From positions 124,001 to 188,000 of the forward strand of contig NZ_CP036343.1 of the NCBI RefSeq assembly GCF_007746795.1: 64,000 nt of DNA. Reading direction: 5' to 3'. Below are positions 1 through 64,000 of this stretch, piece by piece; the stretch's first letter is position 1, and every line of letters starts with the position of its first letter. The notes beneath the pieces were generated by a model. That model was not told where the DNA came from. It did no database searches and was given only the letters and a program-made list of their open reading frames with translations. Source of the stretch: Gimesia algae. GTDB lineage: Bacteria > Planctomycetota > Planctomycetia > Planctomycetales > Planctomycetaceae. The position numbers were made by a program, and so were the translations under genes.

Positions 1-592
1 GGTGCTGGCGGATCGTGTCGGCGTTGAAATGCACGCGGCGGAAAATATCATCATCCGGTCGAAAATAAATTTCGGTTCCATGACCGCGGAATGGTTTCAC
101 TTTTTTAACGGGTGTCGTCGGTTTTCCTTTTTTATACCGTTGCATGTATTGGTGGCCATCGCGTACGACTGTCGCAATCATCTCGGAAGACAAAGCATTC
201 ACCACGGACGAGCCGACGCCGTGCAAACCACCGCTGCGGGCGTAGTTTTTATCGGAAAACTTACCGCCGGCATGCAGCGTGGTCAGAATCAGTTCCAGAG
301 CAGACTTTTTGGTTTTGGAATGCTTGTCGACGGGAATTCCACGACCATTGTCTTTCACACTGCAGGATGCACCATCTTTATGCAGGGTGACAATGATGGT
401 ATCGGCTTCTTTGGCCAGATATTCGTCGACCGAGTTGTCAACAATTTCCCAGAGCAGATGATGCAGCCCTCGGATATCAACGCCACCGATATACATTGAA
501 GGACGACGCCGGACCGCCTCCAGCCCTTCCAGGACTTCAATGTCATCAGCCGAATATTTTTTTGCGCCAGTTGTTTTTGCTGCAGTTGCCAT
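1..592 (-). CDS. parE: DNA topoisomerase IV / gyrase subunit B (N-terminal part, cut by window edge)
   Basis: The reverse strand from the ATG at 590-592 stays open to the window edge and encodes about 197 residues of a GyrB/ParE GHKL ATPase domain. Visible motifs in order are RRPSMYIG (about residue 30), EIVDNSVDE (Bergerat N box), DNGRGIP, and GGLHGVGSSVVNA (ATP lid). This subunit hydrolyses ATP to drive strand passage by the A subunit. The A subunit gene lies 93 bp upstream on the same strand, so the pair is probably one operon in the order A-B. ParE rather than GyrB is inferred from that A-before-B pairing; the C-terminal half needed to decide is missing. Confidence 0.9.
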   Translation of the reverse strand, partial: MATAAKTTGAKKYSADDIEVLEGLEAVRRRPSMYIGGVDIRGLHHLLWEIVDNSVDEYLAKEADTIIVTLHKDGASCSVKDNGRGIPVDKHSKTKKSALELILTTLHAGGKFSDKNYARSGGLHGVGSSVVNALSSEMIATVVRDGHQYMQRYKKGKPTTPVKKVKPFRGHGTEIYFRPDDDIFRRVHFNADTIRQH

Positions 593-685
593 AATACTTT
601 TACTGATATTTCTCTATTGAAAATACGAACGAAAACGAGATTATAGGTGTTGTTCCAGAGATCCGTAAGTCGAGATACGATCAGT

Positions 686-3094
686 TTATGCTTCGTCGTC
701 TCCCAGTTCGTCCCAGTCAACTACTTCGATGGGGGGATAGAGGATTTCTGCAAACCCGCTCCGCTGGCTGGTTTTCACACCTTTACCACCGCGTGAAGTC
801 ACACCATATTTCATTTGCCCAAAGGTCATTTTTTTGCCTGCCGTATTGACCACTCGCAGACAGTCGCTTGGACGGTTCAGCTGCAGAGCACCCATGACCT
901 GGTCCCCTTTTTCCAGTCTGATGCCCTTAACCCCTTTGCCTGCATTGGAGAGCAGGGCGGCTTCTTCGATTTCACAATGCAGGACGCGGGCGTCTTTGGT
1001 GGCGATGAACATGGTTTCTGCTTCTTCTACCAGACCCGCATACACCACACGGTCATCCTTCCCCAGGCGACAGTATTTGCGGCCTGCTTTGGTCGAAGCC
1101 GTCCGGAACAGACTGAAAGAAATCCGCATGATCTGACCCTTTTCGGTGACGATCAATACGTGAGGTGTGGGAATGGGTTGCTTTTTGGTCGCTTTGTCCT
1201 CCGGCGTGAAGCGACTGTCTGTCGTTAAAGCCGCCACCAGAAATGCGCCATCGCTCATCCTGGCATGCTTCGACAGTGGCTCACCATAGCCGGAAGAAAC
1301 AGGCACCTGTTCGATTGGCAGCGTGTAAGCCACACCATCGCTCGAGAAGAATACGACATGGTCCAGCGTGCTTCCCGGAGCGACTGCCAGTACACTGTCC
1401 CCTTCGCGGGTTCGGGTTTTGGCCAACTCCTGTGTGCCTTCTTTTGTCTTCAGGCGTCCCACGCGTTTAATCCAGCCTTCCCGCGAGACGACCACGTTCG
1501 TATTTTCGCGAACAATATAGGCCTGCGGATCGAATTCGGTAATCTCTTCCGAGGAGCCCAGTTTGGTCTGGCGTTTTTCCGGAAATTCGTCCGCCAGTTC
1601 CTTCAACTCATTTTCCACAACTTTCCAGAGTCGTTTATCCGATGCCAGAATCTTACGAATCTTTTCCGCTTCGGCTTCCTTCTCGGCCAGTTCTTCGCGA
1701 ATCGTATTGATTTCCAGCTTCGAAATACGATAAAGCTGCAATTCAAGGATGGCCATCGTCTGGATCTCATCCAGAGGAAAATTGTCCATCAGCTTTTTGG
1801 CCGCATCCTGTTTTCCACTACTGGCACGGATCAGCTTGAGGGCTTTATCCAGATCATTAAAGATGATCTCAAAACCCTTCAGGATATGAATCCGCCGTTC
1901 GAGTAGCAGCAGCTGATATTCAAACCGCTTTCGGACCGAGACAAACCGGAAATCCAGAAAGTACTGCAGCATCTCCTTTAAATCACAACGGCGGGGCACG
2001 AGCACTTCCGATTCATCGGGTACCAGGCAGGTCATGTTGACCGAGAAGTTCTGCTCCAGATTCGTGTGTTTATACAAAAAGGCCATCACGGTTTCCGGGT
2101 CCGCGTCGGGCTTGATTTCCAGCACGACTTTCAAACCATTTTTATCATCGGTTTCATCAGCCACATCTACCAGTTGAGGGAGTTTTCTGGATTCAACAAT
2201 TCCGCCGATCTCCGACAGCAGTGAACCCGTTTCCACACCATAGGGAACGGAATACACCACCAGCCGCTGCACGCCTTTCGTACTTGTGCCGGGTTCAGGT
2301 TTCCATTCACCACGCACTTTGACAGGGCCACGGCCTTCTTTATAGACCGCCGTGAGAGACTTTTTGTCTGTCACAATGCGGCCTCCCATCGGAAAGTCGG
2401 GACCTTTGATATGCTTCATTAACTGGGGAATGGTCGCATCGTCATGCTGGATCAGATGCACGCAGGCTTTGATGACTTCACCCAGATTATGAGGTGGAAT
2501 ACTGGTTGCCATCCCCACTGCGATCCCGTGAACTCCGTTGACCAGCAGGTTGGGAAACCGTGCCGGCAGTACGACCGGTTCGTCGCGTGTTCCATCATAA
2601 TTGGGACGCATTTCCACGGTCTGATAACGCAGTTCGTTCATCAGATGTTCGGCGATTCCCGTTAACCGTGCTTCTGTATACCGGGCAGCCGCAGCGGGCA
2701 GGCCCATGATCGAACCGAAATTTCCCTGCCCATTGATCAACGGGCTTCTCAGGTTGAAATCCTGCGCCAGTCTGACCAGCGCATCATAGACTGAGGCATC
2801 GCCGTGCGGGTGATAATTGCCCGTCGTGTCCCCGCAGATCTTCGCACACTTACGTGGCTTCGCATTGGCCATCAGTCTTAAGTCGTGATACATCACATAC
2901 AAAATACGACGTTGTACCGGCTTCAATCCGTCCCGCACATCGGGCAGCGCACGCGAGGTAATCACGGACATAGCATAGTTCAGATAACGACGACGCGTCA
3001 CATCGCTGATCGGGACATATTCAATGCGGTCTGATTCGGTGCTCGGTTTTCCGTTACCTGCTGTGCCGTTATTGGCTGATTTTCGCTTAGCCAA
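686..3094 (-). CDS. parC: DNA topoisomerase IV / gyrase subunit A
   Basis: Cuts and rejoins DNA in the A2B2 type IIA topoisomerase. The 802-aa protein has the winged-helix/tower core, with the catalytic tyrosine in ARYTEARL at about residue 139, followed by coiled coil and a C-terminal beta-pinwheel. A GyrA-box-like TSRGGKG lies at about residues 766-772, in the last blade, not the first blade where classic gyrase carries QRRGGKG. No ATG fits the N-terminus. I chose TTG at 3092-3094 (M-A-K-R-K) because GGAGAG at 3099-3104 sits at good Shine-Dalgarno spacing; a TTG four codons upstream (3106) is the alternative but would overlap that site. parE follows 93 bp downstream. Whether the enzyme is a gyrase or a topo IV cannot be settled from sequence alone. 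Confidence 0.9.
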   Translation of the reverse strand: MAKRKSANNGTAGNGKPSTESDRIEYVPISDVTRRRYLNYAMSVITSRALPDVRDGLKPVQRRILYVMYHDLRLMANAKPRKCAKICGDTTGNYHPHGDASVYDALVRLAQDFNLRSPLINGQGNFGSIMGLPAAAARYTEARLTGIAEHLMNELRYQTVEMRPNYDGTRDEPVVLPARFPNLLVNGVHGIAVGMATSIPPHNLGEVIKACVHLIQHDDATIPQLMKHIKGPDFPMGGRIVTDKKSLTAVYKEGRGPVKVRGEWKPEPGTSTKGVQRLVVYSVPYGVETGSLLSEIGGIVESRKLPQLVDVADETDDKNGLKVVLEIKPDADPETVMAFLYKHTNLEQNFSVNMTCLVPDESEVLVPRRCDLKEMLQYFLDFRFVSVRKRFEYQLLLLERRIHILKGFEIIFNDLDKALKLIRASSGKQDAAKKLMDNFPLDEIQTMAILELQLYRISKLEINTIREELAEKEAEAEKIRKILASDKRLWKVVENELKELADEFPEKRQTKLGSSEEITEFDPQAYIVRENTNVVVSREGWIKRVGRLKTKEGTQELAKTRTREGDSVLAVAPGSTLDHVVFFSSDGVAYTLPIEQVPVSSGYGEPLSKHARMSDGAFLVAALTTDSRFTPEDKATKKQPIPTPHVLIVTEKGQIMRISFSLFRTASTKAGRKYCRLGKDDRVVYAGLVEEAETMFIATKDARVLHCEIEEAALLSNAGKGVKGIRLEKGDQVMGALQLNRPSDCLRVVNTAGKKMTFGQMKYGVTSRGGKGVKTSQRSGFAEILYPPIEVVDWDELGDDEA

Positions 3095-3130
3095 GGGTCT
3101 CTCCAATTAATCTACTAAATGCCCTGAAAA

Positions 3131-3153
3131 AAACAGTCTGTCTTGGACTGTTT
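3131..3153. promoter_or_regulatory. Perfect inverted repeat upstream of parC
   Basis: AAACAGTC (3131-3138) and GACTGTTT (3146-3153) form a perfect 8-bp inverted repeat around a 7-nt loop, starting 37 bp upstream of the parC start. It could be an operator or a 5'-leader hairpin of the parC-parE transcript. No run of T follows on either strand, so it is not a classical terminator. Perfect TTGACA occurs on the minus strand at 3222-3227 but without a convincing -10. Confidence 0.4.
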
Positions 3154-3544
3154 CCTGTCTTCTGAAGGCGGGGGCCATATTCAGAATTCGGGTCAATTCG
3201 CGTGGTAGCTTAAGAAAAATATGTCAAATTTATTGTTTATGAAAACATTGAGGATTGTATCTGTTAAAACGATTATTGAACAGATGAGGCCACTCGTAAC
3301 CCGTTAAATAGACAATAATTCGGGAAAATAGGACGAATCGTCATTGTGCTTACAAAATGACTCATTCCGACGATTCCTGCCAGCCGAAATTTGGACTAGT
3401 GGCTTTCTTTTTGAGAGGGTCGCTATCTGGCGATTGAAACATACAAAAAGTACCGGATCTCTGAAAAGTGAAATTCCCAGAATTTCTACCTTTGCTTCGG
3501 TCTTTGTAGAGTGGCTTTGCCTCGTTGATGAACCACGACTGGTT
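3154..3544. other. Intergenic stretch without a recognised gene
   Basis: AT-richer spacer between the divergent parC and the secreted-protein gene at 3653. Short open frames on both strands here have no recognisable domain, no ribosome site and low-complexity translations. Nothing else seen. Confidence 0.5.
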
Positions 3545-3572
3545 CTGACAGAAGACAATTGATCATTATAAT
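3545..3572 (+). promoter_or_regulatory. Sigma70-like promoter for the secreted-protein gene at 3653
   Basis: CTGACA (3545-3550, 5/6 to consensus), a 16-bp spacer and a perfect TATAAT (3567-3572). Predicted start of transcription near 3579 gives a leader of about 74 nt ending in GGAGGG (3641-3646), seven bases before the ATG at 3653. The quality of both elements suggests strong expression. Confidence 0.65.
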
Positions 3573-3652
3573 TGACTGACGGGGGTTGGACGAGCCTCTG
3601 ACCTAGTCTCATTGGTGGAAACCCCACAATAAAAATCCAGGGAGGGATTGTT

Positions 3653-4426
3653 ATGGCTCAGGCGAGTCTGAAGGTAACCCTGCTAACCGGACTGTTACCG
3701 GCCTTTTTACTGATGGCGCCGGCATTACAGGCTGCTGAACCGGGTGCGGTCAATAATGCGGTTGTCCGGCAGGAATCCGTTTCTAAGTCATCAAAGTATA
3801 ATCCAATCAGCTGGTTCAAACGTAAGTTTACCAGTGCTGCTGACAAGCAGGACCGGATACAGCAGATCGGTCATACTCAGGAAACGGCTCAAGTGAGAGG
3901 CAGGCAGGTTCCTGTTCCCAGAAGGCCCACACTGGGACGTCGCAGTAGCGCTGCTCCTTACTACATCCACCAGGTTAGTAATCAGCCGAATATCATTACA
4001 TCGACGCCCGCTCCCTTTGAAAACGCTCAGCAGGCACGCCCTATCAGCTATGCTCACGGGCACTTCAAAGATCACAAACAATACAAGGCGGCTCAGCCAC
4101 TACCCGTGATGGACGGCATGAATGTTCTGCCTGGATATCCTCAGCTGCAGGCACCGCTGTACCCCAGTCCCAAACCGGGAATTCCCGACTATGTAGGACG
4201 GACGATTATCACCAACCAGGCACTGGCTCCTCAAGAAATGTTGTATGCCCATGAATACAACGCCATGTATGGTCCTTACTACTACAACGTCAAAGGGGGC
4301 TGGATCTGGACACCTTTCGGAATGCGATCTCACGAACGCTGGAAGCTCGAAGGGACACGGGTCAATGTGAAGTATAAAACAGACTTCGGATTCATCCCAC
4401 GATTCATTCCGCCCCTGGTCAGATAA
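3653..4426 (+). CDS. Secreted protein, first of a tandem IQQxGH family
   Basis: A 257-aa exported protein of no family I recognise. A signal peptide runs to about residue 27 (ending ALQA-AEPG). The mature part starts AEPG, carries a basic stretch ISWFKRKF, then RIQQIGHTQ at about residues 68-76, a proline-rich middle, and an aromatic C-terminal block with YGPYYYNVKGGWIW and a basic helix-like tail. Strong ribosome site GGAGGG and a good promoter precede it. The next two genes encode similarly built exported proteins with the same AEPG/IQQxG opening, so the three probably act together at the cell surface. The low charge and Tyr/Pro content suggest a structural or envelope role, but that is inference. 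Confidence 0.8.
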   Translation: MAQASLKVTLLTGLLPAFLLMAPALQAAEPGAVNNAVVRQESVSKSSKYNPISWFKRKFTSAADKQDRIQQIGHTQETAQVRGRQVPVPRRPTLGRRSSAAPYYIHQVSNQPNIITSTPAPFENAQQARPISYAHGHFKDHKQYKAAQPLPVMDGMNVLPGYPQLQAPLYPSPKPGIPDYVGRTIITNQALAPQEMLYAHEYNAMYGPYYYNVKGGWIWTPFGMRSHERWKLEGTRVNVKYKTDFGFIPRFIPPLVR

Positions 4427-4513
4427 TTAAAATCCAGAGAAACACTGTCTCAAACCCGAACACGTTTATCACACTGAGTCAGGTACTCAGAGAAACGATC
4501 AGGAAATATCAAA

Positions 4514-5071
4514 ATGCAGAACTTCACTTATAAATTAGCAGGCCTCGTGGCAGTTGCCGGGATCATGACAGTCCTGTCTGCTTCACAACTGCAGGCTGGC
4601 GAACCGGGTAGTCTGAAACTGATTCAGAAACAAGCTTCTCCGATTCAGCAGACAGGATACATCCACGATAAATGTAACTGTAAACAGAATCATGTTTACT
4701 CATACTCGGATGGCGCTTCCTATGCCGGAGGAAATTGCCCCCACTGTCGTGCCGGTGGTGCAGGTGGCGGACACAGAACCTCAGCCGGAATCGGAAAACG
4801 GGGCTCGTTGCGAGACTTTTTCCGCTGCAAGTTTGGCTACTTCATCCCCACCGGATGTGGTGGAAAAGGTTGTGCTCCCATCGGACACTACAACATGACT
4901 TATGCCGTCGATCCTTATCAGTTCGATGCACGCGATGGTCGTCTGTATGGTGCTCAGGGTTATGGTGTTCCCATTGCAGTTCCCCTGGCTCCCAATGTGC
5001 GGCATACCTACAACTATGGTTGGGGCGTACCTTCAAGCCGTTTGACTCCGGTCTCTCGCATCGTTCAATAA
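4514..5071 (+). CDS. Secreted Cys/Gly-rich protein, second of the tandem family
   Basis: 185 aa; signal peptide to about residue 28 (LQA-GEPG). After PIQQTGYIHD comes CNCKQNH, then GGNCPHCRAGG, two CxC/CxxC pairs with nearby His that could bind metal or form disulfides. The segment GSLRDFFRCKFGYFIPTGCGGKGCAP is the counterpart of the basic WFKRKF block in the preceding protein. The C-terminal half is Tyr/Pro/Val rich (YGAQGYGVPIAVPLAP) and ends with a GWGVPSSRLTP segment. It follows the first gene after 87 bp and precedes the third after 42 bp. I know no family; the shared layout suggests divergence from a common ancestor with its neighbours. Confidence 0.78.
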   Translation: MQNFTYKLAGLVAVAGIMTVLSASQLQAGEPGSLKLIQKQASPIQQTGYIHDKCNCKQNHVYSYSDGASYAGGNCPHCRAGGAGGGHRTSAGIGKRGSLRDFFRCKFGYFIPTGCGGKGCAPIGHYNMTYAVDPYQFDARDGRLYGAQGYGVPIAVPLAPNVRHTYNYGWGVPSSRLTPVSRIVQ

Positions 5072-5113
5072 TCTAAAACACTAAAATCCTCAATCGGGTC
5101 CAGGAAGATTGAT

Positions 5114-5803
5114 ATGAGAATCTTAAACGTGCATATGCTGGCCATTCTCGCAGTGACCGGCGTCATGGCTCACACTGCTCTGATCGCCAGCGCAGATGAG
5201 AAAACGGTTGCCAGTGACGGTCAGATCCAGCAGGTCGGTCATCACGTGCGGGGCGGCGGCTACGAATACAACTGCCCTCCCGGATATTCCAACCGCTTTG
5301 ACGGCGATGGCGTCTATCGCAATTATACATCACGTGAAGGAAGAGCTTTCTTACGAAAGTGTCACACTTCACCCGGACATGGCTGGTGCCCTCCTTCCGC
5401 ACAGAGGATCCAAAGAACTCCCGTGCAGTACCAGCGGTACTACTCCAGTCAGTATATGGGACAGGCCGGACCTGCGGGACCTGCAAACTACCCGCAGGTT
5501 TATATGCCCACCGATACCACTCAACTGGGCTTTTACTACCAGGCGGTACCAACCTGGCAACCACGGGCAGGCATGCTGCCTCCTGCACCCGATCCAAGCA
5601 TGTATCACACGCGTGACTGCAGTGCCTGCCGTGGACATGGCTGCAAACACTGCCGGGGCGGTCAGCAGTTCAGTGGACCTGTTTACTATTCTACCGGAAG
5701 TCCTGTCACGCCGGAGCCGGCAGTCGCACCACAGCCAGAAGAAGCAACACCCGCCGTGCCACCCGCTCCTTCCAAGCTGAACCAGGCTTCCTACGAAAAA
5801 TAA
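5114..5803 (+). CDS. Secreted protein with CxxC-type finger, third of the tandem family
   Basis: 229 aa with a signal peptide (cleavage about residue 28, after IASA). The mature start repeats the family signature QIQQVGHHVR. A C-terminal DCSACRGHGCKHCRGG (about residues 171-186) resembles one DnaJ-type CxxCxGxG zinc knuckle, followed by a Pro/Ala/Glu-rich tail (EPAVAPQPEEATPAVPP). The central part has collagen-like GQAGPAGPAN. A strong terminator directly follows, so this is the last gene of the three-gene unit. Function unknown; the single knuckle hints at metal binding or disulfide chemistry in the envelope. Confidence 0.78.
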   Translation: MRILNVHMLAILAVTGVMAHTALIASADEKTVASDGQIQQVGHHVRGGGYEYNCPPGYSNRFDGDGVYRNYTSREGRAFLRKCHTSPGHGWCPPSAQRIQRTPVQYQRYYSSQYMGQAGPAGPANYPQVYMPTDTTQLGFYYQAVPTWQPRAGMLPPAPDPSMYHTRDCSACRGHGCKHCRGGQQFSGPVYYSTGSPVTPEPAVAPQPEEATPAVPPAPSKLNQASYEK

Positions 5804-5852
5804 TTCGACTACTCCTCGATAAGATCGTTTCGCAATAACGATTGGTAATCTG

Positions 5853-5891
5853 ACAGGGCCACCTCTGATCAAAGGGTGGCTCTGTTTTTTT
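5853..5891 (+). terminator. Rho-independent terminator after the three secreted-protein genes
   Basis: ACAGGGCCACC (5853-5863) pairs with GGTGGCTCTGT (5875-5885) as an 11-bp stem with one G-U pair, followed by a run of seven T (5885-5891). Confidence 0.88.
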
Positions 5892-6373
5892 ATACCCGCT
5901 GCAAACGCACCCACCCGTCATTTGCTCTGTACTTTTCACTGATGATCCGCGACCGGTTCGGATTGTTCATCTTGACAAGCCAGCGCCCCTCGCGAAACTC
6001 CGTGTTATGCGTCGCGCGCGTGGGGAGAAATTAAGAGGGAACACTTCTCCTCCCCCTGTGAACAAGAGCACTACAAAAGGCTCTGGTTTCAAAGCGTTTT
6101 TCCAAAATGGGCCTCTTTGCCGTGTGTTAAGTCGACCTGTTTTGCACCGCATTGCACCCATAACCGCGCCTGTTTGCGCTCTGAATGAGACAACGGCAGG
6201 ACAGTCTCGCGCTACACTGGAAAACACCCGTGGCGGGTTCCCTCTGAGCAAAACGAGCAGGAAGCCGATAAAATCAGTCATCAAAACCATCATATTGATA
6301 GATCACCTCCTCCAGAAAACCATGCCGGTTTTCCCCATGCCAGCACGAATTTTCATTTCAAAACAGAAAAAGT
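5892..6373. other. Long intergenic stretch, nothing recognised
   Basis: About 480 bp after the terminator hold no gene I can support. A 137-codon plus-strand frame (6007-6420) has no domain, no ribosome site and an arbitrary Arg/Pro/Ser/Thr mix. A weak 6-bp hairpin, AAAACC/GGTTTT, lies at 6316-6332 without a T run. Confidence 0.5.
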
Positions 6374-6402
6374 TTGAACCCCTGTATTCTATCCGATATG
6401 AT
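6374..6402 (+). promoter_or_regulatory. Possible promoter for the gene at 6553
   Basis: TTGAAC (6374-6379), 17-bp spacer and TATGAT (6397-6402). Matches are 4/6 and 5/6. The leader would be about 144 nt, and no clear Shine-Dalgarno sequence precedes the ATG. Confidence 0.4.
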
Positions 6403-6552
6403 CAACAGTGCCGGAGATGAACAGCAGGAAGTGTTTTCAATCACATCCCGATACTGCTCATTCCTCTCTGCAAACAGTTCTCCCAGGACAAGGCACACCT
6501 GGAGTCCGTCATCTGAGAAACACTCTTCATTTTTCTCGAAAGCACAGATTCC

Positions 6553-9500
6553 ATGAACCAGCAACAATTCAAATCAAATCATCCGTCTGTCCATGGCAGG
6601 AAATGTGCTCGCAGATATTTTGATTACTTCTGTTTCAGCCTGTTGGCACTGAGTGCATTCGCTGTTACAAAAAATGTGCGTGCCGAAGATCCAGAGAAAA
6701 AAGAACAGATCACTCTCCAGGGCACGGTCGTCGATGAACAGGACCAACCGGCGCAAGGAGTGAAGGTGTTTGTCGAATGGCAGCATCCGAAACAGGATCG
6801 GGCCGAAACCAAAACCGATCAGGAGGGACGATTCACATTACGTGTACCAGCTCAAAGTGTACGGCATCAGGCGATCCTGGCTGTGGGAGATTCACCACAG
6901 CAAATGGCGCAGTACACACTCCCCTGGGTCATCAAGGATGAAGATCTGCCTCTGGATAAATTACGATTGCAGTTACAGCCTGCGCAGCGCGTGGAATTGC
7001 ACGCGGTTGACGGTGCTGGCAAACCAATTGCTAATGCAAAAACCGGCATCATGGGCGATTACCGTGTCTGGGGAACCGACACCACCGATAAAAAAGGCCA
7101 GGTCGTCTATCACGTGCCTCACGATGTGAAAGTTCAATACGTGTTTGCAATCAGCGACGGGCATGGTGCAGACTATAAAGCCTTTACACTCTCACGCGAG
7201 CAGGTCGGTGACCAACTGGTTAAGCCTCCTGTTGTACCCGAGAGTCCCATTCGCCTGACTCTTGACGGAACGCAGCCGCTGAAGGTCAAAGTCGAAGAGG
7301 CCGATGGCACACCGCTGACCGGGTTCCATGTCGTACCCTGGTATCTCAAAAAAGAAGGTGAGCCCCGCGATCTGAATCTTTCTTACTTCTATAGCCTGGT
7401 TCAATCCCAAACGGACAAATCGGGAACAGCCAGTTTTGACTGGATTCCGCACTGGCAAAAAACAGCCCTCACCATCTGGCCTCACAATCAGGAATACGAG
7501 CATCAGCGTAGCACGTATGATCCGCAAAAGGGCCAGGGCACGCTGACAATGAAACTCGAAAAACTCGTTCCTGTGTCCGGCAAAGTCACCCTGCCCGATG
7601 GTTCACCCGCTAAAGGGATCCCGGTTGCCGCGGACGGGGCTGGCTATCAGTTCGATTCCTTTCATAAAACAGTTCAGACAGACGACCAGGGACGCTATTC
7701 GTTCAACGCGGAACCCAATCAGGTTTACCTGGTGATTGCCGGAAATGAGAAATGGAGCGCTGCGCCCCACACCGGCTTTGCCGTCTGGCCTGGCAAGCCG
7801 ATTCAGAATCTGGATTTCAAACTTCAGCCTGCCACACGCATTCACGGTCGTATGACCGTCGGCTCACAAAATGAGCCTGTCGCCGACCAACGGATCATGG
7901 CTTTTATCAGAGGCCAGGATGCACATAATCAGAAGGATTTCAAACTGCCGAATCCGACCCACAGCAATCGCTGGGTGCAGCCGCAAATGGTATTTCGAGC
8001 TCAGACAGACAAGCAGGGTCACTATGAACTCTTCCTGGGACCCGGCACCTATTCGATTCGGGGCCCCTCCCAGACTCAGCCGCAAAAGTTTGAAATCACC
8101 AATGAAACGGAAAAGGAAATCAATTTCCACGCCAGTCGACCAGAAACAGGGGAGTTAACAGGCTCCGTGGTCGCGGGAGATCCACCAAAGCCTGTTCCCG
8201 CAGCGAAGATCTCAGGTATCTATCGCAAATCGCTTTCCGTCGGCGATTTAGCAGCCACAGCCGGAAAGCATGGTCAGTTTAAAGTCGAACGCCAGCGCCA
8301 TCCCGTGGTGCTTTACGCCGAAAGCAAAGACAAAAAAATGGCGGGCGTCGTGGAGATTGGCCCCGATGCCAAAACCGTCACCATTCCTGTTCAACCCTTC
8401 GGCTCTGCCCGGGGACAGTTGATTGATGAAGTCACCGAGTCCCCTGTCGAAAATCGGGAACTCAGGTATGGCGTAAAAGTGCATATTGGCGATGACAACG
8501 CCCCCTGGCGCACCAGCTTTGGCGGGACCGCGTTTACCGATAAAACGGGTCACTTTGAAATGAAGAATCTGGTCGTGGGTCTGGAGTACGGCCTCTCTCT
8601 CGTTAATCGGCCTGAAGAAGGCAAACCCGGCCGTCTCTCCTGGCGCAATGTCAAAAAATTCACGCCGGAAAACAGCCAGCCGGTCGACCTGGGGCAAGTA
8701 GAAGCCCCGCGCCCTTCTAAGCCTTATGTCCCGCCCACCATTGATGAACGCATCGCAGCCGCGTTTGCCGTGAAAGGGACTCCCCTGGAACGGTTCGCCA
8801 AAGCACAGCAGATCGCCCGTCTGACGGTCCAGTATCCAACGATCCTCTTCGGCGATCCGAAATCTGATGCCGTGCGGGAACTGATGACATTCCGCTTTCA
8901 GGACAGCGATGTGCGCAAAGAATTGCCCTCTTTCCTGATCATGGCTATCGACAGTACGGAAGACAATCGCGCGGCTGCGCAGGCATTGGCGAAACAGTTG
9001 GGACTGGACTGGAATCCGAAAGAGGGCGCACTAGATCTGTTCGTTTTGGACACCACCGGAAAACAGCGCGCTCATGCTGATCTCGCGGCGCTCTCTAAGA
9101 GCGGCTCTGTTAATAAACAGTCATTGACCAAGTTCCTTAAGGCCAATCAGATTCCCCCCAAAGACGCCCGCGAACTGCTGGACGCCGCCCTCAAGCAGGC
9201 GAAGGAACAGCACAAACGAGTGATCGTGCAGGAAACGGCAACCTGGTGTGGCCCCTGTCGTTTGCTCTCTCAGTTTCTTGATCGGGAACGCGAACAATGG
9301 CAGCGCGATTATATCTGGATCAAAATGGATCATCGCTGGACTGGTGCCGACGAGATCATGAAAACGATGCGCGGCGGAGCACAAGGCGGCATTCCCTGGT
9401 GGGCCATTTTAGATCAGGATGGCAAAGTGATGGCCACTTCCAACAATGACGAAGGCGACAACATCGGCTTCCCCAGTACCCGCAGCGATCTCGCCCATGT

Positions 9501-9585
9501 CCGCAACATGCTGGAAAAAACCGCCATCCGCCTCAATCCGATGGAAATCAACACTCTGGTGGAAGCGTTGAAACAGAAGGAGTAA
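6553..9585 (+). CDS. Secreted carboxypeptidase-regulatory-like repeat protein with C-terminal thioredoxin domain
   Basis: 1010 aa, exported by an N-terminal signal (hydrophobic stretch about 28-40, cleavage near VRA-EDPE). From about residue 50 to 720 it is built of repeated carboxypeptidase-regulatory/CnaB-like beta modules, seen as recurring xGxVxDxxxxPxxGxxV followed by TDxxGxFxL, for example at about 54-95, 335-380 and 550-590. The last ~130 residues are a thioredoxin-like fold with W898-CGPC (C899, C902), preceded by QAKEQHKRVIVQETAT and followed by a Gly-Ile-Pro cis-proline loop (GGIPWWAILDQDGK). The domain should reduce or isomerise disulfides outside the cytoplasm. The pairing of beta repeats with a thioredoxin domain occurs in other planctomycetes, from memory; substrate unknown. 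Transcribed alone; converges on the next gene. Confidence 0.85.
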   Translation: MNQQQFKSNHPSVHGRKCARRYFDYFCFSLLALSAFAVTKNVRAEDPEKKEQITLQGTVVDEQDQPAQGVKVFVEWQHPKQDRAETKTDQEGRFTLRVPAQSVRHQAILAVGDSPQQMAQYTLPWVIKDEDLPLDKLRLQLQPAQRVELHAVDGAGKPIANAKTGIMGDYRVWGTDTTDKKGQVVYHVPHDVKVQYVFAISDGHGADYKAFTLSREQVGDQLVKPPVVPESPIRLTLDGTQPLKVKVEEADGTPLTGFHVVPWYLKKEGEPRDLNLSYFYSLVQSQTDKSGTASFDWIPHWQKTALTIWPHNQEYEHQRSTYDPQKGQGTLTMKLEKLVPVSGKVTLPDGSPAKGIPVAADGAGYQFDSFHKTVQTDDQGRYSFNAEPNQVYLVIAGNEKWSAAPHTGFAVWPGKPIQNLDFKLQPATRIHGRMTVGSQNEPVADQRIMAFIRGQDAHNQKDFKLPNPTHSNRWVQPQMVFRAQTDKQGHYELFLGPGTYSIRGPSQTQPQKFEITNETEKEINFHASRPETGELTGSVVAGDPPKPVPAAKISGIYRKSLSVGDLAATAGKHGQFKVERQRHPVVLYAESKDKKMAGVVEIGPDAKTVTIPVQPFGSARGQLIDEVTESPVENRELRYGVKVHIGDDNAPWRTSFGGTAFTDKTGHFEMKNLVVGLEYGLSLVNRPEEGKPGRLSWRNVKKFTPENSQPVDLGQVEAPRPSKPYVPPTIDERIAAAFAVKGTPLERFAKAQQIARLTVQYPTILFGDPKSDAVRELMTFRFQDSDVRKELPSFLIMAIDSTEDNRAAAQALAKQLGLDWNPKEGALDLFVLDTTGKQRAHADLAALSKSGSVNKQSLTKFLKANQIPPKDARELLDAALKQAKEQHKRVIVQETATWCGPCRLLSQFLDREREQWQRDYIWIKMDHRWTGADEIMKTMRGGAQGGIPWWAILDQDGKVMATSNNDEGDNIGFPSTRSDLAHVRNMLEKTAIRLNPMEINTLVEALKQKE

Positions 9586-9652
9586 GACACCAGATACGCT
9601 TGATACCCGATCCGGGTGGCCTGGGAGATGCTACAGTCACTCCGGGAACAGG

Positions 9653-10951
9653 TTAAGTTTCAGGTGTCGACTGATTCTCTTTCAAAGCTTCCCTCCGTGT
9701 TACATTTTCGTGACGCTTCAGTAGAAAAAAGATGATGCCGAGAAAGAGAAACGTCGCGATGTGATACGTGCTCATCACCTCACTGTAAAACTTGCCGATA
9801 AACGTGCGGTTTAAAATCAGGATCAGAAACACAAACAGCCCGATCCCGAGTTTCAAAGGCTGTGTAAAGTTCTGACGACTGGTGGCACAACGGATCAGCA
9901 GGTACACACCCGGAAAAATTCCGACACAATGCTGTCCCCAGGTGACGGGAGAATACAGCAGAATCATAATCGAGATGATGGCGCACTCCCATAGAATGCG
10001 TTCGTCGTCACGGTCTTCGTAATGCCTGCGAAATTTCCACCCTATAAAGATCAGGAAACAGAGCAGCATAACTTTAATGACTCGACCTGTGGTTTGTGGC
10101 GAAAGATCCAGGAAATCAATATACAGGGGAGAATCCAGACGGGCTTCGTGCCCCTCGGGAAAATGCATCAGATAACGGGACAGTGAGGGTTTGAACGACA
10201 TGTTGGCCAGTGGAATCTCTCCCCCCATCCAGCGGGAAGGATCGGATTCTTCCATGCTTTTCGCGACGGTATTCCCCCAGTACTCAAATGATTTACGAAA
10301 CTCTGTATAACCCAGTTTGAACATGGGGGAGAGTGTGAAAAAAGCAGCCGCCAGAAAGGTGTAGCTGGCCATCTTCCATTCCCGTTTGAGAATGAAATAG
10401 ACCCAGAACAGGCTAGGCGTGCACTTGAGCGCCATGGCAAAGCCCAGTGGGAGACTGCCCCACAATTCTTTTTTCCTGCTCCAGAAGTAAACACCCAGCC
10501 ACGAGAGCGCGACTAAGGCCAGGTTCACCCCACATTCCAGCATGTCCCTGATCAGGTAGCGGCTACACAGAAAAATTGCCGCGGTGACGACCCAGAACAG
10601 GTGGTTCCGCATTAGAGGAAAATGAGTTTCGCTCAAGCGATTTAACACCCAGATCAACAGAAACAAAGAGATAAAAAAAATCGGGTAGATCAGCAGATAA
10701 GCCGTCTGCATCGAGAAGCTGGCCAGCGGCGCATGCACGAATCCCCAGAAGGGAGGGTAGGGATAATTGTGATTATTGAGATAGACAAACTGCTCTGTCG
10801 CAATCAGTTCACCCGAGCGCCAGTGTAAATGAAAATCACCCGGATTTTTTTTCGCAATCTGGACAAACTGAATGATCGCAATGACGACTCCCAGCGTAAT
10901 CACCACGCTTTGCCAGAAGCGATTCTTATCAGCCAGCAGCGATTTCAGCAC
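9653..10951 (-). CDS. GT87-type (DUF2029) polytopic glycosyltransferase
   Basis: 432 aa with about ten hydrophobic segments. The pattern fits the GT87/DUF2029 family of polyprenyl-phosphate-sugar-dependent mannosyl/arabinofuranosyl transferases: a periplasmic loop with DFHLHWRSGE near residue 40 (family Asp), YPYPPFW, LECGVNLALVAL (in place of the usual GQxN) and LKCTPSLFWVYFILKREW (usual LKPTP). Such enzymes add sugars to lipid-linked or surface glycans from the outer face of the membrane. Start is GTG at 10951 with GGAG five bases upstream. No other glycan gene adjoins it, so the acceptor is unknown. The large periplasmic loop (about 205-290) is rich in aromatic and charged residues. Confidence 0.75.
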   Translation of the reverse strand: MLKSLLADKNRFWQSVVITLGVVIAIIQFVQIAKKNPGDFHLHWRSGELIATEQFVYLNNHNYPYPPFWGFVHAPLASFSMQTAYLLIYPIFFISLFLLIWVLNRLSETHFPLMRNHLFWVVTAAIFLCSRYLIRDMLECGVNLALVALSWLGVYFWSRKKELWGSLPLGFAMALKCTPSLFWVYFILKREWKMASYTFLAAAFFTLSPMFKLGYTEFRKSFEYWGNTVAKSMEESDPSRWMGGEIPLANMSFKPSLSRYLMHFPEGHEARLDSPLYIDFLDLSPQTTGRVIKVMLLCFLIFIGWKFRRHYEDRDDERILWECAIISIMILLYSPVTWGQHCVGIFPGVYLLIRCATSRQNFTQPLKLGIGLFVFLILILNRTFIGKFYSEVMSTYHIATFLFLGIIFFLLKRHENVTRREALKENQSTPET

Positions 10952-11129
10952 GACGACTCCATTCCGTCACGATCAAACGGTCCATGAAAAGGGAACAGCC
11001 AAATCTCCCCGGGCCGCCAATTGTAGCAGAATCCCTTCAAAATACAGTATCTATTTAACATGACGTCATAACTGAATCTCGAATTTTCGATCGTTTTCCG
11101 TAATTGATCTGAGCGAGCTTTTCAAATTT

Positions 11130-11145
11130 TTTCAGATTTCTGAAA
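11130..11145. promoter_or_regulatory. 16-bp palindrome between divergent genes
   Basis: TTTCAGA (11130-11136) and TCTGAAA (11139-11145) flank a TT centre in the AT-rich spacer between the glycosyltransferase and the gene at 11241. It is a candidate operator; no partner regulator is visible nearby. Confidence 0.3.
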
Positions 11146-11240
11146 TATTGGTATAAATTTACCGTGATATATTCTGCATCGCGACGCCTCTCAGTCAGGT
11201 AAGCCGTTTTTCTCACTCCTGAAGATAGAAAGTCAGCGCC

Positions 11241-11651
11241 ATGCACGAGACATCTACGACCGTTACGGAAGCCGCTAAAACCACATCGGACCGGAAAACG
11301 CTGATTCTGCCTCTGCTCATTATTGGTATTGGTGCAGGCTGGCTGTTGACGACACTCGGCATCGTGCCCGGTATCAACTGGATCTGGACGCTGGGTCTGG
11401 CAGTCATTGGGATTCTGTCATTTGCCGTCTCTGGCATTGATAAATCAACGGTCTTGATTGGTCCCTTTTTCATCATCGCCAGTTGTCTGTCTGTCCTGCG
11501 TCAGACGGGGCGTATTACGCTGGATATCGAAGTGCCGATTCTGGTGATCGTGATTGGCATCCTGTTACTGGTCGCCCGCAGCAAAGCGATTCCGCTGCCC
11601 GACTGGATGGTTCTGGAAGAAAAGCAGCAACCTGCGGAACAAAAACGCTGA
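11241..11651 (+). CDS. Small four-helix membrane protein, LiaF/DUF5668-like
   Basis: 136 aa. After a polar N-terminus of about 22 residues there are four closely packed hydrophobic segments (about 25-43, 48-65, 70-88 and 95-115) with GIGAGWLLTTLGIVPGINWIWTLGL, the pattern of the LiaF-type transmembrane domain (DUF5668). That domain is usually an N-terminal anchor in envelope-stress regulators; here the cytoplasmic partner domain is absent and only a short charged tail (EEKQQPAEQKR) follows. Converges with the next gene, stop to stop, 6 bp apart. Role unknown. Confidence 0.65.
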   Translation: MHETSTTVTEAAKTTSDRKTLILPLLIIGIGAGWLLTTLGIVPGINWIWTLGLAVIGILSFAVSGIDKSTVLIGPFFIIASCLSVLRQTGRITLDIEVPILVIVIGILLLVARSKAIPLPDWMVLEEKQQPAEQKR

Positions 11652-11657
11652 TCACCT

Positions 11658-12050
11658 TCAGAGTAGATCGGCGAAGCGCAAAGCATGCAGGAACGTCATG
11701 GCGGCAGCAAAGTTGGCCGCATAAACGAAAAAACAGAGCCACGACTCTCCCACGGGGTATTGATGTGTGCCAAACAGCAGCAGAAACGCCACGCCAAAAC
11801 AGACCGAGATCACCGGCGCCAGGGACAGAAACTGCACCCAGTAATACATGGCCTGATGAGTCTGCAGAACAGGAATGAGGGTTCGAAAACCGACGTGCAC
11901 CAGGCTAAATAACAGGACGGTAAACAGACACTGCGCGTAAATCACGAGGCGTAACTGCGTCGCCGGACGTGAGAAAAAAGCCTTTGCCGTCCTGAGAACA
12001 ACCGGCAGGTCGATCTCAAAAAAACGCCTGCGTGTCAGGTTAGTTTGCAT
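11658..12050 (-). CDS. Small polytopic membrane protein, unknown
   Basis: 130 aa, ATG at 12048-12050. A basic amphipathic N-terminus (TRRRFFEIDLPVVLRTAKAFFSRPATQ) precedes three to four hydrophobic segments (about 33-55, 66-88, 100-122). I recognise no family. Length, hydrophobic pattern and normal codon use support a real gene. Its upstream region to 12344 is shared with the divergent gene at 12345. Confidence 0.6.
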   Translation of the reverse strand: MQTNLTRRRFFEIDLPVVLRTAKAFFSRPATQLRLVIYAQCLFTVLLFSLVHVGFRTLIPVLQTHQAMYYWVQFLSLAPVISVCFGVAFLLLFGTHQYPVGESWLCFFVYAANFAAAMTFLHALRFADLL

Positions 12051-12290
12051 AGAATTATCCAGATGAAGTGAAGCCCGCTCTATAATATTCTAACACGGTT
12101 ATCCGGATGTTCCAATCCTGGTTTTCAAACACGACTGATGTAGTTGCGGATCTCATTCTTTCTGGCTGAATGATCTCAACTTCGCCAGCCATATCGCCTT
12201 CACGGTGTCTCTCTGAACGCTATCAGCTTGGTGATTATCAAAATATTATTCTGAAATCTGAAATGCAATTTCTCTTAAAACTTTCACTGA

Positions 12291-12299
12291 TGCTATAAT
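12291..12299 (+). promoter_or_regulatory. Extended -10 promoter for the gene at 12345
   Basis: TGCTATAAT is a perfect -10 hexamer with the TGn extension, which can replace a -35. The predicted transcript starts near 12306, and AAGGAGG (12334-12340) precedes the ATG by four bases. Confidence 0.6.
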
Positions 12300-12344
12300 A
12301 ACAGTATCTACCATTCAAGTTGGTGCTAAGTTCAAGGAGGGACG

Positions 12345-14624
12345 ATGTCTCATATATTCACACGATTATTTGGCTCAATAGTCCTTCCAATCCTCTATTT
12401 CACCAGCCCCGTTCTGGGAGAAGTAATTCACAGAGATAACAGTTTTGTTATTGATGGAATCAGGATTCCAATCAGCAGCGAAATCGAAATTGTCGGTCCA
12501 TTAATTTCTTCAGGCAGCAGACTCAGAATGAGTTCCGGTCTGGCGGCGGTCCATGGTTTATGGATTGAAGGCAGGGTGAATGAGGATAAAATTTTCTTTC
12601 ATCTTTGCTCAGATATTCTAACGGGAAAACCTGCATTTAAAGAATTCAAGGCACTCGAGCGAGGAGAATATTATAGAGTGCAGGGCCGGATCATTGATGG
12701 TCGGATTTGCGAGTCTGAAAAGGCCATTACACTGGTGGTTAATAAAATAGAGCTTGTTCCCGATCGGGCGATTCAGTTTTCAGATCTGGTCGATCGAATT
12801 TCAACATTCTCTGGGACTGCTGCTCCACAAGGCATGCTCCTGACAGATCAGCAGCAGCGTGCCTTTGTCGAAGGGATCTCTAAATGGCCAGAGTCGGTTG
12901 CCGGTAAACCGATTGTTGTGCGTGGGACTTTCCGCCAGCGATCTGATGGTTTTCGAATTGAGCAGGCGACCTGGCATCCATTGGAACTGAAAGCAATGCT
13001 GGGACAGAGAGTCTCTCTCGAAGGTGTGCTGTGGGGTGACAAAAATATCAGATTTATGGAATACGAGAAGCAGTTTCTGTATCTGGCATATCCAGCAACG
13101 AGAGAGACCATGTTTCTGCAGAAATATGAGGGAAAGCGTGTGCCTGTACGCGTCACCGGGACGCTGGTGCGCGAAGAACGTCCTGTGCTCAAATGGAGCG
13201 GACCAGACCTCGAAGTTCCTTTTCAAAGCTGTTATGTCATTCGGGATGCGAGTCTGGAATATCTGCTTCCTGTTGATTTTCATTACGATCGGTACAAGCC
13301 AATTTATTCCAGTCTGCCTCGTGTTAGTGAAGGCGTACCGGAACTCATCGCAGAATATCCTCCTCCTGCTAATCAGCAATTCAACCCTGCCCCTGCGAGG
13401 ATGTATGCGAGGCGTAATGAGGGCACGATCAAGTCAATCATTGCAGAGGCAACTCCTGATGTCTGTAACATACTGGCAAAACGGATGCAGGATTCCAGGC
13501 AAAATTCAGCAATATGTAAAATCTATGCCGCAATGCTGGCTCATCTGAATGACCAACGTGGAAGATCATATCTGATTGATAGTTTACAGAATTCTGGCCA
13601 GGACCAGTTTCCTGACACTCTGTTTTGTCTGGGAGAATTTCCGTTTATGGGAACTGAAAAGACCGGGAAACAGACAGATGTGAACTGGGTAGAAGACACA
13701 CTGATTCAGTTGATGAAAAGTGAGGCGCATGTCGATGTTTCAAGATTCTATGGAGCTCCTGCCGGAAAGTATCATGTCACAAAAGCAGATGCTGCAATGT
13801 TATATTCTCGTATTTATTTACTTTTGATTCAGATCAATTCTCGAGCGACTCACAAGATCTTGATGGATTATGTACTGACTCAGTCTCCTGCTTTTAAACA
13901 CTCTTTTTGTGGTAACATCCTCGTCAGTGAGTGGCTTGATTCGAATGCAACATTTTCGGTAGATGATCTTTTACTGCTGGAGACCATACCTGACATGTCG
14001 CTGGATAAGACAGCCGAACGGCGCAAGCTTTACGCCAAATATTTACAGGAAAAGCATTATCAGGTAGTGGAAAGAATTCTCCAGCAGAAAGATCCCTATC
14101 AGTTTTACTCCGTACTGCGAAATAATCTGACTCCTGAAGTGGTTGAAGAGTTACGAAATCAGATCAAAAGTCTACAGGGGGACGCCAAAGATATGGTGGA
14201 GCAGCTCCTGATATTGAGTGATCCTGATCCAGTTCCTTTGCTCATCAAGAAACTGGAAACCTCAGCCTGGAAGAAAAATCATATCGCGTTGTACGAGCTG
14301 AAACAATCAGGGGACCGTCGTGCTGTGAAACCAGTGATTCAATTGCTGCGAACAGCACCGCGCGAATTCTTTGATTTGGGACCGGGATATATTTGTGATC
14401 TGCCATTACAACGTGCCTTAGAAGTCATCGAAATTGCTGATCGCCCACAACAGGTCCACGAATACATCGAATTGTTATCTGTTGATCTTGCCCGATCAGA
14501 TTCATGCCTTTCACGTGAGTACTATCAAAGAGAGATCGCCCTGCGTTTAATTTTGCTGACGGGTGAATCCTATGGTGTAGACCAGACTGCCTGGCGCGCC
14601 TGGGAGCAGTCTCCCGGTAATTGA
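12345..14624 (+). CDS. Secreted HEAT-like repeat protein, unknown
   Basis: 759 aa with a signal peptide (cleavage about residue 25, after LG). Residues about 25-330 hold several beta-rich segments that look like repeated OB/SH3-sized modules: VRGTFRQRSDGFRIEQATWHP, VSLEGVLWGDKNIRFMEYEK and VRVTGTLVREERPVLKWSG each read as 'property of value x'. Residues about 360-740 are helical, with HEAT-like elements such as PVPLLIKKLETS and AVKPVIQLLRTAP. The C-terminus LLTGESYGVDQTAWRAWEQS matches a motif I associate with planctomycete HEAT proteins ('LTG..fG.d...W..W'). Very good ribosome site and extended -10 promoter. Function unknown; probably a scaffold or inspection protein outside the cytoplasm. 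Confidence 0.72.
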   Translation: MSHIFTRLFGSIVLPILYFTSPVLGEVIHRDNSFVIDGIRIPISSEIEIVGPLISSGSRLRMSSGLAAVHGLWIEGRVNEDKIFFHLCSDILTGKPAFKEFKALERGEYYRVQGRIIDGRICESEKAITLVVNKIELVPDRAIQFSDLVDRISTFSGTAAPQGMLLTDQQQRAFVEGISKWPESVAGKPIVVRGTFRQRSDGFRIEQATWHPLELKAMLGQRVSLEGVLWGDKNIRFMEYEKQFLYLAYPATRETMFLQKYEGKRVPVRVTGTLVREERPVLKWSGPDLEVPFQSCYVIRDASLEYLLPVDFHYDRYKPIYSSLPRVSEGVPELIAEYPPPANQQFNPAPARMYARRNEGTIKSIIAEATPDVCNILAKRMQDSRQNSAICKIYAAMLAHLNDQRGRSYLIDSLQNSGQDQFPDTLFCLGEFPFMGTEKTGKQTDVNWVEDTLIQLMKSEAHVDVSRFYGAPAGKYHVTKADAAMLYSRIYLLLIQINSRATHKILMDYVLTQSPAFKHSFCGNILVSEWLDSNATFSVDDLLLLETIPDMSLDKTAERRKLYAKYLQEKHYQVVERILQQKDPYQFYSVLRNNLTPEVVEELRNQIKSLQGDAKDMVEQLLILSDPDPVPLLIKKLETSAWKKNHIALYELKQSGDRRAVKPVIQLLRTAPREFFDLGPGYICDLPLQRALEVIEIADRPQQVHEYIELLSVDLARSDSCLSREYYQREIALRLILLTGESYGVDQTAWRAWEQSPGN

Positions 14625-14717
14625 AAGAGACTCTGTTTTCAGGCGGATTCGATTTCATGTTACGGATCCAATTAATGCTCACGATCCGAAGACAATTTTG
14701 AGAATACGGTCTGTCGA

Positions 14718-17117
14718 TTAATGCAGCAGAGAATACCAGACGATATTCAGGCCCAGGCGAATCGCGTCGGCTTGTGTGTAGCCTTCGCAGGCGATTTTGT
14801 CGCCATGTTCAATCACACAGCTCAGATCGTGTGGGCTGTAGAGGATTACATAGCGGTCATCGACTTTGATTCCTTCGACCACAGGCTCTGTGAGCTGTAC
14901 GCGTTCCTTAGTCGAGCGGGTTTGCAGATCAAGCGGTTTTCGAAAATGAACCTGTCGCAGGTCGTAACCGGTTTTCGTGGAAAACAGTTCATGGTCAGCG
15001 GGAATCCGTTCCAGCTTTTGAGTCGGGAACAGTTGCTCTGTCAGTCGGCGAAAGCTGGCATCAAAATCGTCAGCACCACAGCAGGCATCCGCGAACAGCA
15101 CCCCTCCCTGCAGCAGGTGGGTTTTTAATACTCGTTGATCTTCCGGACTGAGCACGAACCCAGAGCGACCATGCAGATACAGCAGCGGATGTTTGAACAG
15201 CCGGGGATCGGAAAGCAGGACATTGCTGGGGTTCGTCGCGAATTGACCGCCGGAAACTTTGTTCATGGCACGTAGCAGTTTTCGTAAGGCATGCGGGGCG
15301 GCATCCCATTCTGCCGAAGCACGAATTTTAGCGATATTTAACAGCCGATGCTCAACCTGCTCTGCAGTCGATGCTGTCTCTGCTGAGTTTTCTGGTCCCA
15401 GTTCCTTAATCAGCACGCGTCCCGTCGCGAGCGCTACGACATTTACACCCACGTGCAGTGCACGGGTAATGCGGGCATCCAGTTCTGACGAACGGTCAGG
15501 CAGGGTCAGCGTCGTCCATTGATCCCACAGGCAGCTCAGATCGTCGGGCGAAAACAGAATCGAGGTGCGACAACCGGTCTCAGCTCCCCACAGTTCTACC
15601 AGCGGATCACCGGTTTTCAAGTCCAGTAGCCGAAACTCGCTGCGGTAGACCGGATGAGTTCGCTCCAGTTTACGGAGTTTGACTTCGCCTGCGGGATACA
15701 GTTTTGAAATCAATTGTTGCATGGCCACATCAGGCGAGGCACTCTGGCAGCCTCCCAACGCAAACAGGCAGCCGCCATCCTGCAGATACGTTTTCAGGAG
15801 CGCAGTCTGATCGGGTGTAAAACGTCGGACGTCAGCCACATCCAGAATCAGCACTGGGCATAGATTGAGATCAGCGGCATCCGCGCGATTCATATCGACT
15901 GCTTGCCAGCTGAGTTGTCGCGGCCAGTCTTTCAGTCGGCTGGTATAGCGCGACAGGTTCCAGACATCCTGCGGCGTATAGTCGACCGAATGATTTGCCG
16001 CATCAGGACCACCATTCCACTGCAGCTTGCCGGCCAACACAGGTGTCAGTCCCCGAGACAGAAAATGCAAAGCATAGTCGGTGGCGAGAACCGGACAGTC
16101 TTCCAGCAATGCCGGTGCGCCGACCCAGGCACCCGTAATGGGATTCTGATGCGCGATCAGATACTGCGCGCCTTCGCGATACCAGTCGAATCGTTTGCCG
16201 GACTGACTGGTGAAGTAACGCCGTCCTGTCAATCGCCCGACGCGCTCCAGACAATACAGATAATAAAGGTAACCGATCGATCCATCGGAATTGGCATCGG
16301 TGCTCGGGTTGTGTGTGACCGTGAAGTGATTTCCCAGCCAGCGACATCCTGCAGCGACCGCTTCGTCTTCGAACGCATTACCACAACAACGGGGTGAACC
16401 ATCTGCGTTCACGTCGATTCGTTGGCTGCGGAGCAGGTTTTCGGTTGTGACCAGGTAAGCGATTCCCGCCGCCGTGATACCACCCCGGCTGAAGCCCGTT
16501 CCCTGCGATCCCCAGCCTCCATCCCGGTTCTGTCGGCCCAGCCAGTGAGTCCGCGCCCGCTGCCAGGTCTCTGTTTGAACGGGCACTCCCTGTTGGGCGA
16601 CTTCGTAAAGTCCTAACGCTGCAAAATGAGCATAATTGGGGACGTCGTCTGCGCCAAAACTCCAGGCACCGTCATTGGTCCCGCTGGACTTTCCTGCTTC
16701 CAGCTTCTGCGTCAATCGTTTCATCAACGGAATGTCTCGCTCCCCATCGCGGGCGGCTGCCAGCGTTTCGAGCATCAATGAAATTTCGTGGGTCTTGTCC
16801 GGATCCTGTTTACGGAGCCACAGTAGCCCGTTTTGTATTTCTGCATCATTCGCCGTCATGCCTGCATGGAGCAGGGTGTGCAGCGTGAAGCTGGTCAGCA
16901 CGACCGTCTGTTCGGGATGACCGGCCAGCTGCCAGGTTCCATCGGGCTGCTGTTGTTTCAAAAGAAAGTGCTTTGCTTTTTCGATCGAGGACAGTACATC
17001 CGCACGCGTGATGTGCTCCGCCTGCAGCGTCGGTGAGAATACGATGATTCCCGCCGCCACCGTCCAGCAGAACAATACGCTGCGAAAAAATCGGGCTGTC
17101 GGACTTCGATTCTGCAT
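14718..17117 (-). CDS. Secreted terpenoid-cyclase-repeat protein with two DUF4159 domains
   Basis: About 799 aa; start at ATG 17117, with a GTG two codons upstream (17123) as alternative. Signal peptide to about residue 35. Residues about 40-380 are alpha/alpha-toroid repeats of prenyltransferase/squalene-cyclase type (SIEKAKHFLLKQQQPDGTW, WLGRQNRDGGWG, GAQYLIAHQNPITGAW). Two DUF4159-like halves follow. The first, about 415-540, has LLKTYLQDGGCLFALGGC and ILFSPDDLSCLWDQW. The second, about 660-795, has LKTHLLQGGVLFADACCG and ILYSPHDLSCVIEHGD. The matched SPxDLSC blocks show an internal duplication. Such proteins are common in planctomycetes, but no activity is established; the toroid has no DxDD cyclase motif that I can see. 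Stands alone, convergent with the preceding gene. Confidence 0.8.
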   Translation of the reverse strand: MQNRSPTARFFRSVLFCWTVAAGIIVFSPTLQAEHITRADVLSSIEKAKHFLLKQQQPDGTWQLAGHPEQTVVLTSFTLHTLLHAGMTANDAEIQNGLLWLRKQDPDKTHEISLMLETLAAARDGERDIPLMKRLTQKLEAGKSSGTNDGAWSFGADDVPNYAHFAALGLYEVAQQGVPVQTETWQRARTHWLGRQNRDGGWGSQGTGFSRGGITAAGIAYLVTTENLLRSQRIDVNADGSPRCCGNAFEDEAVAAGCRWLGNHFTVTHNPSTDANSDGSIGYLYYLYCLERVGRLTGRRYFTSQSGKRFDWYREGAQYLIAHQNPITGAWVGAPALLEDCPVLATDYALHFLSRGLTPVLAGKLQWNGGPDAANHSVDYTPQDVWNLSRYTSRLKDWPRQLSWQAVDMNRADAADLNLCPVLILDVADVRRFTPDQTALLKTYLQDGGCLFALGGCQSASPDVAMQQLISKLYPAGEVKLRKLERTHPVYRSEFRLLDLKTGDPLVELWGAETGCRTSILFSPDDLSCLWDQWTTLTLPDRSSELDARITRALHVGVNVVALATGRVLIKELGPENSAETASTAEQVEHRLLNIAKIRASAEWDAAPHALRKLLRAMNKVSGGQFATNPSNVLLSDPRLFKHPLLYLHGRSGFVLSPEDQRVLKTHLLQGGVLFADACCGADDFDASFRRLTEQLFPTQKLERIPADHELFSTKTGYDLRQVHFRKPLDLQTRSTKERVQLTEPVVEGIKVDDRYVILYSPHDLSCVIEHGDKIACEGYTQADAIRLGLNIVWYSLLH

Positions 17118-17330
17118 GCTCACACCGTTTCAAAATGCTGCCTCGGTTGATGCGTCCCGTTCCAGCAATTCACGCTCTGGTCAGTCTGCTCCGTTGATCG
17201 AGAAGTACCGCATCCTAATTTTGCCGTCAAACTACGTCAATGTGCGTTTAAATCATGTGAATCCAGTGAAACGCCCTCGTAGTAAGTGATGAGTCTGGTT
17301 GGCTTTATTGTTTAAGAAATGATCAGTTCG

Positions 17331-17371
17331 AATAAAAAACGCGGCGGGAATCTCAGTGTACTCCGCCGCGT
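17331..17371 (-). terminator. Rho-independent terminator of the DUF4198 operon
   Basis: On the minus strand ACGCGGCGG and CCGCCGCGT form a 9-bp GC-rich stem, followed by TTTTTTATT (plus-strand 17331-17339). It lies 35 bp downstream of the DUF4198 stop. Confidence 0.88.
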
Positions 17372-17405
17372 GTATTGAATCCGCTTCAATTGGAAAGTAC
17401 TCCCC

Positions 17406-18206
17406 TCAGTCTCCGCAGCAGGGGCAGATTTCCGGCACAAAGACCGTCAGCGTGGCGGCATACGCCGTCTCCTGGTAATCGGCCGACGATTCGTCTTCCG
17501 CCAGATGATGGGCGACCACCAGATACTGATTGCCTGTCTTAGGTGTGAACGAAACGAAGCCTGCGGCATCAGTCTTGCGCTCGTATCGTTCATCAAAGCC
17601 TTCTTTCAGTGTTTCACCCTGTGGAACAAACGAGACAACCGTGTTCGCCAGTGGTTTGCCTTTGAAATCCAAGCGGACTTTCAGCGGCTTACCCGGACCC
17701 ATGGGAGTCACAGGATTCAGCACGGGCACCAGTTCCAGCGGATGTCCCAGCGCGCGGTCAAAGCCGGGATTTTCTAAAGGCGTCTGATCCAGACGGGCGC
17801 TGACGACGAAGCAGGTTTTTGCACTTTTAATCGCCCGGACTGGTTTACCATGATTGACCACCCGGTCCAGTGAATGCGACACCGTGTAGAGCCCCGGCTT
17901 CACAGGTACAAACTTGCCTCGCCAGAAACCTTCCTTGGGGGCATAGCCGGTATCCGTCAGTTCGCTGATCAGATCGTAGGTTTTTCCTGCAGGATCGATG
18001 ACATTCAGACTGCAGCCTTCCAGGTCAATCTTGCTGGCGATTTTAAAATCACGGTGGTGATTTCCATGGTTCCCCAGCTTCAGGTTGATGTAAACCGCGT
18101 CCCGCGCCCGGATCAGATTCGTATTCGTTTCCACCCACGTATCATGGGCTGCCGCGGAAGTGACTGTCAGACAGACTGTCAGCAGCGAGTAAAGTAATAT
18201 TTTCAT
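17406..18206 (-). CDS. DUF4198-type secreted protein
   Basis: 266 aa, ATG at 18206 with GAGGA eight bases upstream. Signal peptide (cleavage SAAA-HDTW). The mature protein begins HDTWVE, the usual N-terminus of the DUF4198 family, with beta-sandwich elements (KPLKVRLDFKGKPLANTVVSFVPQGE) and HH/H residues (NHGNHHRD). It ends in CPCCGD. DUF4198 proteins are periplasmic and are often found with metal-uptake genes; N-terminal His could be a metal ligand. The upstream genes are a DUF1559 pseudopilin (65 bp away) and a Cys-rich protein, so a metal-related role is plausible but not shown. The carboxy-terminal CPCC is an unusual extension. Confidence 0.78.
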   Translation of the reverse strand: MKILLYSLLTVCLTVTSAAAHDTWVETNTNLIRARDAVYINLKLGNHGNHHRDFKIASKIDLEGCSLNVIDPAGKTYDLISELTDTGYAPKEGFWRGKFVPVKPGLYTVSHSLDRVVNHGKPVRAIKSAKTCFVVSARLDQTPLENPGFDRALGHPLELVPVLNPVTPMGPGKPLKVRLDFKGKPLANTVVSFVPQGETLKEGFDERYERKTDAAGFVSFTPKTGNQYLVVAHHLAEDESSADYQETAYAATLTVFVPEICPCCGD

Positions 18207-18271
18207 GATGAATTCCTCAAAGAAAAGTCATCCGGGCCAACCCGTGGTCGACCCGGATGAACTGAGACCGT

Positions 18272-19270
18272 TTAATATTCGCCAATGATTTCACCGCCGG
18301 CACGGGTTGCCAGCGCACGCCAGAGATCGGTATTGATATTCTCACCAACAAAACGACAGCTGCCATCCACCAGTGCCACCTGCACACCGCCGACATGGGC
18401 ACTGCGGGCGCTGACCAGCGCATAGTTGTGATAGCCGTTCTGGCAGTCGGGGTTTGAAGAGTTCGGACCGTACCAGTGGTTATACATCGTGTCTGCCAGA
18501 TGGCCGTTCACCCACTTGGCACCCCGTTGACCGGACCAGGCCGGCGCGGAAGCGGCAGTACAGGCGGCAGGTGTGGTCTGTGTTCCCGCCGAGAGCTCCA
18601 CCACGCGGAAGCGATAATTTCCGGTGGGAGGCGCACTGTTTTGCCCGTCTCCCATTAACTGTTCGCCAAATGCAACCGTATTGCTGGCTCCGTCAGTCAC
18701 ATCGCGGAACCGGATCTGAGACTGTGAAAATACGACGCCGTCCGCATTGCTGATCGACCCATCATCGGTCGTTCCCGAGCCATTCAGACCCGAGCCGGCA
18801 CAGGCAGGATAGCTGATACCGGAATAGTCCGAGCCGGGGACGGCATCTTTATCGCTGGGGCAGACCATCAGTGACAGCCGCACGCGTGCAGCAGCGTCAT
18901 TATTCCCAACCTCAGTCGCATCAAAACTCCCCGAGTTGAATGCGTTGAGTGGGGGGACATCGTAGTTAAACTGGTTCTGCAGATTCGCCTGATCCACAAA
19001 AGGGAGCAGGTGGGCATGAGCCGACCAGACATACGGATATCCCAGACCGCCGGGCGGGAAAACCCGATGTGTCGATTCATAGTTATGCAGTGCCAGACCC
19101 AGCTGTTTAAGGTTATTCTTACACTGACTCCGCCGTGCTGCTTCGCGCGCCTGTTGAACGGCAGGCAGCAGTAGAGCAATCAGAATGGCGATGATGGCGA
19201 TGACCACCAAAAGTTCGATCAAGGTGAAGCCGCGCACGCGTTTTGCGCAGCACTCTTTGGTTGGTTTCAT
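18272..19270 (-). CDS. DUF1559 type II pseudopilin-like protein
   Basis: 332 aa, ATG at 19270, GGAG at -9. A short basic leader ends RVRG, followed by [33 protein letters not shown], a typical prepilin peptidase site with Glu5 and the hydrophobic alpha-1. Then comes [25 protein letters not shown], and a C-terminal [16 protein letters not shown]...IIGEY block, both hallmarks of DUF1559 proteins, which planctomycetes have in large numbers. The head has a Cys-rich middle ([18 protein letters not shown]). Probably membrane-anchored and exposed outside; individual functions are unknown. Followed at 65 bp by the DUF4198 gene and preceded at 79 bp by a Cys-rich secreted protein, likely one operon. 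Confidence 0.9.
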
Positions 19271-19349
19271 TTTGAAACTCCGGAAAATAAATGGAAATGT
19301 GCGCAGGCTGACCTAAGGTCGGTCTGCAGAATGCATCTGGAATGAAGAT

Positions 19350-19859
19350 TCAGAGGCAGCACATCTCCGGAGGGGGAGTTTCAGGCGCGAGACAATCTTC
19401 GGGAAGAACACGGGAAACCTGTGGACAGCAGAATTCCAGGGGAGTGGAACTGAGAATCAAAGTCGGCTGAGCGGGGAGGCGAGGATCATCATTGACCAGC
19501 AAACCAGGTACCGGGCCGTGACTACAACCACAGGCCGAAACCAGGGCCGTTTTGGATGCTTGATCTGTTTCTTGTTTTGATTTTCCCGTGCAGCATGATC
19601 TGGTCTGCTTTTTCGCACAACAGGAGCGCGGTTGACTTTCGCATTTTGGGGAAGTCTGCGCGAGAGAACAGCAGCAGCCTCCTGAACTTTGCAGTTCGTG
19701 ACCACACTGACAGCCCGCTTGCGGCGTTCCCACCGGTTCCAGCGGAAATCCCACTGAAGTCGTGAAAAAACAGAATACCGTCACCAGACCGGTCAGAGAC
19801 TGTCGGCTACAAATCTGTTTCACGGGGGGGAATACGGGTGGGAACATCAATGATGTCAC
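19350..19859 (-). CDS. Cysteine-rich secreted protein
   Basis: 169 aa if the GTG at 19859 is used; ATG four codons in (19847) is an alternative and neither has a clear ribosome site. After a hydrophobic export segment (about 20-38), the mature part is very Cys rich: CQC, CCC, KCES, SCCAKK, SCCTG, ACGC, FCCPQ and MCCL give about 17 Cys in ~130 residues, many as CC pairs. No known family (not a classical metallothionein, but metal binding or disulfide cross-linking is likely). First gene of a probable operon with the DUF1559 and DUF4198 genes. It may be a sacrificial metal-binding or envelope cross-linking protein; this is inference. Confidence 0.65.
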   Translation of the reverse strand: MTSLMFPPVFPPVKQICSRQSLTGLVTVFCFFTTSVGFPLEPVGTPQAGCQCGHELQSSGGCCCSLAQTSPKCESQPRSCCAKKQTRSCCTGKSKQETDQASKTALVSACGCSHGPVPGLLVNDDPRLPAQPTLILSSTPLEFCCPQVSRVLPEDCLAPETPPPEMCCL

Positions 19860-19915
19860 TATAAAAAGGCACTCAGCGGGCGTTCCGGCGGTGCCGAAAC
19901 CTTCAAAGTTACCTG

Positions 19916-19921
19916 ATTATA
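19916..19921 (-). promoter_or_regulatory. Possible -10 element for the Cys-rich/DUF1559/DUF4198 operon
   Basis: A perfect TATAAT on the minus strand 57 bp upstream of the first possible start. No -35 is recognisable at usual spacing. Confidence 0.35.
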
Positions 19922-20014
19922 AGGATCATCATGACGAAAACGCCACTCAATTCGGCAGAAAATCCAGACCAGACAGCCAAGCTTCCGCCAGGCAATGAGT
20001 TCTATTTATTAACA

Positions 20015-20425
20015 TTATTTGGTCAGCTCGAAATCAATCGTGTTGTCGCCTTCGGTGACGTTCGCTTCCAGCGTCGTTTTCTTATTATATTTGTCGGGAA
20101 CGGTTTCACTCCCCTGATCGCCGAAAGGATCGTTCTCTTCGTCGAGTGTGGAAATTTTGACGGTGTGTTTTCCCAGAACCGCCCCCATTTCATCCCGGAT
20201 AAAGACCAGTTCGTATTTCCCTTCCTCGTCCGTTTTTGCTGCAGAAGCGCGGCCTGAAGTGGGATAGAACCGCACAAAAGCGTCTGCCAGCGGGGCGTCA
20301 TCCATTGTGACCGTACCACTGACTGGTGCCAGTTTAGGTTGATCATCGGGAGTACCACCACAGGCGGTTAGCATGCAAGAAAGGACAAGACAGAACAATA
20401 AAGTGAAGCAGCGTTTGGTCATCAT
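20015..20425 (-). CDS. Transthyretin-like/carboxypeptidase-regulatory lipoprotein
   Basis: 136 aa; lipoprotein signal with lipobox LTAC (Cys at about residue 22), followed by GGTPDDQPKLAPVSGTVTMDDAPLADAFVRFYP, the standard 'GTVTxxGxPLAxAxVxFxP' opening of the small planctomycete lipoproteins that accompany DUF1559 genes. DEEGKYEL and GKHTVKI complete one beta-sandwich domain, ending NTIDFEL. Probably periplasm-facing and outer- or cytoplasmic-membrane anchored; partner of the upstream pseudopilin. Lies 177 bp downstream of it on the same strand. Function of the pair is unknown. Confidence 0.85.
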   Translation of the reverse strand: MMTKRCFTLLFCLVLSCMLTACGGTPDDQPKLAPVSGTVTMDDAPLADAFVRFYPTSGRASAAKTDEEGKYELVFIRDEMGAVLGKHTVKISTLDEENDPFGDQGSETVPDKYNKKTTLEANVTEGDNTIDFELTK

Positions 20426-20602
20426 ACTGGTTATTCTCTGGACTATGGAATTTAAAGAAATGATTCGCTGACTCGTTCTGAATTGACGACAGCGGAAAAG
20501 TATTCACTGAATTGAAACACACAACAGCCATGAATCAGGCTGCTGTGCAGTTTCAAGTATCGATTATCCCGGTTTGTTGCCAGGAATACGCAGGCAGCGG
20601 TA

Positions 20603-21538
20603 TTAGAATTCGCCCAGTACCTTACCGTCGTTTTCATCGTTCAACCATTTGTAAGTGTTGACGTCGATGTTTTCGGAAAGGAATCGGACGGAACCATCGG
20701 CGAGGAGTACGTGAACTCCGCCCACATGCATACTGGAAAGCGCGAAGCGGTCTGCGACGGTTCGCGCACCACCATTGATGAAGTCATCAGGGACATTGTA
20801 ACCAATGAAGTAGACGTCTTCTGCCTGCAGTCCACGTTCCCAACTCCAGGAAGCGGTGCGGGCTCCAATCCACAGTTTGCCGGTGAATTCATCACAGGGA
20901 GCGCCGCCACAGCTGCCGGTCGTTCCGGTTTCATCTCCCGTTCGCACTTCGCCAACCAGAATCGTATTGGTAGTTCCATCTGTGATATCACGCATTCGCA
21001 GCGCTTTGTTGACACCCAACACGAGGCGTTCGGTGGCGTAGTTGGATTTTCCGAAGCTCCCCTTATCAGTATTAATGCCCCCCATGGGATCGGAAGGACA
21101 ATTGAAAATGGGGATGATGGTCTTAGATGAAGGAATGAAGGTTGAACCCGTATAGCCAAGCTGCCAGTTCATGGTGAAGTTATTGGTTTCGGTACCGACC
21201 TGATTGTAAAGATTGGCTTGATCGATGTAAGGCAGGATCATGGTTCCCCAACCCAGACCGTTTTTGTTGGCTTCCTCGGTGGCAACGCCATAAGCCTGGT
21301 CGCCGTCAATCCAGCCGGGAGGGAAGGCACGGGCGGTATCGTGATAATTATGAAAGGCAACGCCGATCTGTTTCAAGCTGTTTTTGCAGGTGCTGCGTCG
21401 GGCCGCTTCACGGGCCTGCTGGACTGCCGGTAACAGCAATGCGATCAGAATCGCGATGATGGCAATCACCACCAGAAGTTCGATTAACGTAAATCCTCGG
21501 AACAGATTTGTTTCCGTGTTGCGCTTTGTCATTTTCAT
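20603..21538 (-). CDS. DUF1559 type II pseudopilin-like protein
   Basis: 311 aa, ATG at 21538 (a second ATG two codons later). Leader ...NLFRG then [33 protein letters not shown], i.e. a prepilin-like processing site with Glu5. Next KNSLKQIGVAFHNYHDTARAFPPGW and a C-terminal HVGGVHVLLADGSVRFLSENIDVNTYK...GEF, the DUF1559 H-xGG-...-DG signature. It differs from the neighbour at 18272 in the head, which has CGGAPCDEF. Its gene is followed by the small lipoprotein, a recurring pair in this phylum. A promoter candidate lies about 75 bp upstream. Confidence 0.9.
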   Translation of the reverse strand: MKMTKRNTETNLFRGFTLIELLVVIAIIAILIALLLPAVQQAREAARRSTCKNSLKQIGVAFHNYHDTARAFPPGWIDGDQAYGVATEEANKNGLGWGTMILPYIDQANLYNQVGTETNNFTMNWQLGYTGSTFIPSSKTIIPIFNCPSDPMGGINTDKGSFGKSNYATERLVLGVNKALRMRDITDGTTNTILVGEVRTGDETGTTGSCGGAPCDEFTGKLWIGARTASWSWERGLQAEDVYFIGYNVPDDFINGGARTVADRFALSSMHVGGVHVLLADGSVRFLSENIDVNTYKWLNDENDGKVLGEF

Positions 21539-21613
21539 CTTTTACGCCATCCCAAATAATTTAAAAGTAAATATTCTTAATATACGAATCAATGAACGCT
21601 TCTTTATTAAATA

Positions 21614-21643
21614 ATAGTATCTTATGAATATTTAGATAATCAA
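21614..21643 (-). promoter_or_regulatory. Possible promoter of the DUF1559/lipoprotein operon
   Basis: On the minus strand TTGATT (21638-21643), 18-bp spacer and TACTAT (21614-21619) in an AT-rich 120-bp leader region; matches 4/6 and 5/6. Confidence 0.4.
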
Positions 21644-21791
21644 TAATAAAGTTGAGATAAGGTTCTATTTAGCTGGGAATACGAGAATATGCTTCGCTAA
21701 TTCCGCATAAAACCAGTGAGGTTATGGTCATATGTCGTCAATGTGTCGGAGTGACAGCTGGCAGACGTTTCATTGGGACACAAAAGAGTGG

Positions 21792-23174
21792 TCAGGAGTC
21801 GGGATGCTCAACTGCCAGTTTCTGACGGGCGCGACCATGCAGGGGGGCGCGTTTGAGACATTCCTGGAAGTCAGATATGGATGCTTTTACCTCACCACTG
21901 GCTTCCTGAATCAGGCCGCGATCATACCAGCACTGGGGATCAGCGGGGTTGAGTTTGATCGCGCGTTCGATCTTGTTGAGCGCTTCTGCCAGTTGGTCAG
22001 CGCGATAATATTCCATCGCTTCCAGCCGGTATGTGAGTGCCTGTTCCAATCGGCTTTCGTCAGTTTGTCCTGCCTGCTGCAAAATATCTGCCAGCCGCTG
22101 ATGCAGGTCTGCAGCTTTCGACATTGATCCGGCACGCTGTCCCAGAACCGCCGCCTGATTCCAGTCTCCCAGGATCCCTGTCGCTTCAGCCCGATACATC
22201 AACACGTCCGCATTGTTGATTCCCATGTTGTTTAATTTCAGAATGGTCTCCAGCATTTTGCGCGGCAGTTGCTGCTGGTGCTGCACTTCCAGTAACCGCA
22301 TTAGAAAGATCTGGCGATGCGTCGACGGATAACCTTCCAGCCGGTCGATCAGTTTGACCAGTTTCGCCTCTAATTCCGGCAGCGGAACTTTTCCAATTTG
22401 AGTATTGAATTCTTCCACGTGTCGGTCAATGCCGTACTGCAGCCGGAACGGTTCTATGAAACTCGATCCCGGATGCAGGGGGACTGTATGCTGTGCGCGT
22501 TCCAGCAGCTGTGCGGTCTGCTCAGCCTGTTTCAGATCGCCGGTCTGCAGAAAGGCGCGGTGTTGCAATTCCAGAAATTTCAGTGAACCGGGGATCTGCT
22601 GTAGCGATTCGTTTATTACAGGCAACGCTTCCTGCGCGCGTTTGGTTCTGATCAGCAGTTTGGCCAGCTGATAGCGGGCCGGTAGAAAGCCCAGGTTCTG
22701 GCGAAACAGTTTCTCTGACTCCTCCATTTGTTCTTCGCGGAGTGCATTCCGGCCGATCTCATACAGGGCCTGCATCTGCTCTCGTTTTGCTTCGCGTGAA
22801 AGGTCCGCGCTGCGATTCAGTTCCCGATAGAGTTCGCTACTTTGTTCTGTCCGCCCCGTCCGCTCCAGGCAATACGCGATGCGGCTCTCCGCCAGTCTGC
22901 TGTCAGGTATCAGGTCTGCAACCTGCCGAAAACAGAGTTCCGCATGACTGTAATATCCCTGTCCCAGCAACGCTTCGCCCAGTCGCATCCAGTCGTATGC
23001 GTTGTTGGTCTGCGTCACCTGCTCTACGAGGGGCTGGATGTCCTCTGCAAACAAGGGATTCATCAGAGTTTTATCAGGCAGCATTGGCGCAGGGCGGGCC
23101 GCCCGTTGTATGAACAGGTAGGCACACGCGAACAGTTCCATCACCAGGATCAAGGCGATCGCGCGCAAGATCAT
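21792..23174 (-). CDS. Membrane-anchored TPR protein
   Basis: 460 aa, ATG at 23174. One N-terminal transmembrane segment (about residues 2-22), then a helical domain of TPR-like pairs (AELCFRQVADLIPDSRLAESRIAYCLERTGR; LRQNLGFLPARYQLAKLLIRTKRAQEALPV) and a clear TPR block near the end (EYYRADQLAEALNKIERAIKLNPADPQCWYDRGLIQEASGEVKASISDFQECLKRAP). A scaffold facing the periplasm or paryphoplasm is likely. The start ATGA overlaps the stop of the upstream FG-GAP gene, so the two are translationally coupled and should work together. Confidence 0.83.
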   Translation of the reverse strand: MILRAIALILVMELFACAYLFIQRAARPAPMLPDKTLMNPLFAEDIQPLVEQVTQTNNAYDWMRLGEALLGQGYYSHAELCFRQVADLIPDSRLAESRIAYCLERTGRTEQSSELYRELNRSADLSREAKREQMQALYEIGRNALREEQMEESEKLFRQNLGFLPARYQLAKLLIRTKRAQEALPVINESLQQIPGSLKFLELQHRAFLQTGDLKQAEQTAQLLERAQHTVPLHPGSSFIEPFRLQYGIDRHVEEFNTQIGKVPLPELEAKLVKLIDRLEGYPSTHRQIFLMRLLEVQHQQQLPRKMLETILKLNNMGINNADVLMYRAEATGILGDWNQAAVLGQRAGSMSKAADLHQRLADILQQAGQTDESRLEQALTYRLEAMEYYRADQLAEALNKIERAIKLNPADPQCWYDRGLIQEASGEVKASISDFQECLKRAPLHGRARQKLAVEHPDS

Positions 23175-24520
23175 TGCGGTGCTCCTTTCTTCGCTCTTTG
23201 AATCCAGAACGGAACGGCCTGAATTCGGTCAAAAGGTTTCCGCATGTTGAGCGAACCGGCGGCGATATCGGGCAAGCCATCCTGATTCAAATCTCCCACC
23301 GCGACAGTCACCAGGTGAATCGGCTGATTGTCGATCTGCCAGGTTTTGAAGTTCTGCTGACCGTCATTCTCCAGCCAGACCAGGCTGGCATGCTCGGGCG
23401 CGTACCAGTCGTTGGTCATACTCGCCAGTACAACATCCAGATCGCTGTCTCCGTCCAGATCGGCGATTGCGGCGGCATAAGTGCCTCCCAGATCAGAAAT
23501 TCGCTGCTTCTCGAAATTCCAGTCACCCTTGTTTTCAAACCACAGGCAGCCATGATAAGGCTGCGGGTAGGCGTCGAAGTCTTCCAGGTTGTCGCCGGCG
23601 GGCAGAATCAGATCTTCGTCACCATCCTGATCCAGGTCGGCGTGAATCAAACCGGCACTTCCCAGATCCATATTCGGCGTCAACCAGAGCGACCGCGTCT
23701 TGAATTTGCCACCTCCCAGATTTTCAAAGGCGACCAGTTCTTCTTCTTCCTGGGAAATGATGGTGGCGATATCCAGATCGCCGTCCCCGTCAAAGTCAGC
23801 CACAGGAACATGAATCGCGCCGGGTGCATGATACAGGTGATGATCCAGAAACTGAAATTGACCGCGATTCTCCAGCCAGAGGACTTCTCCCCGGTTGTAT
23901 CCAAACACGGCGACCGCCAGATCGAGATCGCCGTCTCCATCGAAGTCACCGGGTTGCACATCCGCCACGCGCCGTACATCATCCAGGATCACATGCTTCA
24001 CAAAACCTTCAGGAGTTTGTTCATACAGTTCGACCCGACCGACCACGCCATCGTCTGGTTGTATATTGCCCAGCACGGAAACCACAATATCCAGATCGCC
24101 ATCGTCGTCGATATCCACGGGCGTCGCATGCGCCGGTGCCGCGACATCTGCGATCAGAGTCTGATCAGTCTCACGATCATTCTCATTTAACTTACGCAGC
24201 ACGACCCGATTGTGGCCCGCATCGCAGTACAGGATGTCGTTTTTGCCGTCGCCGTCAAAATCCAGTATTTGCACGTTGGTAATCAGGGGCAGTTCGACTC
24301 CTGTCTGCAGCGCGCCTTCGCGCACGAACAGAAGTTTCGAAGCCGGGTACGATGTACCTCCCGAGTAGAGTTGATGCAGTCGGCCCAGCGCGGGAATGGA
24401 GGGCAGAAAGAACCAGGTGGCCAGAGGCAGTAGAATGACTGCGACGAGCAGAATAATCGTCAGCCACGGTGTTCGAGGAGGGAGAGGTCCCGTAGTTTGA
24501 GGACTTTCAGTTAACGACAT
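23171..24520 (-). CDS. Membrane-anchored FG-GAP/VCBS beta-propeller protein
   Basis: 449 aa from ATG 24520; a TTG 12 codons upstream is unlikely. One transmembrane segment (about 20-38), followed by a seven-blade propeller with EF-hand-like calcium loops: DFDGDGKNDIL, DIDDDGDLDIV, DFDGDGDLDLA, DFDGDGDLDIA, DLDQDGDEDLI, DLDGDSDLDVV and DLNQDGLPDIA, about 50-60 residues apart. Such extracytoplasmic propellers bind ligands or protein partners; no catalytic motif is seen. The gene ends in the ATGA shared with the downstream TPR protein, strong evidence for a coupled pair. Confidence 0.85.
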   Translation of the reverse strand: MSLTESPQTTGPLPPRTPWLTIILLVAVILLPLATWFFLPSIPALGRLHQLYSGGTSYPASKLLFVREGALQTGVELPLITNVQILDFDGDGKNDILYCDAGHNRVVLRKLNENDRETDQTLIADVAAPAHATPVDIDDDGDLDIVVSVLGNIQPDDGVVGRVELYEQTPEGFVKHVILDDVRRVADVQPGDFDGDGDLDLAVAVFGYNRGEVLWLENRGQFQFLDHHLYHAPGAIHVPVADFDGDGDLDIATIISQEEEELVAFENLGGGKFKTRSLWLTPNMDLGSAGLIHADLDQDGDEDLILPAGDNLEDFDAYPQPYHGCLWFENKGDWNFEKQRISDLGGTYAAAIADLDGDSDLDVVLASMTNDWYAPEHASLVWLENDGQQNFKTWQIDNQPIHLVTVAVGDLNQDGLPDIAAGSLNMRKPFDRIQAVPFWIQRAKKGAPQ

Positions 24521-24889
24521 TGCAGGTGAGCACTCCCGGTGGTGGGCAGGTATCAAATTAGAAGTTCATTTCGGCAGGATGACGGTTTCAGAGAAACACC
24601 CCAAGTGTTGTGGTTTCGCGCAATTCAGCGCGACAACCGCAGCCCACACTCGACCCACACAGCGCTTTTACTCGAGACGCGCCCCAGAGAGCAAGGGGAG
24701 ACGCCTTGTTTTCATCCTATACCTCGCTGGAAATCGTGTCAACTACGGACAGGGCTCTCCGATCACAGCCATATTCTCTGGACGCAGGTAAATCTGGAGT
24801 GCGCGGATAGAATAGACTCGCGTATCGTGTGGACTTGTGTATTATAAAGTAAGGTCCTGTCTGTTTTCACTTCTGCGGAGTCGTTCGCC
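24521..24889. other. Divergent intergenic region
   Basis: Spacer between the FG-GAP gene (minus) and the pseudopilin-head operon (plus). No hairpin or clear promoter pair stands out; TATTATAAAG at about 24838-24847 could be a -10 for the plus operon, but no matching -35 was found. Confidence 0.4.
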
Positions 24890-25594
24890 ATGCCGGTTCG
24901 AATTATTCTGATCTGTCCGTTGATGCTCTGTTTATTCAGCAGTGTTGCAGAGGCGGGTATGCCTGGTGCGTCAATCGACCTGACGGAAATTGCGCAACTG
25001 CGACTGCAATCAATCTCGTTTTTCCTGCTGCTGTTTCTGCTGAGTGCCTGGGGGCTGAAAAAGCTCTGGAACATGCTGGCCCGTGATTTTCCGAAACTGC
25101 CAGTGATCACCTTCAAGGCGGCGCTGGCGGGAACCTTTCTCTGGGGATTGATGTTTCTGTTTGTGCTGACGATGATCTCCGGTGCGCGGGAACTGCTGAC
25201 CCCCGGTGCCTGGGAAAAGGACGGACGCACTTATCGCCTGACGGACAGTGAGTCGGAACAGGAAACCAAAGCGGCCGCGGCCGCGTTGCTCAAAGAGCGT
25301 CGCTCGAAACTGGCGGAACTGCGTTCGGCCCTGTTCATGCATGTCGCCACGCATGATGGAAGCTATCCAGCAAAAATAGAAGACGCTTCTTTCGCCGACG
25401 AATTCTGGATGCAGCCCGGCGATGTGAATGTGAAGTACGGCTATGTGCCCGGCGAAAAGAAAAGCGACGAGGTTCGGCCTCTCGCGTTTGAACAGGCGGT
25501 CTACGGCGATGAGCAGCAGTTGATTCTGTTCACCGACGGGGCGATCAAGCAGGTTTCCCTCACAGCAGCACGGGAGACGCTCAATGAAAAATGA
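24890..25594 (+). CDS. Membrane protein with pseudopilin-like C-terminal head
   Basis: 234 aa, ATG at 24890 with GCGGAG at about -14. A signal-like N-terminus (about 1-23), then two transmembrane segments (about 42-60, 75-98), a short charged link (WEKDGRTYRL) and a soluble domain. The helix SKLAELRSALFMHVATHDGSYP mirrors the NLKQIGLALYNYQEA...P helix of the two following DUF1559-type proteins, and FTDGAIKQVSLTAARETL mirrors their GDGSVRFISENIDPRTL. I infer a distant member of the same head fold on a different anchor. It overlaps the next gene by 11 bp, so the two are translationally coupled. Function unknown. Confidence 0.72.
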   Translation: MPVRIILICPLMLCLFSSVAEAGMPGASIDLTEIAQLRLQSISFFLLLFLLSAWGLKKLWNMLARDFPKLPVITFKAALAGTFLWGLMFLFVLTMISGARELLTPGAWEKDGRTYRLTDSESEQETKAAAAALLKERRSKLAELRSALFMHVATHDGSYPAKIEDASFADEFWMQPGDVNVKYGYVPGEKKSDEVRPLAFEQAVYGDEQQLILFTDGAIKQVSLTAARETLNEK

Positions 25595-26645
25595 AACGGT
25601 AGAACCGACAAGAAAACGCAGAGTTAGCTATCTCGTGTTGTTTGTGATTGGTGTCAGCATTTTTATTTATCTGGTAGATTCCAGAATCTTTTTTCCCTTG
25701 CAAAGTCTGTTTTATCTCGTCGCGGGGTGGATTCTGTTTTTACGACGTGTCATCCCACAAGTCACTGTGCCCGTCTCCGGTCTGGTGACAGCCCTGGTCG
25801 TCGCTGCGATCATGGCGTTACTGATTCAACTGCTGGGCGGCATTATTCTGCGTCGTCTGCAGCAGCAAAATTCGATCCCGGTTCCGAACAAGTGGAAAAT
25901 ACGCTGGACGTTCGCTTTGATTGTCTTCCTGGTGATCTCTTTTACCGGCGGCTTTGCCGTGGTGGGATTGACGCATCAGGGGCTCTGGCTGGCAGCCAGT
26001 GAAAAAATAGTCGATTACAATATTTCAGCTATATCGAAACGCAGTCAATCAAAAAATAATCTCAAGCAGATTGGTCTGGCACTCTACAATTATCAAGAGG
26101 CAACGCAGGTCCTGCCCGGCGGAGGTTACTTCAACAGCGCGGGGAAACCCCAGCATGGCTGGGTAGCACAACTGTTGCCTTATCTGGATCAGCAGGCTTT
26201 GTATCAGACCATTGATTTTCATGAGCCTTGGACTGCAGACATCAACCGGGAACCTTATCAGACGGCACTTCCTTTGCTGATTAATCCGGGTCTCAGACGA
26301 CAAGACCACCCCACAGGTTACCAGCCCGTCGACTACGCGGCCAATAATCACATATTCAATGTGAATACCAGTATGAAGCTGGATATGATGAAAGAGGGGG
26401 CTTCGAATACAATTCTGGCAGGTGAAGTCAATACGGGGATCAAAGCCTGGGGTGATCCCACCAACTTTCGTGATCCCAATTTGGGAATCAACGCCAGCCC
26501 GCAGGGCTTTGGCAGCCCTTATTTCGGGGGGGCCCATTTTCTGCTGGGCGACGGTAGCGTCAGGTTTATTTCGGAAAACATCGATCCGCGAACTTTGAAA
26601 GCTCTGGCCACTCCCGATGGAAACGAACCAGTCGGCGAATATTAA
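25584..26645 (+). CDS. Polytopic membrane protein with DUF1559-like head, paralogue 1
   Basis: 353 aa, ATG at 25584, start inside the preceding gene. Instead of a pilin leader it has three to four transmembrane segments (about 15-32, 38-55, 66-88, 108-130), then a short helix KRSQSKNNLKQIGLALYNYQEATQVLPGGG and the complete DUF1559 head with its C-terminal block FGGAHFLLGDGSVRFISENIDP...PVGEY. The motif AWGDPTNFRDPNLGIN is identical in layout to the next gene. This keeps the pseudopilin head but uses a helical bundle anchor. Part of a three-gene operon. Confidence 0.82.
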   Translation: MKNETVEPTRKRRVSYLVLFVIGVSIFIYLVDSRIFFPLQSLFYLVAGWILFLRRVIPQVTVPVSGLVTALVVAAIMALLIQLLGGIILRRLQQQNSIPVPNKWKIRWTFALIVFLVISFTGGFAVVGLTHQGLWLAASEKIVDYNISAISKRSQSKNNLKQIGLALYNYQEATQVLPGGGYFNSAGKPQHGWVAQLLPYLDQQALYQTIDFHEPWTADINREPYQTALPLLINPGLRRQDHPTGYQPVDYAANNHIFNVNTSMKLDMMKEGASNTILAGEVNTGIKAWGDPTNFRDPNLGINASPQGFGSPYFGGAHFLLGDGSVRFISENIDPRTLKALATPDGNEPVGEY

Positions 26646-26673
26646 ATCGCCTGGAGACAGACAGGAACCAGTC

Positions 26674-27762
26674 ATGGAGTCCGAACAGAACGATAAAGCA
26701 GAGGTAACTCCGGCCGAGCGCTGGATTGCGATCAGCATTTCCATATTGTTCGTATCGTTCTTCTTGATCCTGATGGGATTGATCTCTCCGTTTCGAATTG
26801 TTTTTCTGCTGTGTGTGGGCTGGACTTCATTCATTCTGCGAACGTTGTCCCGGCTGACGATTTCACCGTCTCTGACACTCATGTTTCTGTCATCCCTGCT
26901 GCTGTTTGCCGTTGGCTTTCATTTCTATTGTCGCCGCATCAAAGGCAAGGTGACTGCTGAGTCGGCTGGAGTCACGTCGTGGCAGAAACGCTGGAGCTTC
27001 TCGCTGGTGACGATGTTTCTGCTGCTGGCCGTCAGTGGCATTTGTGTGATCAGCGTCACGCATCAGCTGTTCTGGATGGCAACAACACAAGACAGGATCT
27101 TTATAAGGTTACACATGGGAGGCGCAGGCGAAGCCGCCAGGCGGAGTACGTCCAAAAATAATCTCAAGCAGATCGGTCTGGCGATGCATAATTACCACGA
27201 ATCTGCTCGCCGGTTTCCTATGGGTGGCACCTTCGATAAGACAGGGCAGCCGCAACACAGCTGGATCACACAGCTGTTACCTTATCTGGATCATAAATCT
27301 CTGTATGATCAGATTGACTTTAATCAGAGTTGGACGGCCGCCGATAACAGAGAGCCGTTTGAAACCAATTTCATCCTGCTGCAAAGCCCGGGGATGCCTT
27401 ATGATTTTACCGAAGAAGAGGGGGATGCGGCAGGATACAAACCCGCGCACTATGCTGCCAACAGCCGTGTCTTATCCGCTAATTCAGGCATGGATTTACG
27501 TAAAATAAAAGATGGCAGTTCCAATACGATTCTGGCTGGCGAAGTCAGATCGGGCATCAAAGCCTGGGGCGATCCCACCAACTTTCGCGATCCGACAGAG
27601 GGCATCAATCGCAGTCCGCGTGGCTTCGGCAGTAAGTTTAAAGGGGGTACTCACGTACTGCTGAGTGACGGCATGGTACGCTTCGTTTCTGAAGACATCG
27701 ACCCCAGTGTCTTGAAAGCCCTCAGCACACCCAACGGCGGCGAACCGGTGGGCGAGTTTTAA
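26674..27762 (+). CDS. Polytopic membrane protein with DUF1559-like head, paralogue 2
   Basis: 362 aa from ATG 26674 (AGGA at -11), chosen over an in-frame ATG at 26617 because its length and N-terminus then match paralogue 1. Four hydrophobic segments (about 18-35, 42-60, 68-85, 112-135) are followed by GEAARRSTSKNNLKQIGLAMHNYHESARRFPMGG and a DUF1559 C-terminus GGTHVLLSDGMVRFVSEDIDP...PVGEF. Shared blocks with its neighbour (LAGEV, GIKAWGDPTNFRDP, GIN-SP-GFGS) show a recent tandem duplication. The residual GEAARRS retains the tail of the pilin-like helix found in classic DUF1559 proteins. Stop codon TAA overlaps the stop of the opposing gene within TTAA (27759-27762). Confidence 0.82.
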   Translation: MESEQNDKAEVTPAERWIAISISILFVSFFLILMGLISPFRIVFLLCVGWTSFILRTLSRLTISPSLTLMFLSSLLLFAVGFHFYCRRIKGKVTAESAGVTSWQKRWSFSLVTMFLLLAVSGICVISVTHQLFWMATTQDRIFIRLHMGGAGEAARRSTSKNNLKQIGLAMHNYHESARRFPMGGTFDKTGQPQHSWITQLLPYLDHKSLYDQIDFNQSWTAADNREPFETNFILLQSPGMPYDFTEEEGDAAGYKPAHYAANSRVLSANSGMDLRKIKDGSSNTILAGEVRSGIKAWGDPTNFRDPTEGINRSPRGFGSKFKGGTHVLLSDGMVRFVSEDIDPSVLKALSTPNGGEPVGEF

Positions 27763-28277
27763 CGGGCCGTGATTTCACTGGATGCCGGTTTGAAATTGCG
27801 CAGTTGATCCCGGCGATAGCGAAAGATGCGTGCAACATCTTTCTGTACGAACAGCCGATTGACCAGTGCGCCTCCCAGTACAGCATAGCGGACATCGTCT
27901 GTGACCAGCGTACCCTCTTCACATTCGGCGAAAGTGTGCTCATGCCGCCAGAGTCGATACGGGCCTTTCAACTGTCGATCAACAAACCGGTAAGGGGGTT
28001 CCCAGTCGCTGATTTCCGTTTTCCATTTGACGGGAATGCCGTGCAGTTTGAGCCGATATTCAATGAGTGTACCAGGACGCATTTCGATGGGACCTGGAGT
28101 CGTGATTTGAAAGTTCAGCCAGGGCGGGGTCAGCGCTTCGAGATTTTCCGGTTCGGCAAAAAATGCAAAGACTTCCTCCAACGCACAGGGAATCACGGTC
28201 TCGGTGTGCAGATGATAAATGCCATCAGGCGCGCGTTTGATCTGGACTGTTTCTTCCTGGATGTGTGTCGTCGACAT
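27759..28277 (-). CDS. SRPBCC-fold (START/Bet v 1-like) protein
   Basis: 172 aa from ATG 28277 (MSTTHIQ). The fold is visible as FAFFAEPENLEALTPPWLNFQI, LIEYRLKLHGIPVKWKTEI, YRFVDRQLKGPYRLWRHEHTF and VTDDVRYAVLGG, the order of helix-strand elements in polyketide-cyclase/START-like SRPBCC proteins of the COG4276 type. They bind hydrophobic ligands in a deep cavity. An upstream ATG at 28292 is possible. It lies divergent to, and 171 bp from, an SDR gene. From memory, SRPBCC and SDR genes are often neighbours in bacterial photo-oxidative-stress clusters; here no photolyase is visible. Confidence 0.8.
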   Translation of the reverse strand: MSTTHIQEETVQIKRAPDGIYHLHTETVIPCALEEVFAFFAEPENLEALTPPWLNFQITTPGPIEMRPGTLIEYRLKLHGIPVKWKTEISDWEPPYRFVDRQLKGPYRLWRHEHTFAECEEGTLVTDDVRYAVLGGALVNRLFVQKDVARIFRYRRDQLRNFKPASSEITAR

Positions 28278-28448
28278 CTGTTTCTGTTCCATCAAATTTG
28301 AAAAGTCGTGGTTGAAATCGGGGTGCTGTCGTCTATGAATCTTCAGGAACCGATCACAGGATTCCGGGAGATTATGGTCGTGAGCTGCGAAATGGGAATT
28401 ACTTTTTCGTACAGATTTTGAAAATCGATTTGGTAGAAGAGCAGTAAG

Positions 28449-29222
28449 ATGACTCACAGTGTTGCAGAAACAAATGCATGTAAACTGGTTGTTCTGGGCG
28501 CCACCGGCGCGGTTGGTTCGTCTCTAAGCCGACGTCTCAAGGCAGCAGGGCATGAAGTGTTTCTGGCAGGCCGCAATCCACAGGTGCTGCGCGATCTGTC
28601 TGATGAACTGGCTGCACCCTCGCTGAGTCTGGACGTCCTTGAGCCGGGCTCCATTGAACGAACGATCCAGTCTGCCCGTGAGACTTACGATCACATTGAT
28701 GGTGTCGTGAATTGCATCGGGTCGGTCCTTTTAAAGCCGGCTCACCTGACTTCGGATGAAGAATGGTCCGAGGTACTGGCCGTCAATCTGACCTCTGCCT
28801 TTGAGACGGTTCGCAGTGCCGCAAAAGTGATGGGCAAACAGGGGGGCTCGGTGGTTTTGATTTCATCTGCAGCGGCACGGGTGGGGCTGGCCAATCACGA
28901 GGCAATTGCGGCAGCCAAAGCAGGGGTGATCGGCCTGACACTCTCGGCGGCGGCTTCGTACGCCGGACGCGGAATTCGCGTGAATGCAGTGGCCCCCGGT
29001 CTGGTCAAATCCAACATGACCCGGCATCTGTGGGAGTCAGAGGCAGCCGAGTCGATGTCCAGCAGCATGCACGCTTTGAATCGTCTGGGTGAACCCGAAC
29101 AGGTCGCCTCGATGATCGAATGGCTGTTGCAACCTGCCAATGACTGGGTCACCGGTCAGGTGTTCGGCGTTGATGGCGGTCTGGCGACGATCGTTCCCCG
29201 ACCGCGACAGAAAAGCCGTTGA
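28449..29222 (+). CDS. Short-chain dehydrogenase/reductase family protein lacking the catalytic Tyr
   Basis: 257 aa. Rossmann nucleotide site LVVLGATGAVGSSLSRRL (about 14-30) and the family VNCIGS (NNAG position) and NLTSAF motifs are present, as is RGIRVNAVAPGLVKSNM. The active-site helix reads ISSAAARVGLANHEAIAAAKAG: S139/S140 and K157 are present, but the Tyr of YxxxK is replaced by Ile153. That would abolish classic SDR proton transfer. So it may be a non-catalytic NAD(P)-binding protein or use a different residue. C-terminal GQVFGVDGG is normal. Divergent neighbour is an SRPBCC protein. Confidence 0.83.
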   Translation: MTHSVAETNACKLVVLGATGAVGSSLSRRLKAAGHEVFLAGRNPQVLRDLSDELAAPSLSLDVLEPGSIERTIQSARETYDHIDGVVNCIGSVLLKPAHLTSDEEWSEVLAVNLTSAFETVRSAAKVMGKQGGSVVLISSAAARVGLANHEAIAAAKAGVIGLTLSAAASYAGRGIRVNAVAPGLVKSNMTRHLWESEAAESMSSSMHALNRLGEPEQVASMIEWLLQPANDWVTGQVFGVDGGLATIVPRPRQKSR

Positions 29223-29226
29223 AAGT

Positions 29227-29934
29227 TTATTCCCGGTCTGAATCATCCAATAATTCATATACAGAATGGACGGCTGGCTGTCCGGTGAAATTGGGTCCCG
29301 CCTGATCAGAGGCACCCAGATAGCGACAGGGAAATTCGATTGTTTGATATCCCTGACAAGTCAGTGTGTGCCGACGTGGATTATAATCCAGTTGGTATCG
29401 TTGCAGGAATACGCGTTTCTCGCGGTCACTCCAGTTGCTGGTGCTGCTTTGGAGATTAGCCAGATCCAGATGAGTAATGCACGTTCCATCGGCTTTCAAC
29501 CAGCTGGCTGCGTCAGCGATCAACTTCAGTTTGTCACCGACATAATGGAGTCCGTGCACGCAGGTAATCAGATCGTATTTCTTGCTGGTGGTCCAGTCAT
29601 GCAGGGAAGCCGTCTCCAGTTTTAGGGTGGATGTTGAGTCTTCGACAGGTTGAAACAGATCGACGAGATCAATGCCCAGGATTTGAATAGACTGCTGTTG
29701 TGCGCGAAAATATTCATCCGCCTGAATCAGTGCCCGACCAGATCCGCAGCACAAATCGAGCCAGCGGACGGTGGAATGTGTTCTGGCACGTGTCATTAAA
29801 AAATCGAGCGGGTTGAGTTTCAGGTCAGCGGTATAGCTGTTCGTACCTGTGATTTCCCGCTCGCGATTCATGCGAGAGTTCGCTGCCACGTCCGACCATT
29901 CCAGTTCTGAGTTTGTCAGGAGAGGGTGTTTCAT
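29227..29934 (-). CDS. SAM-dependent methyltransferase
   Basis: 235 aa, ATG at 29934. Class I methyltransferase: motif I WLDLCCGSGRALIQ, post-I ILGIDLVDL, motif II-like YDLITCVHGLHYVGD and WLKADGTCITHLD. The carboxyl part (GYQTIEFPCRYLGASDQAGPNFTGQPAV) is unlike common tRNA or DNA methyltransferases. Small molecule or protein substrate not identifiable. Converges with the SDR gene, 4 bp apart. Confidence 0.82.
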   Translation of the reverse strand: MKHPLLTNSELEWSDVAANSRMNREREITGTNSYTADLKLNPLDFLMTRARTHSTVRWLDLCCGSGRALIQADEYFRAQQQSIQILGIDLVDLFQPVEDSTSTLKLETASLHDWTTSKKYDLITCVHGLHYVGDKLKLIADAASWLKADGTCITHLDLANLQSSTSNWSDREKRVFLQRYQLDYNPRRHTLTCQGYQTIEFPCRYLGASDQAGPNFTGQPAVHSVYELLDDSDRE

Positions 29935-29977
29935 TTCTTAATGATCATGTATCTGAAAGTAGTGGAGATTGAGATAT

Positions 29978-30322
29978 TTAAGCGATCACCTTCACAACGA
30001 CGGATGTTGCTATGATAGACAGACTGCAGGAATCCGCATTGTTTATAAAGACATATTCCTGATAGGGATGTGTTGTGGGGACGCTTTCATACATGTTGTT
30101 GAGCGCGGAAGCCAGTAAATCTGTCTGGGTAGTTTCCACACAAACATCTGCGATATCACCGATCCCTTGATCTAACAGTTGGATGACATCCTGAAAGACA
30201 AGCTCAATCTTCATATGATTCCAAGCGACGATGATGACCTTCAGTTGGGAATACTCTTTGACATACTGATCAAATTCGGCGTCTGCAAAGCCGACATCAC
30301 ATGACAAAGATCTAAGGCTCAT
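29978..30322 (-). CDS. Small protein of unknown function
   Basis: 114 aa, ATG at 30322. A short mixed alpha/beta protein (VIIVAWNHMKIELVFQDVIQLLDQGIGDIADVC) with no signal peptide or known motif. Possibly a binding or immunity-type protein by size and shape, but I have no family match. Same strand and close to the membrane protein at 30359 (36 bp), so perhaps co-transcribed. Confidence 0.5.
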   Translation of the reverse strand: MSLRSLSCDVGFADAEFDQYVKEYSQLKVIIVAWNHMKIELVFQDVIQLLDQGIGDIADVCVETTQTDLLASALNNMYESVPTTHPYQEYVFINNADSCSLSIIATSVVVKVIA

Positions 30323-30358
30323 ACTTTATTTCCTGCCTCTGAATTTCTTGTGCAACCA

Positions 30359-30736
30359 CTAACGAGAGCGGAAAAACAGTCTGTGTTGAATCGCCCATAA
30401 TAAGCCGTATTTCAAGAGTCCCAGCAGTCCGCCGATCCCGCCGACCACCAGACTGTTGGTGAGACTGAGGCTCATTAAATGAATTCCAATCAAGATGCCA
30501 GTTGCTAAGCTGACACCCAGACAAAGCAGTAATGTGGCAAAACTAAACAGGTACTGCTTTGCAGACAACAGCTGGCCTCCTGCAGGGGCAAACAGGAAGC
30601 ACCCTGTTATGGTACTGATTCCACGGCCTATACTGTCAGTGATTACAAGGCAACCAATGAACCACGTGAATAGCAGGGCTATTGTGCCAGCACAGAAAAA
30701 CATGGTTTTGTTAAATAGAGGGTTCGATTGATTCAT
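30359..30736 (-). CDS. Small four-helix membrane protein, unknown
   Basis: 125 aa, ATG at 30736. Four hydrophobic segments (about 10-32, 38-60, 62-85, 92-112); GGQ/GG-rich helices; ends LFFRSR. No recognised family. Upstream of the small unknown protein at 29978 on the same strand and 30 bp downstream of the large TPR gene's stop. Confidence 0.55.
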   Translation of the reverse strand: MNQSNPLFNKTMFFCAGTIALLFTWFIGCLVITDSIGRGISTITGCFLFAPAGGQLLSAKQYLFSFATLLLCLGVSLATGILIGIHLMSLSLTNSLVVGGIGGLLGLLKYGLLWAIQHRLFFRSR

Positions 30737-30766
30737 GATTCACCAATGGAACAGAAATCGATATTA

Positions 30767-33394
30767 CTACTGAATGCGTTGTTGCAGTTCCTGGAATCGT
30801 TGTTTTAATTCTGCATTGCCCAGATCGGGGTAGAGCAGCTTCGTTACGCCAAGCAGTTTTTTGGCTTCGGCTTCATTGCCGGAACCGAAGGTGGTCTGAA
30901 TGAGATGCAGGCGGGCGTCAAGCCAGGGAATGCTGCCTGGTTTTTCTGCTGATTCCAGCTGTCGCCATTTCTGGGCTGCTTCCCGCAGACAGGCTTTTGT
31001 GCCACAGCGTTCCAGGAGTGTGGCGACCTGTTTGACCAGTGCGCTGTCGCGGGGCGCCTGTTTCAACAGTTCCTGGTAATACTCCAACGCACGGATATGC
31101 TGATTCGTTGCCAGGTACGCTTCCGCCAGACAGAGATCCAGTTGCTGTCGTTGCCGGGGAGTTAATTCTTCGCGGCGGCTGATCAGTTTCTCAGCCGATT
31201 TCAACTGCAGTAATCCCAGTTCGTAGCGTGTCTCGACGGACAGATCGAGGTTGATCTGCGAGACGCCATTCAGGACTGACAGCAGCTCGTTTGTTCCCGC
31301 GTTCTCCAGATTCTCCACCAGCGATCGTGCTGCGGTCGGATTCCCCTGGCCTGCCAGTGTGATGATCTCCAGACGCCGCGCCTGATTGGCGATGTCATTC
31401 CAGCGTTGAATCAGTTTCGCCGTCTGTGCGACGCTGGCTTCTGCATGTTCATTATTGCGTTTGAGTTCTGCGATACTACGTGACGCGCTACTGATAATTA
31501 ATTTCAATAGCCGATCGGCTTTCGTGTAGAGAGGGGGAGCGTCATTCAGATAAATCCGCGTGAGTCGTAATGCGATGTCAGCCTGGGACTGCAGGATCAA
31601 GGGATCTGATTCAGTGGGGAAGTGGGCCAGGTATTTTTCCAGGACATCAATGGCTTCCTGTCGCCAGGCTTTAGTGGGCTTGCCCAGAGAAGTCAGCCGT
31701 TGCAGGATCTGTTCGTAGCAGCGGGCAATTCCGAGATGCGCGTCAGCCGCCCGGGGATGATCGTCGGGAACTTCCGCATACAGCACAAGTGCCTTGGAAA
31801 ATTGCAAACGTGCTTCTTCCAGTCGCGCCAGCATCCAGCCAGCTTCATAGTCATTCTTACTGTCGGGAAACTGCTTCTGTACTTCTTCCAGTGCAGCGGT
31901 GTAAGCCAGCCTGCGAGATTTGGTGCGACTTTGTGTATAGAGCTGACCCAGGCACCAGGCAGCCAGCAGGCTGGCGTCGGCAGCGCGGGGGGCGGTACTG
32001 TATTTTCGTGACAGCGACTGAAACTGCTCAGCCGCTGCTTTATATTGCTTGGCCTGCAACTGAAGTGAAGCACTGGTGAAGGCGAGTTCAAATGCCAGAT
32101 CGCCGTTGCCCTGGTCGGTCGCCTGTTGTGCTGTTTTCAGATAGGCTTCGATGGCCTGTTCAATCTTACCTTGCGCGTACAGGAGTTGAGCCTGTTTCAG
32201 ACTTTGAGAAAGCTGGCTGCCGTACTGATCGATCTGGTGCTGTTGGTCGACGAGCATCCAGGCCCGCTGTGACCAGTAACCCGGCTGTGTCTGTTTGAGA
32301 AACTGGGAACGCGTTTCAACCTGCTGCCAGATTTCTTCAGCCAGTGCATCCTGTTTTTTCTCAAGGGCGAATTTTCTGAGCTGGATTAATGCCGCGATTT
32401 CCAGGTAGCCCAGTTCGCTGGAAATGCTCCCGTGATCCTGTCGATACTGGATGATCTGTGACGCCGCCTGTTGCGCTTTCCCTTCCTGCAATAGAATGCG
32501 CATCGATTCCAAGAAGAGTGGTTCATTCAGATAAGCCGGCGGTTTCTCTTTGAGCAGCGCCTGGATGCCTCGCGCTGCGCCGGCGGTATCCTCGCTGATC
32601 CGCTCACATTGAATCAGCGCCAGTTTGCTGAGCCAGGTCAACTTCAGTGTGGTTGCCCGCCGGGACAGTGGTTCCAGCCATTTTTTTGCAGCATCCAGGG
32701 CTGCTTTGCGCTGCGGGCTATTCTCGTCATACAAATCCCCGAGTTTCATTCCCGTCGTACCAATCAGGAGTTGAAAGTCAAGCAGGGTGTCGCGGATGGT
32801 GGCTGTCTTGAGAACGGTAAATTTCTTGAAGGCACCTGATTTTTTCAATAGTTGGCTGAGGCGGGTTTCCGCCTGAATCAGTTGAGTGACCGCCTGTGTC
32901 AACTGCCTGATGGCTGCCTCTCTGAGTGGTCGATTTTGCGGGGCTGCTTTGACCTGCCAATATGCGATTTCGGCTTTGAGAGCCGTTATGTGTGCCCGTT
33001 CAGCTTCGAACACGTTTGTATCAGACCAGTCGGAATGCTCGCGGCAGAACTCTGCGATGGTCTCTTCTGCCCGCTTCCAGAGTTCCTCCTGTTCCTGACC
33101 CTGCGTGGTCATCGCATGTGCTGCCAGTGTGCGTGCCAGTTCCAGCGTGTAACGTGCCTGATCGGTGTCGGTGAGCCGAGGTTGTGCCAGACGATTTAAA
33201 CAATAGCCTTCCGCAATTCCGAACAGATGCCGTTGACGCAGTCCTTCAAAATAAGAGTGTGTCGGGTCATCGGCCGAACTGATCGCAGGTGAGAACAGGA
33301 ACAGAGCCAGAATGCAGACGCGAACCCGCCACGCAGATTGTCCGTAAACGATCGCTGTTGTTGTAAATCCAGAATGGGGAGTGCGACATAACAT
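30767..33394 (-). CDS. Large secreted TPR-repeat protein
   Basis: 875 aa, start ATG at 33394. Hydrophobic export segment (about 24-42, PAISSADD). The remainder is alpha-helical with many TPR-like pairs, e.g. AQLLYAQGKIEQAIEAYLKTAQQATDQGNGDLAFELAFTSASLQLQAKQYKAAAEQFQSLSRKYSTAP and ALEYYQELLKQAPRDSALVKQVATLLERCG near the C-terminus. It sits 150 bp downstream of the kinase gene on the same strand; a joint transcript is likely. Probably an extracytoplasmic scaffold, with no catalytic motif. Confidence 0.82.
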   Translation of the reverse strand: MLCRTPHSGFTTTAIVYGQSAWRVRVCILALFLFSPAISSADDPTHSYFEGLRQRHLFGIAEGYCLNRLAQPRLTDTDQARYTLELARTLAAHAMTTQGQEQEELWKRAEETIAEFCREHSDWSDTNVFEAERAHITALKAEIAYWQVKAAPQNRPLREAAIRQLTQAVTQLIQAETRLSQLLKKSGAFKKFTVLKTATIRDTLLDFQLLIGTTGMKLGDLYDENSPQRKAALDAAKKWLEPLSRRATTLKLTWLSKLALIQCERISEDTAGAARGIQALLKEKPPAYLNEPLFLESMRILLQEGKAQQAASQIIQYRQDHGSISSELGYLEIAALIQLRKFALEKKQDALAEEIWQQVETRSQFLKQTQPGYWSQRAWMLVDQQHQIDQYGSQLSQSLKQAQLLYAQGKIEQAIEAYLKTAQQATDQGNGDLAFELAFTSASLQLQAKQYKAAAEQFQSLSRKYSTAPRAADASLLAAWCLGQLYTQSRTKSRRLAYTAALEEVQKQFPDSKNDYEAGWMLARLEEARLQFSKALVLYAEVPDDHPRAADAHLGIARCYEQILQRLTSLGKPTKAWRQEAIDVLEKYLAHFPTESDPLILQSQADIALRLTRIYLNDAPPLYTKADRLLKLIISSASRSIAELKRNNEHAEASVAQTAKLIQRWNDIANQARRLEIITLAGQGNPTAARSLVENLENAGTNELLSVLNGVSQINLDLSVETRYELGLLQLKSAEKLISRREELTPRQRQQLDLCLAEAYLATNQHIRALEYYQELLKQAPRDSALVKQVATLLERCGTKACLREAAQKWRQLESAEKPGSIPWLDARLHLIQTTFGSGNEAEAKKLLGVTKLLYPDLGNAELKQRFQELQQRIQ

Positions 33395-33544
33395 GAATAC
33401 AAAATGAGCAGCCGAGAGAAGCAGGAATGACAGTGAGTTCTTACAAAAACAGGCTACGGGCCTCTGCCATCATACACAGTTTTGCAGAGATCAGACAGAC
33501 CTGATTTCCCGACTCAACCCCTGATTCGAGGAGAAAAGCGGCGT

Positions 33545-36520
33545 TTATTCGGTTCGGGGTGCTTTAATGACCCGGGGCAGTTCGGGCAGTGTCACCAGGT
33601 CGGCGCCGGCATTCGTGCGATCGATGGCTGTGATCGTCGGGCTGCCATCGGTGGGCTGAGTAAACTGCAACTGTGACGGCTGCAGTTCCGAACATAACGC
33701 GGTGATCAGTTTCTGGCGGTCTGCGACCCAGGGGATTTCCATCTGGTAACTGTTGACATCGGCAGAAAGCCCCCAGATATCTTTCCAGTCGAGGGCATCC
33801 ATGGAGAGCGCTCCGGTGGTTCCCTGTTGAGACTGAATGGTCCAGAAGGTTCCGAAGCGATCAAAATAGTTATTGGATCCGCGCCAGGTCAGCAGTTTCT
33901 GGCGGAAATCATTTTCGTTGGTGTTGCCCTTCATCATCACAAACGGGGCATTGCTGCGTGAGAAGAACACATTATTGCGTGCCGAGACGTTTAGAGGAAT
34001 CAGCTCACGCGGAATCGCGCCACTGTCCATCACAGACAGTCCTTTACCCAGAATAAACGTGGAATGATTCAATACCAGTTCCAGATGATCACCCTCCATC
34101 GGTTTGTTGTTGCAGCCTGTCAGTTCAATCAGTGACTGGGCAATCATTAAAGCGGAGTTGGTAATTTCCAGGCGTGTGGGGGCGGTTTCACGTATCGAGA
34201 ACGCATGGCCGTCACAGCGAAGTACGGAGTTGACGATTTCCACAAACGTCGATTCTTTGACCTGACGTTTTCCCATCATGGAGTCGTCATTGAGACCCTG
34301 GTTGATGGGCTCGTTCATTTCGAAGATGGAAACCTGCTGGCTGGTTGTATTGGCACAGGTGACGGTCACCTGATGCAGCCGGATGTCGTGTGCATTTTTC
34401 AAGGAGAAGATCGCCCAGGAATCCGAGTTGAGATCTTTGACGTCGACGATAATTCCCAATTCGAACAGTTCCAGAGAACCATTGGCAATCTGAATCATAT
34501 GAGTCTGGAAACCTTCGGCTGGTTCTTCGACCGATTCAAACAGCAGTATCGGTTTTCGATCTTTGGCAGCACGAATCCGGACACGTTTGTTATTGATGTG
34601 AATGGGGGCTTCTTTACGAATGCCAGTGAAGCCGAGTTCGATGATACTACCGTCGTCGGCGGCAGCACAGGCGGCATCCAGCGTTTTGAAGTCCTGGCCG
34701 GCAGTGCCATCCGGATTGATAATGGTAATCGCGGGGATTTCGATCTTGCGAAACTCGTTTTCACTTTTCTTCGGGAACGGGTCAGGTTCTGTTTCTACCG
34801 GAACTTCGGTATCAGGAGCCAGTGGAACCATGGATTTGTTCTGGCTGCTTTCAGACAGGGCCAGCTTCGTATCGGTCTTGTTATCACGCAGCACTTTATT
34901 ACCTGAATCAGAACTGGTACCGGGCAGGTTTCCGGCGTCCAGGAGTTCGCTGATCGTTCTTTTTGTTGACAGGAGGGGCACGTTGTCGAAAATTTCGTTC
35001 AGAGGCTTATTGTCCTCTTCCAGATTCATTTTCGCCAAACGGTTTTCTTCGATGCTCTCGCTGGCAGTAGTACTTTCCTCTGGAGTTACCGTCTTCGTGA
35101 TCGTTTTTGTACTTTCCTTTTCGGGCGAATCCAGCGAACCGAGTATTTCTTTACTCGCGATGGTCGGCGAAATGGGAGTGTCCGATGTCGCAATGGCGAG
35201 ATCAGTGTCCTGATTTTTCTGTGGGGTTTTTTGCGATGCTGGTTTGGGAGAGTCCGTCTTCTGACTATTATTTTGGGTCACATTCACCGAGGCAGGGTTG
35301 AACGTTGGATAACGGTCCAGCAGCACAACAATGATGAGCAGGACGGCCGCAGTGGCGATCCAGCCGATGTATTTTTCCAGAAAACCAAGTCGGGTGTTTG
35401 TGGGGGAAGTCCAGACCAGACCTTCGGGATTCACGCCGCGCAGGTCCAGTTGCCCGGCGACCTGCATCAATTGATACATCAACTCTTCGGGAGTCTGATA
35501 CCGATCATCCGGATCACTGGCCATCATTTTCTGGACGATGAGTGAAAGTTCTCGTGGCAGTTGTTTATTAATGGTTGCCGGATCGGGAACATTTTTTCCG
35601 GAATGATCCAGCAGTTTCTGCAGTACGGTGCCTTCGCCGTAGGGAGGCTCTCCGGTCAGCATGTGATACAGGGTGCAGCCCAGTGAATAGATATCACTAC
35701 GAACATCTACGTTACGCGGGTCTTTTGCCTGCTCGGGAGAAATATAATCGAACGTTCCCAAAGTGGTGCCGGCTGTCGTCAGGTCGGCGGATGCGTTATC
35801 GCTTTCCTTACGGGCCAGTCCCAGGTCAACCAGTTTGGCGCGGCCACCAGGGGTAATAATGATGTTGGATGGTTTGATATCACGGTGCACCACACCCGCT
35901 TTGTTGATGTGCTTCAAAGCCGAGGCTATCTGCAAAGCATAGTTGACGGCTTCTGCTGCCGGCAGGATGCCACGCGACTGAATGATCTCGCGAACGTTGG
36001 TCCCTTTGACATATTCAAAGGCGATGAAGTTCAGCCCCTGGTCTTCACCGATATAAAATACGCGGGAGATATTTTCGTGATCGAGTCGCGCTGCCGCCTT
36101 GGCTTCGTTCTGGAATCGTTTCACCGATCCTACATCACGCGATTGACCGGGGCTTAATACTTTCAGCGCCACAACACGATCCAGGCGGGTATCGATGGCA
36201 CGGAAGACGGCACCCATGCCTCCTCGGCCGATGCGCTCCCGGATGACAAAGTGTTCCAGCTTCATGCCGGAAGGACTGGTTGTATCTTCCGGAGTTTCCG
36301 CATCGTCTGTGGTGGGCGGGAACAGTCGGTTCCAGACGGAGGATCGGGCAAAATTCGCCTGGGCGCTGTCTTTTTCACGATTCGAGTCTGGTGCGGGAAT
36401 GGGCTCCAGGGGGCTGATGATGGTTTCCGGGCCCTCCGCATCAGGAACGGGCCGCGCAAAAAACTCGGGCAGAGATTCCTGTTCCGTCATCGATCGTTCA
36501 GATTTTGACTCGGAGCCCAT
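33545..36520 (-). CDS. Receptor-type Ser/Thr protein kinase with beta-helix ectodomain
   Basis: 991 aa, ATG at 36520. After an unstructured N-terminus of ~90 residues lies a Hanks kinase: P-loop GRGGMGAV (98-105), K120, HRDIKPSN (212-219), DLG in place of DFG (232-234) and SPE instead of APE (261-263). The replacement DLG is common in bacterial kinases. One transmembrane segment about 384-402 follows, then a Ser/Thr/Lys-rich linker (about 405-620), and a C-terminal right-handed beta-helix-like part starting near NPDGTAGQDFKTLDAACAAADDGSIIELGFTG. It should sense a ligand outside and phosphorylate proteins in the cytoplasm. The linker is rich in Ser/Thr and could be a phospho-target. The TPR protein downstream may be a partner. 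Confidence 0.9.
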   Translation of the reverse strand: MGSESKSERSMTEQESLPEFFARPVPDAEGPETIISPLEPIPAPDSNREKDSAQANFARSSVWNRLFPPTTDDAETPEDTTSPSGMKLEHFVIRERIGRGGMGAVFRAIDTRLDRVVALKVLSPGQSRDVGSVKRFQNEAKAAARLDHENISRVFYIGEDQGLNFIAFEYVKGTNVREIIQSRGILPAAEAVNYALQIASALKHINKAGVVHRDIKPSNIIITPGGRAKLVDLGLARKESDNASADLTTAGTTLGTFDYISPEQAKDPRNVDVRSDIYSLGCTLYHMLTGEPPYGEGTVLQKLLDHSGKNVPDPATINKQLPRELSLIVQKMMASDPDDRYQTPEELMYQLMQVAGQLDLRGVNPEGLVWTSPTNTRLGFLEKYIGWIATAAVLLIIVVLLDRYPTFNPASVNVTQNNSQKTDSPKPASQKTPQKNQDTDLAIATSDTPISPTIASKEILGSLDSPEKESTKTITKTVTPEESTTASESIEENRLAKMNLEEDNKPLNEIFDNVPLLSTKRTISELLDAGNLPGTSSDSGNKVLRDNKTDTKLALSESSQNKSMVPLAPDTEVPVETEPDPFPKKSENEFRKIEIPAITIINPDGTAGQDFKTLDAACAAADDGSIIELGFTGIRKEAPIHINNKRVRIRAAKDRKPILLFESVEEPAEGFQTHMIQIANGSLELFELGIIVDVKDLNSDSWAIFSLKNAHDIRLHQVTVTCANTTSQQVSIFEMNEPINQGLNDDSMMGKRQVKESTFVEIVNSVLRCDGHAFSIRETAPTRLEITNSALMIAQSLIELTGCNNKPMEGDHLELVLNHSTFILGKGLSVMDSGAIPRELIPLNVSARNNVFFSRSNAPFVMMKGNTNENDFRQKLLTWRGSNNYFDRFGTFWTIQSQQGTTGALSMDALDWKDIWGLSADVNSYQMEIPWVADRQKLITALCSELQPSQLQFTQPTDGSPTITAIDRTNAGADLVTLPELPRVIKAPRTE

Positions 36521-37013
36521 GGTCTAAAGTTCACTTAAAAGTAGCGATGATTCAATGTGTGAAATGATATCGAACGTTTTATCGGGCAGGCAACACCGCA
36601 ATACAAATTCACCTGGATTGGTGCAAAGTTATGCCGGGTCGTTGCGTGTCGTAGGCCCTGTGCAAGATTCGCTTGAGCACTTTATCATTATTTATGATCC
36701 TAAACCTTTTTGAAGTGACTGTTTAGGAGTTTCCTGTTGCCTTGGAATTCAAGCGGTCTGAATCAGGTTGAAGATGTGATAAATGATCTCAGACTGGAAT
36801 TCGTTTATATAAATAAGGAACTACTACTATAATACGTCTTTTGGTCGTAGTTCGTTCTGAGAAAATTTCAATTTCAGCGAATATTCATCCAATTAATCCG
36901 CTACCGGAACTGCTGATTTGTCACTGTTTCTGCCGTTGAGTCCTGGAATATTCGAGAGATCTGGAACAGCAACATCACGAAGCAGATGAGTCCCGGAGCC
37001 GTTACGCACAAGT
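36521..37013. other. Intergenic region with an inverted repeat
   Basis: About 490 bp, mostly unstructured, between the FliN-like gene and the kinase gene (both minus). The only feature I see is the 8-bp inverted repeat TCCTAAAC (36698-36705) / GTTTAGGA (36721-36728) with a 15-nt spacer, 178 bp upstream of the kinase start. It could be an operator or a leader hairpin. No convincing promoter pair was found. Confidence 0.4.
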
Positions 37014-37907
37014 TTAAAACTCGATGATCTTGGGTTCGTACTCTTTTTTGAAACCGACGTGATCAATTTTCAACCCAAAGTTTTCACCGATCTTGACTGC
37101 TTCTCCCTGACAATAAACCTGATTGTTGATATACAGTTCCAGGGGATCTTCACAGGGTTTATCAAAGGTGATCAGAGAACCGGGACAGATGGAAAGTAAC
37201 TGGTTCATTTCAATTTTTTTGGATGCCAGTTTCACGATTGCCTGCACCGGCAGTTTATTGAGCCGATTCAGCGGATTGAGCGGGTTCTGGTTAGCAGGAA
37301 TTGCCTGGGCCATCTGTGGCGTCGCTTGAGAAGCAGAGGAAGAGGACGGCTGCGGTGCTGGATCTGCTTCGGGTTCTTCAGCAGATTCTGTAACTGGCAG
37401 TTTCGTCAGTGGCCAAATTACAGGGATCACAGCACTCGGGCTCTGGCCGTCGCTCTCTTCTTCTGAGGAAAATAAATTGATACGCAATAATGCCGCCCAT
37501 TCACTGGGAGCACATGCTGACACTTCGCTTGCTAAATTGTCTACGTAATAGGTTTTGAATTCGTCAACGTCACCCAGATCCATCGGGATCAGATTCATTG
37601 ACCATTCCAAAGCCAGTGTCTGCAGACGCGATGTCTGTGAGTCACCCGGTTCTGAGTACCAGTCAGGTAAAGGCAGATCCGCAGGGAACAGACCAACCAT
37701 TGCCTCGTCACCAAATCGAAACAGGGCAACCAGACCAGGACCCTGGAAAGATTCCCCCAGTTCTTCAGGCGACCAGACACCAGACTCCCCCATTTCCAGT
37801 CGATATTGATAATCGAAACACTGGTTGAAAGATTCTGTAATTGCAGGCATACTCTCACCCGCCTGGGTGAAAATGGATTCTACATTTTCCTGGCTGAAGC
37901 CCGACAT
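37014..37907 (-). CDS. FliN/FliM-type (SpoA domain) protein
   Basis: 297 aa, ATG at 37907. The last ~75 residues match the SpoA/FliN fold (LASKKIEMNQLLSICPGSLITFDKPCEDPLELYINNQVYCQGEAVKIGENFGLKIDHVG), as in the flagellar C-ring and type III secretion. The N-terminal ~190 residues (FNQCFDYQYRLEMGESGVWS...ALFRFGDEAMVGLFPAD) look like a second, FliM-middle-like or unknown domain, joined by a Pro/Ser/Ala linker. No flagellar gene is next to it; it may be an orphan motor-switch protein or adaptor. The swarmer stage of planctomycetes makes a flagellar role plausible. Confidence 0.8.
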   Translation of the reverse strand: MSGFSQENVESIFTQAGESMPAITESFNQCFDYQYRLEMGESGVWSPEELGESFQGPGLVALFRFGDEAMVGLFPADLPLPDWYSEPGDSQTSRLQTLALEWSMNLIPMDLGDVDEFKTYYVDNLASEVSACAPSEWAALLRINLFSSEEESDGQSPSAVIPVIWPLTKLPVTESAEEPEADPAPQPSSSSASQATPQMAQAIPANQNPLNPLNRLNKLPVQAIVKLASKKIEMNQLLSICPGSLITFDKPCEDPLELYINNQVYCQGEAVKIGENFGLKIDHVGFKKEYEPKIIEF

Positions 37908-38147
37908 TTCTTGTTAATTAGATCCTTAAAATGTTTTTTTGTTCATTATCTCAGAGACTGTCGTTGTCGTCTGAAATGCAGAAACCTTAATTCATACAAT
38001 CGACCAGTTGAAATTTAGTTCTTCACATAAAATCGGCAATCTTCGCTTATTCGGAAAAGATTGACATTATTTGAGGGCTACACCTGCATTATTTTAAACC
38101 ATGCTAACGGTCAGACCGTTCTGATTCAGAGAGGGACCATCAAGCGG
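37908..38147. other. Intergenic stretch between divergent genes, nothing recognised
   Basis: AT-rich spacer between the FliN-like gene (minus) and the repeat element ahead of the AIM24 gene. A perfect TTGACA (38061-38066) is present, but the nearest -10-like hexamer is 20 bp away and weak. Confidence 0.35.
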
Positions 38148-38241
38148 GACTGTGTCCAGTTTTACTGTAGCGTCTCCAGGGCCATTTAGACCGAGTATAT
38201 TAGATTGAGAGACGTTATAGTTATCTGTGATGCGTTCTAGC
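38148..38241 (+). repeat. Dispersed ~94-bp element, copy A
   Basis: This 94-bp stretch is repeated in reverse orientation at 60955-61049 with about 85% identity by hand alignment. The first 31 bases (GACTGTGTCCAGTTTTACTG followed by TAGCGTCTCCA) are identical, as are GGCCATTTAGACCGAGTAT and TGAGAGACG. Its arms TAGCGTCTC (38168-38176) and GAGACGTTA (38209-38217) form a 9-bp hairpin with a 32-nt loop. The end of the element is 28 bp upstream of the AIM24 start. It is probably a leader RNA structure, a promoter-linked element or a mobile short repeat. Confidence 0.8.
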
Positions 38242-38269
38242 TTAGCACCTGAAGGAAGAGGAGAATCTG

Positions 38270-39058
38270 ATGCGCTGTCATGAAGTGGACTACGAAATAT
38301 TTGGTTCGGATCTGCAGATTGTGGAGATCATTCTGGATCCGGGAGAATCGGTGGTTGCTGAAGCCGGCTCCATGAACTACATGGAAGAGGGAATCCGTTT
38401 TGAAGCACGGATGGGGGATGGGTCTCAACCCAATGACGGCTTTTTTGGAAAAATATTCAAAGCGGGAAAACGCATGCTGTCGGGTGAGTCACTGTTTATG
38501 ACACACTTTACGAACGAGGGATCGCGGCAGCAGCGCGTGGCGTTTGCGGCTCCCTACCCGGGAAAAATAATCGCCATCGATATGGATAAAGTGGGCGGTG
38601 CCATTACCTGCCAGAAAGATTCGTTTCTGTGTGCCGCTTTAGGCACGGAAGTCACCATGGCGTTTAACAAACGACTGGGATCAGGGTTCTTTGGCGGAGA
38701 GGGTTTTATTCTCCAGGAACTGCGGGGTGACGGGATGGCGTTTGTCCATGCGGGGGGAACCGTCATCAAAAAGAAACTCAACGGAGAAACGCTCCGTGTG
38801 GATACAGGCTGTATTGTCGCGTTTACCGGAGACATCGACTACAGCATCGAAAAAGCCGGCAATTTGAAGTCGATGGTTCTGGGAGGAGAAGGTCTGTTTC
38901 TGGCAACCCTGCGCGGACACGGGACCGTGCTGTTGCAGAGTCTGCCTTTTTCCCGGCTGGCTGATCGCGTTCTGGCACACGCGCCGGCTGCCGGCGGATC
39001 TTCCGCAGGGGAAGGCTCCGTGCTGGGAGGACTGGGAGACATGTTTGGCGACCGCTGA
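38270..39058 (+). CDS. AIM24 / TIGR00266 family protein
   Basis: 262 aa, ATG at 38270 with GAGGAG seven bases upstream. The double-stranded beta-helix repeats of the AIM24/TIGR00266 family are seen as [28 protein letters not shown] and [23 protein letters not shown], then [22 protein letters not shown] and [23 protein letters not shown], in the order expected. Molecular role in bacteria is unclear; in yeast the homologue is a mitochondrial protein. Gly/Ser tail [19 protein letters not shown] is normal for the family. The 94-bp dispersed element lies directly upstream. Followed by a DUF3592 gene. Confidence 0.88.
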
Positions 39059-39115
39059 GCTGCGATTCAACCGGAATGAATGTCAAAACCACACTGGAGC
39101 GAGAGGAGCCTGGAA

Positions 39116-39673
39116 ATGATTGTCAAACGGGACCGCATGCAAAAAGTCGGGCGCAGGCTGATCATGTTTCTGGGATTCATTTTTCTGCTGGTCGGCTATG
39201 TGATGGCTTATCAAAAAGGGCTACCCCTCATCGAACAGGCCCGCGCCAGCACAGGCTGGCCTGTAACGACCGGTGAGGTCCTCGAATCAGATGTGAAATC
39301 GCATCGCAGCAGTAATTCGAAATCCTCTACCTATTCTGCGCACGTCGTTTATCGCTACCAGATCGAAGACAAAAACTATGAAGCGCAAACGGTCTGGTTT
39401 GGCAGCGATATTTCGACTTCTGACAAATCACTGGCAGAGAACACCGTCAAAAAATATCCCGTCAATCAGAGTGTGACCGTGTATTACGATCCTCAGCATC
39501 CGGTAGCAGCAGTGCTGGAGCCAGGCGTCTTCATGACCACCTGGTTTTACTACCTGTTTGGCTGGGCATTTCTGGGAGCGGGCATCCTGATGACGGGGAT
39601 TCCACTGTTTAGATCATTTTTTCGACTGTTTATCAGCAGGGGATCGCAGAATTCGGCAAATATTGCTGAATGA
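39116..39673 (+). CDS. DUF3592 membrane protein
   Basis: 185 aa from ATG 39116, preceded by AGAGGAG at seven bases; an in-frame ATG at 39080 has a weak site. Two transmembrane segments (about 14-34 and 142-165) flank a beta-rich extracytoplasmic domain: GWPVTTGEVLESDVKSH, YSAHVVYRYQIEDKNYEAQTVWFGSDIS and NQSVTVYYDPQHPVAAVLEPG, the usual DUF3592 pattern. It follows the AIM24 gene on the same strand after 57 bp. Role unknown. Confidence 0.8.
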   Translation: MIVKRDRMQKVGRRLIMFLGFIFLLVGYVMAYQKGLPLIEQARASTGWPVTTGEVLESDVKSHRSSNSKSSTYSAHVVYRYQIEDKNYEAQTVWFGSDISTSDKSLAENTVKKYPVNQSVTVYYDPQHPVAAVLEPGVFMTTWFYYLFGWAFLGAGILMTGIPLFRSFFRLFISRGSQNSANIAE

Positions 39674-39777
39674 ATACCTGAAATTGCGCCATCCAGAAAT
39701 CGGGCTTGTTTCAAAAAGCAACCTTTGATACAGAACACCCACCTCTCTCACAAACTCCATTTCCGGGCTGTCTTATC

Positions 39778-40818
39778 ATGTTTTTTTTACGGCGAAATTC
39801 TGCGCAAAAAGCCTTCTGGCTGATGCTCAGTGTCTGTCTGCTTTGTGCTTCGATCTCAGGCTGCGCTACCACTCCTTATGTCTATCAGCCTGCTTTGATC
39901 GAATCTCCCGAGCCTTTACTCGCAGCAGGAGAGCCCCAGATTGTGCGAGGCAAACGCAGACCTGTCATCGATGGCATCGGCTGGGTCGTCGGGGTTCCCG
40001 GTAAAGTGCTGCTCTGGAACCGGCGGGTTGATAACCACAATGTTTCTCCGGAAACCGAAGCAGCGATCGCTGCCTACCTGGAAAAGAACGGGCTGGAACA
40101 GGTGAAGGTGCGCGTCAATGAATACGATCCCCTGGGAGAATGGAAGCGACTGCGAAAAAATAAAGCCGTTGGCTGGGGCTGGCGCTATACTGCAGGAACC
40201 TTGACGGCTCTGTCCTACACGCTGCTGCCCGGACGAATTATTGGGGGCGACAACTACAATCCGTTTACCAATACGATCAGCCTCTATTCTGATCTTCCCG
40301 CAGTGGCTTTGCATGAAGGGGGGCACGCGAAAGATTTTGGTACCCGCAAATATAAAGGCACCTATGCGGTCGCCGGCGCACTGCCCGTTGTGTCACTCTG
40401 GCCGGAAGCGATTGCCACCAATGACGCATTAGGTTATTTACGCGCGGAAGAAGATTTTGAGACGGAGGAAGAAGCGTATCGGGTACTTTATCCCGCCTAC
40501 GCGACCTATATCGCAGGGGCGGCAACTCCTTTCCTGCCTTATGCTGATCTGGCTGTGAAAGCAGGAACGGTGATCCCGGCCCATCTGGTGGGGCGCTGGA
40601 AAGCACGCGAGGTAAAACAGGAACAGCTCGCGCGATATGCCAGATCAGAACTGCAGCAGGTTTCTGCGACTCAGACGGAGCAGCTTCCAGAACAGGAGGA
40701 CCAGAAGCATCAGCAAATTCAGCAGGCCTACTTCGAACAGGCAGCATCCACTGACGAACCGAAGGGGCAGACGGACCAGTTTGTAAAACCTGTGAATTTC
40801 AATCAGGCGGATGAGTGA
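39778..40818 (+). CDS. Zincin-like HEGGH lipoprotein
   Basis: 346 aa from ATG 39778; the longer frame from a TTG at 39706 lacks a ribosome site and delays the signal. Lipobox ISGC (Cys29) is clear. Residues 179-183 are HEGGH in SLYSDLPAVALHEGGHAKDFG, a HExxH zinc metallopeptidase motif. GTYAVAGALPVVSLWPEAIATNDALGYLRAEEDFETEEEAYR follows, giving downstream Glu/Asp that could supply a third ligand. C-terminal coiled coil is Gln/Glu rich (EQLPEQEDQKHQQIQQAYFEQ). It probably is a membrane-tethered metalloprotease, or a structural relative of one, of a type I cannot name. No partner genes near. Confidence 0.72.
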   Translation: MFFLRRNSAQKAFWLMLSVCLLCASISGCATTPYVYQPALIESPEPLLAAGEPQIVRGKRRPVIDGIGWVVGVPGKVLLWNRRVDNHNVSPETEAAIAAYLEKNGLEQVKVRVNEYDPLGEWKRLRKNKAVGWGWRYTAGTLTALSYTLLPGRIIGGDNYNPFTNTISLYSDLPAVALHEGGHAKDFGTRKYKGTYAVAGALPVVSLWPEAIATNDALGYLRAEEDFETEEEAYRVLYPAYATYIAGAATPFLPYADLAVKAGTVIPAHLVGRWKAREVKQEQLARYARSELQQVSATQTEQLPEQEDQKHQQIQQAYFEQAASTDEPKGQTDQFVKPVNFNQADE

Positions 40819-40824
40819 TCAGAA

Positions 40825-41298
40825 TCAGCTGGCAGGAGAGGTCGTAGTGCCGCCCAACTGGGGCAACCGCTCGTGAGGTTCATTGCATAGAGGGTAGCTG
40901 CTGGTAGAAGACGAGAGGATCTGTGCCAGCGTGGTTTCTGCAAAAGCGGTTTCTGTTTCACGCATGGCATCGTCGAGTTTGCGATGCAGCGGACATAAAT
41001 TGGCACCATGTCCTTTTAAACCCAGTGGGCAGGTTTTGATGCGGCAGATGGGATCGACGGCATTGACCACTTCCAGCAGATTCAGTTCCTCGGGTGTCTT
41101 GACCAGAGAGATGCCGCCACCAATTCCCCGCTGAGAATGCACAATGCTTGACTGCCGTAAACTCTGGAGCACTTTCGAAAGATAGGCCTGAGGTACTTTG
41201 GTGGCTTTTGCGATTTGCTCAGTGGTACAGGGGTTGGGAGCCTGATCCGCCAAATGAACAATTGCTCGAAGTGCGTATTCAACAGTCTGGGAAAACAT
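40825..41298 (-). CDS. Rrf2-family iron-sulfur transcriptional regulator (NsrR/IscR-like)
   Basis: 157 aa, ATG at 41298. N-terminal winged helix: MFSQTVEYALRAIVHLAD, TTEQIAKATKVPQAYLSKVLQSLRQSSIVHSQRGIGGG (the usual Rrf2 helix-turn-helix and wing). Three Cys follow, C85-x4-C90-x11-C102 (ICRIKTC...LCPLH), consistent with an [Fe-S] cluster, as in NsrR (NO), IscR or RsrR. An extra Cys is at 24. It is divergently transcribed from a protoglobin gene, with a palindrome in the 109-bp shared spacer. I infer a nitric oxide or redox sensor that controls the globin and itself; NsrR and IscR cannot be told apart from sequence. Confidence 0.87.
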   Translation of the reverse strand: MFSQTVEYALRAIVHLADQAPNPCTTEQIAKATKVPQAYLSKVLQSLRQSSIVHSQRGIGGGISLVKTPEELNLLEVVNAVDPICRIKTCPLGLKGHGANLCPLHRKLDDAMRETETAFAETTLAQILSSSTSSYPLCNEPHERLPQLGGTTTSPAS

Positions 41299-41319
41299 AG
41301 GAAAGTCCTTGAAAACGAT

Positions 41320-41340
41320 AATTGGACATCGATGTCAATT
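41320..41340. promoter_or_regulatory. Candidate Rrf2 operator between the regulator and protoglobin genes
   Basis: GACATCGATGTC (41325-41336) is a perfect 12-bp palindrome flanked by AATT arms (41320-41323 and 41337-41340), with one extra G breaking full symmetry. It overlaps a perfect TTGACA on the minus strand (41333-41338) that could be part of the regulator's promoter; no good -10 was found for it. Confidence 0.55.
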
Positions 41341-41407
41341 ATTGCGTTTGTTATACTTCAATTCAACTTAAAAGATTATAGTCGCTCAAGTCGGGGAGAA
41401 ATCAAAA

Positions 41408-41980
41408 ATGAGGCAGATTGATGAAGAAAAACTGGAATCCGATCTGACCTATCGATTTCAGTATCTGGTTGATTTTATTGGAATTACGGCAGACGACTTA
41501 GAGACGATTCATGCAACTGCAGCCGCGCTTGCCCCCCTGGTTCCTTCCCTGGTCGATGCGGTGTATGATCAATTGTTCCGATATGATTGCACGAAACGCC
41601 ATTTTGTGCCACGCCAACATGGTTACGAAGGCGAAACTCCTGAAAGTATCGAGACCCTGACTCTGGATCATGAAATGATTCAGTTTCGCAAACAGCATCT
41701 GGGCCGTTATCTGGAAGCGCTGGTCACCCGAGACTATGACGAAAAAATGGTGCAGTATCTGGATCTGGTGGGTAAAATTCATACTCCCCAAGCAGGTAGT
41801 CCGACTCTGGACGTGCCTCTCGTACAGATGAACGCCTTGATGGGATTTGTCTCAACCGCGTTGATTAATACAATCCTTGGTCTGAACCTGGATCGCGCAA
41901 CAGAAATCAAAACATTAACGGCGTTCAACAAACTGCTCTGGGTTCAGAATGATTTGATCAACCGTCACTACCAGGCTTGA
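41408..41980 (+). CDS. Protoglobin-family heme protein
   Basis: 190 aa, ATG at 41408. A globin-coupled-sensor-type protoglobin: YLVDFIGITADDLETIHATAAALAPLVPSLVDAVYDQLF (helices Z/A/B), KRHFVP, and the proximal-histidine region LDLVGKIHT with H125. The length matches standalone protoglobins, and no signalling domain is fused. Such heme proteins bind O2, NO and CO and may sense or detoxify NO. Divergence from an Rrf2 regulator supports an NO/redox role. Stop is adjacent to the next gene's stop (41980/41981). Confidence 0.9.
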   Translation: MRQIDEEKLESDLTYRFQYLVDFIGITADDLETIHATAAALAPLVPSLVDAVYDQLFRYDCTKRHFVPRQHGYEGETPESIETLTLDHEMIQFRKQHLGRYLEALVTRDYDEKMVQYLDLVGKIHTPQAGSPTLDVPLVQMNALMGFVSTALINTILGLNLDRATEIKTLTAFNKLLWVQNDLINRHYQA

Positions 41981-43327
41981 CTACTGATCCGGCGCTGGCT
42001 GGCGGACATCTACGCAGGCGATATTCCCAGAGGAGTCGCGGCAGTAGATGCGCCCGCCACAGAGCAGGGGAACTGTCCAGCATTGATCATCGAGTACCTT
42101 GAAACGGGAAATTTCCTGATAGGCTTCAGGAGACGCTTTCGCGGTGACGAGGGTTCCTTCATCAGAGAGGATGATCAGCTTACCATCTGAAATCAAGACC
42201 GAGCCGCAGCCAAAACCCGCTTCACGCCATTTGATTTTACCCGTCTGCTGGTCCAGGCAGTTCAGTCGCACGATGCGGCCCAGATTGGAATTCCCATCCA
42301 TGCCATAATAGTGCTTCTGAAACAGCACGCTATTGTTGAAGTGGTTCTTCATGTCTTTATTCGTGTAGCGGGCGGTGAGTTTCTTATTATCAAATTCGAG
42401 TAGAGCACAACCCTTATGGTAACCCGATGAGATAAAAATCGTATTGCCGTCGATGATCGGTGTGGTGGAATTCGTATCAAAGGGGGAAGGCCAGTTGAAG
42501 GTGGTGACTTCGACACCATCCGAGGCGCGGGCAATTGTGAGGCAGTCGTTATTCAGCAGGGCCAGATACTTTTTTCCATCCAGTTCGAAGGGAGCCGGCG
42601 TTCCATAGCCGGGCATGTGAGGCGTGGATTTCCAGAGTTCTTTTCCCGTACGTTTCTCCAGCGCGACCAGGCGTCCGGCTTCGATCAGCAGTTTTTCACC
42701 CTGAATCAGTGGCGAACAGGTAAAGCCCCACTCGGGGACCTCCATCTCATAGGCTTCGGTTAATTTCTTCTCCCAGACGATCTTGCCCGTTTTGATTTCA
42801 AAGCAGATCAACCTGCCGTCGCGGCTGTTGGTAAACAGAAATTCGCCATCAATGGTCGGCGTGGCTCCGGGGCCTCCCGCATTCAGATGATTGACCAGCT
42901 CTGCCGGATAACTCTGCTCCCAGATAATTTCGCCGGTCTCTGCATCCAGACAGTACACACTTTCATTGCCTTCGTTGTGGCCCATCGTATACAGGCGACC
43001 GTCGGCAGCAGAAATCGAACTGTAACCGGTTCCCACATTCCTGCGCCAGCTGACCTGTGGTGGTTTGTCGGTCCAGTCTGATCGCCAGGTGGTTTCGCTC
43101 GAAATACCATCGTAGTTCGGACCCAGCCAGTGTGGCCAGAAACCCGGCTGTGGAACAGGTGCAGACTTTGTACGGGCATTTTTGAATGAGACTTCTGCAA
43201 TCACAGGCGGCAGCGACTTCGGTGGCGCAGTGGATTCGCCGGCTGCAACGGTTTCAGGTGACGCTTCACTGCAGGCCATCAGGAGCAGGCAGGCAAGCGA
43301 ACACAGAAACGGGGTGACAAATTTCAT
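41981..43327 (-). CDS. PQQ-binding-like beta-propeller lipoprotein
   Basis: 448 aa from ATG 43327 (AAGGAG at -12); an upstream GTG at 43351 is rejected as it has no ribosome site. Lipobox LMAC (about residue 19). The remainder is a WD/PQQ-like propeller with blades ISAADGRLYTMGHNEGNESVYCLDAETGEIIWEQ, TIDGEFLFTNSRDGRLICFEIKTGKIVWEK, EKRTGKELW and LNCLDQQTGKIKW. It resembles BamB-type or 'PQQ-like' planctomycete proteins with Trp-docking repeats and no PQQ-dependent dehydrogenase active site. Ends by CVDVRQPAPDQ. Likely outside the cytoplasm. Converges with the protoglobin. Confidence 0.87.
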   Translation of the reverse strand: MKFVTPFLCSLACLLLMACSEASPETVAAGESTAPPKSLPPVIAEVSFKNARTKSAPVPQPGFWPHWLGPNYDGISSETTWRSDWTDKPPQVSWRRNVGTGYSSISAADGRLYTMGHNEGNESVYCLDAETGEIIWEQSYPAELVNHLNAGGPGATPTIDGEFLFTNSRDGRLICFEIKTGKIVWEKKLTEAYEMEVPEWGFTCSPLIQGEKLLIEAGRLVALEKRTGKELWKSTPHMPGYGTPAPFELDGKKYLALLNNDCLTIARASDGVEVTTFNWPSPFDTNSTTPIIDGNTIFISSGYHKGCALLEFDNKKLTARYTNKDMKNHFNNSVLFQKHYYGMDGNSNLGRIVRLNCLDQQTGKIKWREAGFGCGSVLISDGKLIILSDEGTLVTAKASPEAYQEISRFKVLDDQCWTVPLLCGGRIYCRDSSGNIACVDVRQPAPDQ

Positions 43328-43372
43328 TCCGTTCTCCTTAAGGGGTGTCACCTTATTATGCCCGCAGATCCC

Positions 43373-45136
43373 TTACTTGGGAATGTCAACTTTGATCCGT
43401 AGATCGCGGAGCTGGTGTGGATCGACTTCTGAGGGAGCACCACTCAGCAGGTCGGCTGCTTTCTGAGTTTTGGGGAACGCGATGACGTCACGGATATTAT
43501 CGTTTCCGCAGAGCAGCATCACCAGGCGATCCAGGCCCAGGGCAGCGCCGGCGTGTGGTGGCGCGCCATACCGCAGCGCCTGCAGCAGGAAGCCGAACCG
43601 TTCTTCTGCTTCTTCAGCCGAGATCCCCAGTAAATCAAAGATCGTCTGCTGCACTTTCTGATCGTGCACACGAACACTGCCACTGGCTAATTCATAACCG
43701 TTCATTACCAGGTCGTAAGATTGTGCCCGCACTTTAGCCGGGTCACTTTCAAAGTACTGCACATCTTCCTCGACGGGCTGGCAGAAGGGATGATGCTCGG
43801 CGTCCCAGCGTTTTTCATCTTCGTTGTAGGAGAGCAAGGGGAAATTGACGACCCAGCAGCACTCGAAGTCATCTACGCCGTATAGTTCCAGCTCTTTACC
43901 CAGGCGGTTTCTCAAAGCAGCCAGAGCCGCTGAAGTCACAGAGCACTGGTCGGCCACGAAGAACAGCAGGTCGCCTACTTCCGCCTGCATGGCTTCCATG
44001 ATCTTCTGCTTGTCTTCATCGGAGAAGAATTTCGCAATCGGGGAGTGCAGTCCCTCCTCGGTGACTTTGAAGAAGGCCAGCCCTTTGGCCCCGTATTCGC
44101 CGACAAAAGCGGTCAGACCGTCAATGTCTTTACGGCTGTAGCGGTCGGCGGCGGCTTTGGCATTCAAACCTCTGACACGGCCGCCGGTCTCCATGGTTTT
44201 CTTGAAGACGGCGAAGTCACAGCTGGCTGCAATCTCACCCACGTCGATCAGTTCCAGGCCAAATCGCAGATCCGGTTTATCGGAACCGTATTTTTCCATG
44301 ACATCATGATAGTCAAAACGGGGGAGTGGCTCTGTGATTTCGATGTTCCGCAAATCTTTGAGAATGCGGGCGATCAGGCCATCGACTAAAGTCAGGATGT
44401 CTTCCTGTTCGACAAATGCCATCTCGATGTCGATCTGGGTGAATTCCGGCTGACGATCGGCTCGCAGGTCTTCATCACGGAAGCAGCGTGCAATCTGCAT
44501 GTAGCGGTCATAGCCGCCAATCATCAGGATCTGTTTGTAAATTTGTGGCGATTGAGGCAATGCATAAAAGCTGCCTTCATGGACGCGACTGGGAACCAGG
44601 TAGTCGCGGGCGCCTTCCGGTGTGCTGCGTCCCAAAATCGGTGTTTCGATTTCCAGGAACTGATGCTCGTCGAAATAGTCGCGGGTCAGTTTGGTCAGAC
44701 GATGTCGAACGATTAACGCTTCCTGCAGACGTTCGCTGCGCAGATCCAGGAAACGATAGGTCAACCGCAGTTCTTCGTTCGGTAGTTCGCTTGTGCCCGG
44801 TTCAAACGGAGGCGTTTTACTTTTGTTGAGTACTTTGAGTTCGTGGGCGCGGATCTCAATTTTTCCGGTCGCCAGTTTTTCGTTTTCCCGGTCATCCCGC
44901 AGCACCACTTCGCCGGAGACCTGAATCACATCTTCCGCACGCAGTGAGCGGGCCAGCTCGTGCATATCAGCGTCACGATCGGGGTTGAACACAATCTGAG
45001 TCACTCCGTAGCGATCGCGCAGGTCGATGAATGCCAGGCCGCCATGGTCGCGACCGCGGATCACCCAGCCCGCCAGTGTGACTGTCTGCCCGACATGATC
45101 TGTTCTTAATTCGCCACAGGTATGTGTTCGTAACAC
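43373..45136 (-). CDS. aspS: Aspartyl-tRNA synthetase
   Basis: 587 aa; start GTG at 45136 (AAGGA about nine bases upstream). Bacterial-type class II synthetase: N-terminal OB anticodon-binding domain ([25 protein letters not shown]), class II motif 2 [24 protein letters not shown] insertion (about 285-420), and motif 3 [11 protein letters not shown]. It charges tRNA-Asp in the cytoplasm. Whether it is the discriminating or non-discriminating type (AspRS/AsnRS) depends on gatCAB elsewhere and cannot be told here. Downstream by 45 bp on the same strand is the propeller lipoprotein. Confidence 0.96.
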
Positions 45137-45491
45137 CTTAGTATGTCCTTGGTTAAGAAAGCTGCAGTACCGAAATAACGTTTGTGTGGATCCCGCGCGG
45201 CCAGGAGTAGATTCGGTCCACTTGAGCCAGACTCAACAGACCGGACGAGAGCCGCTGACTGCTCATCGATCCTGACGTATCCTGCAGGGTATGATCCGCG
45301 CTAAGGAGCCGGGGTTCGCCTGAATGCTCCTCAAGGCAAAAACAATGAAGCTGATCTTATTCAAGCAGGCTACTGCCCGCAATGAATAGCACGCGCTTAG
45401 CCAGACACAGACTGTGATCTTTTAACGGAATCTCCGATTATTCAGACCACAGACGGATCTGGCTGGCTGCTGTGTGTTCCGGTGTACACCT
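45137..45491. other. Intergenic region, nothing recognised
   Basis: 355 bp between aspS and the DUF6807 gene, both on the minus strand. A 10-bp palindrome GGTGTACACC lies at 45481-45490 just after the DUF6807 stop. A GGTTCGCC stretch near 45308 recalls a tRNA T-loop, but no acceptor or anticodon arm is present. Confidence 0.4.
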
Positions 45492-46640
45492 TTAGCGGTT
45501 GCGTCGCAGTCGAAACAGTCCACGACGTCGCTGCACGGGAGCGGGAGCCGGACAGCAGTTGCAGTCCGGATTGGAAATGGCTTCTGTCTCGGGGATCGGT
45601 TTTACCGGGGCGCTCTTTTCTTCATAGGGAGCCGCAGCGACCTTCTTAGCAGGAGCCGCTGGTTTTTTCGGGGCAGCTGAGACTTTCTTTGCTTTGGGCT
45701 GTGGTTTGGCTGTCTGTTTTTTATTCGCTGGTTTGGTGCCGGTCACTTTCAGAAACTGCTGATAGGCGGCAGCGACTTTACCCTGCTGGGTATTGCCTTC
45801 ATGAATATACAGACCGTACTTCAGATTGAACGTTTCCCCTGCTTTCAGGTGTTTGGGGTCAGCCGGTGATTTCTTGTTCGTGTAAGAGTGATCGCCAAAG
45901 GGGCTGATGGTAAACAGGCCGTAGTTGCGAACGTGGTAACGTGATTTTTTGAAGTTCTGGGGAGAGTCCATCAGGGTTACACCATACAGTTTGCCGTGTA
46001 GTGGACCGTAGTAGTCGATCCATTCGGTTGGTTTGCCCCAGTTGTCTTTGGTGCCTTTGATTCCCGTGTTATTCTCAACGCTGCCCTCTTCTTTTTCCCG
46101 CATACCGTTGGGGAGACGAATTCCAAACAAGCCTTCTTTGGTGTCTTCAAAGACGACCGGTTTGTCACCCGCTTTGAAGGTAATGTCATAAGTTAAGAGC
46201 CGGTTGGCGTAGATTGAGATCACTGTGGTTTCGGTGACGATTGGTTTTCCATCTGCGCCCAGCCACTGATTAGTCACCTGCATGACGGCGGGATTGCCGG
46301 CGGCTTTGGTGACTTTCACTTTGCTGTTTTTGATCTTGCCTTTTTCTGCCCAGAAGTCGACTTCATTGACTTCATCGACGGCCACCCAGATGCCTTTGTG
46401 GTGCGGGTGATCTTCAGGATCGACCAGCGAGCGTGTGATAATTGTGCCATCCGCGGCACGTACGGGAGAGAAAAACGGCTTAGGCAGATCGCTGCCCGTG
46501 TGATAAGTGGCGAATGGTTTTCCAGCGATGTTCACATTCACTTTCGTACCGTTTTTGGTGATTTGAACGGGCGCATCTTTCGCATCGGCAACGGAGCTGA
46601 AGCCAACAAACAGGCAGAGTATACTTAACAAGATTTTCAC
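45492..46640 (-). CDS. PmoA-like (DUF6807) secreted protein with charged tail
   Basis: 382 aa, ATG at 46640; signal peptide to about residue 20 (ADA-KDAP). The core matches the DUF6807 'methane oxygenase PmoA' family of planctomycetes: NIAGKPFATYHTGSDLPKPFFSPV, IITRSLVDPEDHPHHKGIWVAVDEVNEVDFW, GMREKEEG, DSPQNFKKSRYHVRNYGLFTISPFG and LKAGETFNLKYGLYIHEG. Family members are surface proteins whose activity is not established despite the name. From about residue 300 a Lys/Pro/Ala-rich segment leads to CNCC and a final RRRGLFRLRRNR. The tail would be very basic and could bind nucleic acid or acidic polymers. Confidence 0.85.
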   Translation of the reverse strand: MKILLSILCLFVGFSSVADAKDAPVQITKNGTKVNVNIAGKPFATYHTGSDLPKPFFSPVRAADGTIITRSLVDPEDHPHHKGIWVAVDEVNEVDFWAEKGKIKNSKVKVTKAAGNPAVMQVTNQWLGADGKPIVTETTVISIYANRLLTYDITFKAGDKPVVFEDTKEGLFGIRLPNGMREKEEGSVENNTGIKGTKDNWGKPTEWIDYYGPLHGKLYGVTLMDSPQNFKKSRYHVRNYGLFTISPFGDHSYTNKKSPADPKHLKAGETFNLKYGLYIHEGNTQQGKVAAAYQQFLKVTGTKPANKKQTAKPQPKAKKVSAAPKKPAAPAKKVAAAPYEEKSAPVKPIPETEAISNPDCNCCPAPAPVQRRRGLFRLRRNR

Positions 46641-46865
46641 AGCGAAAATTCCTCAAAAGGCAGTTGGTCGTAATGGGTTAGTTAATTACTATCGGTTATT
46701 GTGTGCTGAACGGCATTGCTGCGCCAAGTCGCACAGGCAATTTCAATGACTTTTTCTGCAACTGAACCGGAACTCAGTTTGCGAAATGACCTTTTATTCT
46801 GTTATCCTAAGTAGCTTGAGAAAAATAGATCGCCTGGCTCTTATCTGAAGACATATCTGAAAACA

Positions 46866-47489
46866 ATGAATACGAAACGACGGCCGCGGACTCTGTCCCC
46901 TTTAAAATCATATCCCGGGAAATCGTCTGGTTTGCGAAATCAGGGATCACGGGATCGAGAACCGGCGTGGGAGATCGCTTTATCCGGCGATCTGGGTGAT
47001 AAAGAGTCCGATCTGGTGTCGCGGATTGTTGATTTACCGCGGGGCAGTCGAGGCACCATTTTCTTCGATTCACCCGGCGGTTCCGTCTATGCTGGTCTGA
47101 CGCTTGCGAGCCTGATACGTTTACGCAAATTAAATGTGGCCGGCGTGGCATTGGGCGAATGCTCGTCTGCAGCAATTCTGCCTTTTGCGGCTTGTAAACA
47201 TCGATTTGTGACCACTTATACGACGCTGCTGTTTCACCCGATCCGCTGGCAGAGTGAAGATGATGTTCGCTTTGAAGAAGCAGCCGAATGGGCGCGGCAC
47301 TTCAAAATCATGGAGTCCGATTTCGACAGGTTGCAGGCACAGCTTTTTGGCTGTGAACAGAGTGTGCTGGATCAATGGACGCGGCCCGGCAAGTTCGTCT
47401 CTGGTCAGGAACTGGTTGACGCCGGCCTGGCACACCTGATCGATCCCTTCGCGGAGGAAGATCAGTGGCAGATGATTGAGGCAAGATAG
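46866..47489 (+). CDS. ClpP/crotonase-fold serine-protease-like protein
   Basis: 207 aa, ATG at 46866. After a basic N-terminus of about 30 residues the ClpP fold appears: [20 protein letters not shown] (GG of the oxyanion loop), [18 protein letters not shown] (S101 aligned with catalytic Ser97 of E. coli ClpP) and [10 protein letters not shown] (H124). The position of the catalytic Asp in the strand DRF reads G175-K-F ([21 protein letters not shown]), so the third member of the triad is missing. It may be a degenerate ClpP-R-like subunit, or may still work with another acid. No clpX is adjacent; the main clpP must be elsewhere. Confidence 0.8.
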
Positions 47490-47642
47490 AGAGCTTATCA
47501 GGGACTGTCGGCCTGGCATTACGGCTCAATGTCGATTTCCCGGAACTGATGCGTCTTCAAATGAGTCTTGAATACAGTCAGGCAGCATGCGCTGGTACCT
47601 GACATAGAAATCATGTGTCTTAACACTATCTAAGGGTGTCCC

Positions 47643-48356
47643 ATGAATGAGTTCAAACAGAGCGTCTGTGCTTTACTGATTTTGATTCTGGCAAACTGTT
47701 ATCTCAACTCCCTATACGCTGCTAACCCCCCGGCGGAACCAGAGACCGTCAAAAAGATTAAGCAGGTGGCTATCCAGGTCCTGGCAACGAATCCCCCCCA
47801 GTTGTTTGTTGCGGTGAGCGGAGAAGTTCCCAGTGGCGGGTTTACCGATGTGACACTGACACGCGTGAGCTACAGCAAACCGCCCGAAGATGGCATTCAG
47901 GACTATTATCTGAAAGCGCTGCCACCCACGCAGCCCGCTATTGCCGTCATCTCTGAAGTCAAGGCCAGAGACCGCTGGATAGGGATGCCATCCTGGGTCA
48001 AGGGGATTCGTGTGCATGGCGTGGAGGAGGGTGTGAAAGAGAAGCTCTTCAAAGACGTACAGCAGAGAGCCCGCCCGCGCGTGCGAAGATTTAAAGGGAT
48101 ATCCAACAGCGGATCATATGATGAAGCCATTAAAGCAGCGCTCGCGAAACTGAATAAAGCATTAGCCGATGACGGTGTTCGCGATGCGACGGCAACGTGG
48201 AAAGTGAGCTCGGTTCAAGGCGAAGTCGGAGGCATCACCGGATTAAATCAACTCAGCGTGATCATTATCGCGAACCGTCAGCCTGCCTGGAAGACGCAGC
48301 CAGATTCTGCAAAGACTCCGCCGACAGCAGAGCAGAAACAGGAAAAGTCTGAATAG
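47643..48356 (+). CDS. Secreted protein with possible dodecin-like C-terminal half
   Basis: 237 aa, ATG at 47643. Signal peptide to about residue 26 (SLYA-ANPP). The first half has VAVSGEVPSGGFTDVTLTRVSYSKPP, a beta-sandwich-like pattern. The last ~75 residues (YDEAIKAALAKLNKALADDGVRDATATWKVSSVQGEVGGITGLNQLSVIIIA) have the helix-beta-beta form of dodecin-like proteins, though with no flavin-binding Trp evident. A Pro/Lys/Gln tail ends the protein. I cannot assign a function. Convergent with thiG. Confidence 0.6.
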   Translation: MNEFKQSVCALLILILANCYLNSLYAANPPAEPETVKKIKQVAIQVLATNPPQLFVAVSGEVPSGGFTDVTLTRVSYSKPPEDGIQDYYLKALPPTQPAIAVISEVKARDRWIGMPSWVKGIRVHGVEEGVKEKLFKDVQQRARPRVRRFKGISNSGSYDEAIKAALAKLNKALADDGVRDATATWKVSSVQGEVGGITGLNQLSVIIIANRQPAWKTQPDSAKTPPTAEQKQEKSE

Positions 48357-48377
48357 CAGTTGAGCAGCGATTGACTG

Positions 48378-49208
48378 TCACTTGGGGGCGATCACGCCGG
48401 TTTCCGGACTGGAAGCAGTCGCATACAGTTTCTTCGGGATGCGACCGGCGAGATAGGCGTCGCGCCCTGCTTCGATGCCGTGTTTCATCGCCCGCGCCAT
48501 GCGGACCGGATCCTGAGCACCGGCGATGCCTGTATTGAGCAGCACGCCATCGCAGCCCAGTTCCATGGCGATGGTCACATCGCTGGCAGTCCCGACACCG
48601 GCATCGACGATCACCGGATAATCGGGGTCGTCTTCTTTCAGGTATTCCAGACAGATGCGAATGTTGTTCGGGTTCAGAATTCCCTGGCCACTGCCAATCG
48701 GACTGCCTGCGGGCATCACCGATGTGGCACCCGCCTCTTTGAGACGCTTCGCGGTAATGGGATCGTCGGTTGAATAACAGAGTACGGAAAAGCCTTCGTC
48801 GACCAGTTGCTTTGTGGCTTCCAGTGTGGCGACCGGATCGGGGAGCAGGGTTTTGGTATCGCCGAGCACTTCAATCTTGACCCAGTCCGCACCAGGATTT
48901 TCCAGTCCTCTTAGAATTTCGCGGCCCATGCGTGCGACACGGACGGCATCTTCTGCAGAGAAACAGCCGGCAGTGTTGGGGAGAATCGTGTATTTATCCA
49001 GATCGATAAAGTCGAGAATATTGCGCCCGTCTGAATCGATCAGGCGTTCGCGGCGGACGGCCACGGTAATCACATCGGCGCCACTGACTTCCAGGCTCTC
49101 CTGCATCAATTCGTAGGTTGAGTATTTACCCGTACCTACGATCAGACGGGAATTCAGATGATGTGTTCCCAGAATCAGAGACGATTCTGTACTGCCAATT
49201 GTTGCCAT
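48378..49208 (-). CDS. thiG: Thiazole synthase
   Basis: 276 aa from ATG 49208; a GTG at 49217 overlapping the thiS stop (GTGA) is the alternative. It forms the thiazole phosphate of thiamine from deoxyxylulose 5-phosphate, dehydroglycine/iminoacetate and ThiS thiocarboxylate. A (beta/alpha)8 barrel: [30 protein letters not shown], the Schiff-base lysine in [24 protein letters not shown] and the phosphate-binding [31 protein letters not shown]. thiS immediately precedes it. No other thi gene is near. Confidence 0.95.
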
Positions 49209-49213
49209 AATAA

Positions 49214-49414
49214 TCACCCACCGCCTACCAGCGTTACAATTTCCAGACGATCGCCTTCCTGCAGTGCGCAGGCAGCATGTTCTTCGCGTGGAATTAAAAT
49301 TAAATTTCGTTCTACGGCCAGATATTTTGGCTGCAGTGCCAGTTCCACCAGCAGATCGGCGACTGTGAATTCAGCCGGGACCTCGCGGGTTTCACCGTTC
49401 ACCTGAATTTTCAC
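49214..49414 (-). CDS. thiS: Thiamine biosynthesis sulfur-carrier protein
   Basis: 66 aa. Beta-grasp ubiquitin-like fold with the C-terminal Gly-Gly(-Gly) needed for adenylation and thiocarboxylation (EIVTLVGGG). The start is taken as GTG at 49414 (M-K-I-Q-V-N-G-E), because AAGGAG lies eight bases upstream and the length then fits ThiS; a longer frame to ATG 49459 adds a non-homologous extension. Donates sulfur to ThiG, its overlapping downstream partner. No TPP riboswitch (THI box) is recognisable in the 350 bp upstream. Confidence 0.93.
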
Positions 49415-49642
49415 CAACCAGGCTCCTTGGAAATGTGCATTAAGCGACCCTGCAAACATCAGAGTACACCGATTGAACTGCTGTCACAGGTGATCTGTGG
49501 GACTCTGTCATTTGCAAAAATCGAGTTTAGAAGTGATACTGCCAGTCGTCAAGCAATGGCCGGAAAGCGACGGGACTATTTCCAGCGGTGTTCTCAGATT
49601 GTATTCTGAACAGAAGTTGCTACAGGCTTCCCGTGACGCCGA

Positions 49643-49670
49643 TTGACAAATTTCATCGATTCTTTACAAG
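49643..49670 (+). promoter_or_regulatory. Promoter candidate for the GDPD gene
   Basis: Perfect TTGACA (49643-49648), 16-bp spacer and TACAAG (49665-49670, 4/6). The leader would be ~90 nt. The rest of the 49415-49766 intergenic region shows no other element. Confidence 0.45.
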
Positions 49671-49766
49671 TCTTTAATATCATTCGATATAACTGACGGA
49701 TTGATCGATCGGGAAATCAGTGACTTGTCACAGAAAACAGATAGCATTTATCGAGGATGGAATAGA

Positions 49767-50597
49767 ATGTGGGGCAGACGATTTTCGCAGTTTCTTTTTT
49801 TGGGGACAATTCTCCTGATCATGATAGCAACCTCTTCGCTTTCCGCCGTCGAAATCATCGGGCATCGCGGGGCCTCTTATGATGCTCCTGAAAATACGCT
49901 CGCTTCCGTCAATCTGGCCTGGGAGCGGAACGCGGATGCCGTCGAGATCGATATTTACCTGTCCAAAGACGGGAAAATTGTCGCCTTTCATGACAAAACC
50001 ACCAAACGCATCGGCGGTCGGGATCAGGAAGTCAAAAACCAGACTTTTGACGAATTACAGACCCTGGATGTGGGTGCCTGGAAAAATGCGAAATTTAAAG
50101 CAGAACGCATCCCCACGTTGACCCAGATTCTGGAAACCATTCCAGATCAGAAACGATTGTTTATTGAAATCAAATGCGGCCCCGAAGTTCTGCCTCAACT
50201 GAAACAGGACCTGGCTGCCTCGGGAAAAACGGCTGCCCAGACTGCCATCATTGGCTTCGATTACGAGACAATGCAGCAGGCCAAGCAGCTAATGCCCGAA
50301 CTGGAAGTCATCTGGGTGTTCAAAGTCAAGCAGAACAAAATTACCCGTAAATGGGAACACAAATCCGGTTACTATATTCAGAAAGCCAAAGAGGCCAACC
50401 TGGATGGTCTGGACCTGGGCTATAACGGTTTCGTCAACAAGACATTCGTCGAACAGGCAAAAGCAGCCGGGCTGCCCGTTTATGTCTGGACGGTCAACAA
50501 GGTGGGTGATGCAAAAAAACTGGCCGAAATGGGTGTCACGGGCATCACCACAGATCGGCCTGGGCTCTTAAATTCTGCATTAAAACAGGAAAAATAG
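49767..50597 (+). CDS. Secreted glycerophosphodiester phosphodiesterase
   Basis: 276 aa from ATG 49767 (GAGGAT at -14); the upstream TTG at 49701 gives an N-terminus unlike a signal. Signal peptide (about 1-27, SLSA-VEII). GDPD/PLC-like barrel: IIGHRGASYDAPENTLAS (His and Arg of the active site), EIDIYLSKDGKIVAFHD (metal-binding Glu/Asp and general His), FIEIKCG and VYVWTVNKVGDAKKLAEMGVTGITTDRPGLL. It hydrolyses glycerophosphodiesters to glycerol 3-phosphate and alcohol, outside the cytoplasm. Stands alone; 94 bp before the PDZ protein gene. Confidence 0.9.
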   Translation: MWGRRFSQFLFLGTILLIMIATSSLSAVEIIGHRGASYDAPENTLASVNLAWERNADAVEIDIYLSKDGKIVAFHDKTTKRIGGRDQEVKNQTFDELQTLDVGAWKNAKFKAERIPTLTQILETIPDQKRLFIEIKCGPEVLPQLKQDLAASGKTAAQTAIIGFDYETMQQAKQLMPELEVIWVFKVKQNKITRKWEHKSGYYIQKAKEANLDGLDLGYNGFVNKTFVEQAKAAGLPVYVWTVNKVGDAKKLAEMGVTGITTDRPGLLNSALKQEK

Positions 50598-50691
50598 CGT
50601 GCTTTCCTCCGTTCCCTGTGGTGTCTCGTATTGATTTACACCCGGGTTTGTTCGAAAATAGAACCATGTCGCTCTGATTCGACAGGATTTT

Positions 50692-51777
50692 ATGAGAGGT
50701 ACAAACCCGATGAGAACCCGCTTGATTTTGCTGACCGGTTTTGCGCTGTGCATGGCGTCCCTCTTCTGCATCACAGAGGTTAGTGCCAAGGACGAAGCGC
50801 AGCCGCTGCCTCAGCAGGCCATCGACTACATTCTGGACCTCGAAAGTGATGACTTCCAGGCCCGTCAGCAGGCCACAAAAAAACTACCCGAATATGGTGC
50901 GCAAATTATCGACCCCCTGCTGAAAGTAACCCAGGGAGACAGCCTGGAGGCGGCAGTCCGTGCGATTCTGGTGATCGAACAGGTTTATATTCAGGGGAAG
51001 GAGAAATCCGTAAGTCGGGCAGAAGACGCGCTGGAACAGTTGGCCAATGCCAAAAATCCATCGGTAGCCATCCGTGCGGAAGAGGCCATCGATCGCCACG
51101 CTGATATTCGCGAGAAACGTGCGGTGCGTGAAATTACAAAAATGGGCGGCAAAGTCACTTTCTGGACGGCTGAAGACATTGCCAGAACACCAGGTGCGAA
51201 TACGCGGGAACCAGGTCAGGTCCGTTATATTGTGCTGGGTGAGAAGTGGTGGTCGGAGACTGAAAAAACAACAGGAATCACCGCAACAGGCGGAGATAAA
51301 AAAGCAGGTGGCGGGGATGAGCAAACAGGTGGAAAAGAAAAAGGAAGTGAAAAGGAAGGCGGAAGGGAACGCGGCCTGCGGTTTATTAAACGGATCAGAA
51401 ATCTGGATACGCTCTACATGATCAAAGGAAATACGATCCCGGAAGTGGCCATGGATGATTTAATGAGAGCACTTCCCGCGACCCGCTTCCAGACGCGTGA
51501 CAGTGATGCCATGCTGGGCATCTCTTCGCAGGCGGGAGGAAACGAAAACGGTGGATGTCTGGTCGGAGACGTCAGTGAAGGGCTGGCTGCCGCGAATGCG
51601 GGCATCCACTCTGGTGATCTGATCATCAAATTTGGCGAGGATAAAGTGGAAAACTTTAACAGCCTGGTGGATCTTATCGGTAAAAAAGAAGCGGGTAACA
51701 AAGTTGAGGTCCTGCTGATTCGAAACGGGAAACCGAAATCAGTCAAGGTCACACTCAGCAGCTGGCTGGATCGATAA
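50692..51777 (+). CDS. Secreted PDZ-domain protein with HEAT-like N-terminus
   Basis: 361 aa, ATG at 50692 (AGGA five bases upstream; a second ATG at 50710). Signal peptide to about residue 32 (VSA-KDEA). Residues about 38-130 look like HEAT-type helical repeats (AIDYILDLESDDFQARQQATKKLPEYGAQIIDPLLK; QLANAKNPSVAIRAEEAI). A Gly/Lys/Glu low-complexity linker follows, and a C-terminal PDZ domain (ARLGI-like GCLVGDVSEGLAAANAGIHSGDLIIKFGEDKVENFNSLVDLIGKKEAGNKVEVLLIRNG). No protease domain is present, so it is probably a substrate-binding or regulatory partner. Function unknown. Confidence 0.8.
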   Translation: MRGTNPMRTRLILLTGFALCMASLFCITEVSAKDEAQPLPQQAIDYILDLESDDFQARQQATKKLPEYGAQIIDPLLKVTQGDSLEAAVRAILVIEQVYIQGKEKSVSRAEDALEQLANAKNPSVAIRAEEAIDRHADIREKRAVREITKMGGKVTFWTAEDIARTPGANTREPGQVRYIVLGEKWWSETEKTTGITATGGDKKAGGGDEQTGGKEKGSEKEGGRERGLRFIKRIRNLDTLYMIKGNTIPEVAMDDLMRALPATRFQTRDSDAMLGISSQAGGNENGGCLVGDVSEGLAAANAGIHSGDLIIKFGEDKVENFNSLVDLIGKKEAGNKVEVLLIRNGKPKSVKVTLSSWLDR

Positions 51778-51791
51778 CAGTTCGAGCGTTC

Positions 51792-53228
51792 TCAATCATG
51801 TAGCTGGTTGAGCAGTTTCAATGCGGTCTGGCGAATGTGAGTTTCCGCATCGATTTCCAGGTAACTGCTGCGGGCCGGCCAGGTTTCATAGCCTCCCAAT
51901 GCATGCTGCCGGGGAGTCGGCAAATAGCCGCTGGAGCCATTCGCCAGTTCCATGGAGAAGGTTGCCTGGAATGGGCTCTGATCTTTGATGGCCAGTCCGG
52001 TTTCCGTAAAGACTTCGCAAGGCAGCCCCACGATCCCCAGCTCACCAATGCGAATCGCCTGGATTTTAATCTTTTCTGTCGGTGGATACTTACTGAGTTC
52101 AACCGCTTCGGTTGCGTAAATCTTCGCCCAGCGATGAGCGGTTTTCTGCTGGGGATGCTCCAGAATCTCCCGGGCCCAGGCCAGCCGTGCAGGATCGGGA
52201 CGACGAATTCCCAGCTCAAGTTCCTGTTCGAGCATTTCAATATTCAGGTCTGATTTGTAATTCAGCTGATTTATGACTTTCAGCGACTGTTCTGCAAACT
52301 GTTTGCCTGACTCTTCGATCCACTCAAACGCGGCGTACTTCTTTTTGTCCTGTTTCATCACCGCACCCACATTGCCACTTGTACCGTTAGAGAGCATGCC
52401 CACAAACGGGGGGTCGGATTTTTCCGTCGTCAGTTTTTTCGCGAGTTGTCGAGCGTAAGCGCCAAAATAGTCGGCACTGATCTGTCCTTTCTGATAACCG
52501 CCGCAATAGTGAATGCTCATGTTACCCAGGACCGCCAGAGGCGTCCCATCTCGATGCTGAACCGAGAGCAGGGAACACTGCGGGTCAATCGGAGCCGCGG
52601 GCTGAATGATCGATTTGCTCTGACCGGCGACCGACTTGATCTGTTCTCCCGCTACTCCGAATGGGTTTAAAGAGACACTCCCTTTCTCTGCCAGAAACCG
52701 GCGACAGGCTGCGTACTTGCCGGCATCGAAGGAGCCCCAGGCAATTTGCGCGGGAGCCAGGTTCTGTTCGGCCTGGATGATGGCGGCCGCCATCTGCTTG
52801 ATCAGTTGTTCGTAATAGGCGTCGTCTTGATCACTCGCACGGCCATACGGCACACGTGGTGCGGCATGCGTGTGTGTGCTGGTCATCAGGATGCGATCCA
52901 CGGGCAGGCCGGTTTTTTCAAAGACGATCTTCTTGGCCCGATCGAAGTAACTCCGCTCGACCATGCACAGATCATTCACGCAAATGGCAATCCGAGTCTT
53001 CCCGTCATCGAGCACCAGCGCCCGCGAAAAGATCCGATCATGCACCCCGGTGACCGGACCATTTTTAGAGATGACCCCATCCAGTGAAGTGCCCACAGCC
53101 GGTGTGATGTCGACAGCAGCGGCACCTGCCCGCAGTTTTGTGGTCTCCGCTTGTGTTTCGCTGGAAGTCACGGTTTGAAACAGAAAACAGGCAGGCAGGA
53201 TCAGTGTCAATAATATGCGAGATGACAT
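51792..53228 (-). CDS. Neutral/alkaline ceramidase-like secreted hydrolase
   Basis: 478 aa from ATG 53228 (GAGAGG about six bases upstream). Signal peptide to about residue 27. N-terminal ceramidase-type domain: LRAGAAAVDITPAVGTSLDGV, GVHDRIFSRALVLDDGKTRIAICVNDLC, and the zinc motif MTSTHTHAAPRVPYG, followed by LAVLGNMSIHYCGGY and FVGMLSNGTSGNVGAVM. Members hydrolyse N-acyl bonds or related substrates; many planctomycete paralogues lack a known substrate. It ends with FSMELANGSSGYLPTPRQHALGGYET, also a family pattern. Same strand and 121 bp downstream of the M14-GH105 fusion gene. Confidence 0.85.
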   Translation of the reverse strand: MSSRILLTLILPACFLFQTVTSSETQAETTKLRAGAAAVDITPAVGTSLDGVISKNGPVTGVHDRIFSRALVLDDGKTRIAICVNDLCMVERSYFDRAKKIVFEKTGLPVDRILMTSTHTHAAPRVPYGRASDQDDAYYEQLIKQMAAAIIQAEQNLAPAQIAWGSFDAGKYAACRRFLAEKGSVSLNPFGVAGEQIKSVAGQSKSIIQPAAPIDPQCSLLSVQHRDGTPLAVLGNMSIHYCGGYQKGQISADYFGAYARQLAKKLTTEKSDPPFVGMLSNGTSGNVGAVMKQDKKKYAAFEWIEESGKQFAEQSLKVINQLNYKSDLNIEMLEQELELGIRRPDPARLAWAREILEHPQQKTAHRWAKIYATEAVELSKYPPTEKIKIQAIRIGELGIVGLPCEVFTETGLAIKDQSPFQATFSMELANGSSGYLPTPRQHALGGYETWPARSSYLEIDAETHIRQTALKLLNQLHD

Positions 53229-53349
53229 GCGGGACCTCTCAAAGAATTCAAACATGAAAAGAGCGTCGCTTCCAGCATAACCGATGTAGAAGCAGTTTTT
53301 CCAGAATCGAGTCCGGATTTGTTTCTGTCGGGCGGAATTTCAGAGTGGT

Positions 53350-55209
53350 TTAATCCAGCTTCTGCTGGGCGGCATTGTCACGTTCATTCTGCCACTGTGC
53401 CATTTCGTTGGAGACGAGAAACGCCATCGCACCGCCTCGGGTATCGGTACCCAGAATCGCCGTGCGATCCAGATAACCGCGGAGGTCTTTCTGCTTACCG
53501 GTTCCCGTACAGACATCAACGAGGGTGCCATCAAAGGCGACGCGGGTTTTGATGGCATACCAGGCGCGTTCGATGATCGGCGTATAGATCTTGGCGTCCA
53601 GCCAGCCTGCCCGCACGCCACGAATCATCGAAAATGTGATCATGCAGGTGGATGTCATTTCACGGTAACTTCCCGGATGATCAATCACCTGATGCCACAT
53701 GCCGTTCGGATCCTGATGGCGACTGAGCGCTTCCAGATGTTTCCGATGTCCGGCAATGAACTGTTCCCGCAACGGAGAGTTCAAAGGGAGTTCTGACAGG
53801 ACTAATGCCAGCCCCAAAGCCGGAAAGCCGTTACCGCGTCCCCAGGCCGCTATGCTGAGAGGTGAATTCTGGTAGATGCCGTCCGGCCGCTGGTCCATGT
53901 TCTGAATGAACCGCCAGTGCTTGAGCGCCATGTCGTAATACTTCGTTTCTCCCGTCAGTCGACCAACGGCTGCCAGGATGGGGCAGGACATGAATACCGC
54001 ATCGCTCATCTCCACATGGTGCGGCATCGATTCACGCATGTTTCCCTGCTTATCAAATCCGAGGTCAGCCGCCTGTTTCGCCAACTGAAGGTACTCGGGG
54101 TTTCCAGTCGCTTTCGCCAGTTCGGAAAACAGCAGATGCCCGGCGATTAGACTGCCGCCGCCTCCCTTGGTAAGGGGCTCTGGATTTTTCTTGAGGTAGG
54201 CCTGCGTAATTTGTTCTATCGCTGCCAGACGACTCGGGTCAGCCGTCAGTTCGCCCAGTTTGATCTGACTGATCAGGGAGAGCACAGGAAGATACGAGAG
54301 CCGCCCCAGGTCGTTGCCGTATACTTTTGACAGTTGCGTCGCGACCTGTATTGGAGTTCGCTGCAGACGTCGCATTAATTCCAGCCGGGCAGGGGAAGGC
54401 CCTTGAAAGGAGATCTGTTCCATCGCGGTCAACAGCTCAGGTAGAAACGCGCGAGGGTTGCTCGCATCCAGTTCCACAGCCAAAGCCGGCACACGACCGA
54501 CGCCCGACGGTGATTTGAAGGCGAGAGCCGAAACCAGTTCCCAACCGAAAACCGGTTTGATCTGTGGTTGTAATTCTTTCCCCAATGTTTTCGTTGTTGG
54601 CAGACTGTCGACGGGGACGACCCATTGAAACTGTTTTCCTTCGCGGATATCAAGTACCAGATCCGGGGCATGCATACCAATCCACCGCCACAGATATTCG
54701 GCTTCCGGTTTGGTCGGGCTGAGATACGCGTCTCCCATTGGCGGATAACCGTGCGTCGGATTTCCACCCGAAGCATTTTTCGGGCCCTGTTGCAGCACCC
54801 AGCCATCCGGGTTGGCGATGGGAACGGCGGAGAGTGAATATTTATCCCGCAGTGGTGCGGCCTCTTTCGCAGTGTAAAACCATTCGACCGCTTCAATCAC
54901 CGCATTCACAGAGGCCTGTGAACCGTCCAGTCCGCCAATGAGCAGGATCCGGGTTTTCCCCGTGTTCAGATTCAGGTCCTCTTTGGAATACACACAGGGG
55001 ATGGGTGTTTCTTTGCGGGTGACACCGATGGCGGAATGAATCAATGCAGGCTGTTTCTGCAGCGACTGTAACTTTTGTTTGACCGCCGACTTGAAATCAA
55101 CGGTTGCTTCCGGTTTATCTGCATGGACGGGATCTGCAAACACGGAGACAGGTGGAGCAGACAGCAGAGTAACGAGGGTCAGGCAGAGCGTCAGCAGAGG
55201 AAATTTCAT
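53350..55209 (-). CDS. Secreted fusion: degenerate M14 carboxypeptidase domain and GH88/GH105-like domain
   Basis: 619 aa, ATG at 55209; signal peptide to about residue 25 (VFA-DPVH). Residues about 35-290 have an M14-like fold (GKTRILLIGGLDGSQASVNAVIEAVEWF, AVPIANPDGW, PDLVLDIREG). The zinc ligands are lost: HxxE reads D95-x-x-Q98 and the later His of the LDxH element is R189; NPDG at 133-136 remains. Residues about 300-605 match GH88/GH105 alpha6/alpha6-barrel enzymes: MSDAVFMSCPILAAVGRLTGETKYYDMALKH (acid Asp), AWGRGNGFPALGLALVLSELP and GMWHQVIDHPGSYREMTSTCMITFSMIRGVRAGWL. It probably hydrolyses unsaturated uronic or similar glycans, with the M14 part serving for binding. Confidence 0.85.
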   Translation of the reverse strand: MKFPLLTLCLTLVTLLSAPPVSVFADPVHADKPEATVDFKSAVKQKLQSLQKQPALIHSAIGVTRKETPIPCVYSKEDLNLNTGKTRILLIGGLDGSQASVNAVIEAVEWFYTAKEAAPLRDKYSLSAVPIANPDGWVLQQGPKNASGGNPTHGYPPMGDAYLSPTKPEAEYLWRWIGMHAPDLVLDIREGKQFQWVVPVDSLPTTKTLGKELQPQIKPVFGWELVSALAFKSPSGVGRVPALAVELDASNPRAFLPELLTAMEQISFQGPSPARLELMRRLQRTPIQVATQLSKVYGNDLGRLSYLPVLSLISQIKLGELTADPSRLAAIEQITQAYLKKNPEPLTKGGGGSLIAGHLLFSELAKATGNPEYLQLAKQAADLGFDKQGNMRESMPHHVEMSDAVFMSCPILAAVGRLTGETKYYDMALKHWRFIQNMDQRPDGIYQNSPLSIAAWGRGNGFPALGLALVLSELPLNSPLREQFIAGHRKHLEALSRHQDPNGMWHQVIDHPGSYREMTSTCMITFSMIRGVRAGWLDAKIYTPIIERAWYAIKTRVAFDGTLVDVCTGTGKQKDLRGYLDRTAILGTDTRGGAMAFLVSNEMAQWQNERDNAAQQKLD

Positions 55210-55310
55210 GGCAGGCAGAATCCAGGCAGTGTCATCAGGAAGAAAGTGAATGAAAACAGTGGTTCACAAATATTGTAAAACTGCCGCAGACCAAATGCCA
55301 GCAGTATCAG

Positions 55311-56819
55311 TTACGGTTCTACCCGCACATGCAGGTGTGTTACCGCTTTCACCCCATCTTCGCGGCTGCGTTCGACTTTCACCAGGTAATCGCCCGGATT
55401 CTGATAGGTGTGTTTTGTGATCGCGTAGCCAGCTTCATTCAGAGGTTTCACGTTGCCATCTGATTTGACGCTGACGGTTGGGCTGCCGTCACCGAAATCC
55501 CAGAGTTCTTCCCCTGTCGTATTTCCGAACGAGCGGACTTTGAATGTAATCGGTTCGCCGACTTTGTTATTAAGGGAAGGCCAGTAAGAAGCGTGAATGC
55601 GTGGCACATACTCTTCCATGTTTTGAGGATCGAGCACGTGGACTTCCGCGAAATCATAATCGACGTTGCCGGCTTTGTCGGTGACTTTCAGAATTTCGCT
55701 ATAGACGCCGGGCTTGTCATAGGTCCGTTTGATTTCCGCTCCGGTTGCCGTCGTGCCATCGGTGAAAGTCCACTCATAGCTTTGGATGCTGTCGTTAACG
55801 CTATAGGATTGCGTTCCCTTCAGAGTGGTTGAATCGCCCGCCTTGATAAAGTGTTTGCGGCGGCTGTTGGCAACCAGTTTGGGTTGGTATTGATTCTTGT
55901 ATGCTTCCCACAGAAACCCATAGCCAGCCTGCGTGCCCCATTTGCCTGACGGTTGTCGGCTTTTGATTTCGAAGTGCAGATGCGACCAGCCGCCGCTGGC
56001 CCCTTTTTTGCCGAGGATGCCAATTTCGTCGCCCTGTTTAATGATACGTCCAGGTTTGATGCGGTCATTGATTTCATGCAGGTGGCTATAGCGGTAATAC
56101 CAGCCTCGGGAATCGAGGAGGTAGACGACATCATACCGTGGTGCGACCGGCGTATCTTTTTTGTGAGCATCGAGCACTTCATTGCCCGATGAAACCACAA
56201 TCGCATCGGTAGCAGCGATGACGCGCGTCAGCTTCTCGGCACCGCCGATATCGAGACCGCTGTGATAGTAGATTTTCGGCAGGATTTTCGTACCACCATC
56301 GACGGGTTCGTTGTCGTACCATGTTCTTGTGGCAAACCAGCGCTGGTCGACGGGATAGATAAACGATCCTGGTTTGATCAGCGGCGAATCTTTGGGCCAC
56401 AAACGCAGGCGGGCATCTTTATCGAGCCCCCAGAATGCAGGGGTTCCGTTGGAATTGTATCCGCCGGTAATTGAACAGTCGATCTGTACTTTTCCAATCG
56501 TCTGCGGCAGATTGTACATCCCTGATTCCAGCTTGATCCTTTCGCCATCCACTTCGACTGCGACGATGGCACTGCGCACAGCCTGTCGAATGGGATCGCG
56601 AGTTTCCTTCAGATCGAGTAATTTCACCTGGACCTGTTCGCCGTTACTGAGTGTCACGGTGGTCGATTCGTCCACATTCAGATCGACGACGCGGACAATC
56701 GGAGCGAATTCCGGATCGGTTTCTGATTCCGCAGCAGGGAGATTCGCGGCCAGTGTGTGAACACAGATGACGGTGAAGAGGATGAGACAGTACTTATGAC
56801 GCAGGGAAGATGTCGGCAT
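55311..56819 (-). CDS. M23-type peptidase with PKD domains, secreted
   Basis: 502 aa from ATG 56819 (a TTG at 56879 rejected). Signal peptide to about residue 31. Residues about 165-320 carry an M23 LytM fold: YYHSGLDIGGAEKL (HxxxD zinc ligands) and GWSHLHFEIKSR (HxH); metal ligands are intact. Two PKD-like domains follow (SYEWTFTDGTTATGAEIKRTYDKPGVYSEILKVTDKAGN; EELWDFGDGSPTVSV...TKHTYQNPGDYLVKVERSREDG). It probably cleaves peptide cross-links in cell walls or other matrices. It lies 31 bp after larB on the same strand, so the two share an operon though their roles are unrelated. Confidence 0.87.
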   Translation of the reverse strand: MPTSSLRHKYCLILFTVICVHTLAANLPAAESETDPEFAPIVRVVDLNVDESTTVTLSNGEQVQVKLLDLKETRDPIRQAVRSAIVAVEVDGERIKLESGMYNLPQTIGKVQIDCSITGGYNSNGTPAFWGLDKDARLRLWPKDSPLIKPGSFIYPVDQRWFATRTWYDNEPVDGGTKILPKIYYHSGLDIGGAEKLTRVIAATDAIVVSSGNEVLDAHKKDTPVAPRYDVVYLLDSRGWYYRYSHLHEINDRIKPGRIIKQGDEIGILGKKGASGGWSHLHFEIKSRQPSGKWGTQAGYGFLWEAYKNQYQPKLVANSRRKHFIKAGDSTTLKGTQSYSVNDSIQSYEWTFTDGTTATGAEIKRTYDKPGVYSEILKVTDKAGNVDYDFAEVHVLDPQNMEEYVPRIHASYWPSLNNKVGEPITFKVRSFGNTTGEELWDFGDGSPTVSVKSDGNVKPLNEAGYAITKHTYQNPGDYLVKVERSREDGVKAVTHLHVRVEP

Positions 56820-56850
56820 GGCAGGGCTCTCTAGGTTGAGTCGGGGCGCA

Positions 56851-57633
56851 TCAGGGGGTTGTCTGTTTCTGGTCAGCAATCAGGCCGGCGATAAAACCGG
56901 CTTTGAAGCCTGCATTGATATTAACCACAGTCACATTCGCAGCACAACTGTTAAGCATACCCAGTAACGCTGCCATGCCTCCCAGGCTGGCACCATAGCC
57001 GACGCTGGTGGGAACGGCGATGACCGGGCAGGAGACCCAGCCTCCGACAACAGAAGGGAGTGCGCCTTCCATACCGGCGGCGACAACGATGGCCGAGACA
57101 TTCTGAATCCGCGGCAGTTGCTCCTGCAGACGATGAGGGCCTGCGACACCCACATCGATAATGAAGTCCGGCTCGTAGCCCATCCAGATCAACGTTTCGA
57201 TGGCTTCTTCTGCAACAGGACGATCACTGGTGCCCGCGGTTAAGACGGTGATTTTGCCTGAGATCAGTTCTTCATCGAAGGCGGCATCTTTTTCTGGAAT
57301 GCGAATGGTGCGCGCTGTCTGATTGTAGATCGCCTGGGGAAACTGTTTGAGCACGGTTTCCGCCTGTTCTTCTGAGATGCGCGTTCCCAGGCAACGCTGA
57401 TTTGCTTCCAGCAGCAGTGTGAAAATTTCCACCAGGGAGGCAGAGGTTTTTCCTTCGCAGAATACGACTTCGGGATAGCCACACCGCGTACTGCGATCCA
57501 GGTCGATGCTCGCGGAAGCAAGTGCGCCTGTTTTTTGAGGCGCCTGTTCCTGGAACTGTTCGACAGCCTGTTCCACAGACAGCGCCCCCTGACGGACCTG
57601 CTCAAACAGTTGAGAAAGCTGGTCATCGGACAT
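56851..57633 (-). CDS. larB: Nickel-pincer cofactor biosynthesis protein LarB
   Basis: 260 aa from ATG 57633 (a TTG codon at 57636 precedes it). LarB carboxylates and hydrolyses nicotinic acid adenine dinucleotide in the first step of the nickel-pincer cofactor of lactate racemase. The fold is PurE-like: TVLTAGTSDRPVAEEAIETL, DVGVAGPHRLQEQL, AIVVAAGMEGALPSVVGGWVSCPVIAVPTSVGYGASLGGMAALLGML, and an N-terminal helical region (LFEQVRQGALSVEQAVEQF). larC and larE are not in the window. Lies 127 bp downstream of acsA, separated by a strong terminator, and 31 bp before the M23 gene. Confidence 0.93.
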   Translation of the reverse strand: MSDDQLSQLFEQVRQGALSVEQAVEQFQEQAPQKTGALASASIDLDRSTRCGYPEVVFCEGKTSASLVEIFTLLLEANQRCLGTRISEEQAETVLKQFPQAIYNQTARTIRIPEKDAAFDEELISGKITVLTAGTSDRPVAEEAIETLIWMGYEPDFIIDVGVAGPHRLQEQLPRIQNVSAIVVAAGMEGALPSVVGGWVSCPVIAVPTSVGYGASLGGMAALLGMLNSCAANVTVVNINAGFKAGFIAGLIADQKQTTP

Positions 57634-57668
57634 CAAAAATACCTCAATTCGACTGCGGTAAACAAACA

Positions 57669-57697
57669 GCAGGATGGTCGAAAACCGGCCATCCTGC
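57669..57697 (-). terminator. Rho-independent terminator of acsA
   Basis: GCAGGATGGTCG (57669-57680) pairs with the segment at 57686-57697 as a stem of about 12 bp with one T-G pair and a five-base loop. On the minus strand the stem is followed by TGTTTGTTT. It lies 64 bp downstream of the acsA stop. Confidence 0.8.
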
Positions 57698-57760
57698 GAA
57701 ATTTTATGATGAGTGAAAACAGATTACAGTTTCAAGTCGCTGTCTCAGCAACTCAGAAGA

Positions 57761-59716
<1,956 letters not shown>

Positions 59717-59857
59717 CTGTATCATTCCCCTTTGTTTTATTTGGCGAGCGAAATAAGAACCGAAAATGTGGATCAACAACCTGTTCATTTCAGGTCTGCT
59801 GACTCGATTCTCTCCCTGTGTCTTTCTAAAGAATTAATAAACAATGCTAAGATAGCG

Positions 59858-59886
59858 ATTTTAGGGCACTGTTTTTTTGAAGTCAA
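59858..59886 (-). promoter_or_regulatory. Sigma70-like promoter of acsA
   Basis: Minus strand TTGACT (59881-59886, 5/6), 17-bp spacer and TAAAAT (59858-59863, 5/6). The leader is about 135 nt. The remaining intergenic sequence (59887-60117) shows no other element; GCATTT (60099-60104) and AAATGC (60111-60116) can pair just after the next gene's stop, but no T run follows. Confidence 0.55.
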
Positions 59887-60117
59887 CAAACGGACAACCG
59901 CTTCCTCAGATAACGGAAAAGCGTTGTTGGATACCTTATCTAAGCGTCAAAACACGGAAAATCAAGCGGGACGGGGTACGCAAGTCACTTTAAATTACCG
60001 GAAAGTAACTCTGACTCCCCATTTCTTCGCGAATCGGTCTGTTTTCACCGATATTTTGGCTGTCTCTGATGTGAACACATGACAGTGTCTGAATCGGGGC
60101 ATTTTTCGGGAAATGCG

Positions 60118-60849
60118 TTAGCTGGTCCCGGCTTCCATCAATGCCCGGGCTTTCTGGTAAGCAGCTTTCATTTCCGGAGAATCCTGTGTATGTTCGCCAC
60201 GAAAGACGAGCAATAGCCCCAGGCGGGGGAAATCGCTGACATTCGGTGCGCTGAAATGAATCGTCTGACTGTGATGGATCAGGACATCGCCCGCCTTTAA
60301 CAGCGCTGCCTTCGCCTGAGTTTCGTCTACCGGCTCTGCCAGTCCGAAGGAGTTGCCTTTGACGCCGGAGGGCACGTGTTCGTGCACACCATTCGTATGA
60401 GAACCAGGCAGATAATGCACCGGACCATTCTGGGGAGTCACATCATCCAAAGCGATCCAGACGGTGAGTACATCCGGCGGGGCCTGGCAGAAATAGGCAT
60501 TGTCCTGATGCGGGGGCACACCCGATCCTACCTTCGCAGGTTTGTTGAAGGTTTCGACACCCATGCAGGTCGGCGTGCCGTTGACCAGTTCTGCAATCAG
60601 AGTCTGCAGCCGTTCTTCCGCAGGGAGTCTGGTAAAGAAGGGATCATGCGCCTGCATCCGCCAGCAGTTGCGAATGGCAGTTCCATCGGCTTCAAATACG
60701 ACATCACTTTCAGGCACCCCCGGCACGACTTCCCGGTTGTAGCGTTCGATGGCCGACCTGATTTCAGCCAGTTCCTCACCTGCATACCAGGCGGGAAGAT
60801 GGATAAATCCCTGAGAGTGATATTCCGCGACGATTTCCTGCCGGTTCAT
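60118..60849 (-). CDS. Phytanoyl-CoA dioxygenase (PhyH) family protein
   Basis: 243 aa from ATG 60849 (AAGGGAA about eight bases upstream; an in-frame ATG at 60873 has no site). Fe(II)/2-oxoglutarate dioxygenase of the PhyH family: PPHQDNAYF (HxD facial-triad ligands), DDVTPQNGPVHYLPGSH, LLKAGDVLIHHSQTIHFSAPN (distal His) and RLGLLLVFRGEH (2-oxoglutarate-binding Arg). It hydroxylates a small molecule not identifiable here. The dispersed 95-bp element copy B lies 106 bp upstream, oriented towards this gene. Confidence 0.9.
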   Translation of the reverse strand: MNRQEIVAEYHSQGFIHLPAWYAGEELAEIRSAIERYNREVVPGVPESDVVFEADGTAIRNCWRMQAHDPFFTRLPAEERLQTLIAELVNGTPTCMGVETFNKPAKVGSGVPPHQDNAYFCQAPPDVLTVWIALDDVTPQNGPVHYLPGSHTNGVHEHVPSGVKGNSFGLAEPVDETQAKAALLKAGDVLIHHSQTIHFSAPNVSDFPRLGLLLVFRGEHTQDSPEMKAAYQKARALMEAGTS

Positions 60850-60954
60850 TGCCGTTCCCTTCTGATGAGTCATTCAGAATGTCTGCTGTTTCGCGCACTG
60901 TTTGAGATGATGCAGCATCATCATCAGGAGACATGACGAGCATGTTGCTGACAG

Positions 60955-61049
60955 GCTGGAGTGCATCACATTTAACCAATAGCGTCTCTCAGTCTATGAT
61001 ACTCGGTCTAAATGGCCTTGGAGACGCTACAGTAAAACTGGACACAGTC
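60955..61049 (-). repeat. Dispersed ~94-bp element, copy B
   Basis: Reverse-strand copy of the element at 38148-38241, 95 bp. The hairpin arms are TAGCGTCTC (61021-61029 on the minus strand) and GAGACGCTA (60980-60988), perfectly complementary, with a 32-nt loop as in copy A. In copy A the right arm reads GAGACGTTA, so one G-C becomes a G-U pair and pairing is kept. The remainder of 60850-61174 shows no gene. Confidence 0.8.
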
Positions 61050-61174
61050 TAGCTCGAACGGGAATGCGTTTCAGTAAAAAAGTAGCAGGATTGTCAGGAT
61101 CTGCCAAAATTTATAAAAGTGCAGGAAGCCGCACTTCAGATGGAGAGTCACCGTTTAAGTCTTCAACTAACGGT

Positions 61175-62152
61175 TCAGCGGCGCATCAGCGTGCGCTGGT
61201 TGCTCTGTTGTTTGAGCGGGCGACGGGAAATTTCCTGCCAGTGGCGAATGTCAATTTCATACGGACCATGTGGGCGATCGAAGCCGCCGTAATCACGGTA
61301 GTACTTTTCCAGCTTGCCGATTTTCTGATCGACGCGTAATTCACCTCGACGCTGACTTTTGGGTGATCGTCCCCAGACAATTTCCGAACCGCCGGTTGTG
61401 ATCAGACGATAGATCAGATCATCCAGAGTGACGTCCGCAGCCACGCGTGGCGGGGCTTCGATGGAGACAATATCCAGTTCTTTCCAGTGTGGTCCCAGTG
61501 CTTCTGCCAGCTGGGCGGCGCCGGTCACGGTCGTGTCGCCCCAGGATGTCCCCGCCGGTCCGGCTGGGATCGAACTGACACCTGTGATGATCGGGAAGCG
61601 GCGGGCATCGGAGACGGAAAAGTCTTCGGGCGGTAACAGGACTCCCGCATTGTCGACCGGAAACAGCCCCTGTTTCAATTCGACCATGGCAGCGGGTTTG
61701 CGGAATAGTATTTCCACTTCCACCGTGTTCGTTTTGCGGACTGATATGACTTTCTGCACCCAGGGATGTTTCTGAAACGCGTCGGCAATTTTAAGCACCA
61801 GTCCCTGATCGAGCAGCGAGACCCGCGCGGGTAATTCGCTGCGTTTGATGACCTGGTCGACAATGTCAATCGGGACATAATGCGGGGGTGCCGGCTGCAG
61901 AGAGAGTTCTTTGGTTTCGATCTGATATTCTTCGCGCTGGGACAGATCAGGAATCTGCTGCTTCACTTTCTGAAAGAAGAACAGACCGGTCACAGACACT
62001 GCCAGAACCAGCAGTACCTTAGGACGAAACAACAGGCGGATCAATGACGAAGGGCTGAACAGGGAAGGCGTTTCTTCCCCCGTTTCCACTTCTTCTTCGA
62101 CCACTTTGACCTTCTTTTTGGCCGGTCGTTTTTTGCTGGTTTTTCGACTCAT
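61175..62152 (-). CDS. ftsQ: FtsQ-like divisome protein (POTRA/FtsQ)
   Basis: 325 aa from ATG 62152; a longer frame to ATG 62254 is possible. A Lys/Arg-rich cytoplasmic N-terminus (SRKTSKKRPAKKKVKVVEEEV) is followed by one transmembrane segment (about 45-62, VLLVLAVSVTGLFFF) and a periplasmic POTRA/FtsQ part: VLKIADAFQKHPWVQKVISVRKTNTVEVEILFRKPAAMVELKQGLFPVDNAGVLLP, with the family HPWV and VD..G.vl motifs. In other bacteria FtsQ links FtsB/FtsL to FtsZ-ring assembly. Upstream is ddl on the same strand, the classical dcw order, but no ftsA or ftsZ follows. Planctomycetes lack FtsZ, so its role here is open. Ends in a basic tail. Confidence 0.82.
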   Translation of the reverse strand: MSRKTSKKRPAKKKVKVVEEEVETGEETPSLFSPSSLIRLLFRPKVLLVLAVSVTGLFFFQKVKQQIPDLSQREEYQIETKELSLQPAPPHYVPIDIVDQVIKRSELPARVSLLDQGLVLKIADAFQKHPWVQKVISVRKTNTVEVEILFRKPAAMVELKQGLFPVDNAGVLLPPEDFSVSDARRFPIITGVSSIPAGPAGTSWGDTTVTGAAQLAEALGPHWKELDIVSIEAPPRVAADVTLDDLIYRLITTGGSEIVWGRSPKSQRRGELRVDQKIGKLEKYYRDYGGFDRPHGPYEIDIRHWQEISRRPLKQQSNQRTLMRR

Positions 62153-62237
62153 GTGCTCTGGTTTAGCGTTGACCTTTGACAAATCATCGGGCTGCGAATC
62201 GCAGTGGATCGGGGTAGACTGTATCCAGTCTGACAGG

Positions 62238-62267
62238 GCACAGTCTGAAGGCATCTGCGCACAGTCT
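62238..62267. repeat. Short direct repeat in the ftsQ-ddl spacer
   Basis: GCACAGTCT occurs at 62238-62246 and 62259-62267, 21 bp start to start, i.e. two helical turns, between ddl and ftsQ. Could be a tandem protein site or chance. Confidence 0.25.
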
Positions 62268-62365
62268 CTGTATTATGATTATCGCAAATTGAAGTGGACT
62301 GTGTTGCGACACTCACTGAAAAAGAGGGGATTCCTCAGGGAATCATGCCGACTGGTGAGACTTTA

Positions 62366-63328
62366 TCAATTTTGCGGGCGGGTAGTGACTTTTTTCAGGC
62401 AGTTGGCCAACGCCTGCTCACACAGTTCCCCAAAATCGAGACCCGCCTGAGTGGCTGCTTTGGGAACCAGACTGTGATCTGTAAAACCGGGAATCGTATT
62501 CACTTCCAGAACCCAGGGCTGCTGGAAACGGTCTACCAGCAGGTCCACCCGCACAATGCCGGTTGTGCCCAGCGCCGTGCAGGCATTCGCACCCGTTTTG
62601 ATAATAGACTGAATCACATTCGTTGGCAGATCGAATTCAAACAGGTATTGCGTCGAATCTTCAGTGTACTTGGCTTCATAGTCAAAAAATTCGTGAGGTG
62701 TCACAATCTGAATCAGAGGCAGCACCTGATCGTCGACAACCGTCACCGTCCACTCGCTCCCTTTAATCGCTGATTCCAGGATCCCGAACGAATCGTAATG
62801 GAAGCATCGTGCCAATGCCTGTGGTAACTCTTCGGGAGTTTTCACAATCGTCACACCCAGACTGGAGCCCTGAGCATCAGGTTTGACAACCAGGGGATAA
62901 CCCATACTGCGGGCATGCTGCTGGATACGCCCGGCGTCGTCAGATTCGTGTATCAGCACATAAGAGGGCGTATTCACATTGTGTTGAATAAACCGTTCTT
63001 TCGAAGCTGATTTGCTGAAAGCCAGTTTCGAAGTGGCAGCGTCGCAGCCGGAGTAGGGGATGCCCAGTCGATCGAGCGTCGATTGAATCGTGCCATCTTC
63101 GCCATACGTTCCATGTAAAGCGATGAACACCACGTCGCAGCCGGTCCAGTCGAAACTGTCCAGATCTACCAGCGAAGGGTCCACGATCTTGACCTGATGT
63201 CCGCGCGATGAAAGAGCTAGTGCGACCGTCTCACCACTTTTGAGGCTGATCTCGCGCTCAGCCGATTCTCCACCTGAAAGAATCACTATGTTAAAAGTCG
63301 AAGAAGAATTCGTGTGTGAATCAGTCAT
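62366..63328 (-). CDS. ddl: D-alanine--D-alanine ligase
   Basis: 320 aa, ATG at 63328. It makes the D-Ala-D-Ala dipeptide for peptidoglycan by an ATP-grasp mechanism. Motifs: ILSGGESAEREISLKSG, FIALHGTYGEDGTIQ, YPLVVKPDAQGSSLGVTIV (ATP-binding Lys), GTTGIVRVDLLVDRFQQPWVLEVNTIPGFT (metal-binding Glu/Asn). Presence of this gene agrees with planctomycetes having peptidoglycan. Operon with ftsQ (62152) downstream at 213 bp. Size is normal. Confidence 0.95.
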   Translation of the reverse strand: MTDSHTNSSSTFNIVILSGGESAEREISLKSGETVALALSSRGHQVKIVDPSLVDLDSFDWTGCDVVFIALHGTYGEDGTIQSTLDRLGIPYSGCDAATSKLAFSKSASKERFIQHNVNTPSYVLIHESDDAGRIQQHARSMGYPLVVKPDAQGSSLGVTIVKTPEELPQALARCFHYDSFGILESAIKGSEWTVTVVDDQVLPLIQIVTPHEFFDYEAKYTEDSTQYLFEFDLPTNVIQSIIKTGANACTALGTTGIVRVDLLVDRFQQPWVLEVNTIPGFTDHSLVPKAATQAGLDFGELCEQALANCLKKVTTRPQN

Positions 63329-63502
63329 CGGGAAGCCTCCTTGCCGCCGTCCGCTGTAAAAAAATGATGCTGTTTTAGTAATCGATCAGCTGACTGTATT
63401 TTGAATCGCGGAATTTTAGCAATTCTAACCGAATCTGCAAACGTTGATTCTCTATCTCACCAAAATGTGAAGACGGGCAGTTTGCGAAGTATATGGAGAT
63501 GC

Positions 63503-64000
63503 CTATTGGAACAGCCGAATGGTTTTTCTGAGCTGCCGATATGCCTTTTTTCCCAGTGATTCAGGTGGCACTTTGATTTTGGCCTGCCCGGTCGAGTGAA
63601 TCAAAGGTTGTTCTGCCGGTGTTTGCAGCGTGACCATTGCCAGGTACGACGTACTGCTGAGCTGCTGTTTTCCTGAAGCATTTACTTCGGTGGTGAGTTC
63701 TTCGCGGTGTATCAGGTTGGGATGCAAATCATCCAGATCGATTTCCGCAATTTCCTGAACCGTACCCGTTAAGACGTTACCCGGGTATTCATCCAGCAGG
63801 ATGCGCACGCTCTGGCCGGGTTCGATAAATTCGACATGTTCCTGATCGACAATCAGTCGCGCCTGCAACTGCGCTGGATTGCCGAGCGAACACAGCCAGG
63901 TGCCCCGTTCCAGAAAGCAGTACCGGTTATCTGCATCAAAGGGGGAACCGGTCCAGGCGGGCAGATCGGCCTCCTCGTGGTTTGCTGCCTTTCGTGGTGC
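63503..64000 (-). CDS. HlyD/M50-type membrane-fusion adaptor (C-terminal part, cut by window edge)
   Basis: The minus strand is open from the window edge at 64000 to the stop at 63503 (165 residues visible). The sequence YCFLERGTWLCSLGNPAQLQARLIVDQEHVEFIEPGQSVRILLDEYPGNVLTGTVQEIAE has the barrel-like pattern of HlyD/RND adaptors. Planctomycete proteins of this kind are often joined to or next to M50-type peptidases. The final helix is GKKAYRQLRKTIRLF. It probably forms part of an efflux or export complex whose other genes lie beyond the window. The protein's N-terminus is missing. Confidence 0.72.
   Translation of the reverse strand, partial: APRKAANHEEADLPAWTGSPFDADNRYCFLERGTWLCSLGNPAQLQARLIVDQEHVEFIEPGQSVRILLDEYPGNVLTGTVQEIAEIDLDDLHPNLIHREELTTEVNASGKQQLSSTSYLAMVTLQTPAEQPLIHSTGQAKIKVPPESLGKKAYRQLRKTIRLFQ

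Follow-up and report, generated by a model that had tools for sequence, protein, structure and literature searches.

The window, a 64,000-nucleotide stretch of the Gimesia algae genome (G000), contains two copies of a short element with a hairpin, each of which stands in front of a gene and in the same orientation as that gene. The question raised by this locus is what such a pair represents; a leader RNA, a regulator site and a short mobile repeat had all been proposed in the original prediction. Based on the sequences analysed, the repeat is very probably a MITE, a non-autonomous DNA transposon, of the IS630/Tc1-mariner type. It is by accident that both window copies stand upstream of, and in sense with, a gene: no such rule holds across the copies placed.

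The copies at 38148-38241 (+ strand) and 60955-61049 (− strand) match in 83 of 95 aligned columns (87%) and their initial 31 bases are identical; the prediction of two related elements with a shared 31-base start and 9-bp arms is thus borne out. In copy 1 the arm TAGCGTCTC (38168-38176) pairs with GAGACGTTA (38209-38217), and in copy 2 TAGCGTCTC (61029-61021) pairs with GAGACGCTA (60988-60980). The gene downstream of copy 1 is AIM24 (Pfam PF01987, E = 2.5e-72), at the predicted distance of 28 bp. The gene downstream of copy 2 is PhyH (Pfam PF05721, E = 6.1e-35); the element does precede it, at 81 bp (ATG 60873) or 105 bp (ATG 60849) depending on the start chosen, and not at the 106 bp given before. 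The features of the window are as follows:

38148..38237, + strand: putative MITE copy 1, body of 90 bp, in front of AIM24; family consensus matched in 85 of 94 columns, flanking dinucleotides included
38148..38176, + strand: left terminal inverted repeat of copy 1, 29 bp, containing the arm TAGCGTCTC
38209..38237, + strand: right terminal inverted repeat of copy 1, 29 bp, containing the arm GAGACGTTA
38146-38147, + strand: left flank of copy 1, TA expected, GG found
38238..38239, + strand: right TA flank of copy 1 (presumed target-site copy; the site is without the element in relatives)
60959..61049, − strand: putative MITE copy 2, 91 bp with one base inserted, in front of PhyH; consensus matched in 88 of 95 columns, flanks included
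61050..61051, − strand: left TA flank of copy 2
60957-60958, − strand: right flank of copy 2, TA expected, CA found
9602..9651 (stitched 133602-133651), − strand: possible truncated relic of the MITE, model positions 4-53 only, E = 0.0017

The two terminal inverted repeats, which are the transposon ends, appear as a 'hairpin' when viewed in one strand. The right terminal inverted repeat is, in the family consensus, the end that matches the ends of an IS630 element (see below).

Copy number and anatomy of the family

A 23-base core of the repeat has 243 matches at up to three mismatches in the 7.93-Mb genome G000 (111 forward and 132 reverse); the reversed-pattern control has none. The number refers to core matches, a few of which come from truncated or interrupted copies, and at 92 bp each they would make up about 0.28% of the genome. 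BLAST of G000 yields at least 44 matches among those listed (40 of 284 candidates scored), with E values between 3e-34 and 4e-29 for the 41 that rank next elsewhere in G000. Given these E values and the 243 core matches against none in the control, the repeat is far beyond chance. The search of the genome and its relatives for further copies, suggested at the outset, thus returns many. The core is matched in all 17 genomes of the genus, with counts of 243, 143, 134, 40, 36, 27, 22, 22, 21, 18, 9, 8, 3, 1, 1, 1 and 1. In a wider set, the repeat is present in 18 of the 59 genomes searched: G000, 16 congeners and one genome of another genus of the same family, where the match is weak (E = 2e-5). 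A 29-base core, searched in named genome records, is found in 23 stretches (17 from Gimesia MAGs, five from Planctomycetaceae and one from Planctomycetota). No match to the repeat was obtained from plasmid and phage collections in a distant-mode search.

The consensus was derived from 136 copies of G000 and 75 copies of related genomes, leaving out those which cover fewer than about 60 model positions or lie near a locus end. Both sets yield the same sequence: TA, a 90-bp body (GACTGTGTCC...GATGCGCTC) and TA. The terminal inverted repeats are 29 bp long, imperfect and gap-free; on the + strand, the 29 outermost consensus pairs comprise 19 Watson-Crick pairs, six G-U pairs, no A-C pair and four other mismatches, and the 16 inner ones five Watson-Crick, three G-U, three A-C and five other pairs. 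Mean conservation across the 136 copies is 0.94 at the left end, 0.86 and 0.85 in the middle and 0.90 at the right end, the left-end value being inflated by the many copies that were fetched via the left core. Free of this bias is a set of 30 copies from contiguous stretches (20 from G000 and 10 from relatives), with values of 0.90, 0.85 and 0.84, and 0.87, respectively. Complete copies with TA on both sides number 65 of the 136; C or T precedes the left TA in 60 of these and G follows the right TA in 56. The right end of the element reads CTAG.

Placement of the copies and tests for a fold

Gene context was read from codon-usage gene calls, not from a published annotation, in DNA that is 84% coding by these calls. 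Almost all G000 copies with a readable context are intergenic (119 of 120); a further 16 of the 136 have no readable gene context and might conceal copies inside genes. Among the 119 intergenic copies, 50 stand upstream of a gene start in sense and 64 in antisense (p = 0.22). The shared downstream orientation of the window pair is therefore not a property of the copies placed. The proposal of a regulator site is not supported. Copies between convergent genes are in excess (26 of 119, where random positions in noncoding DNA give 9.8%; p = 8e-5), and those between divergent genes are short in number (21 of 119, against a random 29.6%; p = 0.003). An unbiased set from 848 kb agrees: all 20 copies are intergenic, nine in sense and ten in antisense.

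A cis-regulatory leader RNA (riboswitch-like or an RNA thermometer) common to AIM24, PhyH and other genes would account for the position of both window copies, upstream and in sense, and for their folding; the balance of sense and antisense copies and the excess between convergent genes speak against it. The + strand of copy 1 does fold better than its shuffles (−29.1 kcal/mol, z = −3.3; z = −1.9 for copy 2), a result which any inverted repeat would show. Moreover, wherever the two 29-bp consensus ends mismatch by a transition, the pair is G-U on the + strand, in six of six cases (two-sided p = 0.03). Selection on an RNA was considered on the basis of this asymmetry and rejected, the test on individual copies being negative. 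In a profile alignment of 187 distinct sequences with up to 12 gaps, taken from 211 copies, single changes at consensus Watson-Crick pairs led to G-U in 113 cases and to A-C in 98 (+ strand, p = 0.34); the counts are 57 and 51 when only rare variants are taken, and 17 and 23 in the 30 contiguous-stretch copies. Paired cells amount to 4214, against 4205 ± 6.5 in 200 shuffles, and compensatory cells to 18, against 12.2 ± 3.1 with a shuffle maximum of 21, i.e. there is no stem covariation beyond the 200 shuffles. An Rfam scan of the window returned no family at the gathering score. The copies decay without visible selection on the fold. The leader-RNA reading is largely refuted, and we regard it as most improbable.

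The sites in related genomes bear on the same point. AIM24 and its upstream neighbour occur without the repeat in G008 and G012, a context kept in the absence of the supposed leader. G001, G005, G009 and G013 have one core match each per whole genome, located elsewhere, and hence the repeat is missing there at both AIM24 and PhyH. In G006 the AIM24 site (L083 2255-2555) carries a strongly decayed copy, whereas the G000 copy is near consensus and the 2-kb region matches at 86%; gene conversion, independent insertion or selection would all explain the fresher copy.

Both the unequal decay at AIM24 and the uneven placement could be taken to mean that some MITE copies were later taken up as transcription terminators or mRNA-stability elements, in the manner reported for ERIC. 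An excess at convergent 3' ends and a shortage at divergent 5' ends would suit such a use. The same placement, however, is given by purifying selection against insertion into promoters, the copies themselves bear no sign of selection on the fold, and the unequal decay concerns one locus, where gene conversion or independent insertion could explain it. We consider such uptake rather unlikely.

Insertion sites and the IS630 partner

For the comparison of sites, 848 kb of G000, containing 23 copies, were compared with 400 kb of G008. For 14 of the copies, these 400 kb did not provide matches to both flanks. Of the nine sites with both flanks, six are empty by the 92-bp unit (the 90-bp body and one copy of TA), one is occupied and two are unreadable. 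Four of the six empty sites are shorter by exactly 92 bp, one is off by 2, and one is off by 1, this last being weaker evidence with 132 flank bases unaligned. In the reverse direction, six of eight distinct G008 copies have both flanks in G000: the site there is empty by one unit in four cases (one off by 2), and the other two have extra bases in G000 (+10 and +19), the +10 site with an apparent end remnant. Among three G014 copies, one is missing from both G000 and G008, the difference being one unit less 1, and the stretches of the other two align too poorly to be read. A single TA occupies the insertion point at two of the empty sites, 309990 and G008 371348; the one at 119592 has TATA, and at 227519 the relative has CA. 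An insertion therefore consists of the 90-bp body and a duplication of TA. Six of the seven readable G000 copies are absent from G008, where the flanks share about 82-95% identity; this is most simply explained by recent insertion, the alternative being loss in G008.

These sites also distinguish the MITE from a palindrome mobilised as a single strand, such as REP with its RAYT/Y1 transposase, or an integron attC-like recombination site. Short, palindromic, intergenic repeats in high copy and in head-to-tail arrays would be expected of such systems as well. The TA on both sides, the 92-bp difference at empty sites and the ends in common with a DDE-type IS630 element argue against them; REP and attC elements are not known to make TA duplications. 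An origin of this kind appears extremely improbable.

The partner was reached by scanning the genus for genes of DDE_3 transposases and then searching for their ends. A 1.02-kb IS630 element was found in G016 (L273) and G001 (L274). At both of its ends, this element matches the right end of the MITE at 24-25 of 27 bases, against a best match of 16-19 of 27 in ten shuffled 20-kb control loci. The left end of the MITE matches the same IS630 ends at 17-18 of 27 where listed, within the control range, and truncated IS630 relatives at 19 of 27. With a left end at only 17-18 of 27, the MITE is a relative of the IS630 element and not a simple internal deletion of it. When the IS630 element was compared by BLAST with the G000 DNA examined, the 15 best rows were MITE right ends only (28 bases at 93%). 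Two overlapping frames of the element match HTH_Tnp_IS630 (PF01710) and DDE_3 (PF13358) above the cut-offs. At their overlap in L274 (1369-1417) there is a run of eight A, a pattern that would fit programmed frameshifting.

A full-length open second frame was found by protein search in two of the 17 genus genomes, G001 and G016, which have one and 18 core matches, respectively. Truncated transposase copies are present in G012, in G013 and at a second place in G001, and G008 contains a 30-residue remnant; G012 is a draft of about 80 contigs, and a full transposase could be absent from the assembly. G000 has no match to the second-frame protein at E ≤ 1e-6 (nine candidates scored), and the protein search gave no full-length matching transposase in the three repeat-richest genomes (134-243 core matches). 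Across the class, 66 of 297 genomes contain relatives of the transposase at E ≤ 1e-30. The ends of two DDE_3 hits in G000 do not match the MITE. An IS630 copy of G000 (L080/L301) was rejected as the parent: with 17 of 29 bases, its ends are no closer to the MITE than those of unrelated loci. An IS5-type parent, considered from the CTAG preference, was dropped after the IS630 ends had been found.

Longer copies with the MITE left end and a different interior were also sought. There are eight such places in four of the 17 genomes and none was recognised as autonomous, which is weak evidence of absence, as the filter passes about 42% of unrelated interiors and needs a near-exact left end. By reading, MITE copies of ordinary or altered form account for seven of them; the eighth (L207) has a left end alone, beside which lie two long open reading frames that, as read, do not resemble transposases.

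Taken together, the copy number, the TA flanks, the 92-bp empty sites and the IS630-like ends support the short mobile repeat among the original proposals. An IS630 transposase would bind the inverted ends, excise or copy the element, and insert it at TA with a preference for Y-TA-G. As its right end reads CTAG, each copy would offer new target sites, which would explain head-to-tail arrays of period 92 such as the triple at 5078042 in G000. Intergenic copies would persist because insertions elsewhere are lost, and would then decay without detectable selection on the fold. As no full-length matching transposase was found in G000, its copies are probably either stranded at present or mobilised by an unrecognised transposase.

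Three results count against the assignment to an IS630-type MITE: the repeat-richest genome lacks a matching IS630 protein at the threshold given above, the genomes with the open second frame carry only one and 18 core matches, and the left end is as distant from the IS630 ends as stated. A full-length partner in the same genome is common, yet not required of a MITE. It is improbable, in our view, that the MITE bursts in lineages without a transposase of their own and keeps one end unlike the IS630 ends found. Its spread could be helped by the folded single strand (RNA or DNA) of a master copy, which might, for instance, recruit an unrelated transposase or escape the cleavage of a perfect palindrome; such a role may be considered because the left end is best conserved among the copies aligned and the transition mismatches are all G-U on one strand.

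Known relatives and neighbouring repeats

According to the review PMC2229807, RUP (repeat unit of pneumococcus), a MITE of IS630-Spn1, is a 107-bp repeat with 108 intergenic copies, a TA target, IS630-Spn1-like ends and stops in all six frames. The Gimesia repeat shares with it, by description and not by sequence, the short length, intergenic position, TA target and IS630-type end, and it fits an ordinary mobile repeat of the RUP kind. It differs from RUP, as described there, in its host (Gimesia, Planctomycetes), in the core matches of its richest genome (about twice the RUP copies), in closely matching its IS630 partner at one end only, and in that the three genomes richest in the repeat yielded no full-length partner. 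Correia/NEMIS and ERIC are described in the same review as short TA-flanked MITEs with stem-loop transcripts, for which IS partners had either not been sought or not been found, and an effect on mRNA stability is reported there for ERIC (PMC2229807). The Gimesia MITE is likened to these by description; unlike them as described there, it has one end closely matching those of an IS630 partner. For the mechanism, the model is ISY100 of Synechocystis (IS630/Tc1/mariner), whose transposase strongly prefers TA and works on terminal inverted repeats (PMC2170065 and PMC6400869). This is again a likeness by description, ISY100 being a full-length element and the Gimesia repeat a MITE. Judged by titles and abstract openings, in a scope that leaves most subscription journals outside, no publication on such a Gimesia repeat was recognised among those listed.

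What had appeared as a shared hairpin before two genes becomes a genus-wide transposon family, and such repeats in Planctomycetes should not be taken for leader RNAs. The interest lies in the fact that no full-length partner was found where the repeat is most abundant: 134-243 core matches in three species without one, against one or 18 in the two with one. This contrast within Gimesia can be used for asking how bacterial MITEs outlive, or manage without, their transposase.

Other mobile sequences were observed around the MITE. An IS5-like insertion, named by reading (L080 540-1470; ends TAGAGG..TCCGAAAAC), apparently lies within an IS630 transposase gene of G000. Sequences like its ends adjoin the CTAG right end of two MITE copies (right flanks, L007 and L010), which suggests that MITE ends are also targets for the IS5-like insertion sequence. 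There is also a second dispersed repeat of about 105-110 bp, flanked by CTAG, which begins with TGGAGTGTCATTTTTA and ends with GCTTGACAAAGCA. Its sites include G000 795441-795543 and 388305-388327, and L013, L020, L240 and L241 among others. Its ends are matched 26 times in G000, and 10 of the 17 genus genomes contain matches, the control pattern giving one match each in G002 and G003. Six of its 13 copies in the G000 DNA examined directly adjoin the 92-bp MITE or sit inside it at CTAG. Finally, window positions 26040-27762 contain two diverged tandem copies (258 nt at 71% and 59 nt at 78%, at a spacing of about 1.1 kb), probably a duplicated gene.
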